Source of the DNA: Bacteroidetes bacterium 43-93
GTDB taxonomy: Bacteria; Bacteroidota; Bacteroidia; Chitinophagales; Chitinophagaceae
NCBI GenBank assembly: GCA_001897855.1
Contig: MKUO01000007.1
Location: 248,001-312,000, forward strand
DNA: 64,000 nucleotides
Direction of reading: 5' to 3'
Shown here: piece after piece, positions 1 through 64,000 of the stretch
How the letters are laid out: each line of letters starts with the position of its first letter
Numbering within the stretch: position 1 is the first letter of the stretch
Program-made: the position numbers and the translations under genes
Notes under the pieces: generated by a model
Seen by the model: only the letters and a program-made list of their open reading frames with translations
Database searches by the model: none
Told to the model about the DNA's origin: nothing

Positions 1-13
1 GATGCATTCAGTT

Positions 14-51
14 AAGATAAACGCCTCGCAAAGCGAGGCGTTTATCTTTTT
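14..51. terminator. Perfect 16-bp-stem hairpin, AAA loop, followed by a T tract on the + strand
   Basis: AAGATAAACGCCTCGC-AAA-GCGAGGCGTTTATCTTTTT. Confidence 0.85.
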
Positions 52-66
52 GTAAGAAGCCAATTG

Positions 67-2682
67 CTAACGGATCAACGTTACATCGCCTTTAAGCACC
101 ACCGTATGCTCGCCGCTATTGCCGCAAATAGCTTTTAAATAGTAGAAGTAGGTGCCAAGATCTTGCGGGCTACCATTGAAGTTACCATCCCAGCCCTTGC
201 CAAATTCGTTGGTGGTAAAAACACACTGCCCGAACCTGTTGTATACTATAAACGTAATCAGCTTCATATCTCCCTTGGCGAGTACTCTAAAATCATCATT
301 TTTTCCATCTCCGTTTGGTGTAAATGCGTTAGGAATATAAGGAAGGCAACAATCGTTGTAAGTCACTTCCGATACCAATGAGTCTTTGCAGGAATGTGCG
401 TCAGTTACCCATACTTTGTAAACACCATTCGCAAGGCCGGCAATAATATTATTATGCGCCAGCGTGTCATTACTCCATGTGTAAGAGTAGGGTGGCGTAC
501 CCCCTGCTACATTCATTTTTACTTTACCAACGGTATCCAGGCCATAACAATTATTATAACTGATCTCAGGTGTTAGAGAAAGTTTGTCTGGTTGTTCCAC
601 TCTAATGGTAGTATCGCCAATACAGCCAATAGAATCCTTGATATGAATAGGGTAATTGCCTGCGGAATAACCTTTATACCGAATGGAATCGCGATAACTG
701 CCATTACCTATCGCTATTTTGTAAGGGCTGACACCACCCGCCGGTTCTACGGTAAATGACCCATCTGCAAGCCCGAAACAGCTCGTGTTATTGATAGTAA
801 AATCAGCTCTTATGGTCAGAGAATCTTTCAGACTAACAGAGGCATCGACTGTGCATCCTTTACTGTCCTGTATACTTAATGTATGAATACCGGCTGCAAG
901 TGGTTTGAACAAGCTTATGCTATCATACTTGCCACCATCAAAACTAAACTTGTATGGGCTTGTGCCACCACTGCCTGATGCGCTTATACTACCGTTCGAT
1001 AAGGTTTGGCAGATAGGATTAACAGCTGTGTATCGAAGAATAACTTTTGAAGGCTGCGACAAATATATTGTTGTGTCTTTTGTGCAGCCGTTAAGATCGA
1101 TGACGCGTACGGCGTAGGTGCCGGAGCCAAGGCCGCTAATATTGCTAACGTTGTAGGAAACGTTATTTAGAGAATAGGAATAGGGCATTACGCCGCCGGA
1201 TGCATTGACAGTAATTGACCCGTCAGCAGAGCCATAACAAGAGGGTAAGACGATTGGCAAGGAAGTTATTTTTATAGCCGCTGGTTCTGATATTGTTAAC
1301 GATTCCGTTTTAGTGCAACCATTCTGATCTTTGATGACCATGGTATATGTACCCGCTTTTAAAGCACTAAAGATGCCGGAAGGTGTAAACGCTCCCCCGT
1401 TGATATTATATGTATATGGCGACGTTCCACCGGATGCTATTTCAATAATACTGCCGGTAGATGAGCCGTTGCATGTTGCATCTGTAATGGTATGTGATAC
1501 AGAAATAGGTATAGGTTGCGTTATTGATACCAGGGAATCTTTATAACAGCCCAGTTTGTCTTCTATATGTATCAGGTAGGTATTGGCCGCCAGGTTGGTA
1601 AAACTGTTAGTGGAACCTAGTGATCCGCTATTGATAGCGTAAGAAAAAGGTGAGCCCGCGCCTCCGGAGCCTGTCACAGTGATAGTGCCTGTGTTACCGC
1701 CGTTGCATAAAACATTGGTTATTGTAAATGCTGATGATACTTTTAGAGAATCTGTAAGTGTTACCGTTGTGTCTTTAACGCAGCCTGTGCCATCTTTTAC
1801 GTGAATGGTATAACCTCCTGCCGGAAGGTTTAAGAAGTTGGCAGTTGAGGAATAGCTACCGGTTCCCAGTGCATAGGTATAGGGCGTAACACTGTTGGAC
1901 GCTGACACGGAAATGGAGCCATTACTAAACTTATTGCATGTAGGATTTTGCTTTTGCAATGAAATGACGGTGGGTGCAGGACTGGCAAGCGTTACGGCAG
2001 TGTCCTTAAAACAACCATTACTATTGTAGGTGCGCATGGTGTACGAGCCGGGCGCAAGGCTGTCTGTAACACTGGTAGCGCTTGTGTTGACACTATCAAT
2101 GATACTGGCGCCTTGCAGGAATTTGATACGCCAAGGACCCGCAACTGAAGAAGTTACAGTGAACACGGCCTTTTTAGTACAAGTGGCTGCTGATACGAGG
2201 TTGAACTGAATGGTAGGATTAGGCAACACATTGATAGTATAAGCCCTTGTTTGTTTGCTGGATAATGGACATCCATTATCTGTATAAGTGATGAAGAATG
2301 TATAAGCCCCGGGTGTTATGGTATATACAAACTTCTTTACTCCCGGTATGGTGCCAGTAGAGCTTACACAATTGGTATTAGATAACTGTGAGGGGCAAAC
2401 GGGCGTTACCTCCACTCCTGACGTTGGTGCCTGGATGCTCAAATTTACAGTTTGGGTTAGGGATGTACTGTCATATATTTCGACCTGTGGCGAAGAAGAC
2501 GACAGGCTGGGAAATGATGACCCGCTGCAATCGCCATATACAACTAACGTTACATTATAAGTAGTGCCGCTGACATAGGTATAAAAGAAGTCGGCCCCAT
2601 ACAAATGGGTCGCGTTTACTTTTAGTGAAAAGCATAAAAGAACTGTGATGAGCAGCAATGTATTCCTAAGCCACGTACGCAT
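67..2682 (-). CDS. SprB-repeat surface protein with T9SS type B (gliding motility-associated) C-terminal sorting domain
   Basis: Signal peptide; about seven repeats of the type CxGxxxGSIxVxAxGGxxPYxYxLN; C-terminus PNAFTPNGDGKNDDFRV...VYNRFGQ...GWDGNFNG...GTYFYYLKA. Confidence 0.9.
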   Translation of the reverse strand: MRTWLRNTLLLITVLLCFSLKVNATHLYGADFFYTYVSGTTYNVTLVVYGDCSGSSFPSLSSSSPQVEIYDSTSLTQTVNLSIQAPTSGVEVTPVCPSQLSNTNCVSSTGTIPGVKKFVYTITPGAYTFFITYTDNGCPLSSKQTRAYTINVLPNPTIQFNLVSAATCTKKAVFTVTSSVAGPWRIKFLQGASIIDSVNTSATSVTDSLAPGSYTMRTYNSNGCFKDTAVTLASPAPTVISLQKQNPTCNKFSNGSISVSASNSVTPYTYALGTGSYSSTANFLNLPAGGYTIHVKDGTGCVKDTTVTLTDSLKVSSAFTITNVLCNGGNTGTITVTGSGGAGSPFSYAINSGSLGSTNSFTNLAANTYLIHIEDKLGCYKDSLVSITQPIPISVSHTITDATCNGSSTGSIIEIASGGTSPYTYNINGGAFTPSGIFSALKAGTYTMVIKDQNGCTKTESLTISEPAAIKITSLPIVLPSCYGSADGSITVNASGGVMPYSYSLNNVSYNVSNISGLGSGTYAVRVIDLNGCTKDTTIYLSQPSKVILRYTAVNPICQTLSNGSISASGSGGTSPYKFSFDGGKYDSISLFKPLAAGIHTLSIQDSKGCTVDASVSLKDSLTIRADFTINNTSCFGLADGSFTVEPAGGVSPYKIAIGNGSYRDSIRYKGYSAGNYPIHIKDSIGCIGDTTIRVEQPDKLSLTPEISYNNCYGLDTVGKVKMNVAGGTPPYSYTWSNDTLAHNNIIAGLANGVYKVWVTDAHSCKDSLVSEVTYNDCCLPYIPNAFTPNGDGKNDDFRVLAKGDMKLITFIVYNRFGQCVFTTNEFGKGWDGNFNGSPQDLGTYFYYLKAICGNSGEHTVVLKGDVTLIR

Positions 2683-2828
2683 AAACCCGAAAAGGAATCT
2701 TATGTATAAAATTACCTACAAGTTTAGATTTTCCGTAATTCATAAAAAAATCATTGTTACGGAACTATAGTAAAACGTGGCGAAATATATTTATATGACC
2801 ATACGATGACAGGGGATTGCCGCTGCTA

Positions 2829-2981
2829 TCAATGCGTTGCAGGCAAAGATTTCTTTATTTTTTTGTCGAGTTTTTTCACCCTGTTTCGTGCTTTCTGTTT
2901 GGCCTGCAGCAATGTGTTTTCCAATAGCAGTCCGCTGATAATGCCGGCTACGCCATAAGCCATTAAACGAGATATTTTCAT
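2829..2981 (-). CDS. Small 50-aa membrane-anchored basic protein
   Basis: MKISRLMAYGVAGIISGLLLENTLLQAKQKARNRVKKLDKKIKKSLPATH; fits the operon better than the overlapping 98-aa ORF. Confidence 0.5.
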   Translation of the reverse strand: MKISRLMAYGVAGIISGLLLENTLLQAKQKARNRVKKLDKKIKKSLPATH

Positions 2982-3037
2982 AATACTGGTATTTTATTTT
3001 TATAAGTTGTAAAAATCCTGCCAATAGAAAATCGGTA

Positions 3038-3868
3038 CTATTGGTAACTGATACCGGTGATTTCCCATTTAAAATAATTAAAATCACCTCCGGATAATTT
3101 CCAAATCACATCTCCTCTTACAGGAATGCGTACTCCCGATATTGTTTTCCATTCTTTTATTGGTATATACCATTTTTGAAGGCTTATACTTCCATCCTGC
3201 TGCATATACCTGTTTGCCTCAAAAGATATAATGTCACCATCCCGGTTGAACCGGAAAATACCACTGCATTGTGTACCGTTTTGCCTTATTGTTGCTTCAG
3301 CACTGTTTTCATCTATTTCCTTCCACGATATATAAGGCCTGATGGCAGCGGCAGGAAACCAGCACATTTCGCCCAGGTATCTTAATAATGATCCCTGGTC
3401 TGTTGCGGGCCCCGAAGCATTGACAACCGGTATTGCAGCAAATAGCTTTATAAGCATGTTGCCATGTCCGTCCTCCAGCTTATCGCGCCCTGCGAAACCC
3501 ACAAAAAAATTCATTCTTGCGTGCACCTTCCAGATGAAAGAAGGAATTGCTGTATTGAAGTATTGTTCCGCCTCGGCAGGCATCCACTTGCTTTTCGGGC
3601 CTGTTCGTAACGATCCTTTTTGCGTTAAATAAACAATGGTGGGTACCTTTTTGCCAATAACACCGCTGCGGTGCATCCATTTTTGTACAGGATAAGGCAA
3701 TCGTTGAATGGCCGATTCGGTTATAAACAAGCTGTCACCAGCCCCGGCAGAAGACGTGAGCACATGGATCTCGTCATCAACCATAGAATTAAAACTATAA
3801 GAGGCAAGCCATGCCAGCATCAGCATTAAAGCTATAACTGCTGCCAATATCCGTAATGTTTTGCCCAT
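3038..3868 (-). CDS. DUF6544-family protein
   Basis: N-terminal TM; LPYPVQKWMHRSGVIGKKVPTIVYLTQKG and later motifs resemble DUF6544. Confidence 0.6.
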   Translation of the reverse strand: MGKTLRILAAVIALMLMLAWLASYSFNSMVDDEIHVLTSSAGAGDSLFITESAIQRLPYPVQKWMHRSGVIGKKVPTIVYLTQKGSLRTGPKSKWMPAEAEQYFNTAIPSFIWKVHARMNFFVGFAGRDKLEDGHGNMLIKLFAAIPVVNASGPATDQGSLLRYLGEMCWFPAAAIRPYISWKEIDENSAEATIRQNGTQCSGIFRFNRDGDIISFEANRYMQQDGSISLQKWYIPIKEWKTISGVRIPVRGDVIWKLSGGDFNYFKWEITGISYQ

Positions 3869-3878
3869 ATCTTTCTAT

Positions 3879-5114
3879 TTAATCATTTATGGCAGGCAAA
3901 TTTTCCAGGAATTCTTCTAAATGCTCTACCTCTACATGGTCCATAATCACTATTTTATACCATAGGGTTTTGCCATCGTGGGTGTCGGGCACCAAACCAT
4001 AGCGTTCTGCTATATCTGCCGGTACATGTTTTGCCCTGATGGTTACTATATTCATCTTAGGATATCTGTAATAAGCAATCTGCATTTTATCCAGCTGGTT
4101 GCAAAGCCAATCTGTTCTGTATAAGAGTTTATTGATCTTTTCGAACCATCCATGCGGGCCATATGTCATTAATATCATCCAGATGGCTACCGCGTTAGTG
4201 CCCGACCGGCTGCCACTCAATGTAATATCCATACCGTGTACATACTGCGCCTCTTTGGTATAGGCATATTCCATCAAACCCTTTCTTGCAATAAAGATGC
4301 CCGTGCCATAAGGTGCCTGCAGCATTTTGTGCGCATCTAATGTGATAGAAGAGACATGCTCATCTGCAAAGTTGATATGGGAATCGGGATGGCTGATGGG
4401 AAAGATAAATCCGCCAAATGCGCCATCAAGATGCAGTTTGTAATGAAGGCCATGTTGCTTTAATGCGTGCACATAGACAGATGGATCATCTACACTGCCA
4501 AACATCGTGGTAGCCATATTGGCTATAACGATAAAATATTTGACGCCGTCGGCTTTTGCTCTTGCAAGTGTTGCATCAAGCGCTTCCTGCACAATCATAC
4601 GGGTATCATCATATACAGGCACACTATACCAGGTAAGGTGCAGCAGGTTAGCAGCTTTAGCAATAGAGTAGTGTGTATCAGCAGACCCCAGCAAAGCTAT
4701 TTCATCATAGCGTGCATTGTACTCGCGGGCAAAATAGTTTCTGTATATCCAGGCGGCCTGTATATTAGCTTCCGTTCCGCCGGAGGCTACATATCCATCG
4801 CAACTTTCTGGTGCAGCTTTCAATAAATCAACACTCAGCAATTCTATCACTTCTCTTTCTATATCCTGCGTGCCTTTGAAGAACATTTCAGATTCTCCCA
4901 GCGTGTGGCAGCCAATGTGGTTTGGGTTTTGAATATAGGTTCTGAGTAACGGAGCATCCTTCAAAAAAGATGCACGATCATAAAATACATGCGGATCAAG
5001 GCTGGATGCCGGTATACCTAGTGTTATTTTGTTTTTGTAGTCTATATTAATTTCCAGCGCTGCATCTATACGTTCTGCCTGTTCTGTGTGCGATATCTTT
5101 TTCCAATACTTCAT
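3879..5114 (-). CDS. Group II pyridoxal-dependent decarboxylase (glutamate/histidine/tyrosine decarboxylase-like)
   Basis: HLDGAFGGFIFP and SITLDAHKMLQAPYGTGIF PLP-lysine motif. Confidence 0.85.
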   Translation of the reverse strand: MKYWKKISHTEQAERIDAALEINIDYKNKITLGIPASSLDPHVFYDRASFLKDAPLLRTYIQNPNHIGCHTLGESEMFFKGTQDIEREVIELLSVDLLKAAPESCDGYVASGGTEANIQAAWIYRNYFAREYNARYDEIALLGSADTHYSIAKAANLLHLTWYSVPVYDDTRMIVQEALDATLARAKADGVKYFIVIANMATTMFGSVDDPSVYVHALKQHGLHYKLHLDGAFGGFIFPISHPDSHINFADEHVSSITLDAHKMLQAPYGTGIFIARKGLMEYAYTKEAQYVHGMDITLSGSRSGTNAVAIWMILMTYGPHGWFEKINKLLYRTDWLCNQLDKMQIAYYRYPKMNIVTIRAKHVPADIAERYGLVPDTHDGKTLWYKIVIMDHVEVEHLEEFLENLPAIND

Positions 5115-5131
5115 TTATGCCGATTATGCTG

Positions 5132-5226
5132 CAAATATCGAATAATGCTATGTGTTTCAGCAGACTACAATCAGCGTGAAAATTGACCATCGTCATCTTT
5201 TGAGTAGTGCGCTGTATCTAAGTTTG
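5132..5226. promoter_or_regulatory. Divergent promoter with tandem Fnr/Crp-type sites
   Basis: AGACTACAATCA 5162-5173, TGACCATCGTCA 5184-5195 (22 bp apart); + -7 TAAGTTTG 5219-5226; - -7-like GATATTTG 5132-5139. Confidence 0.7.
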
Positions 5227-5244
5227 GATGTTCAAAAAAATGTT

Positions 5245-6663
5245 ATGAAAATCGAACAGATATATACAGGATGCCTGGCACAAGGCGCTTACTATATAGA
5301 GTCCGGCGGAGAAGTGGCTATAATTGATCCGTTGCGCGATGTGCAAACCTATATTCAGAAAGCAGCGTCTTCCGGCGCGCGCATCAAGTATGTTCTGGAA
5401 ACGCATTTTCATGCAGATTTTGTTTCGGGTCATATAGATATTGCAAAAGAGACTGGCGCTACTATAGTATATGGCCCCACTGCGCAGCCTTCTTTTGATG
5501 CCCTGATAGCTGCGGACGGACAGGAACTGCAGCTGGGAGATGTTAAGATAAAAGTATTGCATACCCCCGGTCATACAATGGAAAGTGCCTGCTACCTGTT
5601 AATAGATGAAAATGGTAAAGAAGTGGCCCTGTTCTCCGGAGATACACTTTTCCTGGGTGATGTAGGCAGGCCCGACCTCGCGCAGAAAGCAGCACAGATG
5701 ACCACGGAACAGTTAGCCGGTTTATTATATGATTCACTGCGCAATAAAATAATGCCGCTTAACGATGATATCATAGTATATCCGGCACACGGTGCTGGTA
5801 GCGCTTGTGGCAAAAATATGAGCAGCGATACCCAGGACACACTGGGCCATCAAAAGCAAACCAACTATGCCTTACGGGCTGATATGACCCGGGACGAATT
5901 TATAAAAGAGGTAACTACAGGCCTGGTTAGGCCACCGCAATACTTTCCTTTTAATGTAATGCTGAATAAAACAGGTTATGAGAACATCAGCGAGGTGATC
6001 AAAAAAGGATTACAACCATTGTCTGCCGGCGCGTTTGAAGCCGCTGCGGAAGAAACCGGTGCATTGATATTAGATACGAGAGATGCGGCTGAATTTGTAA
6101 AAGCTTTTATACCCGGTGCTATCAATATAGGGCTGGACGGGAACTTTGCACCGTGGGCCGGAGCACTTATCCCGGATATAAAACAACCTATACTGATCAT
6201 CTCTAAAGCCGGCAGAGAACAAGAAGTGGTGACCCGGCTATCCCGTGTGGGCTATGACAACTGTATTGGTTACCTGGACGGAGGCATGGAAGATTGGGAG
6301 ATGTCCGGTCGCCCGATTCAGCAAATGCGCTCTATCACAGCCGATGAACTTGCTGATACATTAGAGGCGCATCCAAATATCTTTTTATTGGATGTAAGGA
6401 AAAAGAGTGAATATGATTCAGAGCATATCATCGGAGCATCGAATATGCCGCTCGATGATATCAATATAGAAATGCAGAAGCTGGATAAAGATGCCACTTA
6501 CTATGTGCATTGCGCGGGTGGATACCGGTCGGTAATTTTTATATCCATACTGATGGCGCGTGGATTCAGGCATTTGGTGAATGTAAAAGATGGATTTAAA
6601 GCTTTGAAAGATTGCGGAAGATTTAGCATCACGGAATATGTAAGGCCTATTACGGCACTTTAA
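5245..6663 (+). CDS. MBL-fold / double rhodanese protein (persulfide dioxygenase-like)
   Basis: THFHADFVSGH, HTPGHTMES metallo-beta-lactamase motifs; C-terminal rhodanese HCAGGYRS; start chosen at MKIEQIYTG. Confidence 0.85.
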   Translation: MKIEQIYTGCLAQGAYYIESGGEVAIIDPLRDVQTYIQKAASSGARIKYVLETHFHADFVSGHIDIAKETGATIVYGPTAQPSFDALIAADGQELQLGDVKIKVLHTPGHTMESACYLLIDENGKEVALFSGDTLFLGDVGRPDLAQKAAQMTTEQLAGLLYDSLRNKIMPLNDDIIVYPAHGAGSACGKNMSSDTQDTLGHQKQTNYALRADMTRDEFIKEVTTGLVRPPQYFPFNVMLNKTGYENISEVIKKGLQPLSAGAFEAAAEETGALILDTRDAAEFVKAFIPGAINIGLDGNFAPWAGALIPDIKQPILIISKAGREQEVVTRLSRVGYDNCIGYLDGGMEDWEMSGRPIQQMRSITADELADTLEAHPNIFLLDVRKKSEYDSEHIIGASNMPLDDINIEMQKLDKDATYYVHCAGGYRSVIFISILMARGFRHLVNVKDGFKALKDCGRFSITEYVRPITAL

Positions 6664-6688
6664 AGGTTAACGATAAACAGTGTAATTC

Positions 6689-7408
6689 TTGACAGATAAA
6701 AGTAAATCGGGGTTTACAGCCAATTGTGAAACATGTACGGTAAAGGATAAATCCATCTTTTGCCATTTGCAGATGGATGAACTGATCACCATTGATGAGC
6801 ATAAATCATGTATACCGTATAAAAAAGGACAGATCATTTTCAATGAGGGCAACTATCCTTTGGGGGTGTACTGCATAAATAAAGGCAAGGTGAAACTGGC
6901 TCATGCGGGCCAGGATGGGAAAGAGCAGATAGTAAAACTGGCGAAGGAAGGCGATGTGCTGGGTTACAGATCTATGCTTAGCTCTGAGCGCTATAATGCA
7001 TCGGCAATAGCCCTGGAGGATACCCAGATATGCTTTATCTCTAAAGAGGTTTTCTTCAGCTTGCTGCGAAAGAACCCAACCCTATCACTGGAGATCATCA
7101 GGATGCTGGCCTTAGAATTAAGGCTAACAGAAAACAGGCTGACAGATATTGCCCAGAAACCTGTGCGCGAACGTATGGCAGAGGCTTTATTATTTCTGAA
7201 AGAAACTTATGGTTTTGAAAAGGATAACGCTACCATCAGCGTGGTGCTATCGCGCGAGGATATTGCCAACCTCGTGGGTACGGCAACTGAAACAGCGATT
7301 CGCCTGCTTTCAGAATTTAAGCATGATAAGATAGTTGTATTTGTAGGGAAGAAGATAAAAATACTGGATATGGATAAACTGGTGAAGACAGCTAATATTT
7401 ATAACTAA
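6689..7408 (+). CDS. Crp/Fnr family transcriptional regulator with N-terminal Cys cluster
   Basis: cNMP-binding fold plus HTH_Crp (EDIANLVGTATETAIRLLSEF); NCETCTVKDKSIFC at N-terminus; TTG start. Confidence 0.85.
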   Translation: MTDKSKSGFTANCETCTVKDKSIFCHLQMDELITIDEHKSCIPYKKGQIIFNEGNYPLGVYCINKGKVKLAHAGQDGKEQIVKLAKEGDVLGYRSMLSSERYNASAIALEDTQICFISKEVFFSLLRKNPTLSLEIIRMLALELRLTENRLTDIAQKPVRERMAEALLFLKETYGFEKDNATISVVLSREDIANLVGTATETAIRLLSEFKHDKIVVFVGKKIKILDMDKLVKTANIYN

Positions 7409-7425
7409 TCCTGATCTAAAAAAAC

Positions 7426-7490
7426 TGATAAAAATCATGTTTGCACCTTCCCGCAATCATGTTTTAACCTTGGCAGCGGGTATAAATTCG
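7426..7490 (+). promoter_or_regulatory. Fnr/Crp-type site plus degenerate second site and -7-like box
   Basis: TGATAAAAATCA 7426-7437; TTCCCGCAATCA 7448-7459 (weak); TAAATTCG 7483-7490. Confidence 0.6.
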
Positions 7491-7504
7491 TCCAAAGGAG
7501 TTGT

Positions 7505-8056
7505 ATGAGTAAAATATTTTTTCCACGATATCAATTTAGTGGCTTATTAGAGCTGGCAGAAAGGCTGAATGAAGACTATTATACATCGGTAGACAACCTA
7601 TGCCGGAATGCTTATAATATCCTGAGCAGGCTGGAACAAAAAGAAGAACACACTTCTACGATCCTGTATATAAGCATGTCAAAAAAATTCCTGGAGCAGC
7701 TCCGGGAGTTTACAATACTAAGAAAAGAAATAATGGTTCCTTATATAGGTGAGCTTAACAAAAAAGCATTAGAAAAACATGACTGCAATACTTGTAGCGG
7801 CAAATGTACTATGCAGCACACCACACAAGTAGCCAGCCTCAAGGAATCACATCAAAAGATAAAAGAGATATTGTATCGCCTGCAGATGGTAGCATTGCCA
7901 TTGTACTCAGACATACAATATCCTGCGGAATATAAAAAGCTGCGGAACGAGATCATGATCATAGATACGTCTCTTACAGAACTGTTTTACCTGGAAGAGG
8001 CTTGCCTGATACCAAAGATGATAGAAGCACAAAGGAGTATTCATGCCTACAGTTAA
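7505..8056 (+). CDS. Hemerythrin-like/unknown helical protein
   Basis: All-helical, CxxCxxxC segment (CNTCSGKC), ELFYLEEACLIPKM end; overlaps ccoI start by 14 bp. Confidence 0.55.
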   Translation: MSKIFFPRYQFSGLLELAERLNEDYYTSVDNLCRNAYNILSRLEQKEEHTSTILYISMSKKFLEQLREFTILRKEIMVPYIGELNKKALEKHDCNTCSGKCTMQHTTQVASLKESHQKIKEILYRLQMVALPLYSDIQYPAEYKKLRNEIMIIDTSLTELFYLEEACLIPKMIEAQRSIHAYS

Positions 8057-10499
8057 AGAGCCACCCGTCAAAGAAGATGGATTAACTAAAGAAAAAGTTA
8101 AGAGTGAAGTAGCCTGTTATCATTGCGGTGCACCATGCATTACCAATAACTATGCGGTAGGCGATAAGGTTTTTTGTTGCGATGGTTGCAAACTGGTTTA
8201 TGAAATCCTTGATGAGAATGGGCTTTGCAATTATTATAAGATCCAGAACCACCCGGGGCTGACGCAGGTAAAAGCAAGGCGCAGCGATAAATATGCCTAC
8301 CTGGATAATGCGGACATTTCACAAAAGCTGCTTACTTTCTCTGACGGAAAACATGCTGTTGTTACCTTATACATACCGGGCATACATTGCAGTTCCTGCA
8401 TGTGGCTGCTGGAACATTTACCTAAGATAAGACCTGCGATTACCGACAGCAGGCTCAACTTTACTAATAAAGAGGTAACCATTCATTACCTGCAGCAGGA
8501 GATCACATTACGTGAAATTGTAGACCTGCTGACAACCATTGGTTACGAACCATATATAAGCCTAGAAGATGGTAGCGCAAAAAAAGCAAAAGCATCAAAC
8601 AAAAAGAAGGTATATAAGCTTGGTGTTGCCGGGTTTTGCTTCGGTAACATTATGATGCTCAGCTTCCCGGAATATCTATCGGGCAACCTGGGCATAGAAC
8701 ATCAGTACGTACAACTCTTCCGCTATCTGAACCTGGTATTGGCATTGCCGGTATTCTTTTTCAGTGCTTCTGAATTTTTTACATCTGCATGGGCCGGGTT
8801 GAAGCAAAAAATGCTGAATATTGATGCGCCTATTGTTTTGGCTTTGATCATTACATTCGGCCGAAGTCTCTATGAGATATTTACCAATACAGGCAGTGGC
8901 TATCTCGATAGTATGTCGGGCATTGTATTCTTTATGCTGGTAGGCCGGCTGGTGCAGGATCAGGCCTATAAATCTATTTCCTTCAATCGCGATTATAAGT
9001 CCTATTTCCCCATAGCGGTGAATGTAGTTACTGATAGCGGCACGGAAGCAAGGCCATTGCAGGATCTGAAAGAGAAAGATGTTGTAGAACTGCATAACGA
9101 TGAGATCATACCTGCCGATGGCGTAGTGCTGAAGGGTAATGCCAACATCGATTACGGATTTGTAACAGGTGAAAGCGAGCCTGTAAAAATTGAAAAAGGT
9201 AATATCGTTTATGCCGGTGGTAAACAGAAAGGCGATAACCTGACAATACAATTGATAAAGCCTGTTGCCGGCAGCTACCTTACGTCATTATGGAACCATT
9301 ATAGTTTTTCAAAAAACAAGCAGGAAGAGAATAATAGCAAGAGCATCATACATGTACTGAGCAAATATTTTACGATCATTCTTTTTGTACTTGCTGGCAT
9401 TACGGCGGCATTCTGGGCTTTGAATGATCCTGCTAAACTTTTGCCAAGTGTATCCGCGATGCTGATAGTCGCTTGTCCTTGCGCACTACTGCTATCTGCA
9501 AATTATACCAATGGTAACTTGTTGCGTTTGCTGAGTAATAATGGTCTCTTTCTGAGAGATTCCACTGTCATAGAGCAATTAGGTAAAGTAGATCATATCA
9601 TTTTCGATAAAACAGGTACGCTTACCCAAGGTAGTTCGCATTTTAGTACATCTGGGCATGAGCTTACAGATTATGAGCGCAGGCTTGTGTATAGCGTGAT
9701 ACAGCCGAGTTCGCACCCCTATAGTAAGGCTTTATCCGCCTTTCTGGGAAGTTATTCGCCGGTACCATCAGATGACTGGAAGGAATTTACCGGTAAAGGT
9801 ATCAGCGCTTACATTGATGGCAATCTTGTAAAAGTAGGTTCCGCGATATTCGTAGGCGTTGATATGCAGCCCAAAGATGTGAAGCCATCACTTTACATCA
9901 GGATCAACGATGATGTCACTGCATTTTATATCAATCCTGTTTTGCGTGATGCTGTACCACAATTGATACCACAACTGGCATCGGTTTATGATCTGTCAAT
10001 GCTTTCAGGCGACAACGATGCGCAAAGATCGATATTGAAAGGCCTGTTTGGTAATAAAGGAACATTACTTTTTGAACAGAAACCGCACGACAAACTCAGG
10101 TATATAGAAAAATTACAACAGGGTCGTCATCAAACACTCATGATAGGAGATGGGTTGAATGACGCGGGGGCTTTACAACAAAGTAATGTAGGTATTACGC
10201 TCGCCGATGATATTAACAATTTCTCACCCTCCTGCGATGCTATATTGGATGCCTCTAAAATGGGAAAACTTCCTTCTTTACTCAGGCTCTCCCGATGGGG
10301 TAAGTATATTATCGGTTTTTCATTCCTGGTATCCATAGTGTATAATATCATTGGGCTGGCCATATCTATGCAGGGCAATATGAGCCCGATGAAGGCAGCT
10401 ATATTAATGCCGGTCAGCACTTTGAGCATCGTACTTATCTCTACCGGTGTCAGCAGTATAGTAGCTGCCGGGATGAAACTTTCTTTAAAAAGTCAATAG
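8043..10499 (+). CDS. ccoI: Heavy-metal (Cu) P1B-type ATPase, cbb3 maturation type
   Basis: N-terminal CYHCG...CCDGCKLVY, CSSCMWLLE, CPCALLLS, DKTGTLT; upstream of ccoS/ccoNO. Confidence 0.9.
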   Translation: MPTVKEPPVKEDGLTKEKVKSEVACYHCGAPCITNNYAVGDKVFCCDGCKLVYEILDENGLCNYYKIQNHPGLTQVKARRSDKYAYLDNADISQKLLTFSDGKHAVVTLYIPGIHCSSCMWLLEHLPKIRPAITDSRLNFTNKEVTIHYLQQEITLREIVDLLTTIGYEPYISLEDGSAKKAKASNKKKVYKLGVAGFCFGNIMMLSFPEYLSGNLGIEHQYVQLFRYLNLVLALPVFFFSASEFFTSAWAGLKQKMLNIDAPIVLALIITFGRSLYEIFTNTGSGYLDSMSGIVFFMLVGRLVQDQAYKSISFNRDYKSYFPIAVNVVTDSGTEARPLQDLKEKDVVELHNDEIIPADGVVLKGNANIDYGFVTGESEPVKIEKGNIVYAGGKQKGDNLTIQLIKPVAGSYLTSLWNHYSFSKNKQEENNSKSIIHVLSKYFTIILFVLAGITAAFWALNDPAKLLPSVSAMLIVACPCALLLSANYTNGNLLRLLSNNGLFLRDSTVIEQLGKVDHIIFDKTGTLTQGSSHFSTSGHELTDYERRLVYSVIQPSSHPYSKALSAFLGSYSPVPSDDWKEFTGKGISAYIDGNLVKVGSAIFVGVDMQPKDVKPSLYIRINDDVTAFYINPVLRDAVPQLIPQLASVYDLSMLSGDNDAQRSILKGLFGNKGTLLFEQKPHDKLRYIEKLQQGRHQTLMIGDGLNDAGALQQSNVGITLADDINNFSPSCDAILDASKMGKLPSLLRLSRWGKYIIGFSFLVSIVYNIIGLAISMQGNMSPMKAAILMPVSTLSIVLISTGVSSIVAAGMKLSLKSQ

Positions 10500-10512
10500 A
10501 ATTTTAAGAATC

Positions 10513-10577
10513 TGATAACAATCATGTTTTCGCATGAGTGTGGTCATGGAGCGGGGGATAAGTGCGTAATAGTTTTG
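10513..10577 (+). promoter_or_regulatory. Tandem Fnr/Crp-type sites and -7 box upstream of the cco operon
   Basis: TGATAACAATCA 10513-10524; TGAGTGTGGTCA 10535-10546; TAGTTTTG 10570-10577. Confidence 0.75.
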
Positions 10578-10598
10578 AGGCATAATTAAAACCAATAG

Positions 10599-10757
10599 AT
10601 GAGCGCGCTTTATATCCTGATTTTCGCAAGTATCATAGTAGCCGCCTTTTTCCTTTTTGCATTTGTATGGAGCGTAAAAAGTGACCAGTTCGAAGATAAG
10701 AGCGGGGCAGCCATGAGAATACTCTATGATGACGAAGTAAATCAAAACCTAAACTGA
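10599..10757 (+). CDS. ccoS: cbb3-type cytochrome oxidase assembly protein CcoS
   Basis: 52 aa: MSALYILIFASIIVAAFFLFAFVWSVKSDQFEDKSGAAMRILYDDEVNQNLN. Confidence 0.85.
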   Translation: MSALYILIFASIIVAAFFLFAFVWSVKSDQFEDKSGAAMRILYDDEVNQNLN

Positions 10758-10777
10758 TAATCTTAAAGACAGAATAA

Positions 10778-12922
10778 ATGACCAACAGTTCGCAATTAGA
10801 AAAATTCTATTACGACAACAAGATCGTAAAATGGTTTGCATACGCAACCATATTCTGGGGTCTTGTTGGTATGCTTGCCGGCCTTCTAGCCGCATTTCAG
10901 CTGGTGTTCCCCGTACTGAACATGAATACCGCAGCCACTACATTTGGCCGTGTACGCCCCGTGCATACCAATGCAGTGATCTTTGCCTTTGTAGGTAACG
11001 GTATTTTTATGGGCGTTTATTATTCTCTGCAGCGCCTTTGTAAAGCCAGGATGTTTAACGATTTTCTGAGCAAATTGCATTTTTGGGGCTGGCAGCTGAT
11101 CATTGTTCTTGCTGCTATAACCTTACTTGCCGGTTATACAACAGGCAAGGAATATGCCGAGCTGGAATGGCCGATAGATATACTGATCACATTAGTATGG
11201 GTGGTATTTGGTATCAATATGTTTGGTACCATTATCAAACGTCGCGAGCGTCACTTGTATGTTGCCATCTGGTTCTATATAGCCACATTCGTTACGGTGG
11301 CTATGTTGCATATCGTTAACTCCTGGGAGATCCCTTTCAGCCCGCTTAAATCTTATTCATGGTACGCTGGCGTGCAGGATGCATTGGTACAATGGTGGTA
11401 TGGACACAATGCCGTGGCATTCTTCCTTACTACGCCTTACCTGGGCATTATGTACTACTTCCTGCCTAAGATCGCAAACAGGCCGGTATATTCTTACAGG
11501 CTTTCCATTATACACTTCTGGGCGCTGATATTTATTTATATCTGGGCCGGGCCACACCACTTACTATACACTGCCTTGCCCGACTGGGCACAGTCGCTCG
11601 GTACTGTGTTTTCTGTAATGTTGATAGCGCCATCATGGGGTGGTATGCTGAATGGATTGCTAACACTACGCGGTGCATGGGATAAAGTGCGTGAAGATGT
11701 TACGCTGAAATTCCTGGTAGTAGCTGTTACAGCATACGGTATGGCAACTTTCGAAGGCCCGATGCTGAGCTTAAAGAGCGTTAATGCTATCAGCCACTTT
11801 ACAGACTGGACCATTGCCCACGTACACGTAGGCGCCCTCGGCTGGAATGGCTTCCTCACCTTTGGTGTGCTGTACTGGCTGATACCGCGGATATTCAGAA
11901 CTAATCTTTACTCAACCAAGCTGGCTAACTGGCACTTCTGGATCGGTACGCTGGGTATAGTATTCTACGTAGTTCCAATGTACTGGGCTGGCTTTATGCA
12001 AAGCCTGGCATGGAAAGAATTTACCCCTGAAGGCCAATTGAAATATCAATTCCTGGAAACCGTTACACAAATGAGGCCTTTCTATGCTATGCGTGGTATA
12101 GGTGGAACGTTATTCCTCATTGGTGCCGTAATGATGACCTATAACCTGATACGTACTGCACGTGCCGGTAAAGCATTGAATGATGAGCCTGCAGAAGCAG
12201 CACCATTAAGTAAAGTATTTGTGGAAGAGCATGGCAGCTACCACTGGCACCGCTGGATTGAACGTCGCCCTGTGCAGATGCTTGTATTTAGCTTGATTGT
12301 AGTGGCTATAGGTGGTATGATCGAGATCATCCCAACTTTCCTGATAAAATCTAATATTCCAACTATCAGCAGTGTGAAACCATACACACCACTTGAATTG
12401 CAGGGCCGCGATATCTATGTGCGCGAAGGATGTTATACTTGTCATAGCCAGATGGTGCGTCCATTCCGCAGTGAAGTGGCCCGTTATGGCGAATACTCAA
12501 AAGCCGGTGAATTTGTGTACGATCACCCATTCCAATGGGGTAGCAAGCGTACCGGTCCCGACCTGGCGCGTATTGGTGGCAAATATCCGGACAGCTGGCA
12601 CTTCAATCATATGTATGAGCCAAGTAGTATGTCTCCGGGTTCTGTAATGCCTTCCTATTCATGGCTGTTCGAAAATGAGATAGATACAGGTATCACGGGT
12701 GCCAAGATCAGGGCTATGCAAACCCTTGGTGTTCCTTACCCTGAGGGCTACGATAAAACAGCTAATGCCGACCTGATGAAACAGGCTGAGGGCATCAAAG
12801 AAAGCCTGGCAAAAGATAAAATACAGATCAAGAGCGACAGGGAGATCGTAGCATTGATCGCATATCTGCAGCGCGTAGGTAAAGACATCAAACTGCAGCA
12901 AAAAACAGTTGCCAGTAACTAA
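10778..12922 (+). CDS. ccoN: Fused cbb3-type cytochrome c oxidase subunits I and II (CcoN-CcoO)
   Basis: CcoN core with heme/Cu His motifs; C-terminal CcoO GCYTCHSQMVRPFRSE. Confidence 0.95.
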   Translation: MTNSSQLEKFYYDNKIVKWFAYATIFWGLVGMLAGLLAAFQLVFPVLNMNTAATTFGRVRPVHTNAVIFAFVGNGIFMGVYYSLQRLCKARMFNDFLSKLHFWGWQLIIVLAAITLLAGYTTGKEYAELEWPIDILITLVWVVFGINMFGTIIKRRERHLYVAIWFYIATFVTVAMLHIVNSWEIPFSPLKSYSWYAGVQDALVQWWYGHNAVAFFLTTPYLGIMYYFLPKIANRPVYSYRLSIIHFWALIFIYIWAGPHHLLYTALPDWAQSLGTVFSVMLIAPSWGGMLNGLLTLRGAWDKVREDVTLKFLVVAVTAYGMATFEGPMLSLKSVNAISHFTDWTIAHVHVGALGWNGFLTFGVLYWLIPRIFRTNLYSTKLANWHFWIGTLGIVFYVVPMYWAGFMQSLAWKEFTPEGQLKYQFLETVTQMRPFYAMRGIGGTLFLIGAVMMTYNLIRTARAGKALNDEPAEAAPLSKVFVEEHGSYHWHRWIERRPVQMLVFSLIVVAIGGMIEIIPTFLIKSNIPTISSVKPYTPLELQGRDIYVREGCYTCHSQMVRPFRSEVARYGEYSKAGEFVYDHPFQWGSKRTGPDLARIGGKYPDSWHFNHMYEPSSMSPGSVMPSYSWLFENEIDTGITGAKIRAMQTLGVPYPEGYDKTANADLMKQAEGIKESLAKDKIQIKSDREIVALIAYLQRVGKDIKLQQKTVASN

Positions 12923-12941
12923 CCATTAAATACCAGTTAAG

Positions 12942-13118
12942 ATGAAATTCAAATATTATTTAGAGCATATAACCGGGGTAAGCATTTATCCTATGGTATC
13001 ATTACTCATATTCATTGTGTTTTTTACGGCGTTGACTATATGGGCTTTAAAAGCGAAAAAGTCATACATAACGGAGGTGAAGAACATACCCCTTGGAAAT
13101 AATAATGATAACAATTAA
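12942..13118 (+). CDS. ccoQ: cbb3 oxidase small subunit CcoQ-like
   Basis: 58 aa, one TM: MKFKYYLEHITGVSIYPMVSLLIFIVFFTALTIWALKAKKSYITEVKNIPLGNNNDNN; between ccoNO and ccoP. Confidence 0.7.
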   Translation: MKFKYYLEHITGVSIYPMVSLLIFIVFFTALTIWALKAKKSYITEVKNIPLGNNNDNN

Positions 13119-14268
13119 TAAACCGCAACATATGCGTATCCATAAAAAAATAGCATCTTTTTTAACCTTAATAATAATGTCTCCTTTAGTGGTGAATGCA
13201 GCCGATGCCGCAGCCGCTACGGCAGACAAGCCTGAAGCAAGCAGTTTTAACGCTATGCTGATAGTATTGGTTAGCCTTTCATTGATACTGCTGCTGGCAA
13301 TTTTTATTCTCGGTAATACTTTGTTGCAACTGTCTCTTGCCTATAGGGACAAGTTGCGCGAAAAAAGGAGCGGCGTTACTTCAAAAGTAATGTTGCTGTT
13401 GCTCGGTGCAACGCTTGCAAGCCATAGGGTAATGGCAGAGGACGCAGCGCCTGCACCCGTTCAAAAATTCATCAGCGGCATGCCTTCTGATAAGTTTTAC
13501 GCGCTGATAGGCATAGTGGGTTTAGAGCTGCTGGTGATCATTGCCCTTGTATTGGTTATCAGAACGATGGTAAGAATAATGAGCGGCAAGGTTGAAGTGG
13601 AAGCGGTACGTGCGCTGGCACCTAAAGTTTCTTTCTGGGACCGTTTCAACAAAGTGGTGCCTATAGAGAAGGAAAAGGATATTATGCTGGACCACGACTA
13701 TGATGGTATCCGTGAACTGGATAATAGCCTCCCTCCCTGGTGGAAGTATGGCTTTTACCTCACAATTGTTGTCGCTGTAGTGTATCTCTGGTATTACCAC
13801 GGTGGTGGTAATGGCCCAAGCTCTTATGATGAATATGTTGCTGAAGTGCAGAAAGGAGAAGAGGTGAAAGCAGCCTACCTGGCAAAAACAGCAAATAATG
13901 TAGATGAGAATACGGTACAAATGGCTGATGCAGCCGGTATTGCAGCCGGGCAGACTATCTTTCAGAGCACCTGTTCTCCATGCCATGCAAAAGACGGCGG
14001 TGGCGGTGTAGGCCCTAACCTTACAGATGAGTACTGGCTGCACGGTGGCGGGCTAAAAGATGTATTCAAATCCATTAAGTATGGTTGGGCAGATAAAGGC
14101 ATGAAAAGCTGGAAGGATGATTTTTCTCCTAACCAGATCGCCCAGCTCGCCAGTTATGTAAAATCATTAAAAGGTACGCATCCTGCCGCACCAAAAGACA
14201 AACAGGGTGAATTGTATATAGAAGGTGGTGCAGCTAAAGACAGCACAAAGGTTGTAGCATCTAAATAG
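13093..14268 (+). CDS. ccoP: cbb3 oxidase subunit III, cytochrome c (CcoP); true start may be 13105 or 13132
   Basis: DHDYDGIRELDNSLPPWWKYGFYLTI and CSPCHAKDGGGGVGPNLTDEYWLHGG. Confidence 0.9.
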   Translation: MEIIMITINKPQHMRIHKKIASFLTLIIMSPLVVNAADAAAATADKPEASSFNAMLIVLVSLSLILLLAIFILGNTLLQLSLAYRDKLREKRSGVTSKVMLLLLGATLASHRVMAEDAAPAPVQKFISGMPSDKFYALIGIVGLELLVIIALVLVIRTMVRIMSGKVEVEAVRALAPKVSFWDRFNKVVPIEKEKDIMLDHDYDGIRELDNSLPPWWKYGFYLTIVVAVVYLWYYHGGGNGPSSYDEYVAEVQKGEEVKAAYLAKTANNVDENTVQMADAAGIAAGQTIFQSTCSPCHAKDGGGGVGPNLTDEYWLHGGGLKDVFKSIKYGWADKGMKSWKDDFSPNQIAQLASYVKSLKGTHPAAPKDKQGELYIEGGAAKDSTKVVASK

Positions 14269-14285
14269 AAATAATCAACACAAAG

Positions 14286-15683
14286 ATGAGTACGGTAGAA
14301 GGATCGTTTAGGGATAAGGTAGCAACGGTAGATAAGTCGGGCAAGCGGATATGGATGTTTCCTCAGAAGCCTGAAGGTAAATTATACAATGCCCGTACAT
14401 GGGTGAGCATAGCGTACCTGGTGATATTTTTTGTTTTGCCTTTTATAAAAATAAAGGGACACCCTTTATTCCTGATAAACATCCTGGAACGTAAGTTTAT
14501 ATTATTCGGACAGATATTCTGGCCACAGGACTTTTTCATCTTTGGCCTCGGCATGGTGGTGTTCATTGTATTTATTGCCTTGTTCACCGTTGTCTTCGGG
14601 CGTATATTTTGCGGGTGGATATGCCCACAAACCATTTTCATGGAAATGATATTTCGTAAGCTGGAATATTGGATTGAAGGCAGCGCCGCAGAACAAAAAA
14701 TTCTTAAAAGCCAGCCCTGGAATACCGATAAAGTATTTAAGAAAGGATTAAAATGGTTTGTATTCTGGGTAGTGAGTTTCCTCATTGCTAATACTTTTCT
14801 CGCTTACGTGATAGGAATTGATGAACTCAGAGAAATTGTATCAGAACCTATAAGTCACCATGTAGGTGGTTTTATAGCCCTGGTAGTATTCACCACTGTA
14901 TTCTTCTTTATTTACTCATCCATGCGCGAGCAGGTTTGTACTGTTGTATGTCCTTATGGCCGTATGCAGGGGGTATTGCTTGATAAAGATTCTATCGTGG
15001 TGAGCTATGATTATGTACGCGGTGAGCCAAGAGGTAAATTTAAAAAGAACGAAGAACGTAGCAATGGCGACTGCATAGATTGTATGCAATGTGTAAAGGT
15101 TTGTCCTACAGGTATAGACATTCGCAATGGTACACAACTGGAATGTGTTAACTGTACGGCTTGTATTGATGCCTGCAATAAAATGATGGCAGCCGTAAAT
15201 CTGCCGCAGGGATTGATCCGTTATGCTTCCGAAAACAATATCAGCAAAAAGCAACCCTTACGCTTCACCGGCCGCATGAAGGCATATACTGCAGTAATGA
15301 TCGTTATGCTGAGTGTGGAAGTATTCCTGCTGGCAAGCCGTACAGATGTTGGTATATCTATCTTACGTACTCCGGGCCAGCTGTACCAGGAGCAGCCTGG
15401 CCAGCAATTGAGTAACCTGTATAATTATAAATTCCTGAATAAAACTTACGATGATAAGCAGCTGGAACTAAAACCGGAAAATTTTAAAGGCACTATTAAA
15501 CTGGTAGGTGAAGAAAAGCTGAAAGTGCCTAAAGAAAAGTATGCTTCCGGTTCTATGTTTATCTATATGGATAAATCAGCAGTAAAACACAGAAAGACAC
15601 CGTTACAGATAGGTGTGTATGAAAACGGTAAAAAGATACAGGTGATTAATACTTCTTTCCTTGGCCCATTTAGCGACAATTAA
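14286..15683 (+). CDS. ccoG: cbb3 oxidase accessory polyferredoxin CcoG
   Basis: CGWICPQTIFMEMIFR; CIDCMQCVKVCPTGIDIRNG; CVNCTACIDACN. Confidence 0.93.
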   Translation: MSTVEGSFRDKVATVDKSGKRIWMFPQKPEGKLYNARTWVSIAYLVIFFVLPFIKIKGHPLFLINILERKFILFGQIFWPQDFFIFGLGMVVFIVFIALFTVVFGRIFCGWICPQTIFMEMIFRKLEYWIEGSAAEQKILKSQPWNTDKVFKKGLKWFVFWVVSFLIANTFLAYVIGIDELREIVSEPISHHVGGFIALVVFTTVFFFIYSSMREQVCTVVCPYGRMQGVLLDKDSIVVSYDYVRGEPRGKFKKNEERSNGDCIDCMQCVKVCPTGIDIRNGTQLECVNCTACIDACNKMMAAVNLPQGLIRYASENNISKKQPLRFTGRMKAYTAVMIVMLSVEVFLLASRTDVGISILRTPGQLYQEQPGQQLSNLYNYKFLNKTYDDKQLELKPENFKGTIKLVGEEKLKVPKEKYASGSMFIYMDKSAVKHRKTPLQIGVYENGKKIQVINTSFLGPFSDN

Positions 15684-15694
15684 AATTATAGATT

Positions 15695-16144
15695 ATGAGT
15701 ATCATGAAAATGAATTGGGGAGCAAGAATAGCTATTTTATACGGCGGTTTTGTAGCCATTATTGTGACACTGGTAGTAGGCAGTATGCATCAGAGTTTTG
15801 ACCTGGTGAGCCCCGACTACTATTCGCAGGAAATAAAATATCAGCAAGTGATAGATGCCGGTAAAAACCAGGCTGCGCTATCATCTCCTGTATCGGTGCA
15901 TGCAGATCAGAAGAATGTAGTGATCCAATTCCCTGCTGAGTTCCTTGGAAAAGAAGTAACCGGCGATATAGATTTCTATTCACCCGTTAGTACATCTATG
16001 GATAGACATGTGCCTATACAGGTAAGTAATAATGCTATGGTTATTGCGAGAAATACCCTGCACACTACATCATACAATGTAAAAATATCCTGGAGGGCAG
16101 ATGGAAAGGCCTACTACCAGCAAACAGACTTAACCTTACGTTGA
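15695..16144 (+). CDS. ccoH: FixH/CcoH family protein
   Basis: N-terminal TM, SPDYYSQEIKYQQVID motif, position after ccoG. Confidence 0.8.
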   Translation: MSIMKMNWGARIAILYGGFVAIIVTLVVGSMHQSFDLVSPDYYSQEIKYQQVIDAGKNQAALSSPVSVHADQKNVVIQFPAEFLGKEVTGDIDFYSPVSTSMDRHVPIQVSNNAMVIARNTLHTTSYNVKISWRADGKAYYQQTDLTLR

Positions 16145-16145
16145 T

Positions 16146-16856
16146 ATGAATAGCTTTACATTATCAATGGCTTTCCTGATGGGGCTTACCGGCAGCTTAC
16201 ATTGTGCTGGAATGTGTGGCCCTATTATTTGGATCATGCCGTTCAACAACATGGTGGGATTACGCAAATGGGTGAGCGTGTTTTTATATCATTTTGGCCG
16301 TGTTACAGTATATGCACTGATGGCGTTGGTATTACATTCTTTTAAAAGCCTCTTTCATCCGCAATGGCAGCAGACAATATCTATAGTACTCGGTAGCGTG
16401 TTTCTACTGGCCGGTATTGTATCATTTATCCCCGGCAGTAAGTTAAAGATAGCATTGCCCTGGATGGAAGCAGTGAAGAGGCAACTAGGGAAATATATTG
16501 GTAACCCTGCAATGTCGGCCATCTTCACGAGCGGTATCCTCAATGGGCTGCTCCCCTGTGGTATGGTGTATATGGCATTGTCGGCTACCGTAAGTGCGGG
16601 AAATGCGATAAGCGCGATGGGATTGATGTATGCATTTGGTTTCGGAACCATGCCCATGTTGATATCCATCACCATATTAAAAAGAAGATTTTCTGTGCTA
16701 AACATACATTTTGCAAAACTGGTACCTGTAACCTTATTTGTCTTTGGTTCTTTATTTGTAATGCGTGGTATGAACCTGGGTATACCTTATCTGAGCCCAA
16801 AAGTTGTGGTGGAGCATAACCAGGTAAAAGCATCCTGCTGCCATAAAGCCAACTGA
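16146..16856 (+). CDS. Sulfite exporter TauE/SafE-family (cco-associated) membrane protein
   Basis: GLTGSLHCAGMCGPI and LNGLLPCGMVYMAL motifs. Confidence 0.85.
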   Translation: MNSFTLSMAFLMGLTGSLHCAGMCGPIIWIMPFNNMVGLRKWVSVFLYHFGRVTVYALMALVLHSFKSLFHPQWQQTISIVLGSVFLLAGIVSFIPGSKLKIALPWMEAVKRQLGKYIGNPAMSAIFTSGILNGLLPCGMVYMALSATVSAGNAISAMGLMYAFGFGTMPMLISITILKRRFSVLNIHFAKLVPVTLFVFGSLFVMRGMNLGIPYLSPKVVVEHNQVKASCCHKAN

Positions 16857-16940
16857 TGCTCAAAATCCTCTGAAAGGATGTTGAAAAGTCATTGCTGCAA
16901 TCACCCGGTAGTTTCTATATTGCATCTATATTGACCGATT

Positions 16941-17522
16941 ATGGAAAATTTCAAGGCAGCTTCCGAAGACCTGGAGACGATACTTACAACAGAGAGTGAG
17001 CATTTACAGAAGCTGAATGATATTGTACTGGAAGCAATTGAAGAAGAAAAGCTTTTATCGCAGAAGTTATATGAATTCGAAAACGCTAAGTTATCACTCA
17101 GCGATAAGGTAGCCGATAAAGTTGCCTTTTTCGGCGGAAGCTGGGCATTCATCATTTCGTTCATAGTTTTTATGTTAATATGGATTGGTGTAAACGTGTT
17201 TTTGTTAAGCAGGCCTTTTGATCCCTATCCGTTTATACTGCTTAACCTGTTGCTGTCTACTATTGCGGCTTTGCAGGCTCCTATTATCATTATGAGTCAG
17301 AACCGCAAGGAAGAAAAGGACAGGCAGCGCGCCATTAATGATTATATGATCAATCTGAAAGCCGAGATAGAAATAAGGAATATGCACCAGAAAATAGATC
17401 TGCTGATTTCCCGGCAAATGAAAACTATGTTCGAACTGCAGAATGTCCAGGTGAATATGATGAAGGAGATTAAAGAAGTAGTGGACCGCTTAAATGATAA
17501 CAAGAACCTCACTGATAAGTAG
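16941..17522 (+). CDS. DUF1003 family membrane protein
   Basis: ADKVAFFGGSWAFIISF...FDPYPFILLNLLLSTIAALQAPIIIMSQNRKEEKDR. Confidence 0.85.
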   Translation: MENFKAASEDLETILTTESEHLQKLNDIVLEAIEEEKLLSQKLYEFENAKLSLSDKVADKVAFFGGSWAFIISFIVFMLIWIGVNVFLLSRPFDPYPFILLNLLLSTIAALQAPIIIMSQNRKEEKDRQRAINDYMINLKAEIEIRNMHQKIDLLISRQMKTMFELQNVQVNMMKEIKEVVDRLNDNKNLTDK

Positions 17523-17551
17523 TTACCGGCGATAGTCGGTTTTTTTATGCC

Positions 17552-17616
17552 TGACGGCAATCATTTGAATCGATGATGGCACTCATAGTGTTGACCTGAT
17601 TAATGCAGCAACTTTA
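17552..17616 (+). promoter_or_regulatory. Tandem Fnr/Crp-type sites upstream of PEP synthase
   Basis: TGACGGCAATCA 17552-17563; TGATGGCACTCA 17574-17585; degenerate -7 CAACTTTA 17609-17616. Confidence 0.65.
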
Positions 17617-17639
17617 TGAAGCATAAAAAGAACATCATG

Positions 17640-20021
17640 TCGCAGTATGTAAAATCCTTTTCAGAAATATCTATTAATGATGTGCCTATTGTAGGAGGCA
17701 AAAATGCATCCCTCGGAGAGATGTACACCCGCCTTACACCCCATGGTATAAATGTTCCCGACGGATTTGCAACTACTGCAGAGGCGTTTTGGCATTTTAT
17801 AGAACAAAACCGCCTTGGGAAAAAGCTGGATGAATTATTTCAGCAACTGGACAACATAAATTTTAGTAATCTCCGTGTTGTGGGCGCAGAAGCCCGGAAG
17901 CTGATGTGCGAAGCGGATATGCCCAAAGCATTGGCTGTAGAAATTTTGTCGCAATATGATGCGCTTACAAATGGTCGCGAAATATCAGTGGCCGTTAGGA
18001 GCAGCGCTACTGCGGAAGACCTGCCCGGTGCCAGCTTTGCCGGACAGCACGAATCCTACCTCAATGTTTCAGGCCGGGGCAACGTACTGCAGGCTGTGCA
18101 AAAATGCTTCGCCTCCCTTTTTACAGACCGGGCGATCAAGTATCGTGCGGATAACGGTTTTTCACAAGACAAGATAGCACTATCTGTGGGTGTGCAGTTA
18201 ATGGTACGCGCTGATATGGCATGCTCCGGTATATGCTTTACGCTGGAGCCTGAATCCGGGTTCAGAGATGTGGTACATATAGCCGGTGTATGGGGCCTTG
18301 GAGAAAATATCGTTCAGGGAACAGTAATACCGGATGAGTTCCTGTTATTTAAGCCTTCGCTGCGATCAGGTAAAAAGGCTATCATTCAAAAAAGAAAAGG
18401 TGAGAAAAAGCTGATGATGGTGTATGGTGACGATGAGGATGGCAATACCATCAATTTGAATACACCACCGGCAATGCAGGCCAGGTATGTGCTATCAGAT
18501 CAGGAGATTACGCAGCTAGGTAACTGGGCTTTGATCATTGAAGAACACTACGGCAAGCCTATGGATATTGAATGGGCGAAAGACGGCGAAACAAACACGC
18601 TCTATATTATACAGGCGCGGCCCGAAACGGTACACGCAAATAAAAAGGGTACAGAAATTGAAGAGTATAAACTGTTGGAGAAAGGAACAGTAATAACGAG
18701 CGGCGAGGCTATTGGAAGTAAAATTATAAGTGGTACTGCAAGGTTGTTGAGATCTTCAAAATATGCAGACAAAGTGCAGCCGGGCGATATTGTGGTTACC
18801 GAGCTTACAAGTCCCGACTGGGATCCTATATTGAAAAAGGCTGCCGCTATAATAACGGATAAAGGTGGCAGAACCAGCCATGCCGCAATTGTTGCCCGCG
18901 AAATTGGTATACCTGCAATTGTTGCTACTAACAATGCCACACAAAAGATAAAAGATGGCGATGTGGTTACCGTAAGCTGTGCAGAAGGTAAGACAGGTAA
19001 TGTGTACCAGGGTGCACTTAAATGGGATAAAACTAATATTGATACGCATAATGTAACACTGCCAGAGAAAACGGCAGCTATGCTCATTGTGGCCGATCCG
19101 GGAAAAGCTTTTAAGTTCGCCGTATATCCAAATAGTGGTGTGGGCCTGCTTCGTATGGAGTTTATTATTAATCACGCCGTAGCAGTGCACCCCATGGCAT
19201 TGGTGAAGTTTGATGAGATGAAAGACCAGGCTGCGCAGCAACAAATTTCCATGCTTACAGCAGGTTATGATGATAAGAAAGAGTATTTCATAGATAAATT
19301 ATCGCAAGGGGTAGCTACCATAGCCGCGGCCTTTTACCCCAAGGATGTGATTGTAAGAATGAGTGATTTTAAAACAAATGAATATGCCAATTTATTGGGA
19401 GGGAAAGAGTTTGAACCTGTTGAAGAAAATCCTATGATCGGTTTCAGGGGTGCCTCCCGCTATTATAATCCACTGTATAAAGATGGCTTTAAGCTGGAAT
19501 GTGAAGCTATGAAAGTAGTGCGTAATGAAATGGGGCTAACTAATGTAAAGTTGATGATACCATTTTGCAGAACAGTAGAAGAAGGCAAAAAGGTAATAGA
19601 GGTGATGAAGGAAAATGGATTGCAACGCGGACAAAATGGACTAGAGATCTATGTTATGGCAGAAATCCCCAGCAATGTATTACTGGCTGAAGAGTTTGCA
19701 GAAGTGTTTGATGGCTTTTCAATAGGGTCTAATGATCTTACCCAACTTACATTGGGTATTGACCGCGATTCTGCACTTGTTGCCGATCTCTTCAGTGAGC
19801 AAAATGAAGCGGCGAAACTGATGATCGCAACCGTGATAGAAAAAGCGAAAAAAGTAAGTGCGAAGATTGGCTTATGCGGGCAGGCACCCAGTGATTTCCC
19901 TGAATTTGCAGGCTTCCTGGTAGAGAAAGGCATTGATAGTATTTCATTTAATCCGGACGCACTGTTCAAGGGTATCGATAATATCAAAAAAGCGGAAGCT
20001 AAAATCTTAGTTCATCATTAA
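17640..20021 (+). CDS. ppsA: Phosphoenolpyruvate synthase
   Basis: VGGKNASLGEMY; VRSSATAEDLPGASFAGQHES; TDKGGRTSHAAIVARE; SIGSNDLTQLTLGIDRDS; start chosen at MSQYVKSF. Confidence 0.92.
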   Translation, partial: SQYVKSFSEISINDVPIVGGKNASLGEMYTRLTPHGINVPDGFATTAEAFWHFIEQNRLGKKLDELFQQLDNINFSNLRVVGAEARKLMCEADMPKALAVEILSQYDALTNGREISVAVRSSATAEDLPGASFAGQHESYLNVSGRGNVLQAVQKCFASLFTDRAIKYRADNGFSQDKIALSVGVQLMVRADMACSGICFTLEPESGFRDVVHIAGVWGLGENIVQGTVIPDEFLLFKPSLRSGKKAIIQKRKGEKKLMMVYGDDEDGNTINLNTPPAMQARYVLSDQEITQLGNWALIIEEHYGKPMDIEWAKDGETNTLYIIQARPETVHANKKGTEIEEYKLLEKGTVITSGEAIGSKIISGTARLLRSSKYADKVQPGDIVVTELTSPDWDPILKKAAAIITDKGGRTSHAAIVAREIGIPAIVATNNATQKIKDGDVVTVSCAEGKTGNVYQGALKWDKTNIDTHNVTLPEKTAAMLIVADPGKAFKFAVYPNSGVGLLRMEFIINHAVAVHPMALVKFDEMKDQAAQQQISMLTAGYDDKKEYFIDKLSQGVATIAAAFYPKDVIVRMSDFKTNEYANLLGGKEFEPVEENPMIGFRGASRYYNPLYKDGFKLECEAMKVVRNEMGLTNVKLMIPFCRTVEEGKKVIEVMKENGLQRGQNGLEIYVMAEIPSNVLLAEEFAEVFDGFSIGSNDLTQLTLGIDRDSALVADLFSEQNEAAKLMIATVIEKAKKVSAKIGLCGQAPSDFPEFAGFLVEKGIDSISFNPDALFKGIDNIKKAEAKILVHH

Positions 20022-20030
20022 AATAATAGA

Positions 20031-20783
20031 ATGGGCAGGCTTGATAATAAAGTAGCTATCATCACAGGTGCCGCAGGCGGGATGGGAGCGACCGAGGCAA
20101 GACTATTTGCACAGGAAGGCGCAAGGGTAATGGCCACTGATATGCAGGAGCATAAACTGAAAGAATGGGTGGATGTTGCAGCAAAGGAAGGTTTGCAGAT
20201 AATATATGCAGTACATAATGTAGCATCGCGGGATGACTGGCAACGGGTAATTGACGAAACTGTAAAGCACTACGGTGGTATTGATATACTTGTAAACAAT
20301 GCAGGTATCTATCCGGCCGGTGGTACCATGGAGAACACCAACCAGGAGGCATGGGATAAAGTGCTGGCCGTAAACCTTACCGGTCCTTTTATGGGTACAC
20401 AGCTTTGCCTGCCTTATTTGAAGAGGTCAGGGAAAGGATCGGTTGTGAATATTGATTCTATAGCAGGCAATGTAGGTGGCAATGGCCCTGCTTATACGGC
20501 ATCAAAAGGTGGCTTGAGAATGCTTACGAAAGATAATGCTGTAGAATTTGCAAAATTTAATGTTCGTGTAAATTCCATTCATCCAGGCGGTGTGCTTACG
20601 CCTATGACGGAAGCACTGATGCAGACAGAGGCAGCTAAGAAAGCTATGGAAACAATGTGCCCTATGGGGCGCATTGGGCAATCTATTGAGATAGCTTACG
20701 GGGCGTTGTATCTCGCCTCAGACGAAGCGTCTTATGTTACAGGTGCAGAACTGGTAATTGATGGTGGTTTAATAGCACGGTAG
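20031..20783 (+). CDS. Short-chain dehydrogenase/reductase
   Basis: TGAAGGMG, NNAG, YTASKGG motifs. Confidence 0.9.
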   Translation: MGRLDNKVAIITGAAGGMGATEARLFAQEGARVMATDMQEHKLKEWVDVAAKEGLQIIYAVHNVASRDDWQRVIDETVKHYGGIDILVNNAGIYPAGGTMENTNQEAWDKVLAVNLTGPFMGTQLCLPYLKRSGKGSVVNIDSIAGNVGGNGPAYTASKGGLRMLTKDNAVEFAKFNVRVNSIHPGGVLTPMTEALMQTEAAKKAMETMCPMGRIGQSIEIAYGALYLASDEASYVTGAELVIDGGLIAR

Positions 20784-20791
20784 TCAGATGT

Positions 20792-20856
20792 TGATTGGAA
20801 TCATTTTATTGATTGTTTGCCATCATAGAAACTGGCAGGCTTTGAGGATAGATTTG
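20792..20856 (+). promoter_or_regulatory. Tandem Fnr/Crp-type sites and -7 box upstream of usp
   Basis: TGATTGGAATCA 20792-20803; TGTTTGCCATCA 20814-20825; TAGATTTG 20849-20856. Confidence 0.72.
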
Positions 20857-20873
20857 AATTCTAAATCGAGCTT

Positions 20874-21689
20874 ATGAAAAAGATCATCACGATATTCGAC
20901 GGGAGAAATTTTTCCGAAGGAGTATTTGAATTTATCAAGTGGCAAAATGCTACTAGCCCTGTATTGCTAACCGGTGTTTTTCTCAATGCAATTGACTATG
21001 CTACCGCATGGAACTATCCTATGTTCCTCAGCGGCTATCTCAATACTGTTGTAGAAGATTTTGATACCATAGCGAGCAATGTGCAAAAATTTAAAAATTT
21101 ATGCGAGCGAAACGGCATCGAATACAGGGTTCATGAAGATATTGGCACAGGAGTGATGGAATTGATAAGAAAAGAAACACGTTTCTCTGACTTATTAGTG
21201 ATGTCCGGCGATTTCTTTTATAACGATACGTTTTACATCGACCCGGATTCTTACCTGAAAGATACTTTGCACGAATCAGAATGCCCCGTGCTATTGCTCC
21301 CCGATAATTTTAAAGCACCGGTAAATAATATCCTCGCGTATGACGGCAGTGCGTCTTCAGTATATGCAATCAAGCAATTCTCTACGCTTTTTCCTGCATG
21401 GCGAGGTAACAAAACCCATATAGTGTATGCGAGTGTCAAGGGTAAGGAAATTCCGGATAGAATATATATTGAAGAATTGGCGGTGAGGCATTTTCCTAAT
21501 CTTATTATTGATGCACTCCAAATGGATGCCCGGAAGTATTTCAATACCTGGCTGACGGATCAGCCGAGGTCTATATTAGTTACAGGTGCCTATGGGAGAT
21601 CTTCTTTGTCTGAATCTTTGAAAAATAGTTTCGTTGCAGAGATCGTTATGGAGCACAAAATACCAGTATTTGTAGCGCACAGCCATTAG
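20874..21689 (+). CDS. Universal stress protein (UspA family)
   Basis: Two Usp halves; SECPVLLLPDNFKAPVNNILAYDGSASSVYAIKQF; SILVTGAYGRSSLSE. Confidence 0.8.
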   Translation: MKKIITIFDGRNFSEGVFEFIKWQNATSPVLLTGVFLNAIDYATAWNYPMFLSGYLNTVVEDFDTIASNVQKFKNLCERNGIEYRVHEDIGTGVMELIRKETRFSDLLVMSGDFFYNDTFYIDPDSYLKDTLHESECPVLLLPDNFKAPVNNILAYDGSASSVYAIKQFSTLFPAWRGNKTHIVYASVKGKEIPDRIYIEELAVRHFPNLIIDALQMDARKYFNTWLTDQPRSILVTGAYGRSSLSESLKNSFVAEIVMEHKIPVFVAHSH

Positions 21690-22873
21690 TTGCCGAGCTG
21701 ATGGTAGATATCTCTGTAATAGCTGACAGCATTGGTATCATTTACGGCTGCTGTCTGATAAATAACAAAAACCGGCACTGGTGTTGCAATAGAATGTATC
21801 ACCGGTTGCTGGTTTTTTATACATGCTTTTAAAAAAGCGCTATCCACCCTGTTAGGAAGGAGGAAGCTGGCCAGTTCAATAGGTTTTTCTATTCTGATAC
21901 ATCCGTGACTAAAATAACGTTCTGCAGATTTGAATGCCGATTTCAGGTTGGTGTCATGCATATATACACTGAAAGGGGAAGTGAGGTTAAATTTCACGAC
22001 GCCCAGCGCGTTGTCACAGCCCGTAGATTGCCTTAGCGTGTAGGGGAAATTATTCTTACTTAGTTGAGACCATTTAATGCTATAAGGGCTTACAACCTGC
22101 CCGCGTGCATTTAGTACCTGGATATTCATATAGTTAAGTACGCCGGGGTTTCTGCGGCATGCAGGCAGTAGTTCTTTGGTGATAATGCTTTTAGGGACAT
22201 GCCAATAGGGATAGAAGATAACCTCGTTACAATATGCTGCAAAGCGTGGCGTTGGCGTTGCCGGCTTACCTGCAACTATCTTCATACGCAGCCAAAGGCT
22301 ATCGGCCACATAGTAGTTGAGGTGTATAGATGCAACGTTTACAACTATATATTTTGGGAATCCAAAGTGCGTTAGCCAGCGTTCTGCATTGATCGCCTTT
22401 CGCAATTGTTTGATCTTTCTGCTATCGCCTTTTCTCAACTGTTGACGCAGTTCATTTACGAGTACTGTGTAAGCAAGGGTTTTAGGTTGCCATTTTTGCA
22501 ATATGGCAACAAGATCGTTTGCTGAAGTGATTGTATAGATGTCTTTTGACAAAAGGCTGTCAGCATTTGAAGAACCCTGTATTCCGTTATAGCTTACTTC
22601 AGCAGATATGCCATGCCCCTGGTGCACATCTTTAATATATTTAAACATTGCGTCGGTGAAGGTTGTCTTCCAGGTTTCCGCTGGTGCTGCAGATATTTCG
22701 CCACTGAATAGCTGGTAGTAGCGATAGTCATTTTTATCCAATCCTATATAAGCACAGCTATCTAAAAGCTGCTTAAATGTATAGTAGGCCGAAGGGTCAA
22801 CCGGCCTCTGCTGCCCAAAAACGTGTAAGGAAAGAAGCAGGACGGTAATTGTTTGTATAAAACGCGCACGCAT
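21686..22873 (-). CDS. L,D-transpeptidase (YkuD) family protein
   Basis: Signal peptide; ALGVVKFNL...YMHDTNLKSAF...RYFSHGCIRIEKP catalytic motif. Confidence 0.85.
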   Translation of the reverse strand: MRARFIQTITVLLLSLHVFGQQRPVDPSAYYTFKQLLDSCAYIGLDKNDYRYYQLFSGEISAAPAETWKTTFTDAMFKYIKDVHQGHGISAEVSYNGIQGSSNADSLLSKDIYTITSANDLVAILQKWQPKTLAYTVLVNELRQQLRKGDSRKIKQLRKAINAERWLTHFGFPKYIVVNVASIHLNYYVADSLWLRMKIVAGKPATPTPRFAAYCNEVIFYPYWHVPKSIITKELLPACRRNPGVLNYMNIQVLNARGQVVSPYSIKWSQLSKNNFPYTLRQSTGCDNALGVVKFNLTSPFSVYMHDTNLKSAFKSAERYFSHGCIRIEKPIELASFLLPNRVDSAFLKACIKNQQPVIHSIATPVPVFVIYQTAAVNDTNAVSYYRDIYHQLGN

Positions 22874-22877
22874 TAAG

Positions 22878-22973
22878 CAAAAATCTTATCATAAACCGGA
22901 ATTGGAGATGATGACACTCATGTATTGATATGACAGCAGTCATAAACTGCCAAACGACCGGCGTATAGTTTTA
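22878..22973. promoter_or_regulatory. Divergent promoter with tandem Fnr/Crp-type sites
   Basis: TGATGACACTCA 22909-22920; TGACAGCAGTCA 22931-22942; + TAGTTTTA 22966-22973; - GATTTTTG 22878-22885. Confidence 0.7.
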
Positions 22974-23003
22974 CGTCACATTGAAATAGCAAAATCGTTA
23001 AAC

Positions 23004-23387
23004 ATGAAAAAAATAAGTATTACGCACGTAAACAACGCACATAATGACTGGATAAGAGCATTGGACTTTTATAAGCAGGAGTTGAATATTTTGAAAAGCA
23101 GGCTATCTGAGATTGGGGGAAAGAACTCCGCTGCCGATGTTTTAAAACAAGTAGAACATTTTGAGAACGCATTTAAAGTGCAGCGCGATAACATGGATCG
23201 TCTGAACCATGATGTTCACCTGAATGTAGTAAGCATTGGTAATCAGTTGCAGGAGTCTAAAGCGGGGTATATTGATGCAGCTTTACTGGCGCAGCATAAT
23301 ACCCTTCATGAACGATTTACGGCTGAAGAAAAGGCGATCAATGAATTAAGGCATCAGTTTACCCAATTTTCGGCAGACTGGATGTAA
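23004..23387 (+). CDS. Uncharacterised small coiled-coil protein
   Basis: 127 aa, regulated start region, paralogous to the protein at 25736-26086. Confidence 0.7.
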   Translation: MKKISITHVNNAHNDWIRALDFYKQELNILKSRLSEIGGKNSAADVLKQVEHFENAFKVQRDNMDRLNHDVHLNVVSIGNQLQESKAGYIDAALLAQHNTLHERFTAEEKAINELRHQFTQFSADWM

Positions 23388-23418
23388 TTAATTGCCGTAG
23401 CTGGTAACATCCTTTGCG

Positions 23419-23457
23419 GGCCCCCGGATTTCATGTTCGGCATGAGATCCCGGGGCC
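23419..23457. terminator. Long imperfect hairpin
   Basis: GGCCCCCGGATTTCATG-TTCGG-CATGAGATCCCGGGGCC, about 15/17 bp paired; no clear T tract. Confidence 0.6.
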
Positions 23458-23527
23458 TGATTATTTGTAGGTTAAGTATTTTGCTTTAAATCAATTGAAG
23501 TATTAATTTAGTAGTACAAATTACCAT

Positions 23528-24679
23528 GTGGACCGGAGATATTTTGAATTTGCCCTCTTTAACAACGCCGCTATTGGCATCATTGCAGTTGATGCCAGTG
23601 GCCAGATGGTTTATGTAAATGAGTATGCGCTCAATCAGTTTGGATACGAGAAAGACGAGATTTATGGGAAAAAGATCGAAACCCTGATTCCCCAGCGTTA
23701 TAAAAACCGCCACGAGCAACATCGCGACCATTTTCACAATCATAATCCGCACAACAGGCCCATGGGTATCGGGCTCGATCTGCACGGAAGCCGTAAAGAT
23801 GGTTCTGAATTTCCGGTAGAAGTGAGCCTGAGTACTTATGAAACCTCAGAAGGGAGGTTTAGTGTGGCCTTTATTATTGATATTACCTCTCGTAAAGAAT
23901 CAGAAAAGGCGTTGCTAAAACTGAACGAAGAATTAGAGCAAAAAGTAAAAGAACGTACTCATTCCCTTGAGGAAGCGCTGGCAAAAGAGAAAGATCTGAA
24001 TGAATTAAAATCAAGGTTCGTGTCTATGGCTTCTCACGAGTTCAGGACACCATTAAGTACTATCTGGTCCTCAGCATATCTTGTTTCTCAATATACACAA
24101 GCAGAAGACCAGCCCAAACGGGAAAGACATATACAGCGTATTGTATCTTCCGTAAATCTGCTTACTGATATTCTCGATGATTTCTTATCGGTTGGTAAGA
24201 TAGAGGAAGGCAAGATACAAGTGAAAGTATCGGAGCTCAATTTGAAGGAGCTTACGGAAGATTTCCTGTCAGAATTAACTACCATTCTTAAAAAAGGCCA
24301 GTCCATCGATTATCAGCACACAGGTGAGGAATTGATCATGCAGGACCCGGCATTGTTGAAACATATCCTCATGAACCTGGTATCCAATGCCATGAAGTTC
24401 TCTGATGAGGATACCACAATTACTGTTCGCACATCTCTTATAAACGGAGTATTGACATTATCTGTTAAAGATCAGGGGGTTGGTATTTCTGAGGAAGACC
24501 AGGAGCACTTATTTGAGCGTTTCTTCCGCGGTTCGAATGTGATAAATATTGAAGGAACGGGTCTTGGCCTGCACATTGTAGCCAAATATGCCGAGCTGCT
24601 CAACGGGACTATAAAATGCAATAGCACTCTTGGAGAAGGAACAGAATTTATTGTGGAATTCCAACCAAATCGTCAATAG
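23528..24679 (+). CDS. PAS-domain sensor histidine kinase
   Basis: PAS: ERYK-like RYKNRHEQHRDHF...GSRKDGSEFPVEVSLS; HisKA SHEFRTPLST; HATPase GTGLGLHIV; GTG start. Confidence 0.9.
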   Translation: MDRRYFEFALFNNAAIGIIAVDASGQMVYVNEYALNQFGYEKDEIYGKKIETLIPQRYKNRHEQHRDHFHNHNPHNRPMGIGLDLHGSRKDGSEFPVEVSLSTYETSEGRFSVAFIIDITSRKESEKALLKLNEELEQKVKERTHSLEEALAKEKDLNELKSRFVSMASHEFRTPLSTIWSSAYLVSQYTQAEDQPKRERHIQRIVSSVNLLTDILDDFLSVGKIEEGKIQVKVSELNLKELTEDFLSELTTILKKGQSIDYQHTGEELIMQDPALLKHILMNLVSNAMKFSDEDTTITVRTSLINGVLTLSVKDQGVGISEEDQEHLFERFFRGSNVINIEGTGLGLHIVAKYAELLNGTIKCNSTLGEGTEFIVEFQPNRQ

Positions 24680-24680
24680 T

Positions 24681-25739
24681 ATGAAGAATATTTTATTAAT
24701 AGAAGACAATATAAACATCAGGGAAAACCTGGCCGAAATACTGGAGCTGTCTGGTTATAAGGTAATGAAAGCCGAAGGAGGCAAACAGGGTGTTGCTTTC
24801 GCTTTCGAATCCACACCGGATATCATCCTTTGCGATATCATGATGCCCGACCTGGATGGCTATGGTGTGATCCATATGATACAAAACAATCCTGCCACTC
24901 AAAATGTGCCTTTCATTTTTCTTACCGCAAAGACTGAAAGGGCTGATGTGCGAAGAGGGATGGAATTAGGTGCGGATGATTATATCACGAAGCCATTCAA
25001 TAGCACCGAAGTGCTAAAGGCTATTGAAAGCCGGCTAAAGAAAAGTGACTTGCTGAGAAAAGATGTAGGGCATGGTATTGAAGGGTTAAGTGCCATCATC
25101 AGCTATTCCGGCGGTAAAAACATATTAGATACGTTTGCCGAAGAAGGACATATTAACAAGTTTAAAAAGAAACAGGTTATTTATAGCGAAGGCAACCATG
25201 CTGTAAGGCTGTTTTATATAGATAAGGGCAAAGTGAAAACTTACCGTACCAATGATGACGGTAAAGAGCTGGTAACAGCTATATACCACGAGGGCGATTT
25301 CTTCGGTTATGTTCCTATTTTAGAGCATACGCCCTATAAGGATACCGCTGAAACGATGGAAGATTGCGAGATAGCTGTAATACCTCGGGATACGTTTGAA
25401 GATCTGCTGAGTAAGAACCCCGATGCGATGAAGAAGATAGTAGAGCTGCTTGCAAAAAATGTTTCGGAGAAAGAACAGCAACTATTAGGGCTGGCGTATA
25501 ATTCCCTCAGGAAAAAGGTTGCCAATGCAATTATAACAGTGTCAGAGAAATATTCTAATGGTAGCAAAGAGCCTTTTTATATAGATATCAGCCGCGATAA
25601 CCTTGCCACAATAGCCGGCACGGCCAAGGAATCCCTGATACGTACGCTCAGCGATTTTAAAGAGGAGAAATTAATTGATATCGTAAAGGGCGACATAGTG
25701 GTGCTGGATGAAAAGAAACTGCGCAATTTGGTAAACTAA
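24681..25739 (+). CDS. Response regulator receiver domain fused to cNMP-binding/Crp HTH regulator
   Basis: REC: DIILCDIMMPDLDGYGV, FLTAK; then cNMP fold (QVIYSEGNHAVRLFYIDKGKVKTYR) and HTH DNLATIAGTAKESLIRTL. Confidence 0.9.
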   Translation: MKNILLIEDNINIRENLAEILELSGYKVMKAEGGKQGVAFAFESTPDIILCDIMMPDLDGYGVIHMIQNNPATQNVPFIFLTAKTERADVRRGMELGADDYITKPFNSTEVLKAIESRLKKSDLLRKDVGHGIEGLSAIISYSGGKNILDTFAEEGHINKFKKKQVIYSEGNHAVRLFYIDKGKVKTYRTNDDGKELVTAIYHEGDFFGYVPILEHTPYKDTAETMEDCEIAVIPRDTFEDLLSKNPDAMKKIVELLAKNVSEKEQQLLGLAYNSLRKKVANAIITVSEKYSNGSKEPFYIDISRDNLATIAGTAKESLIRTLSDFKEEKLIDIVKGDIVVLDEKKLRNLVN

Positions 25740-26086
25740 AGCACCTCGTGAATATAATTGGTGAAATTATATTTCAGGTTACCGAATTCCTTTTCCATCT
25801 TTTCCATATCGTACCTTAAGGTGATACGTTTTTTGTGAAATTCTTCAGGAGATAAATTATTTTCCTGGAGTTTTTTTATGTCTCTGCGTAAAAAAGCTAT
25901 AACAGTATCCTTATTCAGGAACAGGTTGTTGTACTGTTCTATTTTGTCTAGAACATTGGGTGCAGCATTAAGCGAAAGTATATCCGATATCTGGTTTTTC
26001 ATATGGATATTCTCTTGTTGCAGATAGTCCAGTGTTCGTATCCACCCTTTTATCTCATAGCTATATTTCTCGCTATTGTCAATCAT
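25736..26086 (-). CDS. Uncharacterised small coiled-coil protein, paralogue of 23004-23387
   Basis: WIRTLDYLQQENIHMKNQISDILSLNAAPNVLDKIEQYNNLF versus WIRALDFYKQELNILKSRLSEIGGKNSAADVLKQVEHFENAF. Confidence 0.7.
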   Translation of the reverse strand: MIDNSEKYSYEIKGWIRTLDYLQQENIHMKNQISDILSLNAAPNVLDKIEQYNNLFLNKDTVIAFLRRDIKKLQENNLSPEEFHKKRITLRYDMEKMEKEFGNLKYNFTNYIHEVL

Positions 26087-26105
26087 GTGCTATTTGCTAA
26101 ATCAA

Positions 26106-26576
26106 TTAATGAGTTTGTTGGATATTAAGAAGCCTTTTTTCAAAAATGATGAGCTCCCTCAGTAATGCGTCCGTCAGTGCGATCACCCTTTGCAAAGAGG
26201 AACACAGAGGATGGAATGCAAGATTGCAGTATAGGTGTGTCGTAATAGCTTTAACTTCATGTTCCAGGTTCTTTAATTCCTTTAGTGCTTGTTTTAAGCC
26301 TGCCAGGTAAGAATTGTGTACTTCCACTTTCTTATCTCCGCACAACAACTCCTGCCTGTTTATTATATAATAGTTCACTCCCTTCAGCAACTCTTCACAT
26401 TTTTCAGAGTAGGGTTCAACAGCCTGCCCTATATCGATGCGTTTCAATTCAGCAAGTCCGTTTTGCGCTTCGCGATACATGGCAGATATGATATAGTAAT
26501 AATTTAAATGGAATTGATGAGACAATTCCGATATGGTTATTTTATCATATTTATGGCCGGTAATGGACTTTTTCAT
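26106..26576 (-). CDS. Uncharacterised helical protein, possibly distant hemerythrin-like relative of 7505-8056
   Basis: SLQRVIALTDALLRELIIFEKRLL; predicted promoter immediately upstream. Confidence 0.6.
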   Translation of the reverse strand: MKKSITGHKYDKITISELSHQFHLNYYYIISAMYREAQNGLAELKRIDIGQAVEPYSEKCEELLKGVNYYIINRQELLCGDKKVEVHNSYLAGLKQALKELKNLEHEVKAITTHLYCNLAFHPLCSSLQRVIALTDALLRELIIFEKRLLNIQQTH

Positions 26577-26589
26577 ACTGCGCAAAAAC

Positions 26590-26684
26590 CAAAATTATTT
26601 CTGCACACATACAACTAATATGACCATTGTATTCTCAAATAATGATTGTGGTCAGTTTCTCAGGGCCGGGTGTATATAATTTTG
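26590..26684. promoter_or_regulatory. Divergent promoter with tandem Fnr/Crp-type sites
   Basis: TGACCATTGTAT 26621-26632; TGATTGTGGTCA 26643-26654; + TAATTTTG 26677-26684; - TAATTTTG 26590-26597. Confidence 0.75.
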
Positions 26685-26689
26685 CTTTT

Positions 26690-27967
26690 ATGAATTTTAA
26701 CTACACTACTGCCGAAGAGGCAGTGCAGCATATACCGGATAATAGCAGGGTATTTGTACATGGCAGCGCGGCAACACCTTTAAAATTATTAAATGCGTTA
26801 TTGGCTCGTGCCGGCAAGGTAAAGGGGGTTGAATTAATATCTATAAGCCTGCAGGGAGAGATCAATTGGAATACTCCTGAAATAAAAAACAGTTTTAGGC
26901 TCAACTCACTTTTTGTATCGGCCAATGTGCGCGAATGGGTCAATTCCGGAGCGGGAGATTATGTGCCTGTATTCCTTAGCGAGATACCACAAATGTTTAA
27001 AAAAGGTTTTCTGCCGCTTGATGTTGCATTGATCCATGTATCACCACCCGATAAACATGGGTATTGTACATTGGGCACATCTATAGATGCCGCTCTCAGT
27101 GCTGTCAGGACGGCCAAAAAGATCATTGCCCAGGTAAATCCTAAAATGCCACGCACGCACGGAGACGGGCAGGTACATGTTTCTAAGCTGGATGCTATGG
27201 TGTGGGAAGAAGTAGCGTTGCCGGAAGTAGATTATGGTTCTAAAAAGGATGAACGAACTACTTTAATCGGTAAGCATGTAGCATCTCTTATAGAAGACAG
27301 GTCTACATTGCAAATGGGTATCGGCAGCATACCTGACGCCGTACTTAGCTGGCTTGATTGCCACAAAGGGCTGGGCATCCATACAGAAATGTTCTCTGAT
27401 GGCATTATCCCTTTGGTAGAGAAAGGAGTGATCACCAATGAATACAAAACGATAAGGCCCGGCAAAATAGTTACCACTTTTACGCTGGGCACAAAAAAAG
27501 TATACGATTTTGTAGATGATAACCCTTCTGTTTCTTTTATGGATGTTGCTTATGTGAATGATAGCGACATCATACGTACTAATCCTAAAGCAGTGGCAAT
27601 TAACAGTGCAATAGAAATAGATCTTACAGGACAGATATGTGCCGACTCTATAGGTACTTATCAGTTCTCCGGCATTGGAGGGCAGATGGATTTTATGCGC
27701 GGGGCTTCACTTTCAGAGGGTGGCAAACCTATTATCGCTATTCCATCGGTTACCAATTCAGGAATATCGCGTATCGTTCCTTTTTTAAAGAATGGCGCAG
27801 GTGTAGTAACAACAAGGGGGCATGTTCATTATGTGGTTACAGAGTATGGTGTGGTAAATCTTTATGGGAAAAATATGGAACAAAGAGCTAAATTACTGAT
27901 CAGTATTGCCCACCCCGATCATAGGGAAGCATTAGAAAGGGCGTGCTATGAGCGATTTAAGCAATAG
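26690..27967 (+). CDS. Acetyl-CoA hydrolase/transferase family protein
   Basis: DVALIHVSPPDKHGYCTLGTSID; GIGSIPDAVLSWL; GIGGQMDFMRGA; start chosen at MNFNYTTAEEA. Confidence 0.9.
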   Translation: MNFNYTTAEEAVQHIPDNSRVFVHGSAATPLKLLNALLARAGKVKGVELISISLQGEINWNTPEIKNSFRLNSLFVSANVREWVNSGAGDYVPVFLSEIPQMFKKGFLPLDVALIHVSPPDKHGYCTLGTSIDAALSAVRTAKKIIAQVNPKMPRTHGDGQVHVSKLDAMVWEEVALPEVDYGSKKDERTTLIGKHVASLIEDRSTLQMGIGSIPDAVLSWLDCHKGLGIHTEMFSDGIIPLVEKGVITNEYKTIRPGKIVTTFTLGTKKVYDFVDDNPSVSFMDVAYVNDSDIIRTNPKAVAINSAIEIDLTGQICADSIGTYQFSGIGGQMDFMRGASLSEGGKPIIAIPSVTNSGISRIVPFLKNGAGVVTTRGHVHYVVTEYGVVNLYGKNMEQRAKLLISIAHPDHREALERACYERFKQ

Positions 27968-27972
27968 AAACT

Positions 27973-30462
27973 ATGCCGGCAAATCCATTCCCTTTTAAAG
28001 GCTTATCAGCGGGTGAAGTAGACCGCGCGAAGGAAGAGTTTGGCGTTAATAGGATAGAGGATAAGAGCAATGCAGCCTTTTGGCAAACGCTGAAAGATGC
28101 GGTTACAGAGCCAATGTTTTTGCTATTGCTGGCGTGCGCTGCTATCTATTTTATTCTTGGAGAGTTATCAGAGGCCTGGTTCATGCTTGGTGCCATTTTT
28201 GTAGTGTCCGCCATCTCTTTTTACCAGGATAGGCGTAGCCGTAAAGCATTGGATGCATTGCAGAAGTATAGCCAGCCAAGCGTTACCTTAATACGTGACG
28301 GACAAGTGGTAAAATTGCCATCTGAAGATATAGTAGTGGGCGATTATGTAGTAGCATCGGAGGGCGAATTGATACCTGCAGATGGTGTGGTAAAACAATG
28401 CAATGATTTTGTAGTCAACGAGTCCATACTTACAGGGGAGGCATTTGGTGTAGTAAAGGATATAGGCAATGGTGATAGTAAAGTATACAGCGGTACCCTG
28501 GTAGAGAGCGGGCAATGTGTTTTTGAAGTTACGCAGGTTGGCATCCATACCCGGCTGGGCCAGATTGGCTTGTCTATAAAAGATGTGGCAAAGCCTAAAA
28601 CGCCACTGCAACTACAGATCAGTTCTTTTGTGCGAAAAATGGCCGCCGTTGGTGTCGTCATATTCCTGCTGATATGGGGCATTAATTATTTACGCGATGG
28701 TAACTTACTGCAAAGCCTGCTCAAAGGGCTTACTATAGCCATGTCTGTATTGCCCGAAGAGGTACCGGTAGCATTTACCGTGTTTATGGCAATAGGTGCC
28801 ATGCGGTTGATGAAGCATGGAATAATAGTGAAGGAAACAGGCACGGTGGAATCTCTTGGCGCGGCTACGGTTTTATGTGCCGATAAAACCGGTACCATCA
28901 CAGAGAACAGGATGGAGCTGCACAGCATCTTTGATGCTGAATCCGGTACGGTTAAAACAAACACCGGCTGGAATAATCCCTCATCTCTGGAAGTGATCAA
29001 TATAGCCATGTGGGCCAGCGAAACAGTACCATTCGACCCAATGGAAAAAGCATTACATGAAGCTTATATAAAATGGTTGCCCGACGAGCGCTTGCTCTAT
29101 CAGAAAATACATGAGTACCCGTTAGAGGGTAAGCCTCCCATGATGACGCATGTCTTTGAAAACAAAGATGGCAAGCGCATTATTGCCGCAAAAGGTGCTC
29201 CGGAGGCCATCGTAAAATATGCTGCCCTAACGCCCGCTGAAAGAGAGAAAATACTGGCAGTAAATAACGACATGGCTAAATCCGGCTTGCGGGTATTGGG
29301 TGTTGCAGTAGCCGAGCATTCAGGAAACAATTTCCCGGAAACCCAGCAGGAATTTAATTTCAGGTTCCTGGGGCTGGTTGGCTTTTATGATCCTCCAAGA
29401 AAAAATATGGAGGCAGTGTTAACACAACTATATGCTGCGGGCATAAAAGTGAAGATCATTACAGGTGACAATCCTGTTACTACAACAGCTATAGCACAAC
29501 AGCTTCATTTCGAAGGTAGTGATAAAGTGGTAACGGGTGGTGAACTGGTGAATGTGGAAGAGGAGGCCTTTGGTGCATTGGTGAAGAGTAACAACATTTT
29601 TGCGCGCATGTTCCCCGAGATGAAGCTGAAGGTGGTGAATAGCCTGAAGGAGCAAGGAGAGATCGTGGGGATGACGGGCGATGGCGTAAACGATGGGCCT
29701 GCTCTGAAGGCTGCACACATCGGCATTGCGATGGGTGGGCGTGGATCTGAGATAGCCCGGCAGGCATCATCGCTTATTATTACTGATGATGATTTTGGAA
29801 AGATGGTAATTGCCGTAGCTATGGGCAGGCGTATTTATACCAACCTGAAAAAAGCTATCCAATACATCATATCCATCCATATTCCCATTATACTCACCGT
29901 GGCTATACCATCCATATTAGGGTGGCGTTATCCATCTGTTTTTACACCGGTACATGTCATCTTTCTTGAACTGATCATGGGACCCACCTGTTCTATCATT
30001 TATGAGAACGAACCTATTGAAAAGAATGCAATGTTGCGTCCGCCCCGCACAATGACGGATACGTTTTTCAATTTCAGGGAACTTACACTCAGTATATTTC
30101 AGGGCTTTGGTATCACTGTGGCTACGATTGGGATTTATCTGTATAGCCTGCGCAGCGGCTATGATGAAACGGTTACACGTACTATGGTATTTGCCACGCT
30201 GATATTTGCCAATATATTCCTTACGGTAGTCAATCGTTCTTTTTATTACTCGGTTTTTGAAATGTTCCGTTACCGGAACAATCTGCTGACCGGTATGCTT
30301 ATGATAACCCTTGCTCTTAGCGCGTGTATTTTTTATACGCCGGTATTGGCAAGTTTTTTCAAGCTTTCAGCGCCAGGCATTAGCCAATTGATAGTTTGCC
30401 TGGCAGCCGCGTTTATTTCCATTATATGGTTCGAGGTATATAAAATCTCCAGGCGCCGCTGA
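27973..30462 (+). CDS. Cation-translocating P-type ATPase (P2, Ca2+-type)
   Basis: LPEEVPVAFTVFMAIGAMRL; CADKTGTITENRM; TGDGVNDGPALKAAHIG. Confidence 0.9.
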   Translation: MPANPFPFKGLSAGEVDRAKEEFGVNRIEDKSNAAFWQTLKDAVTEPMFLLLLACAAIYFILGELSEAWFMLGAIFVVSAISFYQDRRSRKALDALQKYSQPSVTLIRDGQVVKLPSEDIVVGDYVVASEGELIPADGVVKQCNDFVVNESILTGEAFGVVKDIGNGDSKVYSGTLVESGQCVFEVTQVGIHTRLGQIGLSIKDVAKPKTPLQLQISSFVRKMAAVGVVIFLLIWGINYLRDGNLLQSLLKGLTIAMSVLPEEVPVAFTVFMAIGAMRLMKHGIIVKETGTVESLGAATVLCADKTGTITENRMELHSIFDAESGTVKTNTGWNNPSSLEVINIAMWASETVPFDPMEKALHEAYIKWLPDERLLYQKIHEYPLEGKPPMMTHVFENKDGKRIIAAKGAPEAIVKYAALTPAEREKILAVNNDMAKSGLRVLGVAVAEHSGNNFPETQQEFNFRFLGLVGFYDPPRKNMEAVLTQLYAAGIKVKIITGDNPVTTTAIAQQLHFEGSDKVVTGGELVNVEEEAFGALVKSNNIFARMFPEMKLKVVNSLKEQGEIVGMTGDGVNDGPALKAAHIGIAMGGRGSEIARQASSLIITDDDFGKMVIAVAMGRRIYTNLKKAIQYIISIHIPIILTVAIPSILGWRYPSVFTPVHVIFLELIMGPTCSIIYENEPIEKNAMLRPPRTMTDTFFNFRELTLSIFQGFGITVATIGIYLYSLRSGYDETVTRTMVFATLIFANIFLTVVNRSFYYSVFEMFRYRNNLLTGMLMITLALSACIFYTPVLASFFKLSAPGISQLIVCLAAAFISIIWFEVYKISRRR

Positions 30463-30467
30463 TCAGT

Positions 30468-30532
30468 TAATTACTGTCATTAAGATACCTGATGCTTATC
30501 ATTTTAATGGTATATGTAAGGCTATACCTTGC
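30468..30532 (+). promoter_or_regulatory. Tandem Fnr/Crp-type sites
   Basis: TAATTACTGTCA 30468-30479; TGATGCTTATCA 30490-30501; weak -7 TACCTTGC 30525-30532. Confidence 0.6.
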
Positions 30533-30547
30533 TACAAACTTTGGTAT

Positions 30548-31768
30548 ATGTCTGCTTTACGCAAAATGCTCAGTTATATTATAGTCGCCGTTTTGATTTC
30601 AGGCTGTAACCCGGCACGTAATACTGTATATGCACAGGAACCGCCTGCCTCTGTATCCATGCAGGTATTTTATGATGAGCTTAGCCCCTACGGGCAATGG
30701 ATAGAAGACCCGGAGTATGGGTACGTGTGGATGCCACAGGTAGATGTAGACTTCAGGCCGTATTATACAAATGGCTATTGGGTGATGACAGACTATGGTA
30801 ACACCTGGGTATCATCTTATGCATGGGGATGGGCGCCATTCCATTATGGCAGATGGGTATATAGCAATAGATATGGCTGGCTATGGATCCCCGGATATGA
30901 ATGGGGCCCTGCATGGGTTTGCTGGCGGTTTGGCGGAGGCTATTATGGATGGGCACCCCTAGGTCCGTGGTTCTCTGTTACCATTGCCTTTGGCGATTAT
31001 TACTGCCCCGTTAACTGGTGGATATTTATACCACAACACCATTTATATCGTCATCGTTATGTTTATAGCCCAAGGCAGTCTGAATTTATTGGCAGAACAA
31101 ATATCATTCGTAATACGCGCAACAGGCAGGGAGATCGGACTGTATATGTAACAGGGCCATCAATAGAAGAAGCAAGAGCGAGTGTTAGAGAGAATGTGCC
31201 TGTATACAATGTAGCGCCAGCAGCAAGGCCGGCGGAGTCCGGCATAGAACGAAATCAGCTAAAACTATTCAGGCCGGGTGTCAGCTATGTGGAACAGGAA
31301 AGGTTAAAACCTGCTCCGGCAAAAATTATGAGGAGCATGGACCCTATCGATAGAGATCATCCAATACCGGCAGATGAGCATCGCAACCCTTCACAAAATA
31401 TTCCCAGCGCAAATGAACCGGTAAGGGAAAATGACCGCCAGAACCCTGTCAATCCCAATAGAGATATTAACCCCGAACCACGACAACAGCCTGTGCAAAG
31501 GCCGCAAATGCCAGCACCGGAAAGGCCAAAGGAAAGGAATATCAGCCCCGAACCCCGCCAGCAGCAACCTGCTCCGCGCCCGCAAGTACAACCCTATCAG
31601 GCCCCTCGTCAACAAGCTGCGCCGCGGCCACAGGTACAACCGTCCCCGGCACCCCGCCCGCAAATGCAGCCCCCAGCCCGTCCCCAGGTTCAACCACGGC
31701 CACAACCTCAGCCAGCCCCGCAACGTCCTACACAGCAAGCACCATCCCAAACCCCTGTAAGAAGATAG
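30548..31768 (+). CDS. DUF6600-like Tyr/Trp-rich lipoprotein with Pro/Gln-rich C-terminal tail
   Basis: Lipobox-like ISGC; repeats YGQWI, YGYVWMP, WGWAPFHYGRW, YGWLWIPGYEWGPAW; PQVQP-rich tail. Confidence 0.8.
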   Translation: MSALRKMLSYIIVAVLISGCNPARNTVYAQEPPASVSMQVFYDELSPYGQWIEDPEYGYVWMPQVDVDFRPYYTNGYWVMTDYGNTWVSSYAWGWAPFHYGRWVYSNRYGWLWIPGYEWGPAWVCWRFGGGYYGWAPLGPWFSVTIAFGDYYCPVNWWIFIPQHHLYRHRYVYSPRQSEFIGRTNIIRNTRNRQGDRTVYVTGPSIEEARASVRENVPVYNVAPAARPAESGIERNQLKLFRPGVSYVEQERLKPAPAKIMRSMDPIDRDHPIPADEHRNPSQNIPSANEPVRENDRQNPVNPNRDINPEPRQQPVQRPQMPAPERPKERNISPEPRQQQPAPRPQVQPYQAPRQQAAPRPQVQPSPAPRPQMQPPARPQVQPRPQPQPAPQRPTQQAPSQTPVRR

Positions 31769-31785
31769 ATTATAAAGAACACGAA

Positions 31786-31820
31786 AAAGGGAATAGCCGG
31801 CTGGTTATTCCCTTTGTTTT
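31786..31820 (+). terminator. Rho-independent terminator
   Basis: AAAGGGAATAGCC-GGC-TGGTTATTCCCTTT then GTTTT. Confidence 0.8.
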
Positions 31821-31835
31821 TTTGTTGATGATAGT

Positions 31836-32021
31836 TCAGGACTCTTCTTCGAATATCCTGATGTTCCTTTGTTTAATGATCTCCATAAGCCTGGCAGGTA
31901 TCTTCCGGCACCCGCAGTGGCGCGCATGCAATACATGCCAGGTAATCAGCTGTTCCAGTGTTGGTTCTTCCGGCATGGGGTTTCTCTCATGCCATTCTTT
32001 GTTGATTTTATTGGCAGCCAT
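31836..32021 (-). CDS. Small conserved-looking 61-aa protein with HxxHCxCR motif
   Basis: WHERNPMPEEPTLEQLITWHVLHARHCGCRKIPARL; 7 bp downstream of usp. Confidence 0.65.
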   Translation of the reverse strand: MAANKINKEWHERNPMPEEPTLEQLITWHVLHARHCGCRKIPARLMEIIKQRNIRIFEEES

Positions 32022-32027
32022 GATACA

Positions 32028-32810
32028 TTATTTATGGGCAATGAATAATGGTGATTGTACAGATCTTATCAGGTTATCGCTATGACTTTGGCGCAGTAGC
32101 GTAGAAAGTAAATTTCGGCCGTAGGCACCCATTACAATCAATCCCTTCTCCTCTTCCAGCGTTCCCTCCAACAAGCTAATATAGCTATCGCCCGACTTGG
32201 TTTTGAACGTAACATTCGTGTAATGATCCTGCAGCCATTCGTGTATGCTATGCTTTTGGGTATTATTGTTACCCATATTGTTTCCTTCCAGTATGGTAAC
32301 ATTTGAGTGGGCAAACTGCGGGAAGAGATAAGTAAACTGCTTGATCGCGAACATCGATGATTCTTCACCATCATAGGTAAATACCAGGTCTGTTATCTCA
32401 TTGAATTGTTCCGGTGCTATCATCACCGGGCATTCAGCATACTTCAATACTTTTTTTACAAAGCCGCTGGGATTTTCCAGGTTGTATTTAGAGAACGATA
32501 GCAAAGGGTCTATTACCAGTACATCTGCAAACCTGCTTTCTATTAGTAGTTCTTCCAGCGGCACTCCTTTATCTCTATGGATATTATGTTTTGTTTCTCG
32601 CGCAATGCACGCTTCCTTAAACCGCGATATACAATGATCGCAGTTATTCTGTCCACTTTTAACAGTCAGTATTTCCGGTATCAGGTATCCGTCTTCTTCT
32701 TCCAGAAATACACCTGTAAGTGTAGATCGGGTCAGGTTGGCAAGATAACATGCCAGGTCTGTAGAAGCGGCGTTGATGCCATTGCTATTTGTAGCCAGTA
32801 AGATTTTCAT
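32028..32810 (-). CDS. Universal stress protein (UspA family)
   Basis: MKILLATNSNGINAASTDLACYLANLTRSTLTGVFLEEE; GLIVMGAYGRNLLS. Confidence 0.85.
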   Translation of the reverse strand: MKILLATNSNGINAASTDLACYLANLTRSTLTGVFLEEEDGYLIPEILTVKSGQNNCDHCISRFKEACIARETKHNIHRDKGVPLEELLIESRFADVLVIDPLLSFSKYNLENPSGFVKKVLKYAECPVMIAPEQFNEITDLVFTYDGEESSMFAIKQFTYLFPQFAHSNVTILEGNNMGNNNTQKHSIHEWLQDHYTNVTFKTKSGDSYISLLEGTLEEEKGLIVMGAYGRNLLSTLLRQSHSDNLIRSVQSPLFIAHK

Positions 32811-32851
32811 GACTGTACTGATTTGAATTGGGAAAGATGCTTATAGCAAAG

Positions 32852-32946
32852 CAAACTTAGGATAGACAATGGCAAAACAGGCTGATACCTGTCAGACGTA
32901 AAAATGATGTATATCAGAAAAAAAAGCAAAGGCGGAGAGTACTTTG
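32852..32946. promoter_or_regulatory. Divergent promoter with two near-perfect tandem Fnr/Crp-type sites
   Basis: TGATACCTGTCA 32883-32894; TGATGTATATCA 32905-32916; - TAAGTTTG 32852-32859; + GTACTTTG 32939-32946. Confidence 0.8.
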
Positions 32947-32962
32947 CAGGAAAGAATATGCC

Positions 32963-33160
32963 ATGAACGTAGCAGTAGTACTTGCAAAGGAGCCACATCC
33001 TGAAGAATTGCCAAAACCGGAAAAGAAACCCGAATTGCCAGGCAAAGATGTACCTGACGCCCCGGCTGAACCAAGGCAACCGGAGATCCACCCTGAAGAA
33101 AAACCATACATGCCCGGCAAGCCGCAGGAAGTACCAGCACCCCAAAAACAAAATCTCTAA
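32963..33160 (+). CDS. Small Pro/Glu/Lys-rich protein (65 aa)
   Basis: MNVAVVLAKEPHPEELPKPEKKPELPGKDVPDAPAEPRQPEIHPEEKPYMPGKPQEVPAPQKQNL; first gene after a strong predicted promoter. Confidence 0.55.
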   Translation: MNVAVVLAKEPHPEELPKPEKKPELPGKDVPDAPAEPRQPEIHPEEKPYMPGKPQEVPAPQKQNL

Positions 33161-33172
33161 AAATATACAGTT

Positions 33173-33340
33173 ATGAATGCACAAATCCTTGTTGATAAGC
33201 AGAAGATATACGAACTGGCAGAATGGTTCGTAACTGCCATGACATTGCTGCTGGGTTACAGATACCTAAAACAGATCGTCGCTTATGTGCTTATGCAATT
33301 GTACCGCATATTCATTCAAAGAGGCATGATTGCTGTCTGA
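33173..33340 (+). CDS. Small 55-aa putative membrane protein
   Basis: MNAQILVDKQKIYELAEWFVTAMTLLLGYRYLKQIVAYVLMQLYRIFIQRGMIAV, not in supplied ORF track. Confidence 0.5.
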   Translation: MNAQILVDKQKIYELAEWFVTAMTLLLGYRYLKQIVAYVLMQLYRIFIQRGMIAV

Positions 33341-33372
33341 AAAAGTTGTTCATCATTTAAATTGAAATACTC

Positions 33373-34464
33373 ATGAAATTTTCTGCCGAAGAACTGCAGG
33401 TGATCAATGCAGTGAAGTACTTTCCAATGGTATCCGTCATTGTATCAATAAAACCGGAAATCGGGCTGAAAGCCGAATTAGCGCACAAGCTAAAAATTGC
33501 CGTCGACAAGATAAAAAGAGAGCTTCAGAATAAATATCCTGAAGCCCAATGGATGCCTGTGTTTAATAAACTGGCGAATATTGTAGATGACTTCAATTAT
33601 GAAACAGCTACTGTCACAACAGCCATATTTGTTTCTCCGCTGTTATCCAAGGTCTTTCATTTACAGGTGCCTGTGGAAGATAAAATAGTCATCAATGAAT
33701 CTTTTGAGGTACGCGACCTGGTTTATGCTAATACCAACTCCATAAAATACCTGGTATTATTACTTACCGGTAAGATAGTGAAAGCATACGAAGGAAGGCC
33801 GGGTTATTTACAGCCTATAAAGTTGGATATGGCGGAAAGAATAGAAGCGTACGACTTGGATATGCCCGGCGAAGTGGCCAATTTTTCAGATCCCGATAAG
33901 CATAAAGAAATACTACAGGATAAGTTTTTGAAAGAAGCAGATAAAGCGGTATCGAAATTGTTAAAAACCCGGAACGAACCGCTGGTATTGATCGGTGTAG
34001 ACCGGTTAATAGGTCACTTCAAAAGTGTTAGTCAAAATACAGCGTCCATAGCCGGCATTATACACGGCAACTATGACAATACTACCATTGCTGAAATGCA
34101 GCAAATACTAAAGCCGTATGAAGATGAACTTAAGATGCAATACACCAACAAATGGCTGAGAGAAATTGAAAAAGCCCTGAACGCGAATAAGCTGGATTTT
34201 GGCATTGAGCAAGTATGGAAATCTGCAAGCGAAAATCAGGGCAGGGTATTGATCGTTGAACGCAATTTTATGTATCCTGCATATTACGAAAGCAAAGAGA
34301 AGATCATTCATGCTGATGATACGACAAAGGCAGCAGCTCAACATATCTCAGATGCGGTAGACGATGTTATTGTTACCGTGCTGCAAAATGGTGGTGAGGT
34401 AGTATTTGTAGATGAAGGCACGCTGAATGATTATCAGCACATTGCCCTTCTCAAATATTATTGA
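33373..34464 (+). CDS. baeRF-like (bacterial archaeo-eukaryotic release factor-related) protein
   Basis: SVIVSIKP...TAIFVSPLLSKVFHLQVPVEDKIVINESFEVRDL...YLVLLLTGKIVKAYEG...GIIHGNYDNTTIAEM...VLIVERN. Confidence 0.65.
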   Translation: MKFSAEELQVINAVKYFPMVSVIVSIKPEIGLKAELAHKLKIAVDKIKRELQNKYPEAQWMPVFNKLANIVDDFNYETATVTTAIFVSPLLSKVFHLQVPVEDKIVINESFEVRDLVYANTNSIKYLVLLLTGKIVKAYEGRPGYLQPIKLDMAERIEAYDLDMPGEVANFSDPDKHKEILQDKFLKEADKAVSKLLKTRNEPLVLIGVDRLIGHFKSVSQNTASIAGIIHGNYDNTTIAEMQQILKPYEDELKMQYTNKWLREIEKALNANKLDFGIEQVWKSASENQGRVLIVERNFMYPAYYESKEKIIHADDTTKAAAQHISDAVDDVIVTVLQNGGEVVFVDEGTLNDYQHIALLKYY

Positions 34465-34521
34465 TGGCAACAGGTATTGGGCACACGCTTAATACCTGTT
34501 TATTATTGTAACCTTCCATAA

Positions 34522-34560
34522 ATAAAATAGCGCTCCTGGAAACCAGGAGCGCTATTTTAT
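34522..34560. terminator. Perfect bidirectional hairpin terminator between convergent genes
   Basis: ATAAAATAGCGCTCCTGG-AAA-CCAGGAGCGCTATTTTAT. Confidence 0.93.
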
Positions 34561-34574
34561 AAATAACCAAGGAA

Positions 34575-35012
34575 TCATTTTACATTGATCGTCTTTTTCT
34601 TGTTGTTTGTAGCCTTTTCATTTTTTGGCAACACAAGGTTTAGGACACCATCCTGGTAGCTGGCGTCTATCTTTTCTTTGCTCACTTCTTCAGGCAGGGT
34701 AAAGCAACGTGAAAAAGAAGAATAGTTATACTCTTTACGGGTATAATTCTTGTCTTTTTCTTCTGCGCTTTTTTCCTTCTCTGCACTGATGGTCAGAAGG
34801 TTGCCATCCACATCTACATTAAAGTCCTTTTTGTCGAGTCCGGGCGCAGCCAAAGAGAGTTTATACTCCTTGTCTGTTTCTGTAATGTTTACAGCAGGTA
34901 ATGTCAATGATTTGTCTGCGAATCCGTTCTGGAACCATTCACCCCATGGTTCAAGGAAATCGCTTAATACGGAGGATAGTCCGTTTGTTCTTGCCAAAGA
35001 TTTTACTGACAT
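34575..35012 (-). CDS. Hsp20/alpha-crystallin small heat shock protein
   Basis: YKLSLAAPGLDKKDFNVDVDGNLLTISAEKE; SFSRCFTLPEEV; start chosen at MSVKSLARTNG. Confidence 0.92.
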   Translation of the reverse strand: MSVKSLARTNGLSSVLSDFLEPWGEWFQNGFADKSLTLPAVNITETDKEYKLSLAAPGLDKKDFNVDVDGNLLTISAEKEKSAEEKDKNYTRKEYNYSSFSRCFTLPEEVSKEKIDASYQDGVLNLVLPKNEKATNNKKKTINVK

Positions 35013-35047
35013 GGTAATAAATTTTTTGATTGTTGAATAATGTTGGT

Positions 35048-35143
35048 CAAAAGTAGCTCCGCTATTAAACGACATCAATGACAGCTGTCAATACATAATC
35101 TGATGTTTATCAGCAGGTGCATTTTGTCTTAATGATAGTTTTG
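35048..35143. promoter_or_regulatory. Symmetric divergent promoter hsp20/ftsH with tandem Fnr/Crp-type sites
   Basis: TGACAGCTGTCA 35079-35090; TGATGTTTATCA 35101-35112; - TACTTTTG 35048-35055; + TAGTTTTG 35136-35143; both strands 29.5 and 51.5 bp from site centres. Confidence 0.85.
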
Positions 35144-35172
35144 ATAAAGTTTAAGAAACCGCTTTGCCAAAC

Positions 35173-37122
35173 ATGAACGATGCAAAAAAGGATAATAGAA
35201 AAGCCGGGCGTTCCCGGGTAACACGCTGGGTGATCTGGATAGTAGCTTTATTGCTTATCAATATCGTATTCACCTACTTCCTGGCAAGGAATGAAGGTGG
35301 CTACAGGGAAATAAGTTGGCAGCGATTCAAAGATAATATGCTGCGGCCCCGCGATGTAGACAGGATAGAGGTACTGAATAAAGAAAAAGTACTGGTGTAC
35401 ATAAAGTTCGACAGCCTGAAAAAGAAGGAATACAGCGACCTCGGTTCTCTGACTAAGAAAGCAACCGGAGAACCGCAATACTATTTCACTATTGGCTCTG
35501 TAGATGCATTTGAAAAAAACATGGCAGATGTTTTTACCGGTGATAATGAGAAGTACGAGCCACCAATTACTTACATCAGCAAAAGCAATTCATGGCAGAC
35601 GGTATCATCATGGTTACTGCCGCTTGGATTGTTATTGCTGTTTTGGTTTTGGGTGTCCGGAAGGGGGAGCACTTTAGGCGGTGGTGCTGCCGCAATTGAT
35701 TTCAGTAAATCGCGTGCTGAGGAGTATGGAGAGCATAAAACCAGTCCATTCACCTTTAAAGATGTTGCCGGCTATGAAGAGGCCAAAACAGAAGTGATGG
35801 AAATCGTTTCCTTTTTAAAGCAACCGGGCAACTTCACAAAGCTGGGCGCCAAGATACCTAAAGGTGTATTGCTGGTAGGCCCTCCCGGTACGGGTAAGAC
35901 TCTGCTTGCTAAGGCTGTAGCAGGAGAAGCCGCAGTGCCGTTCTTCTCTTTATCGGGTTCTGAGTTTATTGAATTGTTCGTTGGTGTAGGTGCATCACGT
36001 GTTCGCGATCTTTTTGACCGTGCCAAGGCAAAAGCGCCCAGCATCATATTCATAGACGAAATTGATACAATAGGCAGGGTTAGGGGTAAGGCTGTTTCTA
36101 TACAGGTAAATGATGAAAGGGAAAGTACCCTAAATCAGTTGCTTGCAGAAATGGATGGATTTGACCCTAACACAGGCGTCATCGTAATGGCGGCGACTAA
36201 CCGTGCAGATATCCTGGATGCTGCCCTGCTAAGGGCCGGCAGATTCGACAGGCATATTTATTTGGAACTACCCAATAAAGAAGAGCGCAATGCCATTTTT
36301 AAAGTGCACCTGAAACCTTTGGTATTGGCAAAGGATGTGGATAGCATGTTCCTCGCAGCACAAACGCCGGGTTTCTCCGGAGCAGATATTGCCAATGTTT
36401 GCAATGAAGCAGCCTTAATGGCCGCAAGACAAAAGAAAGAGGCCGTTGAGAAAAAAGATTTCTTTGATGCTATAGACAGGGTGGTGGCAGGACTGGAGAA
36501 AAAGACCAAGATCATTACACCTGCCGAAAAGAAGAGAATAGCTTTTCATGAAGGTGGTCATGCAGTAGTTAGCTGGAAACTGAAACATGTGGACCCATTG
36601 GTAAAAGTATCAATCATACCACGTGGTAAATCTCTTGGTGGTGCATGGTACCTGCCAGAAGAAAGGCAGATCATTACTCGCGATCAGTTCCTGGATCAAC
36701 TCTGCGCCGCCCTCGCCGGCAGGGCAGGAGAGGAAGTAGTATTCAACGAAATATCTTCGGGCGCATTAGACGACCTGGAGAAAGCCACCAAACAGGCTTA
36801 TAGCATGGTAATGAAACTGGGGTTGAGCGATAAGCTGGGCAATATCAGTTATTATGATTCTACCGGCACCTATGAAAGCTCTTTTCAAAAACCTTACAGC
36901 GAAGCTACAGCGCAATTGATAGATGCAGAGGCACAGAAACTGCTACAGGATGCCTACACCCGGGCAAAAGCTATATTGATAGAGAACAGGGACCAGCTGA
37001 ATGCTATTGCTGATAAGCTTTTAAGCAAAGAGATCATTTACAAAGAAGACCTGGAACAGATATTGGGCATACGGGAAGGCACAGAACAACCTCAGCAAGT
37101 TGCAGGTAAAACAGAGGCCTGA
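35173..37122 (+). CDS. ftsH: ATP-dependent zinc metalloprotease FtsH
   Basis: [39 protein letters not shown]; start chosen at MNDAKKDN. Confidence 0.93.
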
Positions 37123-37128
37123 CGATTT

Positions 37129-37638
37129 TCAGGAGTCTTTAAAATGAATATTCAATTGCGAAAGGATATCGAAGAAGTCGATGTCCTTTTTTGTTTTCCG
37201 GTATTCATACAAAAGAAAGTCAAGGCCATTCCATATCAAAAACCATCCTGCGGGCTCCATGATAATGCGAAGGACGGTCATCAGGTAACTGCTGTAGCCC
37301 TTGTAGGCGATCAGCGAATCGATAGCCATAACAAGCATACCCAGGGCAACTAATAGCATTCCCCTGTTATATATATTCCTTGCAGATTGTTTTAGTATAT
37401 CCAGTCTTTTATTGAATTGCTCTTTGATGCTGAAAGCTATCTCTTTTTCAATATCAATCTTACGCTGGTTGTGAGGTAGTAAAAGCAGCAGGTTTTCCGT
37501 GCGCCCCGGAATATATTTAAGAGACGATTGCAGTTCGTCTACAAGATCCTCAGATATTCGTCTTTTCAGATAATGTCGGGAATCAAAATCAGAATAAATA
37601 TCGTCGTAAGAATCGAGCCAAAGACTTATTTCGGACAT
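37129..37638 (-). CDS. Uncharacterised two-TM membrane protein
   Basis: MSEISLWLDSYDDIYSDFDSRHYLKRRISEDLVDEL...; start set by the predicted promoter. Confidence 0.65.
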   Translation of the reverse strand: MSEISLWLDSYDDIYSDFDSRHYLKRRISEDLVDELQSSLKYIPGRTENLLLLLPHNQRKIDIEKEIAFSIKEQFNKRLDILKQSARNIYNRGMLLVALGMLVMAIDSLIAYKGYSSYLMTVLRIIMEPAGWFLIWNGLDFLLYEYRKTKKDIDFFDILSQLNIHFKDS

Positions 37639-37643
37639 AGATA

Positions 37644-37738
37644 CTAAAGTAGCATACATAAAACTCCGAATTGCTGATAGCCGTCACTGTATAACTGACA
37701 TCCATCAGATTATCGGCAACAATAATGGCATAGAATTG
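37644..37738. promoter_or_regulatory. Divergent promoter with tandem Fnr/Crp-type sites (21-bp spacing)
   Basis: TGATAGCCGTCA 37675-37686; TGACATCCATCA 37696-37707; - TACTTTAG 37644-37651; + TAGAATTG 37731-37738. Confidence 0.7.
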
Positions 37739-37762
37739 TTATAGTTATATAAAACCGTTTAC

Positions 37763-38305
37763 ATGAAACAGGGAAAAATTATATTATCATTGGCAGCACT
37801 GGGTGGATTGATGTTGGTTGCGCGTAGCATGAATGGCAAATCCATACCCGATGGATTAACCGCTGTAAAACCATTTGATCAAAACAAATATTTGGGAACG
37901 TGGTACGAGATCGCCCGTTTCGATTATCGCTATGAACGAAATCTTGATAACGTAAGTGCAACTTATTCCTTGAAAGATAATGGTACCATCAGGGTAGATA
38001 ATAAAGGCTACAATTACAAAAGCCAGAAATGGGAAGAAAGCATTGGTAAAGCAAAGCCATCGGGAGACCCGAAGGAGGCTCGGTTAAAAGTTTCATTTTT
38101 TGGCCCTTTTTATGCCGCTTATAATGTTGTAGCCCTCGACAAAGATTATAAATATGCATTGGTAGCCGGTAAGAATACCGATTACCTATGGCTATTATCC
38201 AGGGAGAAAACAATGCCCGAAGATGTAAAGAAGAAATACCTGGACATTGCGCGAAAGGCCGGTTATAAAGTAGATGAGCTGATTTGGGTGAAGCACGATA
38301 AATAA
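37763..38305 (+). CDS. Lipocalin family protein (Blc-like)
   Basis: YLGTWYEIARFDYRYERNLDNVSATYSL; YLWLLSREKTM. Confidence 0.92.
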   Translation: MKQGKIILSLAALGGLMLVARSMNGKSIPDGLTAVKPFDQNKYLGTWYEIARFDYRYERNLDNVSATYSLKDNGTIRVDNKGYNYKSQKWEESIGKAKPSGDPKEARLKVSFFGPFYAAYNVVALDKDYKYALVAGKNTDYLWLLSREKTMPEDVKKKYLDIARKAGYKVDELIWVKHDK

Positions 38306-38330
38306 GAAGTTCACTAAGGAGTGTAAATAT

Positions 38331-38359
38331 AAAAGGGTTACAAATAAGTAATCCTTTTT
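38331..38359. terminator. Hairpin terminator after lipocalin gene
   Basis: AAAAGGGTTAC-AAATAA-GTAATCCTTTTT. Confidence 0.7.
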
Positions 38360-38364
38360 CTTTG

Positions 38365-38438
38365 TGGTCCCACTGGGACTTGAACCTAGGCCCCCCCTGA
38401 TTGTGAGTCAGATGCTCTAACCACCGAGCTATAGGATC
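38365..38438 (-). pseudogene. Degenerate tRNA-like copy (anticodon position reads CAC)
   Basis: About 89% identical to 39643-39716; A2:C71 acceptor mismatch, one T-stem mismatch, D-loop deletion. Confidence 0.65.
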
Positions 38439-38531
38439 AGCTTGTTCCTTCATTTTATGCTTGCTTATAAGTGCAAGTGATTCAACCGATACCATATTTA
38501 GTTAAATTTATTTACTAATGTGCGATAGACG

Positions 38532-39365
38532 ATGAATATTGCCGAATTTAATAGAAAAACTATACCTGATTTGCAGGCAATGGGCTTCGAGTTCCATGAC
38601 TTTACCAAACCAGTATATAAGTATACCAGTATAGAGTCAGCAAAAAAAATATTTACCAATAAATCCGTTTTATTTAGAACTCCTAACAGCTTCAACGATC
38701 CATTTGAATTCCATTCAGCATTTGTAGATTTCAATGCATCACTTTTTCAATACCGTCAGTTTGCGTTAAAAATTCTTGTTAATAACCCCAAGTATAAGGA
38801 TAATCCATCCTTGCTGATGAAGGATATGGCGAATTATAGTAGAAAAGATTTTATTGAAGGTTTTAAGAAGGCTGATGAGCTGGAAAGGAATAGTGCACTT
38901 CTTTTTTGTACCTCACTGTCATTCATGAAGGTATTGATGTGGTCTCATTATGCTGAAAAACATACAGGTGTCTGTATAGGATTAAAGATTCTACCGGTTG
39001 ACAACAACTTAATGACTTTGAAAGTTAAATATTCAGACAAAATTGAGCCTCAAAAATATTTCTCTGTAGATAATAAATCCTTTAGTGCTCTTATACCTAA
39101 GATGTTTACTAAGGCAAAAGAATGGGAATATGAAGAGGAAGTAAGGACATTGATTGCAACAAATGAACATATACCCAATGACGGAGCTCTTGAAGTTGGT
39201 TTACGGGACATACAAATTTGTGAATTGTACTATGGTATTAAAACTCCTGAAGAGCAAATTCAGGAGATAGAAAGTATTCTAAAAGAAAGAAAATATCCTA
39301 TAGGCAAAAAAGGCAGAATGAAGATGAGGCAGGATGCTTTTGCTATTTACGTTGATCCAATGTAA
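38532..39365 (+). CDS. DUF2971 domain-containing protein
   Basis: VYKYTSIESAKKIFTNKSVLFRTPNSFNDPFEFHSAF; MWSHYAEKHTGVCIGL. Confidence 0.85.
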   Translation: MNIAEFNRKTIPDLQAMGFEFHDFTKPVYKYTSIESAKKIFTNKSVLFRTPNSFNDPFEFHSAFVDFNASLFQYRQFALKILVNNPKYKDNPSLLMKDMANYSRKDFIEGFKKADELERNSALLFCTSLSFMKVLMWSHYAEKHTGVCIGLKILPVDNNLMTLKVKYSDKIEPQKYFSVDNKSFSALIPKMFTKAKEWEYEEEVRTLIATNEHIPNDGALEVGLRDIQICELYYGIKTPEEQIQEIESILKERKYPIGKKGRMKMRQDAFAIYVDPM

Positions 39366-39592
39366 GTTGTTAACCTTTTTACTGTTGAAACATTTTTAAT
39401 AATTTCTATAAATTTATTTGGACTATCGTCAGGTAGATTTTTCCCTGCATTTATCTGGGGTAATTTTGTAATGTATACTCATGCTTTTGATTTAGCATGG
39501 CATCTGTTGAACATTTATGTACAAATAACGTACAAGTAAGGCAAATGTAGGAATACTATTACGCTGTTGGAGTTCCATGCAAAGGGTAAAAT

Positions 39593-39639
39593 AAAAAGCC
39601 TTTAAAACGCTTTACAATAGCAGTTTTGAAGGCTTTTTT
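39593..39639. terminator. Hairpin terminator adjacent to tRNA
   Basis: AAAAAGCCTTTAAAAC ... GTTTTGAAGGCTTTTTT. Confidence 0.75.
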
Positions 39640-39642
39640 CTG

Positions 39643-39716
39643 TGGTCCCACTAGGACTTGAACCTAGGACCCCCTGATTATGAGTCAGGTGCTCTAACCA
39701 ACTGAGCTATAGGACC
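39643..39716 (-). tRNA. tRNA-Met (CAT) (or Ile2 with modified CAT)
   Basis: Reverse complement GGTCCTATAGCTCAGTTGGTTAGAGCACCTGACTCATAATCAGGGGGTCCTAGGTTCAAGTCCTAGTGGGACCA; complete cloverleaf. Confidence 0.92.
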
Positions 39717-39800
39717 GGGCTAAATAGCCAAAAATGGATTGCAAATGTAATAGACTTTCTGAAAAATTGAAAATCTTATTTACAACTTTATTTTTGCCAC

Positions 39801-40427
39801 ATGATCACAGGCATCAGGCACATCATCTTCGATCTCGGAGGTGTTTTACTCAATATCGACTACAATCTTACCGAACAGGCTTTTATACAGGTAGGTATTC
39901 ATAATTTTCCTCAATTGTACTCGCAGTTGGCGCAAACCCCTGTCTTTGATGATTTTGAAACCGGGCGTATCAGCACTTCAGAGTTTATTGCAGCATTGCA
40001 AAATGCATCTTCCATACCTCTCAGCGAGCAACAAATCACCGATGCCTGGAACGCTATGCTAATGGACTTCCCTATCCGCCGCCTGCAGATATTACAGCAA
40101 CTGCGTATCCATCACGACCTCGTATTGCTGAGCAATACCAACGAGATACACGAAGCGGCTTTTAATAAAATATTGATGGACAGCTTTACCATCCCCAACA
40201 TCGGTGTGTTTTTCGATAAGGTCTATTTGTCGCATAGGGTAGGTATGAGAAAACCAAACCGCGAGATATTTCAGCAGATACTAGATGATACAGGCTTCGA
40301 TCCTGCAAAGACTTTGTTTATAGACGATAGTCCGCAGCACATAGAAGGGGCAAAAGCATTAGGCATACAAACCATTTACCTGGAAAAAGGCATGACCATC
40401 GAAAAAGATATTTTCCTGTCAAAATAA
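39801..40427 (+). CDS. HAD-superfamily hydrolase, subfamily IA
   Basis: IIFDLGGVLLNID; LLSNTNEIH; GMRKPNREIF; LFIDDSPQHIEGA. Confidence 0.9.
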   Translation: MITGIRHIIFDLGGVLLNIDYNLTEQAFIQVGIHNFPQLYSQLAQTPVFDDFETGRISTSEFIAALQNASSIPLSEQQITDAWNAMLMDFPIRRLQILQQLRIHHDLVLLSNTNEIHEAAFNKILMDSFTIPNIGVFFDKVYLSHRVGMRKPNREIFQQILDDTGFDPAKTLFIDDSPQHIEGAKALGIQTIYLEKGMTIEKDIFLSK

Positions 40428-40430
40428 AAA

Positions 40431-40450
40431 GAGGCGGTAGAGACCGCCTC
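40431..40450 (-). terminator. Hairpin terminator for the minus-strand surface protein gene
   Basis: GAGGCGGT-CTCT-ACCGCCTC followed by TTTTTATTTT on the minus strand. Confidence 0.75.
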
Positions 40451-40481
40451 GTGAATGGTATCAGGGGGATAAAAATCCTTT

Positions 40482-42080
40482 TTACTTTTTGTCTGATGAT
40501 GATGATAGTTGTTGCAGCTTATCAAAATCTATCCCCTTGCTTGCCGGTTGCCCGTATTCTACAGGGTGCAGGTATTTACCTTTATTAGGAGCTTCTTTTT
40601 CTACCTCTTCTACTACGCGGTGAGCGTTAGCATAGGGGTCTTTACGGATGCCTGTTACCTGCCAGCTTACTTTTACATTGGGTTTATCTGTTTTTATGGA
40701 GAATTGATTGTTGGATATTTCTCCATTGATGATTGCCTGCGCAAATACACCTATTACAGTCAGTTGATAACGGAAATCTTTATTGAGTGCTCCAAAATAG
40801 GCCGGTAAAGAAACAGTTGCGTTACCGGATGCATCTGTGGTTATGTTGCCATTATATACGTTCATCATATCCGGGCTTTCCACAAAAGAATGATAGAGAT
40901 ATTTGTTTTCGGGATCAATGGGGTCATCTATTTTAAATGTACCACTGCCTTTAGATATAGACCCGGTGATAGTTACGTTGCCCTGGAAATATCCCGCCGT
41001 TCCGCTTGCGGAGTTAACAGCCCATACACCATAGCCGCCGGATGCTGTTGATACCGCCGCCACCCCCGCAGCCGAACCTACACTGGATAAACCATACATA
41101 CCGTTATGCGAGGAGCTTACTCCTATTACACCAATGCCGGCATTGGATTCACCATAAATAGCACCACCTGTAGTCACTGTAGTTGATGCGTTGCCATTCA
41201 ATGTAGCTTTAATAACATTACCGCTCACTGCTGTTGCAGATATAGCCTTGCCTGTGCCTGTTGTCGATACTACCAGGGCGTTGGCCGAAGATGCGGTGTT
41301 GGAGATGATGATATTAGCGGCATTACCTGTGTTGCTTATAGCATACAAACCTGTTCCTGTAGAACTGTTACCGTACAGTCCGAAGCCTGAAGTGCTGGCG
41401 TTGCCATATACACCTATACCAGACGGAGTAGTGCCATATACACCCCATCCACTACCTGCCTGCGATCCGTATACGCCAATACCTAGCCCGCCGGTACCAT
41501 TATTGATACCCCTCACAGCGCTCGAAAAGCCACCGGGGCTGGTGCTGTTGATAACACCCTTTATTGCAATTGCATTTGCAGTAGTTGCATTATTAATGCC
41601 TTCTACACCTGCGCCGTCGCCATTGTTTTGCAATTTCAAAAGTGATGCAGTATTGGTGGTACTGTCAAAATACGGAATGCTGAATTTGCTGGTGCTCAAT
41701 GAATAGGGCACACTCAATAATTGGCTGGTACCTGCATCTGTATAGCTGGTGCCACCTGCAGGGTCTATTTCTACCTGCAGGTATTTGTCACCCATACCCC
41801 AGTTGATTCCGGATATACTTCCGCTCACTACGGTACCGCTTCCTATAGCAGTTGAGTAAAGGCCGTATGCATTCGTGGTTACGTTTTGTGTTTCCTGGTA
41901 CAGGGTAGCACCGCTTGCCGATGCATCATGTATGGTAAGGCGCAGACCCAGCGCCTGGTTCACCACGGGGCTGCCCGATGCGGTGCGTGCTATACCCTGG
42001 TAGTTAAATTTATTGGGTGCCTGGGCGATAGCCAGGTTGGCTATCGTTACCAGCGCTAATGTTGCTATAATGTTTTTCAT
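40482..42080 (-). CDS. Secreted Gly/Tyr-repeat (tail-fibre/collagen-like) surface protein
   Basis: N-terminal NYQGIARTASGSPVVNQALGLRLTIHD; repeats GVYGxxxxGxGVYG. Confidence 0.7.
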   Translation of the reverse strand: MKNIIATLALVTIANLAIAQAPNKFNYQGIARTASGSPVVNQALGLRLTIHDASASGATLYQETQNVTTNAYGLYSTAIGSGTVVSGSISGINWGMGDKYLQVEIDPAGGTSYTDAGTSQLLSVPYSLSTSKFSIPYFDSTTNTASLLKLQNNGDGAGVEGINNATTANAIAIKGVINSTSPGGFSSAVRGINNGTGGLGIGVYGSQAGSGWGVYGTTPSGIGVYGNASTSGFGLYGNSSTGTGLYAISNTGNAANIIISNTASSANALVVSTTGTGKAISATAVSGNVIKATLNGNASTTVTTGGAIYGESNAGIGVIGVSSSHNGMYGLSSVGSAAGVAAVSTASGGYGVWAVNSASGTAGYFQGNVTITGSISKGSGTFKIDDPIDPENKYLYHSFVESPDMMNVYNGNITTDASGNATVSLPAYFGALNKDFRYQLTVIGVFAQAIINGEISNNQFSIKTDKPNVKVSWQVTGIRKDPYANAHRVVEEVEKEAPNKGKYLHPVEYGQPASKGIDFDKLQQLSSSSDKK

Positions 42081-42105
42081 AAAAGTTCTTTTTTAGAATG
42101 TTTAA

Positions 42106-43416
42106 TTATTTCTGCAATGCATTCAATTTGTCCTGCAATTCTTTTACAGTTGCCTGCAATTCTTTTATCTCCTCTTGTTGTTCTTGTATGGCTTTTACCA
42201 GGATTGGGGTAAATTCTGCATACTTCACGCCGTAAGAATCAGAGTACTCAGAGGTAGACTTGTTGGTTTCTTTGTCAACCGGCGTAGCAGAGTGTATCAC
42301 AAGGTCTGGTACTGTTTTTGAAAGTTCCTGAGCAGAGAATCCGTAGTTAACACCGGTACCCAGTCTCAGGTTTTCATTCTTCCAGTTGTAGGAAATAGGG
42401 TGTAATGCCATTACGGTATTCAGCCCGCTTGCAAGAGGTTGAATGTTTGTTTTAAAACGTTCGTCTGATGTTTGTATAGTACCATTTGCAGCCCATACAG
42501 CGGTCCACCTGCTGCCGTTAGCGCCAAGCGACATTACATTGTCATTCGTTGGCCTGAAGGTATTGGTACTGCCATCCATCAGCATTTTAGAATTAGTAGC
42601 GCTTATAGAGGTTGTTGGGGTAGAGTTGTAGAGAAAGCTCATGTAAGTACCGCCATTGGCTATTACGTTGTATGGTCCGCTGGATGAGTTGGCCAGTCCT
42701 ATACCTGTCCATCCGTTTTGGTTACCTATATTGATGATGTCCGCTGAGGAAGAGGTAATCTGCAGGTTCGTTTGAGGATATTTAGTGCCGATACCTACAC
42801 GGCCTATGGAGTCTATGGTTACTTTAGGTACTGCCTGTATGGTAAGATGAACGGAACCTAAGGTGTTGCTTGCGCCGGTACCAAAATCTACGTCTTCATT
42901 CTTACCTGAGTAGCTACCAAGGTAACCTCTGTATGCGCCACCTTCATAAAACCCCCACCAAAGAGAAGATGTGCCATTACCTACCAGGCCGGCGCCACCG
43001 CCACTGGTTGCTTGTACCGAGTTAGCTCCCATGGCATACGGTACGGTAACCATTTTGGTTGGTGTGCCTACGGCTGCATAGCTGGTGCCACCTGCAGGAT
43101 CCATTTCTACTAACAGGTAGCGGTCGCCGCTTAGCCAGTTTACAGAACTCATGGCGCCTGAAACCACCGTTCCGGTACCTATCGTGGTGCTAAATAAGCC
43201 AAATGCATTGGTAGTAACTGATTGCGTTTCCTTATATAGTGCTGTAGCACTGCCATCCTGTATAGTAAACTGTAGTCCTATAGCCTGGTTGGCAATAGGT
43301 GCTCCTGTAGAATTGCGCGCTATACCCTGGTAATTGAGTGCAGCGGGTGTTTGCGCATGAGCGCTATATATCGTAGCAGTAATAATGCTGATTGCTAAAA
43401 AGAAGAACTTTTTCAT
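42106..43416 (-). CDS. Tail fiber domain-containing protein with C-terminal S74 intramolecular chaperone domain
   Basis: TSDERFKTNIQPLASGLNTVMALHPISYNWKNE...YGFSAQELSKTVPDLV; coiled-coil end. Confidence 0.85.
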   Translation of the reverse strand: MKKFFFLAISIITATIYSAHAQTPAALNYQGIARNSTGAPIANQAIGLQFTIQDGSATALYKETQSVTTNAFGLFSTTIGTGTVVSGAMSSVNWLSGDRYLLVEMDPAGGTSYAAVGTPTKMVTVPYAMGANSVQATSGGGAGLVGNGTSSLWWGFYEGGAYRGYLGSYSGKNEDVDFGTGASNTLGSVHLTIQAVPKVTIDSIGRVGIGTKYPQTNLQITSSSADIINIGNQNGWTGIGLANSSSGPYNVIANGGTYMSFLYNSTPTTSISATNSKMLMDGSTNTFRPTNDNVMSLGANGSRWTAVWAANGTIQTSDERFKTNIQPLASGLNTVMALHPISYNWKNENLRLGTGVNYGFSAQELSKTVPDLVIHSATPVDKETNKSTSEYSDSYGVKYAEFTPILVKAIQEQQEEIKELQATVKELQDKLNALQK

Positions 43417-43448
43417 GATTGTTGTTTTAAATGTTTATTGATGTTGGA

Positions 43449-43958
43449 TTAGTAAAGTTTTTGAACCTTAAAGGAAGCCTGGTAGGATTCATTATTCCCC
43501 TTAAACAAGACGTTAAGTATGTAGTTACCGGCATTTAATGCAGCTACATTAAGCTCCTGTTTTTCATTGCCTGTAGCCAGGTGTATTGTTTGATGCAATA
43601 CCATTCTGCCGGTAGCATCAGATAATGCCAGGTTCATGTCCCCTCTTTGGTTTAGCTGTGGCATCACATAAAGAATATCCCTGGTTGGTACCGGGTACAC
43701 TTTTAGTTCGTCAGCACTAAGAAGCCTGATGTCTTTTACAGATGTGGTAGGTGTTGTTGGCTGCAACACACCCTGCGTTACTATCAGGTTAGTGCCGGTA
43801 CCGGTGCTTACCATGGTCATTTCAGCTGCAGACCATTCGTAGGTATTACCTCCAATAGTTGCGCTGCCCCCTGCGGCATTTAGTGTGGATGGCCCTATGC
43901 TTTGTGCAAAAGCACCGCCAGCGCTCAGGATCCAGAATGCCGATAATAATTTTTTCAT
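43449..43958 (-). CDS. T9SS type A sorting domain protein
   Basis: Signal peptide; VYPVPTRDILYVMPQLNQRGDMNLALSDATGRMV...GNYILNV. Confidence 0.8.
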   Translation of the reverse strand: MKKLLSAFWILSAGGAFAQSIGPSTLNAAGGSATIGGNTYEWSAAEMTMVSTGTGTNLIVTQGVLQPTTPTTSVKDIRLLSADELKVYPVPTRDILYVMPQLNQRGDMNLALSDATGRMVLHQTIHLATGNEKQELNVAALNAGNYILNVLFKGNNESYQASFKVQKLY

Positions 43959-44163
43959 ACAGCAAAGTTTTTAAGATGATGAATTGGTGATGCTGTAAAA
44001 CTACCACGGCCTATTGCCGGGCCTGAATAAGAATATCCCGGTTTTTGGGTGGATGAGCTTATGAGAAAAAAACGGGCTTGGCACTTAATCTATTGACAAT
44101 CAATGATCTTTCATTTTATATCTCCAAAAATCTTGGGTACATTCTGGTTTCAACGGCACAAAA

Positions 44164-44189
44164 AAAGCACGCAGGTATCTGCGTGCTTT
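44164..44189 (-). terminator. Rho-independent terminator
   Basis: AAAGCACGCAG-ATAC-CTGCGTGCTTTTTT on the minus strand. Confidence 0.85.
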
Positions 44190-44212
44190 AACAAGGTTTA
44201 TTCCTGAAAGTG

Positions 44213-44443
44213 TTATTTCACCTCCTCAAAATCAATATAGTCACCATCAATTTTATTCGTACGTTGTTGGCTGGCCGGCTGCGGTGTGTGTTGCGCCCTT
44301 TGCATATCTTCTATTTGCTTTTGCATCTGTGCCATTTTACTCTGCGCTGCGCGGGTTATTGTCACTACTGGTAGCAGGAATCTGAAAATGAACCGGAACA
44401 ACAAGGTCAAAATAATAGACCAGAAAATTATTCTGAATAACAT
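44213..44443 (-). CDS. DUF4834 family small membrane protein
   Basis: MLFRIIFWSIILTLLFRFIFRFLLPVV...KIDGDYIDFEEVK. Confidence 0.75.
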   Translation of the reverse strand: MLFRIIFWSIILTLLFRFIFRFLLPVVTITRAAQSKMAQMQKQIEDMQRAQHTPQPASQQRTNKIDGDYIDFEEVK

Positions 44444-44596
44444 GGGTCAAAGGTACTAAAACACCCATTGACATTAGTTAATGGAAATATAATTATCAAT
44501 TATGTAGTCTTTTTGGCTGTATATATAAAAGTTTGTACTTTTGCAACGGAGTTAAATCAGTAGAAGGGGACATAATAGTCCCCTTGTTTTTTACCC

Positions 44597-45052
44597 ATGA
44601 GCGACATATTAGAAAAAATAAAGGAGCTTACCGAGCCACTGTTGGAGGGTACAGATATGTTTATTGTGCATTTAAAAATGAAGCCTGTAAACAATATCAA
44701 GCTATATATAGATGCAGATGAGGGTATGTCTATTAGCAAGAGTGCTTCTCTTAACCGGAAGCTTTACAAGCTGATAGAAGAAGCTCAAATGTTTCAGGAT
44801 GGCGATTTCTCATTAGAGGTTTCCAGTCCCGGCGTAGATGAGCCGCTGGTATCTCAGCGCCAGTATAAAAAGAATATAGGCCGCACAGTGCTTATATCTC
44901 TACCCGAAGATAAGGAAGTGCTTGGCGTGCTGAAGGAAGTAAAAGAAGATGCGTTGTTGCTGGAGACAAAACAAGGCAAAAAGAAAGAAATTGTGATGGT
45001 AGAAGTGCCATTTAGTGATATAAAAAAAATAGTAGTACAAATTATATTTTAA
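44597..45052 (+). CDS. rimP: Ribosome maturation factor RimP
   Basis: LEVSSPGVDEPL; upstream of nusA-infB. Confidence 0.9.
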   Translation: MSDILEKIKELTEPLLEGTDMFIVHLKMKPVNNIKLYIDADEGMSISKSASLNRKLYKLIEEAQMFQDGDFSLEVSSPGVDEPLVSQRQYKKNIGRTVLISLPEDKEVLGVLKEVKEDALLLETKQGKKKEIVMVEVPFSDIKKIVVQIIF

Positions 45053-45085
45053 AAAAATGCCCTGCAAGGGGCCAAAAGTATAAGT

Positions 45086-46336
45086 ATGGCAAGTATCAAT
45101 CTTATCGATTCGTTTCAGGAGTTTAAGGATGCAGAAAATATTGACCGTCCTACCCTGATGAAGGTTATTGAAGATGTGTTCAAAACCTTGCTCCGTAAAA
45201 AATACGGTACGGATGAGAACTTTGACGTGATCGTGAACGACCAGACAGGTGACCTGGAAATTTTTCGCCGCCGCGAGATCGTAGAAGATGGTATGTCTGA
45301 AGACGATAACCTGCAGATAGAATATTCTGAAGCGATCAAAATCGAGCCTGATTACAGCGTAGGTGAAGAGGTGTATGAAGAAATGGATGTACGCGATTTC
45401 GGACGTCGTGCTATCCTTGCTGCTAAACAAACGCTGGCGGCGCGTATTGGCGATCTTAAAAAGAACAACCTGTTGAAAAAATACGCCGATAGGGTTGGTG
45501 AGATCACCAGTGGCGAAGTGTACCAGATATGGAAAAAAGAGATATTGCTGCTGGATGATGAGGGTAATGAAGTGATCCTGCCTAAGTCAGAGCAGATACC
45601 TACGGATTTCTTTAAGAAAGGTGAGGCTGTACGTGCGGTGGTAAAGAAAGTAGAAATGCGTAACAATACCCCTGTGATCATCCTCAGCCGTACACACCCT
45701 TCATTCCTGGAAAAACTCCTGGAAATAGAGGTGCCGGAAATTATGGATGGGCTTATCGTTATCAAAAAGATCGTTCGCGAGCCGGGTGAGCGTGCTAAAG
45801 TGGCGGTAGAAAGCTATGACGATCGTATCGATCCGGTAGGCGCGTGTGTGGGTATGAAGGGTAGCCGTATACACGGTATCGTTCGCGAGCTGCGCAATGA
45901 AAATATAGATATTATCAACTATACGGCAAATGTGCAGTTGCTGATACAGCGTTCGCTGACTCCGGCACGTATCAATCGTATGGAAATAGATAATGAAGGC
46001 CATCATGCCGATGTGTACCTCGAGTCAGACCAGGTATCGCTTGCTATCGGTAAAAAAGGTGTCAACATTAAGCTGGCACAAGAGTTAACCGGGTATAGCA
46101 TTGACGTGTATCGCGATGCGCAGGATGAAAATATTGGTTATGATATCGACCTTGACGAATTCTCAGATGAGATAGAAGGCTGGATCATCGATGAATTCAA
46201 GAAAATCGGATGTGATACTGCGTTGAGCGTGTTGGATCTTTCTGTTGAGGAATTGGTACGCCGTACTGATCTGGAAGAAGAAACCATCAGGGATGTGCAG
46301 AAGGTATTGCAATCAGAGTTTCAGGATGGACAATAA
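45086..46336 (+). CDS. nusA: Transcription termination/antitermination factor NusA
   Basis: S1/KH domains; RIDPVGACVGMKGSRI. Confidence 0.95.
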   Translation: MASINLIDSFQEFKDAENIDRPTLMKVIEDVFKTLLRKKYGTDENFDVIVNDQTGDLEIFRRREIVEDGMSEDDNLQIEYSEAIKIEPDYSVGEEVYEEMDVRDFGRRAILAAKQTLAARIGDLKKNNLLKKYADRVGEITSGEVYQIWKKEILLLDDEGNEVILPKSEQIPTDFFKKGEAVRAVVKKVEMRNNTPVIILSRTHPSFLEKLLEIEVPEIMDGLIVIKKIVREPGERAKVAVESYDDRIDPVGACVGMKGSRIHGIVRELRNENIDIINYTANVQLLIQRSLTPARINRMEIDNEGHHADVYLESDQVSLAIGKKGVNIKLAQELTGYSIDVYRDAQDENIGYDIDLDEFSDEIEGWIIDEFKKIGCDTALSVLDLSVEELVRRTDLEEETIRDVQKVLQSEFQDGQ

Positions 46337-46482
46337 GAAACTTGCAGTTTCGCGTGGAGACAGGCGCGGAACTGCAATTAAATAAGACATTTCGGCAAAA
46401 ATGGCTTAGGTTTGTAGACTGGTTAAGACTGGAATAACAGGCCGGAAAGAACTGAGAATACTTTATTTGAGTAAATATTTGA

Positions 46483-49400
46483 ATGGCAACAGTAACAAAA
46501 ACACCAAGGTTATTGGCAGCAGCCAAAGAGTTTAATATCGGGAAGGAAACCCTCGTAGAGTTTCTTACCGGTAAAGGCTTTGACATTAATGCCAGTAATC
46601 CTAACACCAAATTGACAGAGCAGATGTATGATGCGCTGCAGGCTGAGTTCGCACAGGACAGGGCCGCGAAGCGCAAAAGTGATGAAATAGCTTTGCCAAA
46701 AGGTTCCCTGCTTGAAGGTATCAAGAAGACCAGGGAAGACCTCGAATTGCCCGGTAAAAAGGCAGAAGTACAGGAAACACCGGCTCCGGCGCCACCACCA
46801 CCGCCAACTCCTCCTGTGGAAGAAGTGAAGGTAGTTAAGGTGGAGGAACCTACTCCGGAACCTGTGGTACAGGCACCTGTACCTGAAGAAAAGATAGAAC
46901 CGAAACCGGCCCCGGTTGTGGAAGAGAAGAAGGAGGAAGTCAAGGCCCCGGTTGCTGAAAAAGAAGTACCGGCAGCACCTGCGGCTGAACCTATTGCAGA
47001 GGATACCGGTGAAAAAGAACATATCGAAGTAAAGGCACCTAAATTGGGTGGCCCTAATATCCTGGGTAAGATCAATCTTGACGAGATCAACCAGTCGTCG
47101 AGGCCTAAAAAAGGTGCGGCGAAAAAGCCTGCTGCCAAAGCTGAAGAGCCCAAAGAAGAAGTGATAGAAGAAAAGCCGGTAGCAGAACCAGTAGCGGAGA
47201 AACCGGTACAGGAAGAAATCCCTGCACCAGCTCCACCACCGCCGGCTCCGGTTTCAGAGCAGCCTAAACCTGTAGTAGAAGAGGCAGACGACAAGCCGGA
47301 GCATATAGAAATGAAAGCTCCGAGGCTGGAAGGGCCGAAGATCATCGGTAAAATACAATTGCCGGTTGCTAACGATAACAACAGGCAGGATAGCAAAGAA
47401 AAACGTAACCGTAAACGCATCCCGGTTCAGAAAAAGCCGGAAACGTTTAATCCTAATCAGCAACAGCAACAAGGCCAGCAAGGTGGTGGCGGAGATCGCA
47501 GACAAGGCGGTTTCAACCAAAACCAGGGCGATCGTCGCAACCAGCAAGGCAGCCAGGGTAGGCCGGGCGGGCCAGGCGGAGACCGCAGGCAAGGTGGCCA
47601 GTTTGGCCAGGGACGTCCCGGTGGCCATGGCGGACAAGGTGGCGGAGATCGCAGGCCAAGGCACGGACAAGACAGAAATGCACCGGTATCTGCACAACAG
47701 CAGGAGATCGATGCTAAAGCAATACAGGAAAAAATACGCCAGACGCAGGCAAAACTTGCTGGCGGTACACGTAATAAAAACCTGAAAGCCAAATACCGCC
47801 GTAACAAGCGCGAGGAAATGGCGGAAAAACGCGCAGCAGCAGAGCAATCTGAACAAGGCAACGTGTTGCAGGTTACCGAATTTATCTCTGTAAGCGAACT
47901 GGCGAACCTGCTGGATGTAAGCTTTGCGGAAGTGATCGGTAAATGTATGAGCCTGGGTATCATGGTTTCTATCAACCAGCGATTGGATGCAGAGGTGATA
48001 GAACTGGTAGCCAGCGAATTTGGCTATGATGTAGAATTTATCAACCTGGAGCAGGAAGCGGATATTGAAGAAGAAGAGGTGGACGATCCGGAAGATATGT
48101 TGCCTCGTGCACCTATCGTTACCATCATGGGTCACGTAGATCACGGTAAAACATCATTGCTCGACTATATACGTGAAGCAAACGTTGTAGCAGGCGAGGC
48201 AGGTGGTATCACCCAGCACATAGGTGCCTACCAGGTAACTACAGAGGGTGGTAAAAAGATCACCTTCCTGGATACTCCGGGTCACGAAGCGTTTACAGCC
48301 ATGCGTGCCCGTGGTGCCAAGGTTGCAGACGTTGCAGTTATTGTGATCGCTGCGGATGATGCGATCATGCCTCAGACCAAAGAAGCGATATCGCACGCAC
48401 AGGCAGCTAACCTGCCGATGATCTTTGCCATCAACAAGATGGATAAAGAAGGTGCAAACCCTGAAAAGATCAAAGAACAATTGGCTCAGTTAAACATCCT
48501 TGTCGAAGATTGGGGTGGTAAATTCCAAAGCCAGGAAATATCAGCCAAGAAGGGTACAAACATTGACCTCTTGCTGGAAAAAATATTGCTGGAAGCAGAA
48601 TTGCTCGAGCTAAAAGCTAATCCGGAAAAATATGCTTCAGGTAGTGTTATCGAAGCTTCGCTGGATAAAGGCCGTGGTTACCAGGCAACCATCCTGGTAC
48701 AGAATGGTACGCTGGAACAAGGTGATATGATCGTTTGCGGTCAGCACTTTGGTAAGATCAAAGCCATGTTCAACGAACGTGGTCAGCGTGTAAACACAGC
48801 AGGCCCTTCAGCTCCGGTACAGGTATTGGGCTTGAATGGTGCACCACAAGCCGGTGAGAAGTTCAAGGTGTATGAAGATGAGAATGAAGCTAAAGATATA
48901 GCTACACACCGTGCACAGATCATGCGCGAGCAGGGTATACGTGCCCGCAAGCACATTACACTTGATGAGATCGGCCGCCGTCTTGCTTTAGGTAACTTTA
49001 AAGAGCTGGCGTTGATCATCAAGGGCGACTTTGACGGTTCTGTAGAAGCGTTGAGCGACTCGTTACAGAAATTGTCTACTGACGAGGTAGCGGTGAATAT
49101 CGTACACAAAGGCGTGGGTCAGATCACGGAAAGCGATGTGTTGCTGGCAACTGCATCAGATGCCATCATCCTTGGCTTCCAGGTACGACCTTCTATACAG
49201 ACATCCAAACTGGCAGAACGCGAGAATATCGAGATACGTTACTATTCCATCATCTACGATGCTATCGATGAGATCAAGAGCGCCATGGAAGGCCTTCTTG
49301 AACCGAAGATCGAGAAGAAAACGGTATGTAATATCGAAGTTCGTGAAGTGTTCAAGATCAGTAACGTGGGTACCATTGCAGGTTGCTATGTGTTAGACGG

Positions 49401-49611
49401 TAAGATGACAAGGAATACCAAGCTGAATGTAGTGCGTGATGGTATAGTGGTATATACCGGCGAACTTTCTTCTCTGAAACGCTTTAAAGATGACGTGAAA
49501 GAAGTAAATGCAGGTTACGAATGTGGTTTGATGATCAAGAATTACAACGATATACGTGTCGGAGACATCATCGAAGGTTTCGACGAAGTGGAAGTAAAAC
49601 GTACTTTGTAA
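46483..49611 (+). CDS. infB: Translation initiation factor IF-2
   Basis: [46 protein letters not shown]. Confidence 0.97.
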
Positions 49612-49633
49612 AAAATTGATTGATATAAGTTAG

Positions 49634-49662
49634 GAGCCATCCCTCGGGATGGCTCTTTTTTT
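49634..49662 (+). terminator. Rho-independent terminator of the rimP-nusA-infB operon
   Basis: GAGCCATCCCTCGGGATGGCTCTTTTTTT. Confidence 0.9.
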
Positions 49663-50950
49663 AATAGGTTGGTTTCGGACTCACCTTATAGCGCATCAAT
49701 TCTGCAAGTATGGCTATGGATACAAAATTACCTACGGTCATCAGGTACACATAAGGTATCTGTATAAAAGCTAAGAAAAAAGTCAGGTATATTTTAAAGG
49801 AAGCTATCAGGAATATCCTGAGGTCTATTTTTTTACGGTTATACCAGTACCATACCCCCATCAGCATACTCACACCCAGCGAAACGATAAAATGAACCTT
49901 TTTTACAAGTGCTATTTGTGCCGGAACATCGCCCTGGTGAAAATGATGATAGAATATATGGGCAAAGCCGGTGCCTGCATATAATTGATTTGGTTCACCC
50001 ATTGGGTTTAGGTTTTGCCATTCACCAATGGTAGCGCGGTTATAATGTTCATATCCTGCCCTAAACGAATGCCAGTCTTTACTTAAAAATGGAATAACGT
50101 AAACTAGCATCGTCAGCACAAAGACCAATCCTATGGATTTATACAGATCTTTCCTGTTGCCGGAGATAAATATGGCAAAAGCCCACAACGGCAGCCATAG
50201 CAGCAGGCTGAAACGCGATAACAGGCATGCAGCAATGATGGTGCCCCACAAAAGCCAGCTGGTCTCATTGAGGCTAATGATAAGGAGTATATAATATCCT
50301 ATTACCATGCTTTCTACCGTACAGCGGATAAAGTTGTTCTCCTGCACATTGATATAATGATAGGTCAGGTAAAAGAATATTGGTACAAGTAGCTTTAGCA
50401 ATAAGTTGTCTGACCGGAAAGTACGGAACACAACAATAAAATAAGTTATAGCCCAGGTAGCAAATGGTATCCAGCGATAGTCGACATGCAGCACTTCGGC
50501 AATAGTAAATGGTAGCCATTGCATTGGCAGGTAAGTTGGAGAGAACAGGTAGCCAAAATCATATATTGGTGCATACACAGGTTCATTACCATGAAGCAAT
50601 CGCTGTACCATTACCTGTATGCTTGGTATGATGTCAGAATAATGCGCATCAATGGGATATTGGTTTATTACTTTCCAGGCCTCAGTGCCGGCAAGTATTA
50701 TCCCGGTAACAGTAAGTAGTATAACCAGGATATTCCACTTTTTGTTTGCAGTTGTAGCCGAGGCAGAAACAATATCTTTTTTATAATATCTCGCAAATAT
50801 CAAGACACCAATAGACAGCGATACCAGGAAGTACAGAACAGAGTTTTCAGTTTGACCCATCCCCTCTTTATGGCTGAACAATAGGAAATAGTTTTCCAGC
50901 AGGATGAAGAGGATAAACAGAAGGTAATAACTACGGAGTATTAATTTCAT
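49661..50950 (-). CDS. Polytopic membrane protein, DUF2029/GT87-like
   Basis: Multi-TM; paralogous to adjacent 50931-52019. Confidence 0.55.
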   Translation of the reverse strand: MKLILRSYYLLFILFILLENYFLLFSHKEGMGQTENSVLYFLVSLSIGVLIFARYYKKDIVSASATTANKKWNILVILLTVTGIILAGTEAWKVINQYPIDAHYSDIIPSIQVMVQRLLHGNEPVYAPIYDFGYLFSPTYLPMQWLPFTIAEVLHVDYRWIPFATWAITYFIVVFRTFRSDNLLLKLLVPIFFYLTYHYINVQENNFIRCTVESMVIGYYILLIISLNETSWLLWGTIIAACLLSRFSLLLWLPLWAFAIFISGNRKDLYKSIGLVFVLTMLVYVIPFLSKDWHSFRAGYEHYNRATIGEWQNLNPMGEPNQLYAGTGFAHIFYHHFHQGDVPAQIALVKKVHFIVSLGVSMLMGVWYWYNRKKIDLRIFLIASFKIYLTFFLAFIQIPYVYLMTVGNFVSIAILAELMRYKVSPKPTY

Positions 50951-52019
50951 TTTTTCCGGGTTTCTGTTGGTTGTTATTCATTAGGATTTTGCCTGTTAGT
51001 ACTGCCGACATGCAGAGAAGTACTATATAGTAGTATTTATACAACAAAGGCGAAAACATATAGAAAAATAAAACAGTAAGGTACAAGCCGGCAAGGCTCA
51101 TATCATAAAAATTAAAGCGTTTCTTGTTTTTTCGGTAATACCATAAGCCCCATGCAACTACCCCAATCATTAGTACAGCTTGTATGCTTCTTGATACAAA
51201 AACTTTGTGTTCCGCATCTCCGGGTATCAGTTTCCATTCATACGGAGCAAAATAGATACCCCCGGCGAAAGTGCCGAAATTGCCTGCCTTTTTATCAAAA
51301 AGATCCCATTCTGCTATAGCACAATGATTATGATAAGCAATTCCTTTTGTGAGTGTCTGCGGATCTTTTGCTAAAAAAGGAACAACGTATAAAAGAATCA
51401 CTGCTATAGCAGTACTTGCCCATACAGCTACAGATACTTTCGGGGGTTTATTCATCCATAATAGTATCGCAAACAGAGGTAACCAGAATATCATGGTGTA
51501 CCTCGAAAGCAGGCAGAGAATAATCCGCCCCCACAGGCCGCTGGCAAGTGCAAGTAATAGTATTCTCACCCAACGAATGTCTATATGTAGGGCATATCCA
51601 ATGCCCAAAGGTAGCCAGTGCATAGTCATATACACAGGGTAGGGATGCCAGCCAAGCTGAGGTAGTGCCTCATACGGTTGTAGCCCCTGCTGAAAGCGAG
51701 TAAACATAAAATCCAGCTGAGGTATTACATCCGAATAAGAGCCGGGATCAGGAAATTCGGAGAACATTTTACTTAATGAAGGCACTAAAATGCCAATACC
51801 AGCTACGCCGGCAATAAATCCCCAGGTCTTATTGATGGCACTCTTTGGCTCCTTCCCCGGGCTTTTACAGCTTTTCAGGAACCATATCGGGAAGCAAAGG
51901 GATAGGAAAAACAATACGAAAGGAGTTCCGTCCCGGCCGAACAATGTTTTGCCATCTGCTACAGTATAACATTGCAAAATATGCAATATAATAACTATAT
52001 ATATGGCCCGTTTTTTCAT
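50931..52019 (-). CDS. Polytopic membrane protein, DUF2029/GT87-like
   Basis: Multi-TM; YSDVIPQLDFMFTRFQQG and MHWLPLGIGYALHIDIRWV match the neighbour. Confidence 0.55.
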   Translation of the reverse strand: MKKRAIYIVIILHILQCYTVADGKTLFGRDGTPFVLFFLSLCFPIWFLKSCKSPGKEPKSAINKTWGFIAGVAGIGILVPSLSKMFSEFPDPGSYSDVIPQLDFMFTRFQQGLQPYEALPQLGWHPYPVYMTMHWLPLGIGYALHIDIRWVRILLLALASGLWGRIILCLLSRYTMIFWLPLFAILLWMNKPPKVSVAVWASTAIAVILLYVVPFLAKDPQTLTKGIAYHNHCAIAEWDLFDKKAGNFGTFAGGIYFAPYEWKLIPGDAEHKVFVSRSIQAVLMIGVVAWGLWYYRKNKKRFNFYDMSLAGLYLTVLFFYMFSPLLYKYYYIVLLCMSAVLTGKILMNNNQQKPGKNEINTP

Positions 52020-52133
52020 TCGCTATAAAGATAAGGGTATAATATTGGCGGAGAAGCCAGATTATTAATACTAATCCTGCGATTATAGTTAACTTCGCAC
52101 ACTCATAATTTTGAGGCTAATAATACGTTATAA

Positions 52134-53219
52134 ATGAGTTCGGTTCTCGAAAAGCTGGAAGTGATAAAGGCAAGGTTTGACGACCTGGGTGTAGCACTTA
52201 CCAACCCTGAAATAGTAAACGACAACAAAAAATTCTCTCAGTTAAGCCGCGAATACCGCAAACTGGAGAAAATAGTGGATGCTTATAAGCGTTATAAATC
52301 AACGCTGGAAGGTATTGAGTTTGCTCGCGAAGTGTTGGAAACAGAAAGCGACCAGGATCTGAGGGATCTGGCAAAAGAGGATCTGGATAAAATGGAGCAG
52401 GATCTGGAAGTTGTAGAGGCCGAGGTGAAACAATTACTGATACCAAAGGATCCGCAGGACGAGAAGAACGCAATATTGGAAATCCGTGCAGGTACGGGTG
52501 GTGATGAAGCCAGCCTTTTTGCGGGAGACTTATACCGTATGTATCTCCGTTATTGCGAAAGGAAAGGCTGGAAAGTGTCTGTATTGTCTGAAACAGAAGG
52601 CACAGTAGGTGGTTATAAAGAAGTGCAGCTGGAAGTAGAAGGCGAGGATGTATATGGAACTTTGAAATTTGAAAGCGGTGTGCATCGCGTGCAGCGTGTG
52701 CCTTCTACCGAGGCCAGCGGGCGGGTACATACATCTGCGGCAACGGTGGCCGTAATGCCGGAGGCAGAGGAGATAGACTTTGAGCTGAAGGAAAGCGACC
52801 TGAAGATGGAAACGGCCCGAAGTGGTGGTGCCGGCGGACAGAACGTAAACAAGGTAGAGACTAAAGTTATCCTTACCCACGTTCCAACAGGTACGGTTAT
52901 CACTTGCCAAACGGAACGTACCCAGCTAGGCAACCGCGAAAAAGCTACGCAGATGATGCGTACCAAGCTATATGAAGAACAGGTACGTAAGCAGGAGGAA
53001 GAAATATCAAGAAGAAGGAAGAGCCTGGTGAGTTCGGGAGACCGTTCAGCAAAGATCCGTACTTACAATTTTCCGCAGGGGCGTATTACAGATCACCGTA
53101 TCAATATGACCATCTACAACCTGGATGACTTTATGAACGGTAATATCGGTGAAATGATAGACGCGCTGCAGTTTGCAGAAAATGCAGAGAAGATGCAGGC
53201 CGGGGAAACGGTAATATAA
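52134..53219 (+). CDS. prfA: Peptide chain release factor 1
   Basis: GGQ motif ([15 protein letters not shown]); [17 protein letters not shown]-type end. Confidence 0.96.
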
Positions 53220-53282
53220 TACGACGGAACCGCTATTATTAAATAATAATAACTAAGTTTAAAAAATTTTCAAAATACCGAG

Positions 53283-54254
53283 ATGAGTACACCTCGCTTT
53301 GATCTTGTAGATGTAGTACATACCATTAGGAACAACAGACGTACTATTATTATCATTTCTATTGTTGCGGCCATTTTAGGCGGGGTAGTATACCTCGTCA
53401 GTAAAAGGGAATATAAGGCTGAAGGCAGCTTTATTATGAGTAATCCTTTGTACACAGATCGTAACAACCTGTTTCAGGCTACAGGCATTCAGTTCGTAGA
53501 CTATTTTGCGGGTGATGATGACGTGGACAGGCTCATGAACGTCGTTGAGTCTGACACGGTAAAATGGGATGTAGCACAAAAGCTGCATATGGCAGAATAC
53601 TACAAGCTGGATATGAATGACCCGAAAAAGGTGAAAAAACTGCTGGAGACTTTCAAAGGCAATTTCAATGCTAACCGTACGGAGTATAATAGTATAGAGC
53701 TTTCATACACAGATCCGGATCCGAAGCTGGCAGCAGATGTAGTGAATGAAACCATGACCAAAATAGAGCAGATATTCCGCGATTATTATGTTGGTCAGCG
53801 CAATAAAATGGCCCAGTCGCTGAAGATCAAAATAGCGGAAATGGATACTACCATCAACCTGCTTACCGATTCTCTTGGCAGGCTCAGGGATCAATACAAG
53901 ATATACGACCTGATAAACCCTGCAAGGCAAAATATCGTAAACAGCACGGTAAAAGGCAGCGGCGCCAACCTGGGCTGGGCGATGGAGCAGGTGCAAAACC
54001 TGGAATCTTTAAAAGACCAGGCGGTATCAGATAGGGCTCGTTATACTTCGCGTTACGAAGAGTATAGCACCACAGGCAATGCAGCAAACATTCCGCTGAT
54101 ACATGTTTTGAATGCCGCAAGGGTTCCCGTAAAATCAAAACCTCCGGGCCTGATCCTTACTATTTTATCATGTGCTATCATAGGCTTGTTCTTTAGCACC
54201 ATTTATATTCTTATCAGGAATTACTACAGGTTATTAATTGCGGTAGAGCGTTAA
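53283..54254 (+). CDS. Chain-length determinant (Wzz)-like protein
   Basis: N- and C-terminal TMs; RVPVKSKPPGLILTIL. Confidence 0.8.
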   Translation: MSTPRFDLVDVVHTIRNNRRTIIIISIVAAILGGVVYLVSKREYKAEGSFIMSNPLYTDRNNLFQATGIQFVDYFAGDDDVDRLMNVVESDTVKWDVAQKLHMAEYYKLDMNDPKKVKKLLETFKGNFNANRTEYNSIELSYTDPDPKLAADVVNETMTKIEQIFRDYYVGQRNKMAQSLKIKIAEMDTTINLLTDSLGRLRDQYKIYDLINPARQNIVNSTVKGSGANLGWAMEQVQNLESLKDQAVSDRARYTSRYEEYSTTGNAANIPLIHVLNAARVPVKSKPPGLILTILSCAIIGLFFSTIYILIRNYYRLLIAVER

Positions 54255-55717
54255 TGCAGCAGCAGGCAGGCATATATAATAACAAGTTAGGGCAGATAGG
54301 CGTTTGGGCGGTATTATTCTTGTCCATTATAGCGTATGCCTTTACAGGTAAATGGTTGCTGGCGGTGGTTCCGTTTGCTTTCCTGTTTGTATTGTTGATG
54401 GGCATAAACTGGAAGATAGCCTATTGGGTATTCCTGTTTACAATACCTGTTTCTGTTTTTGTAAGTTTTGCCAATGATACACTATCCACTACAGTACCCG
54501 ATGAGCCCATCATGTGGCTATTCCTGCTACTTACCGGCATACTAATAGCCCGCAGGCCCGATGTACTGGAAAAATCCTGGCTATCCAATCCTATTGTACT
54601 ATTAATTGTATTGCAATACGTCTGGCTATTCATCCCGGTATTGTATTCTCATAAACCATTGCTCTCGCTGAAATTCCTGGCTGCCAAAACCTGGTTCCTG
54701 GCATCTTTCTTTTTGTTGCCAATGTTCATCTTTAAAGAGAAAAAAGATTTCAGGACTGCGTTCCTGGTAATGCTCGTTCCTTTTTTGGCAACGGTAGTAA
54801 TTATTATGGCACGCCATGCAGCCATAGGCTTCAACTTCCGCAGGATACAGGTTGCTATTGGTACCATATATGTTAATCACGTAGACTACTCTACAGTGAT
54901 GTCTATGTTCTTCCCTTTACTTTGTATAGCATTGCCGCTCACAAAGGGTAAAAGCCTGGTACTTCGGGGTATTATTCTCCTCATCATATTATTCCTGCTT
55001 CCTGCTATCTACCTTACTTATGCGAGGGCTGCTATATTGGCTATCGTATTTGCTGCTGTGGTTGGTATTGCTATCCGCTACAAGCTGGCAAATTATATCA
55101 TGCCTGCATTTTACGGTGTGCTTGCACTGCTTATGGTGTACATGGTGCATAACAATAAGTTCATGGATTTCCGTCCGGACTATGAGCATACGTTCATGCG
55201 CAAAAAATTTACAGACCACCTTATAGCTACTTTCAAGGGTCAGGATATGTCATCCATGGAGCGTCTTTACCGCTGGATAGCCGCTGTGCGTATGAGTAAA
55301 GATGAGCCAATAACAGGCTACGGCCCCAATACATTTATATACTACTACAAGCCTTATGCGGTTCAGTCGTTCAAAACTTATGTAAGCCGCAACCTCGAAC
55401 ATTCTACTACGCACAATTACTACCTGTATATGCTGGTAGAGCAGGGCTGGCCGGCAATGATATTGTACGCGATTCTCGTAATGGTAGTGATCGCTGAGGG
55501 CCAGCGAACCTATCACCGTTTCAAAGACCGGTTTTATAAATACTGTACGCTCGGGGTAGTTATGATGTTTTGCGCAGGCTTCATCAATAACTTCTTTTCA
55601 GAACTACTGGAAAACCACAAAGTGGGCGGCATGTTCTATATAGGGCTGGCTGCATTGGTAATGCTCAGCACCAAAAGTAAGCAGTTAGAAAAAGAAGAAT
55701 CACTATTGCCGGCTTAG
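54254..55717 (+). CDS. O-antigen ligase family (Wzy/WaaL-like) membrane protein
   Basis: Multi-TM; TYARAAILA; ITGYGPNTFIYYY; EHSTTHNYYLYMLVEQG. Confidence 0.85.
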   Translation: MQQQAGIYNNKLGQIGVWAVLFLSIIAYAFTGKWLLAVVPFAFLFVLLMGINWKIAYWVFLFTIPVSVFVSFANDTLSTTVPDEPIMWLFLLLTGILIARRPDVLEKSWLSNPIVLLIVLQYVWLFIPVLYSHKPLLSLKFLAAKTWFLASFFLLPMFIFKEKKDFRTAFLVMLVPFLATVVIIMARHAAIGFNFRRIQVAIGTIYVNHVDYSTVMSMFFPLLCIALPLTKGKSLVLRGIILLIILFLLPAIYLTYARAAILAIVFAAVVGIAIRYKLANYIMPAFYGVLALLMVYMVHNNKFMDFRPDYEHTFMRKKFTDHLIATFKGQDMSSMERLYRWIAAVRMSKDEPITGYGPNTFIYYYKPYAVQSFKTYVSRNLEHSTTHNYYLYMLVEQGWPAMILYAILVMVVIAEGQRTYHRFKDRFYKYCTLGVVMMFCAGFINNFFSELLENHKVGGMFYIGLAALVMLSTKSKQLEKEESLLPA

Positions 55718-57720
55718 GCGTTGGCCGGCTCTATCCAGGCTTCATTTTCTTTCAGCAATTCTATCAGTTCATTTACTGCTATTTCGCTCGGTACATTTCG
55801 TTTCACTACTTCTTTTCCTTTGTACAAAGTGATCTTGCCGGGTCCGCTGCCTACATAACCAAAGTCTGCATCTGCCATTTCCCCGGGGCCGTTTACAATG
55901 CATCCCATAATGGCAATCTTCACACCTTTAAGATGGTTAGTTGCATTCCTGATCTTCGCAGTTGTTTCCTGAAGGTCAAAGAGTGTACGGCCGCAGCTTG
56001 GGCAGCTGATGTATTCCGTCTTACTAATGCGCGTACGTGATGCTTGTAGTATGGAAAATGCTGTATTATTCAGGAATTGTTGATTGTCTTTTACGTCAAG
56101 ATAAGTACGCCCTGTTATTTTTAAATTATCGGTTGTATTTGCATGGTTCCATAACCATATACCATCGCCGAATCCATCCAGTAATAGTCCACCGGTATTA
56201 GTTGCCAGGTCTATCAGTTGTTCATCTATGGTTTTGCATGGGGTATCTGTTGCAACTATTACCGGGCATGCGATCTGCCTGTTTTGTAATTCTATCAGCA
56301 GCCTGCGTATAGATGCCATACGGTGGGTATTGCTGCTATCTATGCATAACACAGCGCCAGCATGTTGTTGTATTTTGTCCAGAAGGGTGCCGAGAAATTT
56401 CCAGTCAGAATTGGCATCGGCGAATACGAAATGAACGGCGGGGATATCTGTAACATTTACATATTCTGTAGCTTCCAGCAAAGGATGATATTTCCCTTTA
56501 TCAGCCGCTTCCAGCCAGATATTATAATCACAGATCACCTGCAAAGTGCCCGGCAAGGCAAAATTCAATATCTTATCTGCTGTATAGATATAATCAGCAG
56601 CGCCGTCGCTGATGTTCCATTTGTCTGTCGCTTCATCGTACCGGTATCCGATAGATTGCAGGTCCTGGTGCTGTATAGTTTGTGCACTGCGGAAATCGGC
56701 CACTACTACCGGTACATGATGCGCGCCAATATTCGTTACCGTTGTTGTGTTTCTGCGGTTATAAGTAAATGGATCATATAGCAAGGTTATCTTGGCACCA
56801 TCGCCAATAGGTTGTATGGCGGCATGATTCGTGCGGTTTGTATATCTGTTCACAATATCCTTACAAACCGGTATCTCAAATTCAGGATCTTCTGTCAATG
56901 ATACCCTTATTGTATCTCCAATGCCATCTTCCAGCAAAGTACCTATGCCTATAGCGCTTTTGATGCGCCCGTCTTCTCCATCACCGGCTTCGGTAACGCC
57001 CAGGTGCAGCGGGTAGCATTCACCAAACTCTTCTTCCATTTGTTTTACCAGCAGGCGGTAGGCTTGTACCATTACCTGCGGGTTGCTCGATTTCATGCTG
57101 AGTATGATCTGGTGGTAACTCTCTGCGCGGGCGATTCGTAAAAATTCCATGGCACTCTCTACCATGCCTATAGGAGTATCTCCATATCGGCTCATAATGC
57201 GGTCGCTGAGTGACCCGTGGTTGGTGCCAATGCGCATCGCGGTACCGTATTCCTTACAGATCTTCACTAGTGGTGTAAATCGCTCCCTGATGCGGTCTAT
57301 CTCCGCTGCATATGCTGCATCGCTGTATTCTATAAAGTCAAATTTCTTCTTGTCAATATAGTTGCCCGGGTTCACGCGTACCTTTTCTACTATACGGGCG
57401 GCTATTTCTGCTGCATTAGGGGTGAAATGTATATCGGCAACTAATGGCGTAGTATATCCTGCTGCCCTTACTTTTTCTTTAATAATAGCCAGGTTTTCTG
57501 CTTCTTTTTTGCTCGGGGCTGTTATACGTACCAGTTCTGCGCCTGCCTGTATACAACGGATGGTTTGTGCTACTGTGGCATCCGTATCCATAGTGTCGGT
57601 AGTGGTCATTGTTTGGATGCGGATAGGATGGCCATTGCCCAGCAAAAGGTCTCCGACCTTCACTTCGCGTGTTTGCAATCTTTTGTAGCTGGTTAAAGAC
57701 GGACTATAATATTGCAGCAT
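55714..57720 (-). CDS. ispG: 4-hydroxy-3-methylbut-2-en-1-yl diphosphate synthase (long form)
   Basis: VGDLLLGNGHPIRIQTMTTTDTMD; SCPSCGRTLFDLQE; MGCIVNGPGEMADADFGYVG. Confidence 0.95.
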   Translation of the reverse strand: MLQYYSPSLTSYKRLQTREVKVGDLLLGNGHPIRIQTMTTTDTMDTDATVAQTIRCIQAGAELVRITAPSKKEAENLAIIKEKVRAAGYTTPLVADIHFTPNAAEIAARIVEKVRVNPGNYIDKKKFDFIEYSDAAYAAEIDRIRERFTPLVKICKEYGTAMRIGTNHGSLSDRIMSRYGDTPIGMVESAMEFLRIARAESYHQIILSMKSSNPQVMVQAYRLLVKQMEEEFGECYPLHLGVTEAGDGEDGRIKSAIGIGTLLEDGIGDTIRVSLTEDPEFEIPVCKDIVNRYTNRTNHAAIQPIGDGAKITLLYDPFTYNRRNTTTVTNIGAHHVPVVVADFRSAQTIQHQDLQSIGYRYDEATDKWNISDGAADYIYTADKILNFALPGTLQVICDYNIWLEAADKGKYHPLLEATEYVNVTDIPAVHFVFADANSDWKFLGTLLDKIQQHAGAVLCIDSSNTHRMASIRRLLIELQNRQIACPVIVATDTPCKTIDEQLIDLATNTGGLLLDGFGDGIWLWNHANTTDNLKITGRTYLDVKDNQQFLNNTAFSILQASRTRISKTEYISCPSCGRTLFDLQETTAKIRNATNHLKGVKIAIMGCIVNGPGEMADADFGYVGSGPGKITLYKGKEVVKRNVPSEIAVNELIELLKENEAWIEPANA

Positions 57721-57907
57721 ATTTACATCAGAAATTGGTGCAAAGTTAGTTTAATGAACGATGCGGATTTGTGAAATTATAGTAGCGAAAGTCTCTATTT
57801 ATAAATATTTATGTTATAATCAACAGAAGAACAAATTGTTATCACAAATGGCCAGATATATGTTTTTAATGGAAACAGTAGTATTTTAGCAAAACGATTA
57901 ACCACAC

Positions 57908-58672
57908 ATGCAATACGAGATCAAACAGTTCGGCAAGTTTAAATATGTAGAAGAAGGTCAGGGTGAGCCATTGGTTTTGCTGCATGGCCTTTTTGGTGCG
58001 TTGAGCAATTTTAAAGATCTTATCGACCATTTTAAAACCACGCACAGGGTATTCATCCCTATGCTGCCTTTATTTGACCTTACCATACTGGATACTACTG
58101 TATCAGGACTAGCCAAATACGTGCAAAAATTTATTGAAGCCAAAGAGCTTCGCGACATGCACCTGCTCGGCAACTCTCTGGGCGGCCACGTAGGGCTGGT
58201 ATATACTCTTAAACACCAGGAACTGGTAAAGACGCTTACACTTACAGGTAGCTCCGGTTTGTTTGAAAACGGTATGGGTGAAACCTATCCCAAACGCGGA
58301 GATTATGATTATATCAAAAAGAAAACGGAGCTTACCTTTTACGATCCGGCTATAGCTACCAAAGAGCTGGTAGATGAGGTATACTCTATCACCAACAACA
58401 GGTTGAAGGTGCTTAAGATTATCGCCCTGGCAAAATCGGCTATCAGGCACAACCTGGGAGACGAATTGCAGGAGATAAAAGTGCCAACTTGCCTGATATG
58501 GGGCAAGAACGATACTATTACACCACCAATGGTGGCAGAGGAATTTCATAAATTGTTGCCTAATTCCGAATTGCACTGGATTGATAAGTGCGGCCATGCA
58601 CCGATGATGGAAGTGCCTTCGGAGTTCAACATAGTGTTGGATAAATTCCTCGCAAAGCATAAGTCACAATAA
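57908..58672 (+). CDS. Alpha/beta hydrolase
   Basis: LLHGLFGALSNF; LLGNSLGGHVGL; DKCGHAPMME. Confidence 0.9.
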   Translation: MQYEIKQFGKFKYVEEGQGEPLVLLHGLFGALSNFKDLIDHFKTTHRVFIPMLPLFDLTILDTTVSGLAKYVQKFIEAKELRDMHLLGNSLGGHVGLVYTLKHQELVKTLTLTGSSGLFENGMGETYPKRGDYDYIKKKTELTFYDPAIATKELVDEVYSITNNRLKVLKIIALAKSAIRHNLGDELQEIKVPTCLIWGKNDTITPPMVAEEFHKLLPNSELHWIDKCGHAPMMEVPSEFNIVLDKFLAKHKSQ

Positions 58673-58771
58673 AATCTTAAAATTGATAACCCTATACACT
58701 AACTCTATGTTTCGGCCTAAAACTGGAGCAGCATTTGTATTGTTATAGTTACGGCATCAAACTAAACAAAA

Positions 58772-59431
58772 ATGATCGAGCAATTAATATCACCTACAGT
58801 CCCTCAGCTCTTACCTACTGATACCGGCGAAAAAGCTATTGATGTAATGGAAGAGAGTAACATGGAGCAATTGCCTCTTGTAGAGGATGAAAAATACATA
58901 GCATTGGTAAGGGAGAGCGACCTGATGGATTGGGAAGCCCCGGGAAATGAACTGAAGACTTCTGATTTTCTTTCCTACCGGCCTGCTGTGCTTGCTGCCA
59001 GCCATCCGTATGAGGCCATGCGTCTTGCACACCAGCAAAACCTGGATGTGATTCCCGTAGTGGACAATGAAGGCAACTACCTGGGCGCAATTACACGTAA
59101 TGAACTGCTGAACTATATTACCGAAAGAAGCGGTATAGACAACCCCGGCGGCATTATAGTGCTGGAAATAGAACCACGTAATTATAGCCTGTATGAGATA
59201 GCCCGCGTTTGCGAAAGCGAGGAAGTACTGCTTATCAGCACCCAGTTATATAGCAACAAGGTTACAGGTATGCTCGAGGTTACGCTCAAGACAAACCGCA
59301 CTAATCTTGGGGGGATTGTATCATCCCTGGAGCGATACAACTTCAAAGTAAAAGAGGTGTACGGCGATAATGGGCAGGATGAGGGTATGATCGATCGGTT
59401 CAACCTGCTGATGAATTACCTCAATATGTAA
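58772..59431 (+). CDS. CBS domain protein
   Basis: Tandem CBS-like segments (MEQLPLVEDEKYIALVRESDLM; LDVIPVVDNEGNYLGAITRNELL). Confidence 0.85.
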   Translation: MIEQLISPTVPQLLPTDTGEKAIDVMEESNMEQLPLVEDEKYIALVRESDLMDWEAPGNELKTSDFLSYRPAVLAASHPYEAMRLAHQQNLDVIPVVDNEGNYLGAITRNELLNYITERSGIDNPGGIIVLEIEPRNYSLYEIARVCESEEVLLISTQLYSNKVTGMLEVTLKTNRTNLGGIVSSLERYNFKVKEVYGDNGQDEGMIDRFNLLMNYLNM

Positions 59432-59463
59432 TCGTATCTTTGCGGCTTCAATAATTTTTTTTC

Positions 59464-60048
59464 ATGATTGCTATAGATAATGTGCTTTTAAGTGACTCGG
59501 TGGTAGAAGAGCAATTCGTGTGCGACCTTTCTGCATGTAAGGGTGGCTGCTGTGTAGATGGTGATTGTGGCGCGCCGCTTACAGAAGAAGAAACGAAGAT
59601 CATCGCAAAAACTTATCCTAAGATCAAATCTTACTTGCTGCCTGAATATATTGCGGAGGTAGAAAAGCAGGGTACGCATGTTATAGATGACGAGTACGGT
59701 TTTGTAACACCTACCATCAACGGCGGTATTTGTGTCTATGCTTATACAGACGAGGCCGGCATTGTAAAATGCACATTTGAAAAAGCCTGGAAAGAAGGCA
59801 AAATAAAATTTCAGAAACCTATTTCCTGCCATTTATATCCTATTCGCATCAAAGAAATGGATGGGTATGACGCCGTAAACTATGAGCCCAGGAAAAAGCT
59901 TTGCAAGCCTGCGTGCAAGCTGGGCAGGCAGCTAAAGATCCCAGTTTATAAATTCCTGAAAGATTCCATTACCCGCAAATACGGGCAAGAGTTTTATGAT
60001 ACGCTGGATGCCGTAGCCAGGAAAATGAATGCAGATAAGCAAGCTTAG
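59464..60048 (+). CDS. DUF3109 family protein
   Basis: CDLSACKGGCCVDGDCGAPLTEEE; PISCHLYPIRI. Confidence 0.85.
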   Translation: MIAIDNVLLSDSVVEEQFVCDLSACKGGCCVDGDCGAPLTEEETKIIAKTYPKIKSYLLPEYIAEVEKQGTHVIDDEYGFVTPTINGGICVYAYTDEAGIVKCTFEKAWKEGKIKFQKPISCHLYPIRIKEMDGYDAVNYEPRKKLCKPACKLGRQLKIPVYKFLKDSITRKYGQEFYDTLDAVARKMNADKQA

Positions 60049-60407
60049 TTCTTGCTCGCCTTCACTATATTTTTCATTACCTGTTTCAGTTCTGCTTCCA
60101 GTTCAGGGCTAATGCTTGTAAGTTTTATATGCTTGGCATGGTTACCCTCGCCGCCTTCTATCTTTAGTGACATAGTATCTGCCACATCTGTATAGTGCAG
60201 GTATAGCACGCAATACTTTTCCGTTACTTGTATGCCAAAAAGTACGTTATTAAGGGTGCCGATGCTATATAAGGCTACCGGGTGTTTTGCGCCCAGGTAC
60301 ACATGCTCCTGCATATGCTTATCGGCCTTTAATGCCAGCCCTTTTAGCTGCATCGCTACTTGTTGTAATGTTTGAGGCTTGCCTTCAATAATAGAGCTGA
60401 AAGACAT
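60045..60407 (-). CDS. Uncharacterised 120-aa protein
   Basis: Continuous ORF downstream of rpoN, normal codon usage. Confidence 0.6.
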   Translation of the reverse strand: MSFSSIIEGKPQTLQQVAMQLKGLALKADKHMQEHVYLGAKHPVALYSIGTLNNVLFGIQVTEKYCVLYLHYTDVADTMSLKIEGGEGNHAKHIKLTSISPELEAELKQVMKNIVKASKN

Positions 60408-60419
60408 AGGATTGGTTTT

Positions 60420-61922
60420 TTAAAGTTCCTTGCGCAGGCGGGCAACAGGTATATTTAGCTGCTCACGGTATTTTGCTACCGTACGCCGTGCAATGTTATA
60501 GCCTTTCTCCTGGAGCATCTCGGTAAGTTTTTCATCAGAGTATGGCTTCCTTTTGTTTTCTCCGCTGATGATGCCGTTGAGGATATTCTTTACTTCACGT
60601 GTCGATACCTCTTCGCCGCTTTCCGTTTGTAATGCTTCCGAGAAGAAATATTTCAATTTATAAGTTCCGAATTCTGTTTGTACAAATTTGCTGTTGGCCA
60701 CCCTCGATACTGTGGATACATCCAATCCTGTTATCTGCGCGATATCTTTAAGTATCATCGGTTTCAGAGAGGTTTCATCACCTGTCAGGAAAAACTCTGT
60801 CTGAAAATCAATAATGGCCTGCATAGATTGCAGCAAAGTGTGCTGCCGTTGCTTAATGGCATCGATAAACCACTTTGCAGAGTCGAGTTTTTGTTTGATG
60901 AACAGCAATGCCTCTTTCTGCCTTTTGTCTTTCTTATCGCTGCGGTCGTAGGCGCGCATCATTTCCTTATACCCGTCAGATATACGCAGTTCGGGTGCAT
61001 TCTTCGAGTTCAGCGATAGCTCCAGTTTCCCGTTATTGTTAAAAACAAAGAAATCGGGTATGATATAGCTTTCTGCCTTGTTAACAATAGCAAAAGCTGA
61101 TCCCGGTTTAGGATTCAGCTTGATGATAATATTGATAACCTCTTTGAAATCTTCGTTGTTCAGTCCCAATTGCCTCTGGATCTTGTCATAGTGCTTCTTG
61201 ATAAACTCGTTGAAATGGTTATCTATCACATCTATGGCATCCTTTACCGGCTTGGTTTGGGGGTTGATCCGTTTTAACTGCAGCAGCAGGCATTCCTGCA
61301 GCGTCCATGCACATACACCCGGCGGGTCAAACTGCTGTATCTGCTGGATGATGGCGTTCACCTCTTCATTATTGGTATAGATGTTCCTGCCAAAAGCAAG
61401 ATCATCTACGAGGGCGGTCACTTCCCTGCGCAAATATCCGTCTTCGTCCAGGCTGCCTATGATCTGCTCTGCAATGGTATGCAGGCGCTCGTCCAGCTCC
61501 AGCATGCCCAGCTGGTCCAGCAACACTTCGTGAAAACTGGTTTCTACACGTACCGGCGCAGAAACGTGTTCCGTATCATTATCTCCGTAATATCCGTCGT
61601 TATAGTCGCCGCCATTATCGTCGTCCTCACGCCGCAGAAAATCATCCAGGTCCACTTTTTCAGCAGTATCGTTACTCAGCTCTACGTCCATGTCATCTAC
61701 ATCGCTATCAAAATCGCTATCTGTATCACCGTCAATATCACTGTATTCGTCTGTCGGCCCGTCTTCTCCACCCACTTCCAGGGCGGGATTTTCCTCCAGT
61801 TCCTCCTTAATGCGCTCTTCCAGGTTGGCAGTAGGTATCTGCAGCAGTTTCATCAGTTGAATCTGCTGTGGCGATAGCTTCTGTAATAAGCGTTGTTGTT
61901 GCGATTGTCTAAGCATGGTCAC
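60420..61922 (-). CDS. rpoN: RNA polymerase sigma-54 factor
   Basis: Q-rich N-terminus LQLMKLLQIPTANLEERIKEELEENPALE; C-terminal RRTVAKYREQLNIPVARLRKEL RpoN box. Confidence 0.95.
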   Translation of the reverse strand: MTMLRQSQQQRLLQKLSPQQIQLMKLLQIPTANLEERIKEELEENPALEVGGEDGPTDEYSDIDGDTDSDFDSDVDDMDVELSNDTAEKVDLDDFLRREDDDNGGDYNDGYYGDNDTEHVSAPVRVETSFHEVLLDQLGMLELDERLHTIAEQIIGSLDEDGYLRREVTALVDDLAFGRNIYTNNEEVNAIIQQIQQFDPPGVCAWTLQECLLLQLKRINPQTKPVKDAIDVIDNHFNEFIKKHYDKIQRQLGLNNEDFKEVINIIIKLNPKPGSAFAIVNKAESYIIPDFFVFNNNGKLELSLNSKNAPELRISDGYKEMMRAYDRSDKKDKRQKEALLFIKQKLDSAKWFIDAIKQRQHTLLQSMQAIIDFQTEFFLTGDETSLKPMILKDIAQITGLDVSTVSRVANSKFVQTEFGTYKLKYFFSEALQTESGEEVSTREVKNILNGIISGENKRKPYSDEKLTEMLQEKGYNIARRTVAKYREQLNIPVARLRKEL

Positions 61923-62080
61923 AGTTCCCTCCTACAAAAATAAAATTTAAGCCGACAAAACCATGTTTAACCGTGTTATTTAGCTAAGTATGACATTTTT
62001 GTTAACAATCATTTACATGTTAACAGGCTTCTTTTATCGGCAGGAGAGTTGTACTTTTCTTGTCCAAATGATTTGAGGAC

Positions 62081-63295
62081 GTGCAGATTAAAAAACCATA
62101 TATATCACCTTCGTTTTCTTACGTGCCGTTGGAAGAAACGCTGGAGATACTTCCTAAAAAGCAGGACCTGTTCATAGGTATCCCAAAGGAAACATCTTTC
62201 CAGGAAAGCAGGGTTGCGCTCACCCCCGAGGCTGTTTCGGTATTAGTAAATAACGGCCATGACGTAGCAGTAGAGCACAATGCGGGAGAAGGATCTTTTT
62301 ATTTTGACAGTGACTACAGTGAAGCCGGTGCGCGTATTGTATATGAAAAGGCCGAGGTGTACAAGGCTACAACGATCATAAAGTCGGCACCTATATCTGA
62401 AGAAGAGGTGGCGTTGTTACAACCCAATCAGGTGATCATATCGCCAATACATCTTCCCTTCCTGAAGAAGGATATGCTGGAGCAACTCCTGCATAAAAAG
62501 ATTATTGCAATAGCATTTGATTCTATCAAGGATGATTCAGGTACATACCCTATCGTTCGGTCCATGAGCGAGATAGCCGGTAGCTCTGCTATTCTTACAG
62601 CAGCTAAATATCTGAACACCGGCCATAACGGCAAGGGCATTTTGCTGGGGGGTATCTCCGGTGTGCCGCCTGCTCGTGTGTTGATATTGGGCGCAGGTGT
62701 TGTGGGTGAGTTTGCTGCGCGTACAGCTTTAGGTTTGGGCGCAATGGTGATGATATTCGACAACTCCATCTACCGCCTGATGCGTCTTCAAAACAATATC
62801 GGTAAAAGGTGTTTTACTTCTGTACTGGATCCTGTGACGCTGGCAGAAGAATTAGCAAATGCAGATGTGGCAGTAGGCGCATTGAAGCCTGTGAATGGCA
62901 TCACACCTGTAGTGGTTACAGAAGAGATGGTTAGCAATATGAAAGCCGGCTCTGTGATCATTGATGTAAGCATAGACCGCGGCGGTTGCTTCGAAACCTC
63001 CAAAGTTACTTCGCACGAAAACCCGGTGTATCGTAAGTACGATGTGATACATTATTGCGTGCCCAATATAGCATCGGGCGTATCCCGTACCGCATCACGC
63101 GCCATCAGCAATGTATTGATGCCCATCATACAGCAGTGTGCCGACAGGGGCGGTTTTGAAGGCCTGATACAGGCTAAAGCAGGTATTCGTAATGGTGTGT
63201 ACCTGTACAAAGGTTGCGTTACCAATGCGCCGATAGCGAAGAGATTCAATTTTAAATATACAGACCTCGACTTATTGCTGGCTATGCCAAGCTAA
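62081..63295 (+). CDS. ald: Alanine dehydrogenase
   Basis: IGIPKETSFQESRVALTPEAV; LGAGVVGEFAARTALGLGA. Confidence 0.88.
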   Translation: MQIKKPYISPSFSYVPLEETLEILPKKQDLFIGIPKETSFQESRVALTPEAVSVLVNNGHDVAVEHNAGEGSFYFDSDYSEAGARIVYEKAEVYKATTIIKSAPISEEEVALLQPNQVIISPIHLPFLKKDMLEQLLHKKIIAIAFDSIKDDSGTYPIVRSMSEIAGSSAILTAAKYLNTGHNGKGILLGGISGVPPARVLILGAGVVGEFAARTALGLGAMVMIFDNSIYRLMRLQNNIGKRCFTSVLDPVTLAEELANADVAVGALKPVNGITPVVVTEEMVSNMKAGSVIIDVSIDRGGCFETSKVTSHENPVYRKYDVIHYCVPNIASGVSRTASRAISNVLMPIIQQCADRGGFEGLIQAKAGIRNGVYLYKGCVTNAPIAKRFNFKYTDLDLLLAMPS

Positions 63296-63312
63296 ACCTG
63301 TAATTACAGTAT

Positions 63313-63675
63313 ATGCCTAACCATAGAATGAACAAAACCATCGCCGGCTACCATATCCTGATGATATTATCAGCAGTGGATTTCCGCGTGAATGAAAAAG
63401 AGGACATGGTAATACGTGAGTACATTGTAGAGGAGTTTCCTTTTCGGGTTAACCTCGACAGGGAGATGGCTGTTATTAGCAATCTTCGCCCCGATGAATG
63501 GGAATCTCATTTCCTGAAGGCTATGGACGACTTCTATGATGACGCTACAGAAGCAGAACGTACCAACCTGCTCGACTTTGCCATACAACTCACAACTGCT
63601 GACGATGTAGTGACCAAAGAAGAAAACCATTTCCTGAACTTGCTGTTCGAGAACTGGAAGCCGGAAGAGGCTTAG
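63313..63675 (+). CDS. TerB-like small protein
   Basis: All-helical, ILSAVDFRVNEKEDMVIREYI ... TTADDVVTKEENHFLNLLF. Confidence 0.6.
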   Translation: MPNHRMNKTIAGYHILMILSAVDFRVNEKEDMVIREYIVEEFPFRVNLDREMAVISNLRPDEWESHFLKAMDDFYDDATEAERTNLLDFAIQLTTADDVVTKEENHFLNLLFENWKPEEA

Positions 63676-64000
63676 CTCACCGTAATAGCACCCATCAACC
63701 CCAGCGCCAGTATTATGATGCCGGCTATTACACGATAGATACCAAACGCTTTAAAGCCATGCTTGTTCAGGTAGTTGATAAAGAAACGTATCGATATCAC
63801 TGATATTACAAATGCGATCAGGCAACCAACTAATAACATGGATGTGTTTCCCGAGTGGAATGCTTCCGGTGTTTCTTTATAAGTATCATATATCTCCTTA
63901 GCGGTAGCTGCTGCCATAGTGGGCACAGCCAGGAAGAATGAAAACTCGGCAGCTAGGCTCCTGGTGAGCTTAGAAGACATGCCACCGATGATAGTAGCAG
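63672..64000 (-). CDS. uppP: Undecaprenyl-diphosphate phosphatase (5' end outside window)
   Basis: LTRSLAAEFSFFLAVPTMAAATAKEIYDTYK; frame continues past the window edge. Confidence 0.85.
   Translation of the reverse strand, partial: ATIIGGMSSKLTRSLAAEFSFFLAVPTMAAATAKEIYDTYKETPEAFHSGNTSMLLVGCLIAFVISVISIRFFINYLNKHGFKAFGIYRVIAGIIILALGLMGAITVS

Follow-up and report, generated by a model that had tools for sequence, protein, structure and literature searches.

The region between hsp20 and ftsH in Bacteroidetes bacterium 43-93 is probably a shared divergent promoter, on which paired dimers of a CRP/FNR-family protein would act in both directions, the most likely activator being a REC-CRP fusion protein encoded 10 kb away in the same 64,000-nucleotide stretch of DNA (termed here the window). 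The region belongs to a regulon, and its mirror-symmetric layout is found again in a large group of Bacteroidota, beside the gene for this unusual two-component regulator of a predicted low-oxygen type. The sites, their spacing, their recurrence and their link to REC-CRP genes were all computed, as set out below.

Geometry of the hsp20/ftsH region

The elements of the divergent region and its two genes are as follows:

34575..35012, minus strand: hsp20, small heat shock protein, 145 aa (Pfam HSP20, 1.7e-25)
35048..35055, minus strand: hsp20 -7 box TACTTTTG; predicted transcription start 35043
35079..35090: dyad A, TGACAGCTGTCA, predicted proximal site (-41.5) for hsp20 and distal site (-63.5) for ftsH
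35101..35112: dyad B, TGATGTTTATCA, predicted proximal site (-41.5) for ftsH and distal site (-63.5) for hsp20
35136..35143, plus strand: ftsH -7 box TAGTTTTG; predicted transcription start 35148
35173..37122, plus strand: ftsH, AAA membrane protease, 649 aa (Pfam Peptidase_M41 and AAA; NCBIfam TIGR01241 above cut-off)

The dyad centres lie at 35084.5 and 35106.5 and the first bases of the -7 boxes at 35055 (minus) and 35136 (plus), so that a single axis, 35095.5, serves both the dyad pair and the pair of boxes. The initial annotation had reported perfect -7 boxes on each strand, each 29.5 and 51.5 bp from the two dyad centres; the boxes are there, and recomputation gives the same distances on both sides. 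It had also described two perfect dyads 22 bp apart, of which the positions and the spacing stand, but not the perfection of both: TGATGTTTATCA is palindromic in its outer arms only (TGAT-N4-ATCA, or CTGAT-N4-ATCAG), its centre not being self-complementary.

The predicted starts (31 bases 5' of the hsp20 start codon and 25 bases 5' of that of ftsH) and the -41.5 and -63.5 positions are obtained by transferring the numbering of the -7 box TAnnTTTG from Flavobacterium psychrophilum, in whose mapped transcriptome this box spans -12 to -5 and the variant TAnnTTGY occupies the same position (PMC9723704). On this numbering a dyad centre 29.5 bp from the -12 base lies at the class II position, -41.5, and one is found there in both directions. 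The ftsH promoter has no -33 TTG.

The mechanism proposed for this geometry, in which binding, phosphorylation, the signal, activation and the distal dimer's part are all predicted, treats the region as a shared divergent promoter that holds two class II promoters back to back. Each dyad would be occupied by an activator dimer of the CRP/FNR family and, with two helical turns between them, the pair would share one face of the DNA. The RNA polymerase of each gene would be contacted by its own dimer at -41.5, replacing a strong -33 element, and the dimer at -63.5 would assist. In mechanical terms, this would amount to class II activation aided by a helper site further upstream. Because the dyads lie exactly midway between hsp20 and ftsH, one activator pair would be placed to switch on both genes and, because the dyad pair is symmetric, the proximal and distal roles would swap for the other gene and Hsp20 and FtsH would be made together. 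Such a swap of class II and upstream roles had been suggested from the outset; it fits the geometry, and the one-directional promoters described below back two sites for each promoter.

Recurrence of the dyad pair and sharpness of its spacing

Five further dyad pairs in the window, not remarked on in the initial annotation, have like spacing, four at 22 bp and one at 21. These and related sites with a degenerate distal dyad are:

5162..5226, plus strand: MBL-rhodanese promoter; degenerate distal dyad, proximal dyad at 5184, -7 box TAAGTTTG
10513..10577, plus strand: ccoNO one-directional promoter; dyads at 10513 and 10535, -7 box TAGTTTTG at 10570
17552..17585, plus strand: 22-bp dyad pair 5' of a PEP-synthase-like gene (17616), without a good -7 box
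22878..22973: third mirror promoter, YkuD (minus) / 127-aa ORF at 23004 (plus); dyads at 22909 and 22931
26621..26685: acetyl-CoA hydrolase promoter; degenerate distal dyad at 26621, proximal dyad at 26643; plus-strand -7 box at 28.5, minus-strand -7 site weaker
30468..30532, plus strand: DUF6600 promoter; degenerate distal dyad at 30468, proximal dyad at 30490, -7 box TACCTTGC
32852..32947: second mirror promoter, usp (minus) / baeRF (plus); dyads 32883-32894 and 32905-32916; -7 boxes TAAGTTTG and TACTTTGC, each at 29.5
37675..37707: 21-bp-spaced dyad pair between ORF 37129-37659 (minus) and lipocalin 37763 (plus); 5/6 -7 boxes at 29.5 on both sides

Every site is placed upstream of a -7 box, exactly where a class II activator would bind, and none lies over the box. 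This placement, like the lack of a -33 TTG in the ftsH promoter, argues against reading the dyads as repressor operators from which both genes are released under stress; although CRP/FNR proteins also repress from certain positions, that reading is very improbable. The idea of a one-off site, which is how the initial annotation had treated the region without naming a regulator, was rejected, the dyad-pair design recurring in the window, in the genome and in relatives.

A chance arrangement of short palindromes was also rejected, by means of reversed patterns and Markov sequence. Single dyads are indeed frequent (356 TGAN6TCA in 1.22 Mb), but the mirror composite, defined by 28 specified positions with at most 3 mismatches allowed, has three matches in the window (22878, 32852 and 35048), none in 1.92 Mb of first-order Markov sequence and, when reversed, none across 399 genomes; the probability of a chance origin is accordingly negligible. 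Statistics for the organism's own genome come from 1.22 Mb of stretches, supplemented by pattern searches of the whole genome (3.99 Mb, 27 contigs). In the latter, TGAN6TCA-N10-TGAN6TCA occurs 16 times, as against once for the reversed pattern, and when TGAYN4RTCA pairs are sought with any gap from 0 to 30, 10 of 14 are separated by exactly 10 and one by 9. In the 1.22 Mb, dyads stand 22 bp apart 11 times where 0.10 would be expected, and the distances of -7 boxes from the centres of perfect dyads show peaks at 29.5 bp (6) and 51.5 bp (8). The composite of two dyads plus a -7 box has 22 matches there at spacing 22 and gap 23, whereas other spacings give 0 to 3 and no other gap gives more than 5; both in the genome and at REC-CRP loci, a change of 1 bp in the dyad spacing or the gap loses most of the composite signal.

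These figures also bear on whether the distal site does anything. If the proximal dimer alone mattered, the region would consist of a back-to-back pair of independent class II promoters, each with an idle distal site. In keeping with this, FNR-activated promoters of E. coli usually have one site near -41.5 (PMC3688515), as opposed to the two dyads here, and one-directional promoters often have a degenerate dyad at the distal position. Such promoters, in this genome and in relatives, nevertheless have a second dyad at -63.5 besides the one at -41.5, and the spacing stays fixed at 22 bp even in one-directional use, which counts against an idle distal site, because independent sites need no fixed spacing there; likewise, perfect dyads are as frequent at 51.5 bp from the -7 box as at 29.5. 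Because even degenerate distal dyads keep their 22-bp distance from a perfect proximal one, both sites seem to have a role at each promoter, and an idle distal site is rather unlikely.

Among 399 genomes of the host's order, 138 contain the mirror composite, with 215 elements in total. These stand at cco genes, baeRF, PAS kinase, Usp and PRT-DLH/erythromycin-esterase pairs, among others. For hsp20, the order dyad, dyad, -7 box is kept at gap 23 in about half of 29 close orthologues and at gap 24 in further ones; none of these 29 was seen to be divergent from ftsH. Because relatives keep the double dyad without a divergent ftsH, the hsp20 promoter appears to be conserved and its pairing with ftsH local.

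Several observations stand beside these. At G000 C1:604958-605033 (L055), between the divergent genes hemH and hemA, dyads 33 bp apart (three helical turns) accompany a -7 box at 29.5 on the hemA side, likely a variant of the same design. Mirror elements in relatives also lie beside N2O reductase-like and NiFe hydrogenase-like genes (L140, L142, L143, L155), a likeness judged by eye from protein starts. The window encodes a 271-aa protein without a Pfam match (20874-21689), whose relatives adjoin Usp genes and mirror elements in other genomes, and contains genes for tRNA-Val (38364-38438) and tRNA-Met (39642-39716), the former overlapped by a minus-strand ORF (37989-38495) that is probably spurious.

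Candidate regulators

Three proteins encoded in the window bear on the identity of the activator:

6689..7408, plus strand: FNR-type CRP protein with N-terminal cysteines (Pfam; NCBIfam Fnr 1.5e-28, below cut-off)
23528..24679, plus strand: PAS histidine kinase with a FixL-like PAS domain, the predicted sensor (Pfam)
24681..25739, plus strand: REC-CRP fusion (Response_reg, cNMP_binding and HTH_Crp_2), the predicted activator (Pfam); the ORF opens at 24630, and the ATG at 24681 is the likely start

The REC-CRP fusion is the most likely regulator, judging by where the sites and its gene co-occur. Mirror elements are found in 130 of 276 genomes with REC-CRP and in 8 of 123 without (odds ratio 12.8, p 2e-17). 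For shared ancestry and genome size, the control consists solely of comparisons within the host's family (52/107 with, 2/28 without) and within genera of mixed REC-CRP status (12/20 with, 2/17 without). The association is not complete: 146 REC-CRP genomes have no mirror element at the threshold of at most 3 mismatches, and 8 genomes have an element but no fusion. Of the listed elements, 67 come from genomes in which a REC-CRP gene was located, and 24 of these are no more than 20 kb from that gene (0.8 expected). In a second collection, consisting of 80 REC-CRP loci from Chitinophaga, Niastella, Emticicia, Larkinella, Phaeodactylibacter and other Bacteroidota, 57 composites of spacing 22 and gap 23 occur within 3 kb of the REC-CRP genes, as against 0-4 at other spacings, and a related PAS kinase is near REC-CRP in 71 of the 80. 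Relatives harbor islands in which the kinase and the fusion are surrounded by double-dyad sites and by genes for cco, Hsp20, Usp, P-type ATPase and baeRF.

The phospho-accepting Asp of REC-CRP is conserved, as are the Glu and Arg of its recognition helix, and the TGA...TCA dyad matches a CRP/FNR-type recognition helix bearing these two residues. In the proposed mechanism, the adjacent PAS histidine kinase would phosphorylate REC-CRP on a low-oxygen or related redox signal. FixL heme-PAS domains are the best named PDB matches to the kinase's PAS domain (4.7e-13 for 1d06), and in 12 orthologues the position of the FixL heme ligand is always occupied by His; the distal Arg, however, is not conserved, so that heme binding is no more than a lead.

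Two further REC-CRP paralogues are encoded at G000 C18:117133-118197 (60% identity) and C1:295207-296268 (42%); a dyad and a -7 box just upstream of the latter suggest self-control. Convergent with REC-CRP in the window is a 116-aa ORF without a Pfam match (25739-26086), relatives of which adjoin REC-CRP in several genomes.

The FNR-type protein, a putative oxygen sensor, is the main competitor: it might mainly drive the mirror promoter, with REC-CRP serving other targets. Its recognition helix is nearly identical to that of REC-CRP (TATETAIRLLSEF against TATESLIRTLSDF), its own operon bears the site (the MBL-rhodanese gene being the one upstream of the FNR-type gene), and FNR-only genomes retain dyad pairs (mean 1.28 in 25 complete genomes, as against 0.18 with neither regulator). 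Its gene also lies near some mirror elements, 5 of 20 being within 20 kb (0.18 expected). Yet mirror elements do not track this cysteine-bearing protein, a candidate iron-sulfur FNR: they show no positive association with it (23/90 genomes with, 115/309 without), an element being present in just 5 of 51 FNR-only genomes. In a small sample of FNR-only pieces, sites occur at CcoI, NiFe hydrogenase and other genes, with none at hsp20 or usp, whereas in relatives hsp20 often neighbours REC-CRP, many of the orthologues with a double dyad adjoining it. Co-occurrence therefore weakens the case for the FNR-type protein as sole regulator, and for it as the main driver the chances are slim. With REC-CRP as the principal activator, the FNR-type protein may still bind some of the same sites, and dual control of the kind exerted by FixK and FnrN in rhizobia (PMC7888657) is plausible by analogy.

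Relation to known systems and biological meaning

At the level of the promoter, the closest likeness is to class II and tandem-site CRP/FNR promoters, which share the TGA-N6-TCA-type dyad at -41.5, an upstream partner near -62 and the CRP-type helix-turn-helix. They differ from the present design, in which two dyads at a fixed 22 bp form a mirror usable both ways and the core element is the Bacteroidota -7 box, not a -10 box.

At the level of the regulon, the gene set (cbb3 oxidase, Hsp20, Usp, PEP synthase and P-type ATPase) appears, by analogy, to resemble the Fix and DosR regulons. Rhizobial control of fixNOQP and fixGHIS by FixL-FixJ-FixK and FnrN (PMC7888657) likewise combines a FixL-like PAS kinase with an activator of the CRP/FNR family, has cbb3 oxidase among its targets and includes an FNR-type protein as a second sensor that shares similar sites. 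FixJ, however, has a NarL-type output and acts through a separate FixK, whereas here receiver, cNMP-binding and HTH_Crp_2 domains form one protein; the Fix anaerobox is TTGAT-N4-ATCAA, whereas the site here is TGAY-N4-RTCA without the outer T (present in only 17% of 60 half-sites); and stress genes are included here.

Among the members of the DosR regulon in Mycobacterium are PfkB, erythromycin-esterase and P-type ATPase genes. DosR/DevR of Mycobacterium and OsdR of Streptomyces exert two-component control over Hsp20 and Usp, with multiple sites per promoter (PMC7018068, PMC5069765), and the OsdR regulon contains PEP/pyruvate-phosphate dikinase genes (PMC5069765); here, too, and in relatives, sites lie upstream of both Hsp20 and Usp genes. 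Moreover, narK2 and Rv1738 share one divergent promoter under DevR, with site roles reversing (PMC7018068). DosR, however, belongs to the NarL type and has a different binding site, whereas the activator predicted here is CRP-type. Because both output domain and binding site differ, the system is not a member of either the Fix or the DosR/OsdR family.

A search of the open-access literature found no paper on a receiver-CRP fusion and no account of a REC-CRP/double-dyad regulon; few transcription factor regulons have been defined for environmental Bacteroidota. It is a serious, if tentative, possibility that the kinase, with its FixL-like PAS domain, and the fusion, which unites a FixJ-type receiver and a FixK-type activator in one protein, together make up a one-step oxygen or redox switch, acting through phosphorylation-dependent dimer pairs 22 bp apart. 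If so, this switch would be widespread in Bacteroidota, would govern a dormancy-like stress set (Hsp20, FtsH, Usp, PEP synthase and P-type ATPase) as well as cbb3 oxidase, and would use mirror promoters as its standard device for co-expressing divergent genes. Because the site grammar is sharp to one bp and comes with a candidate regulator, its kinase and a target list, the whole regulon is testable; within it, the hsp20/ftsH region would provide a clean natural case of a single dimer pair predicted to serve two promoters with its roles swapped.
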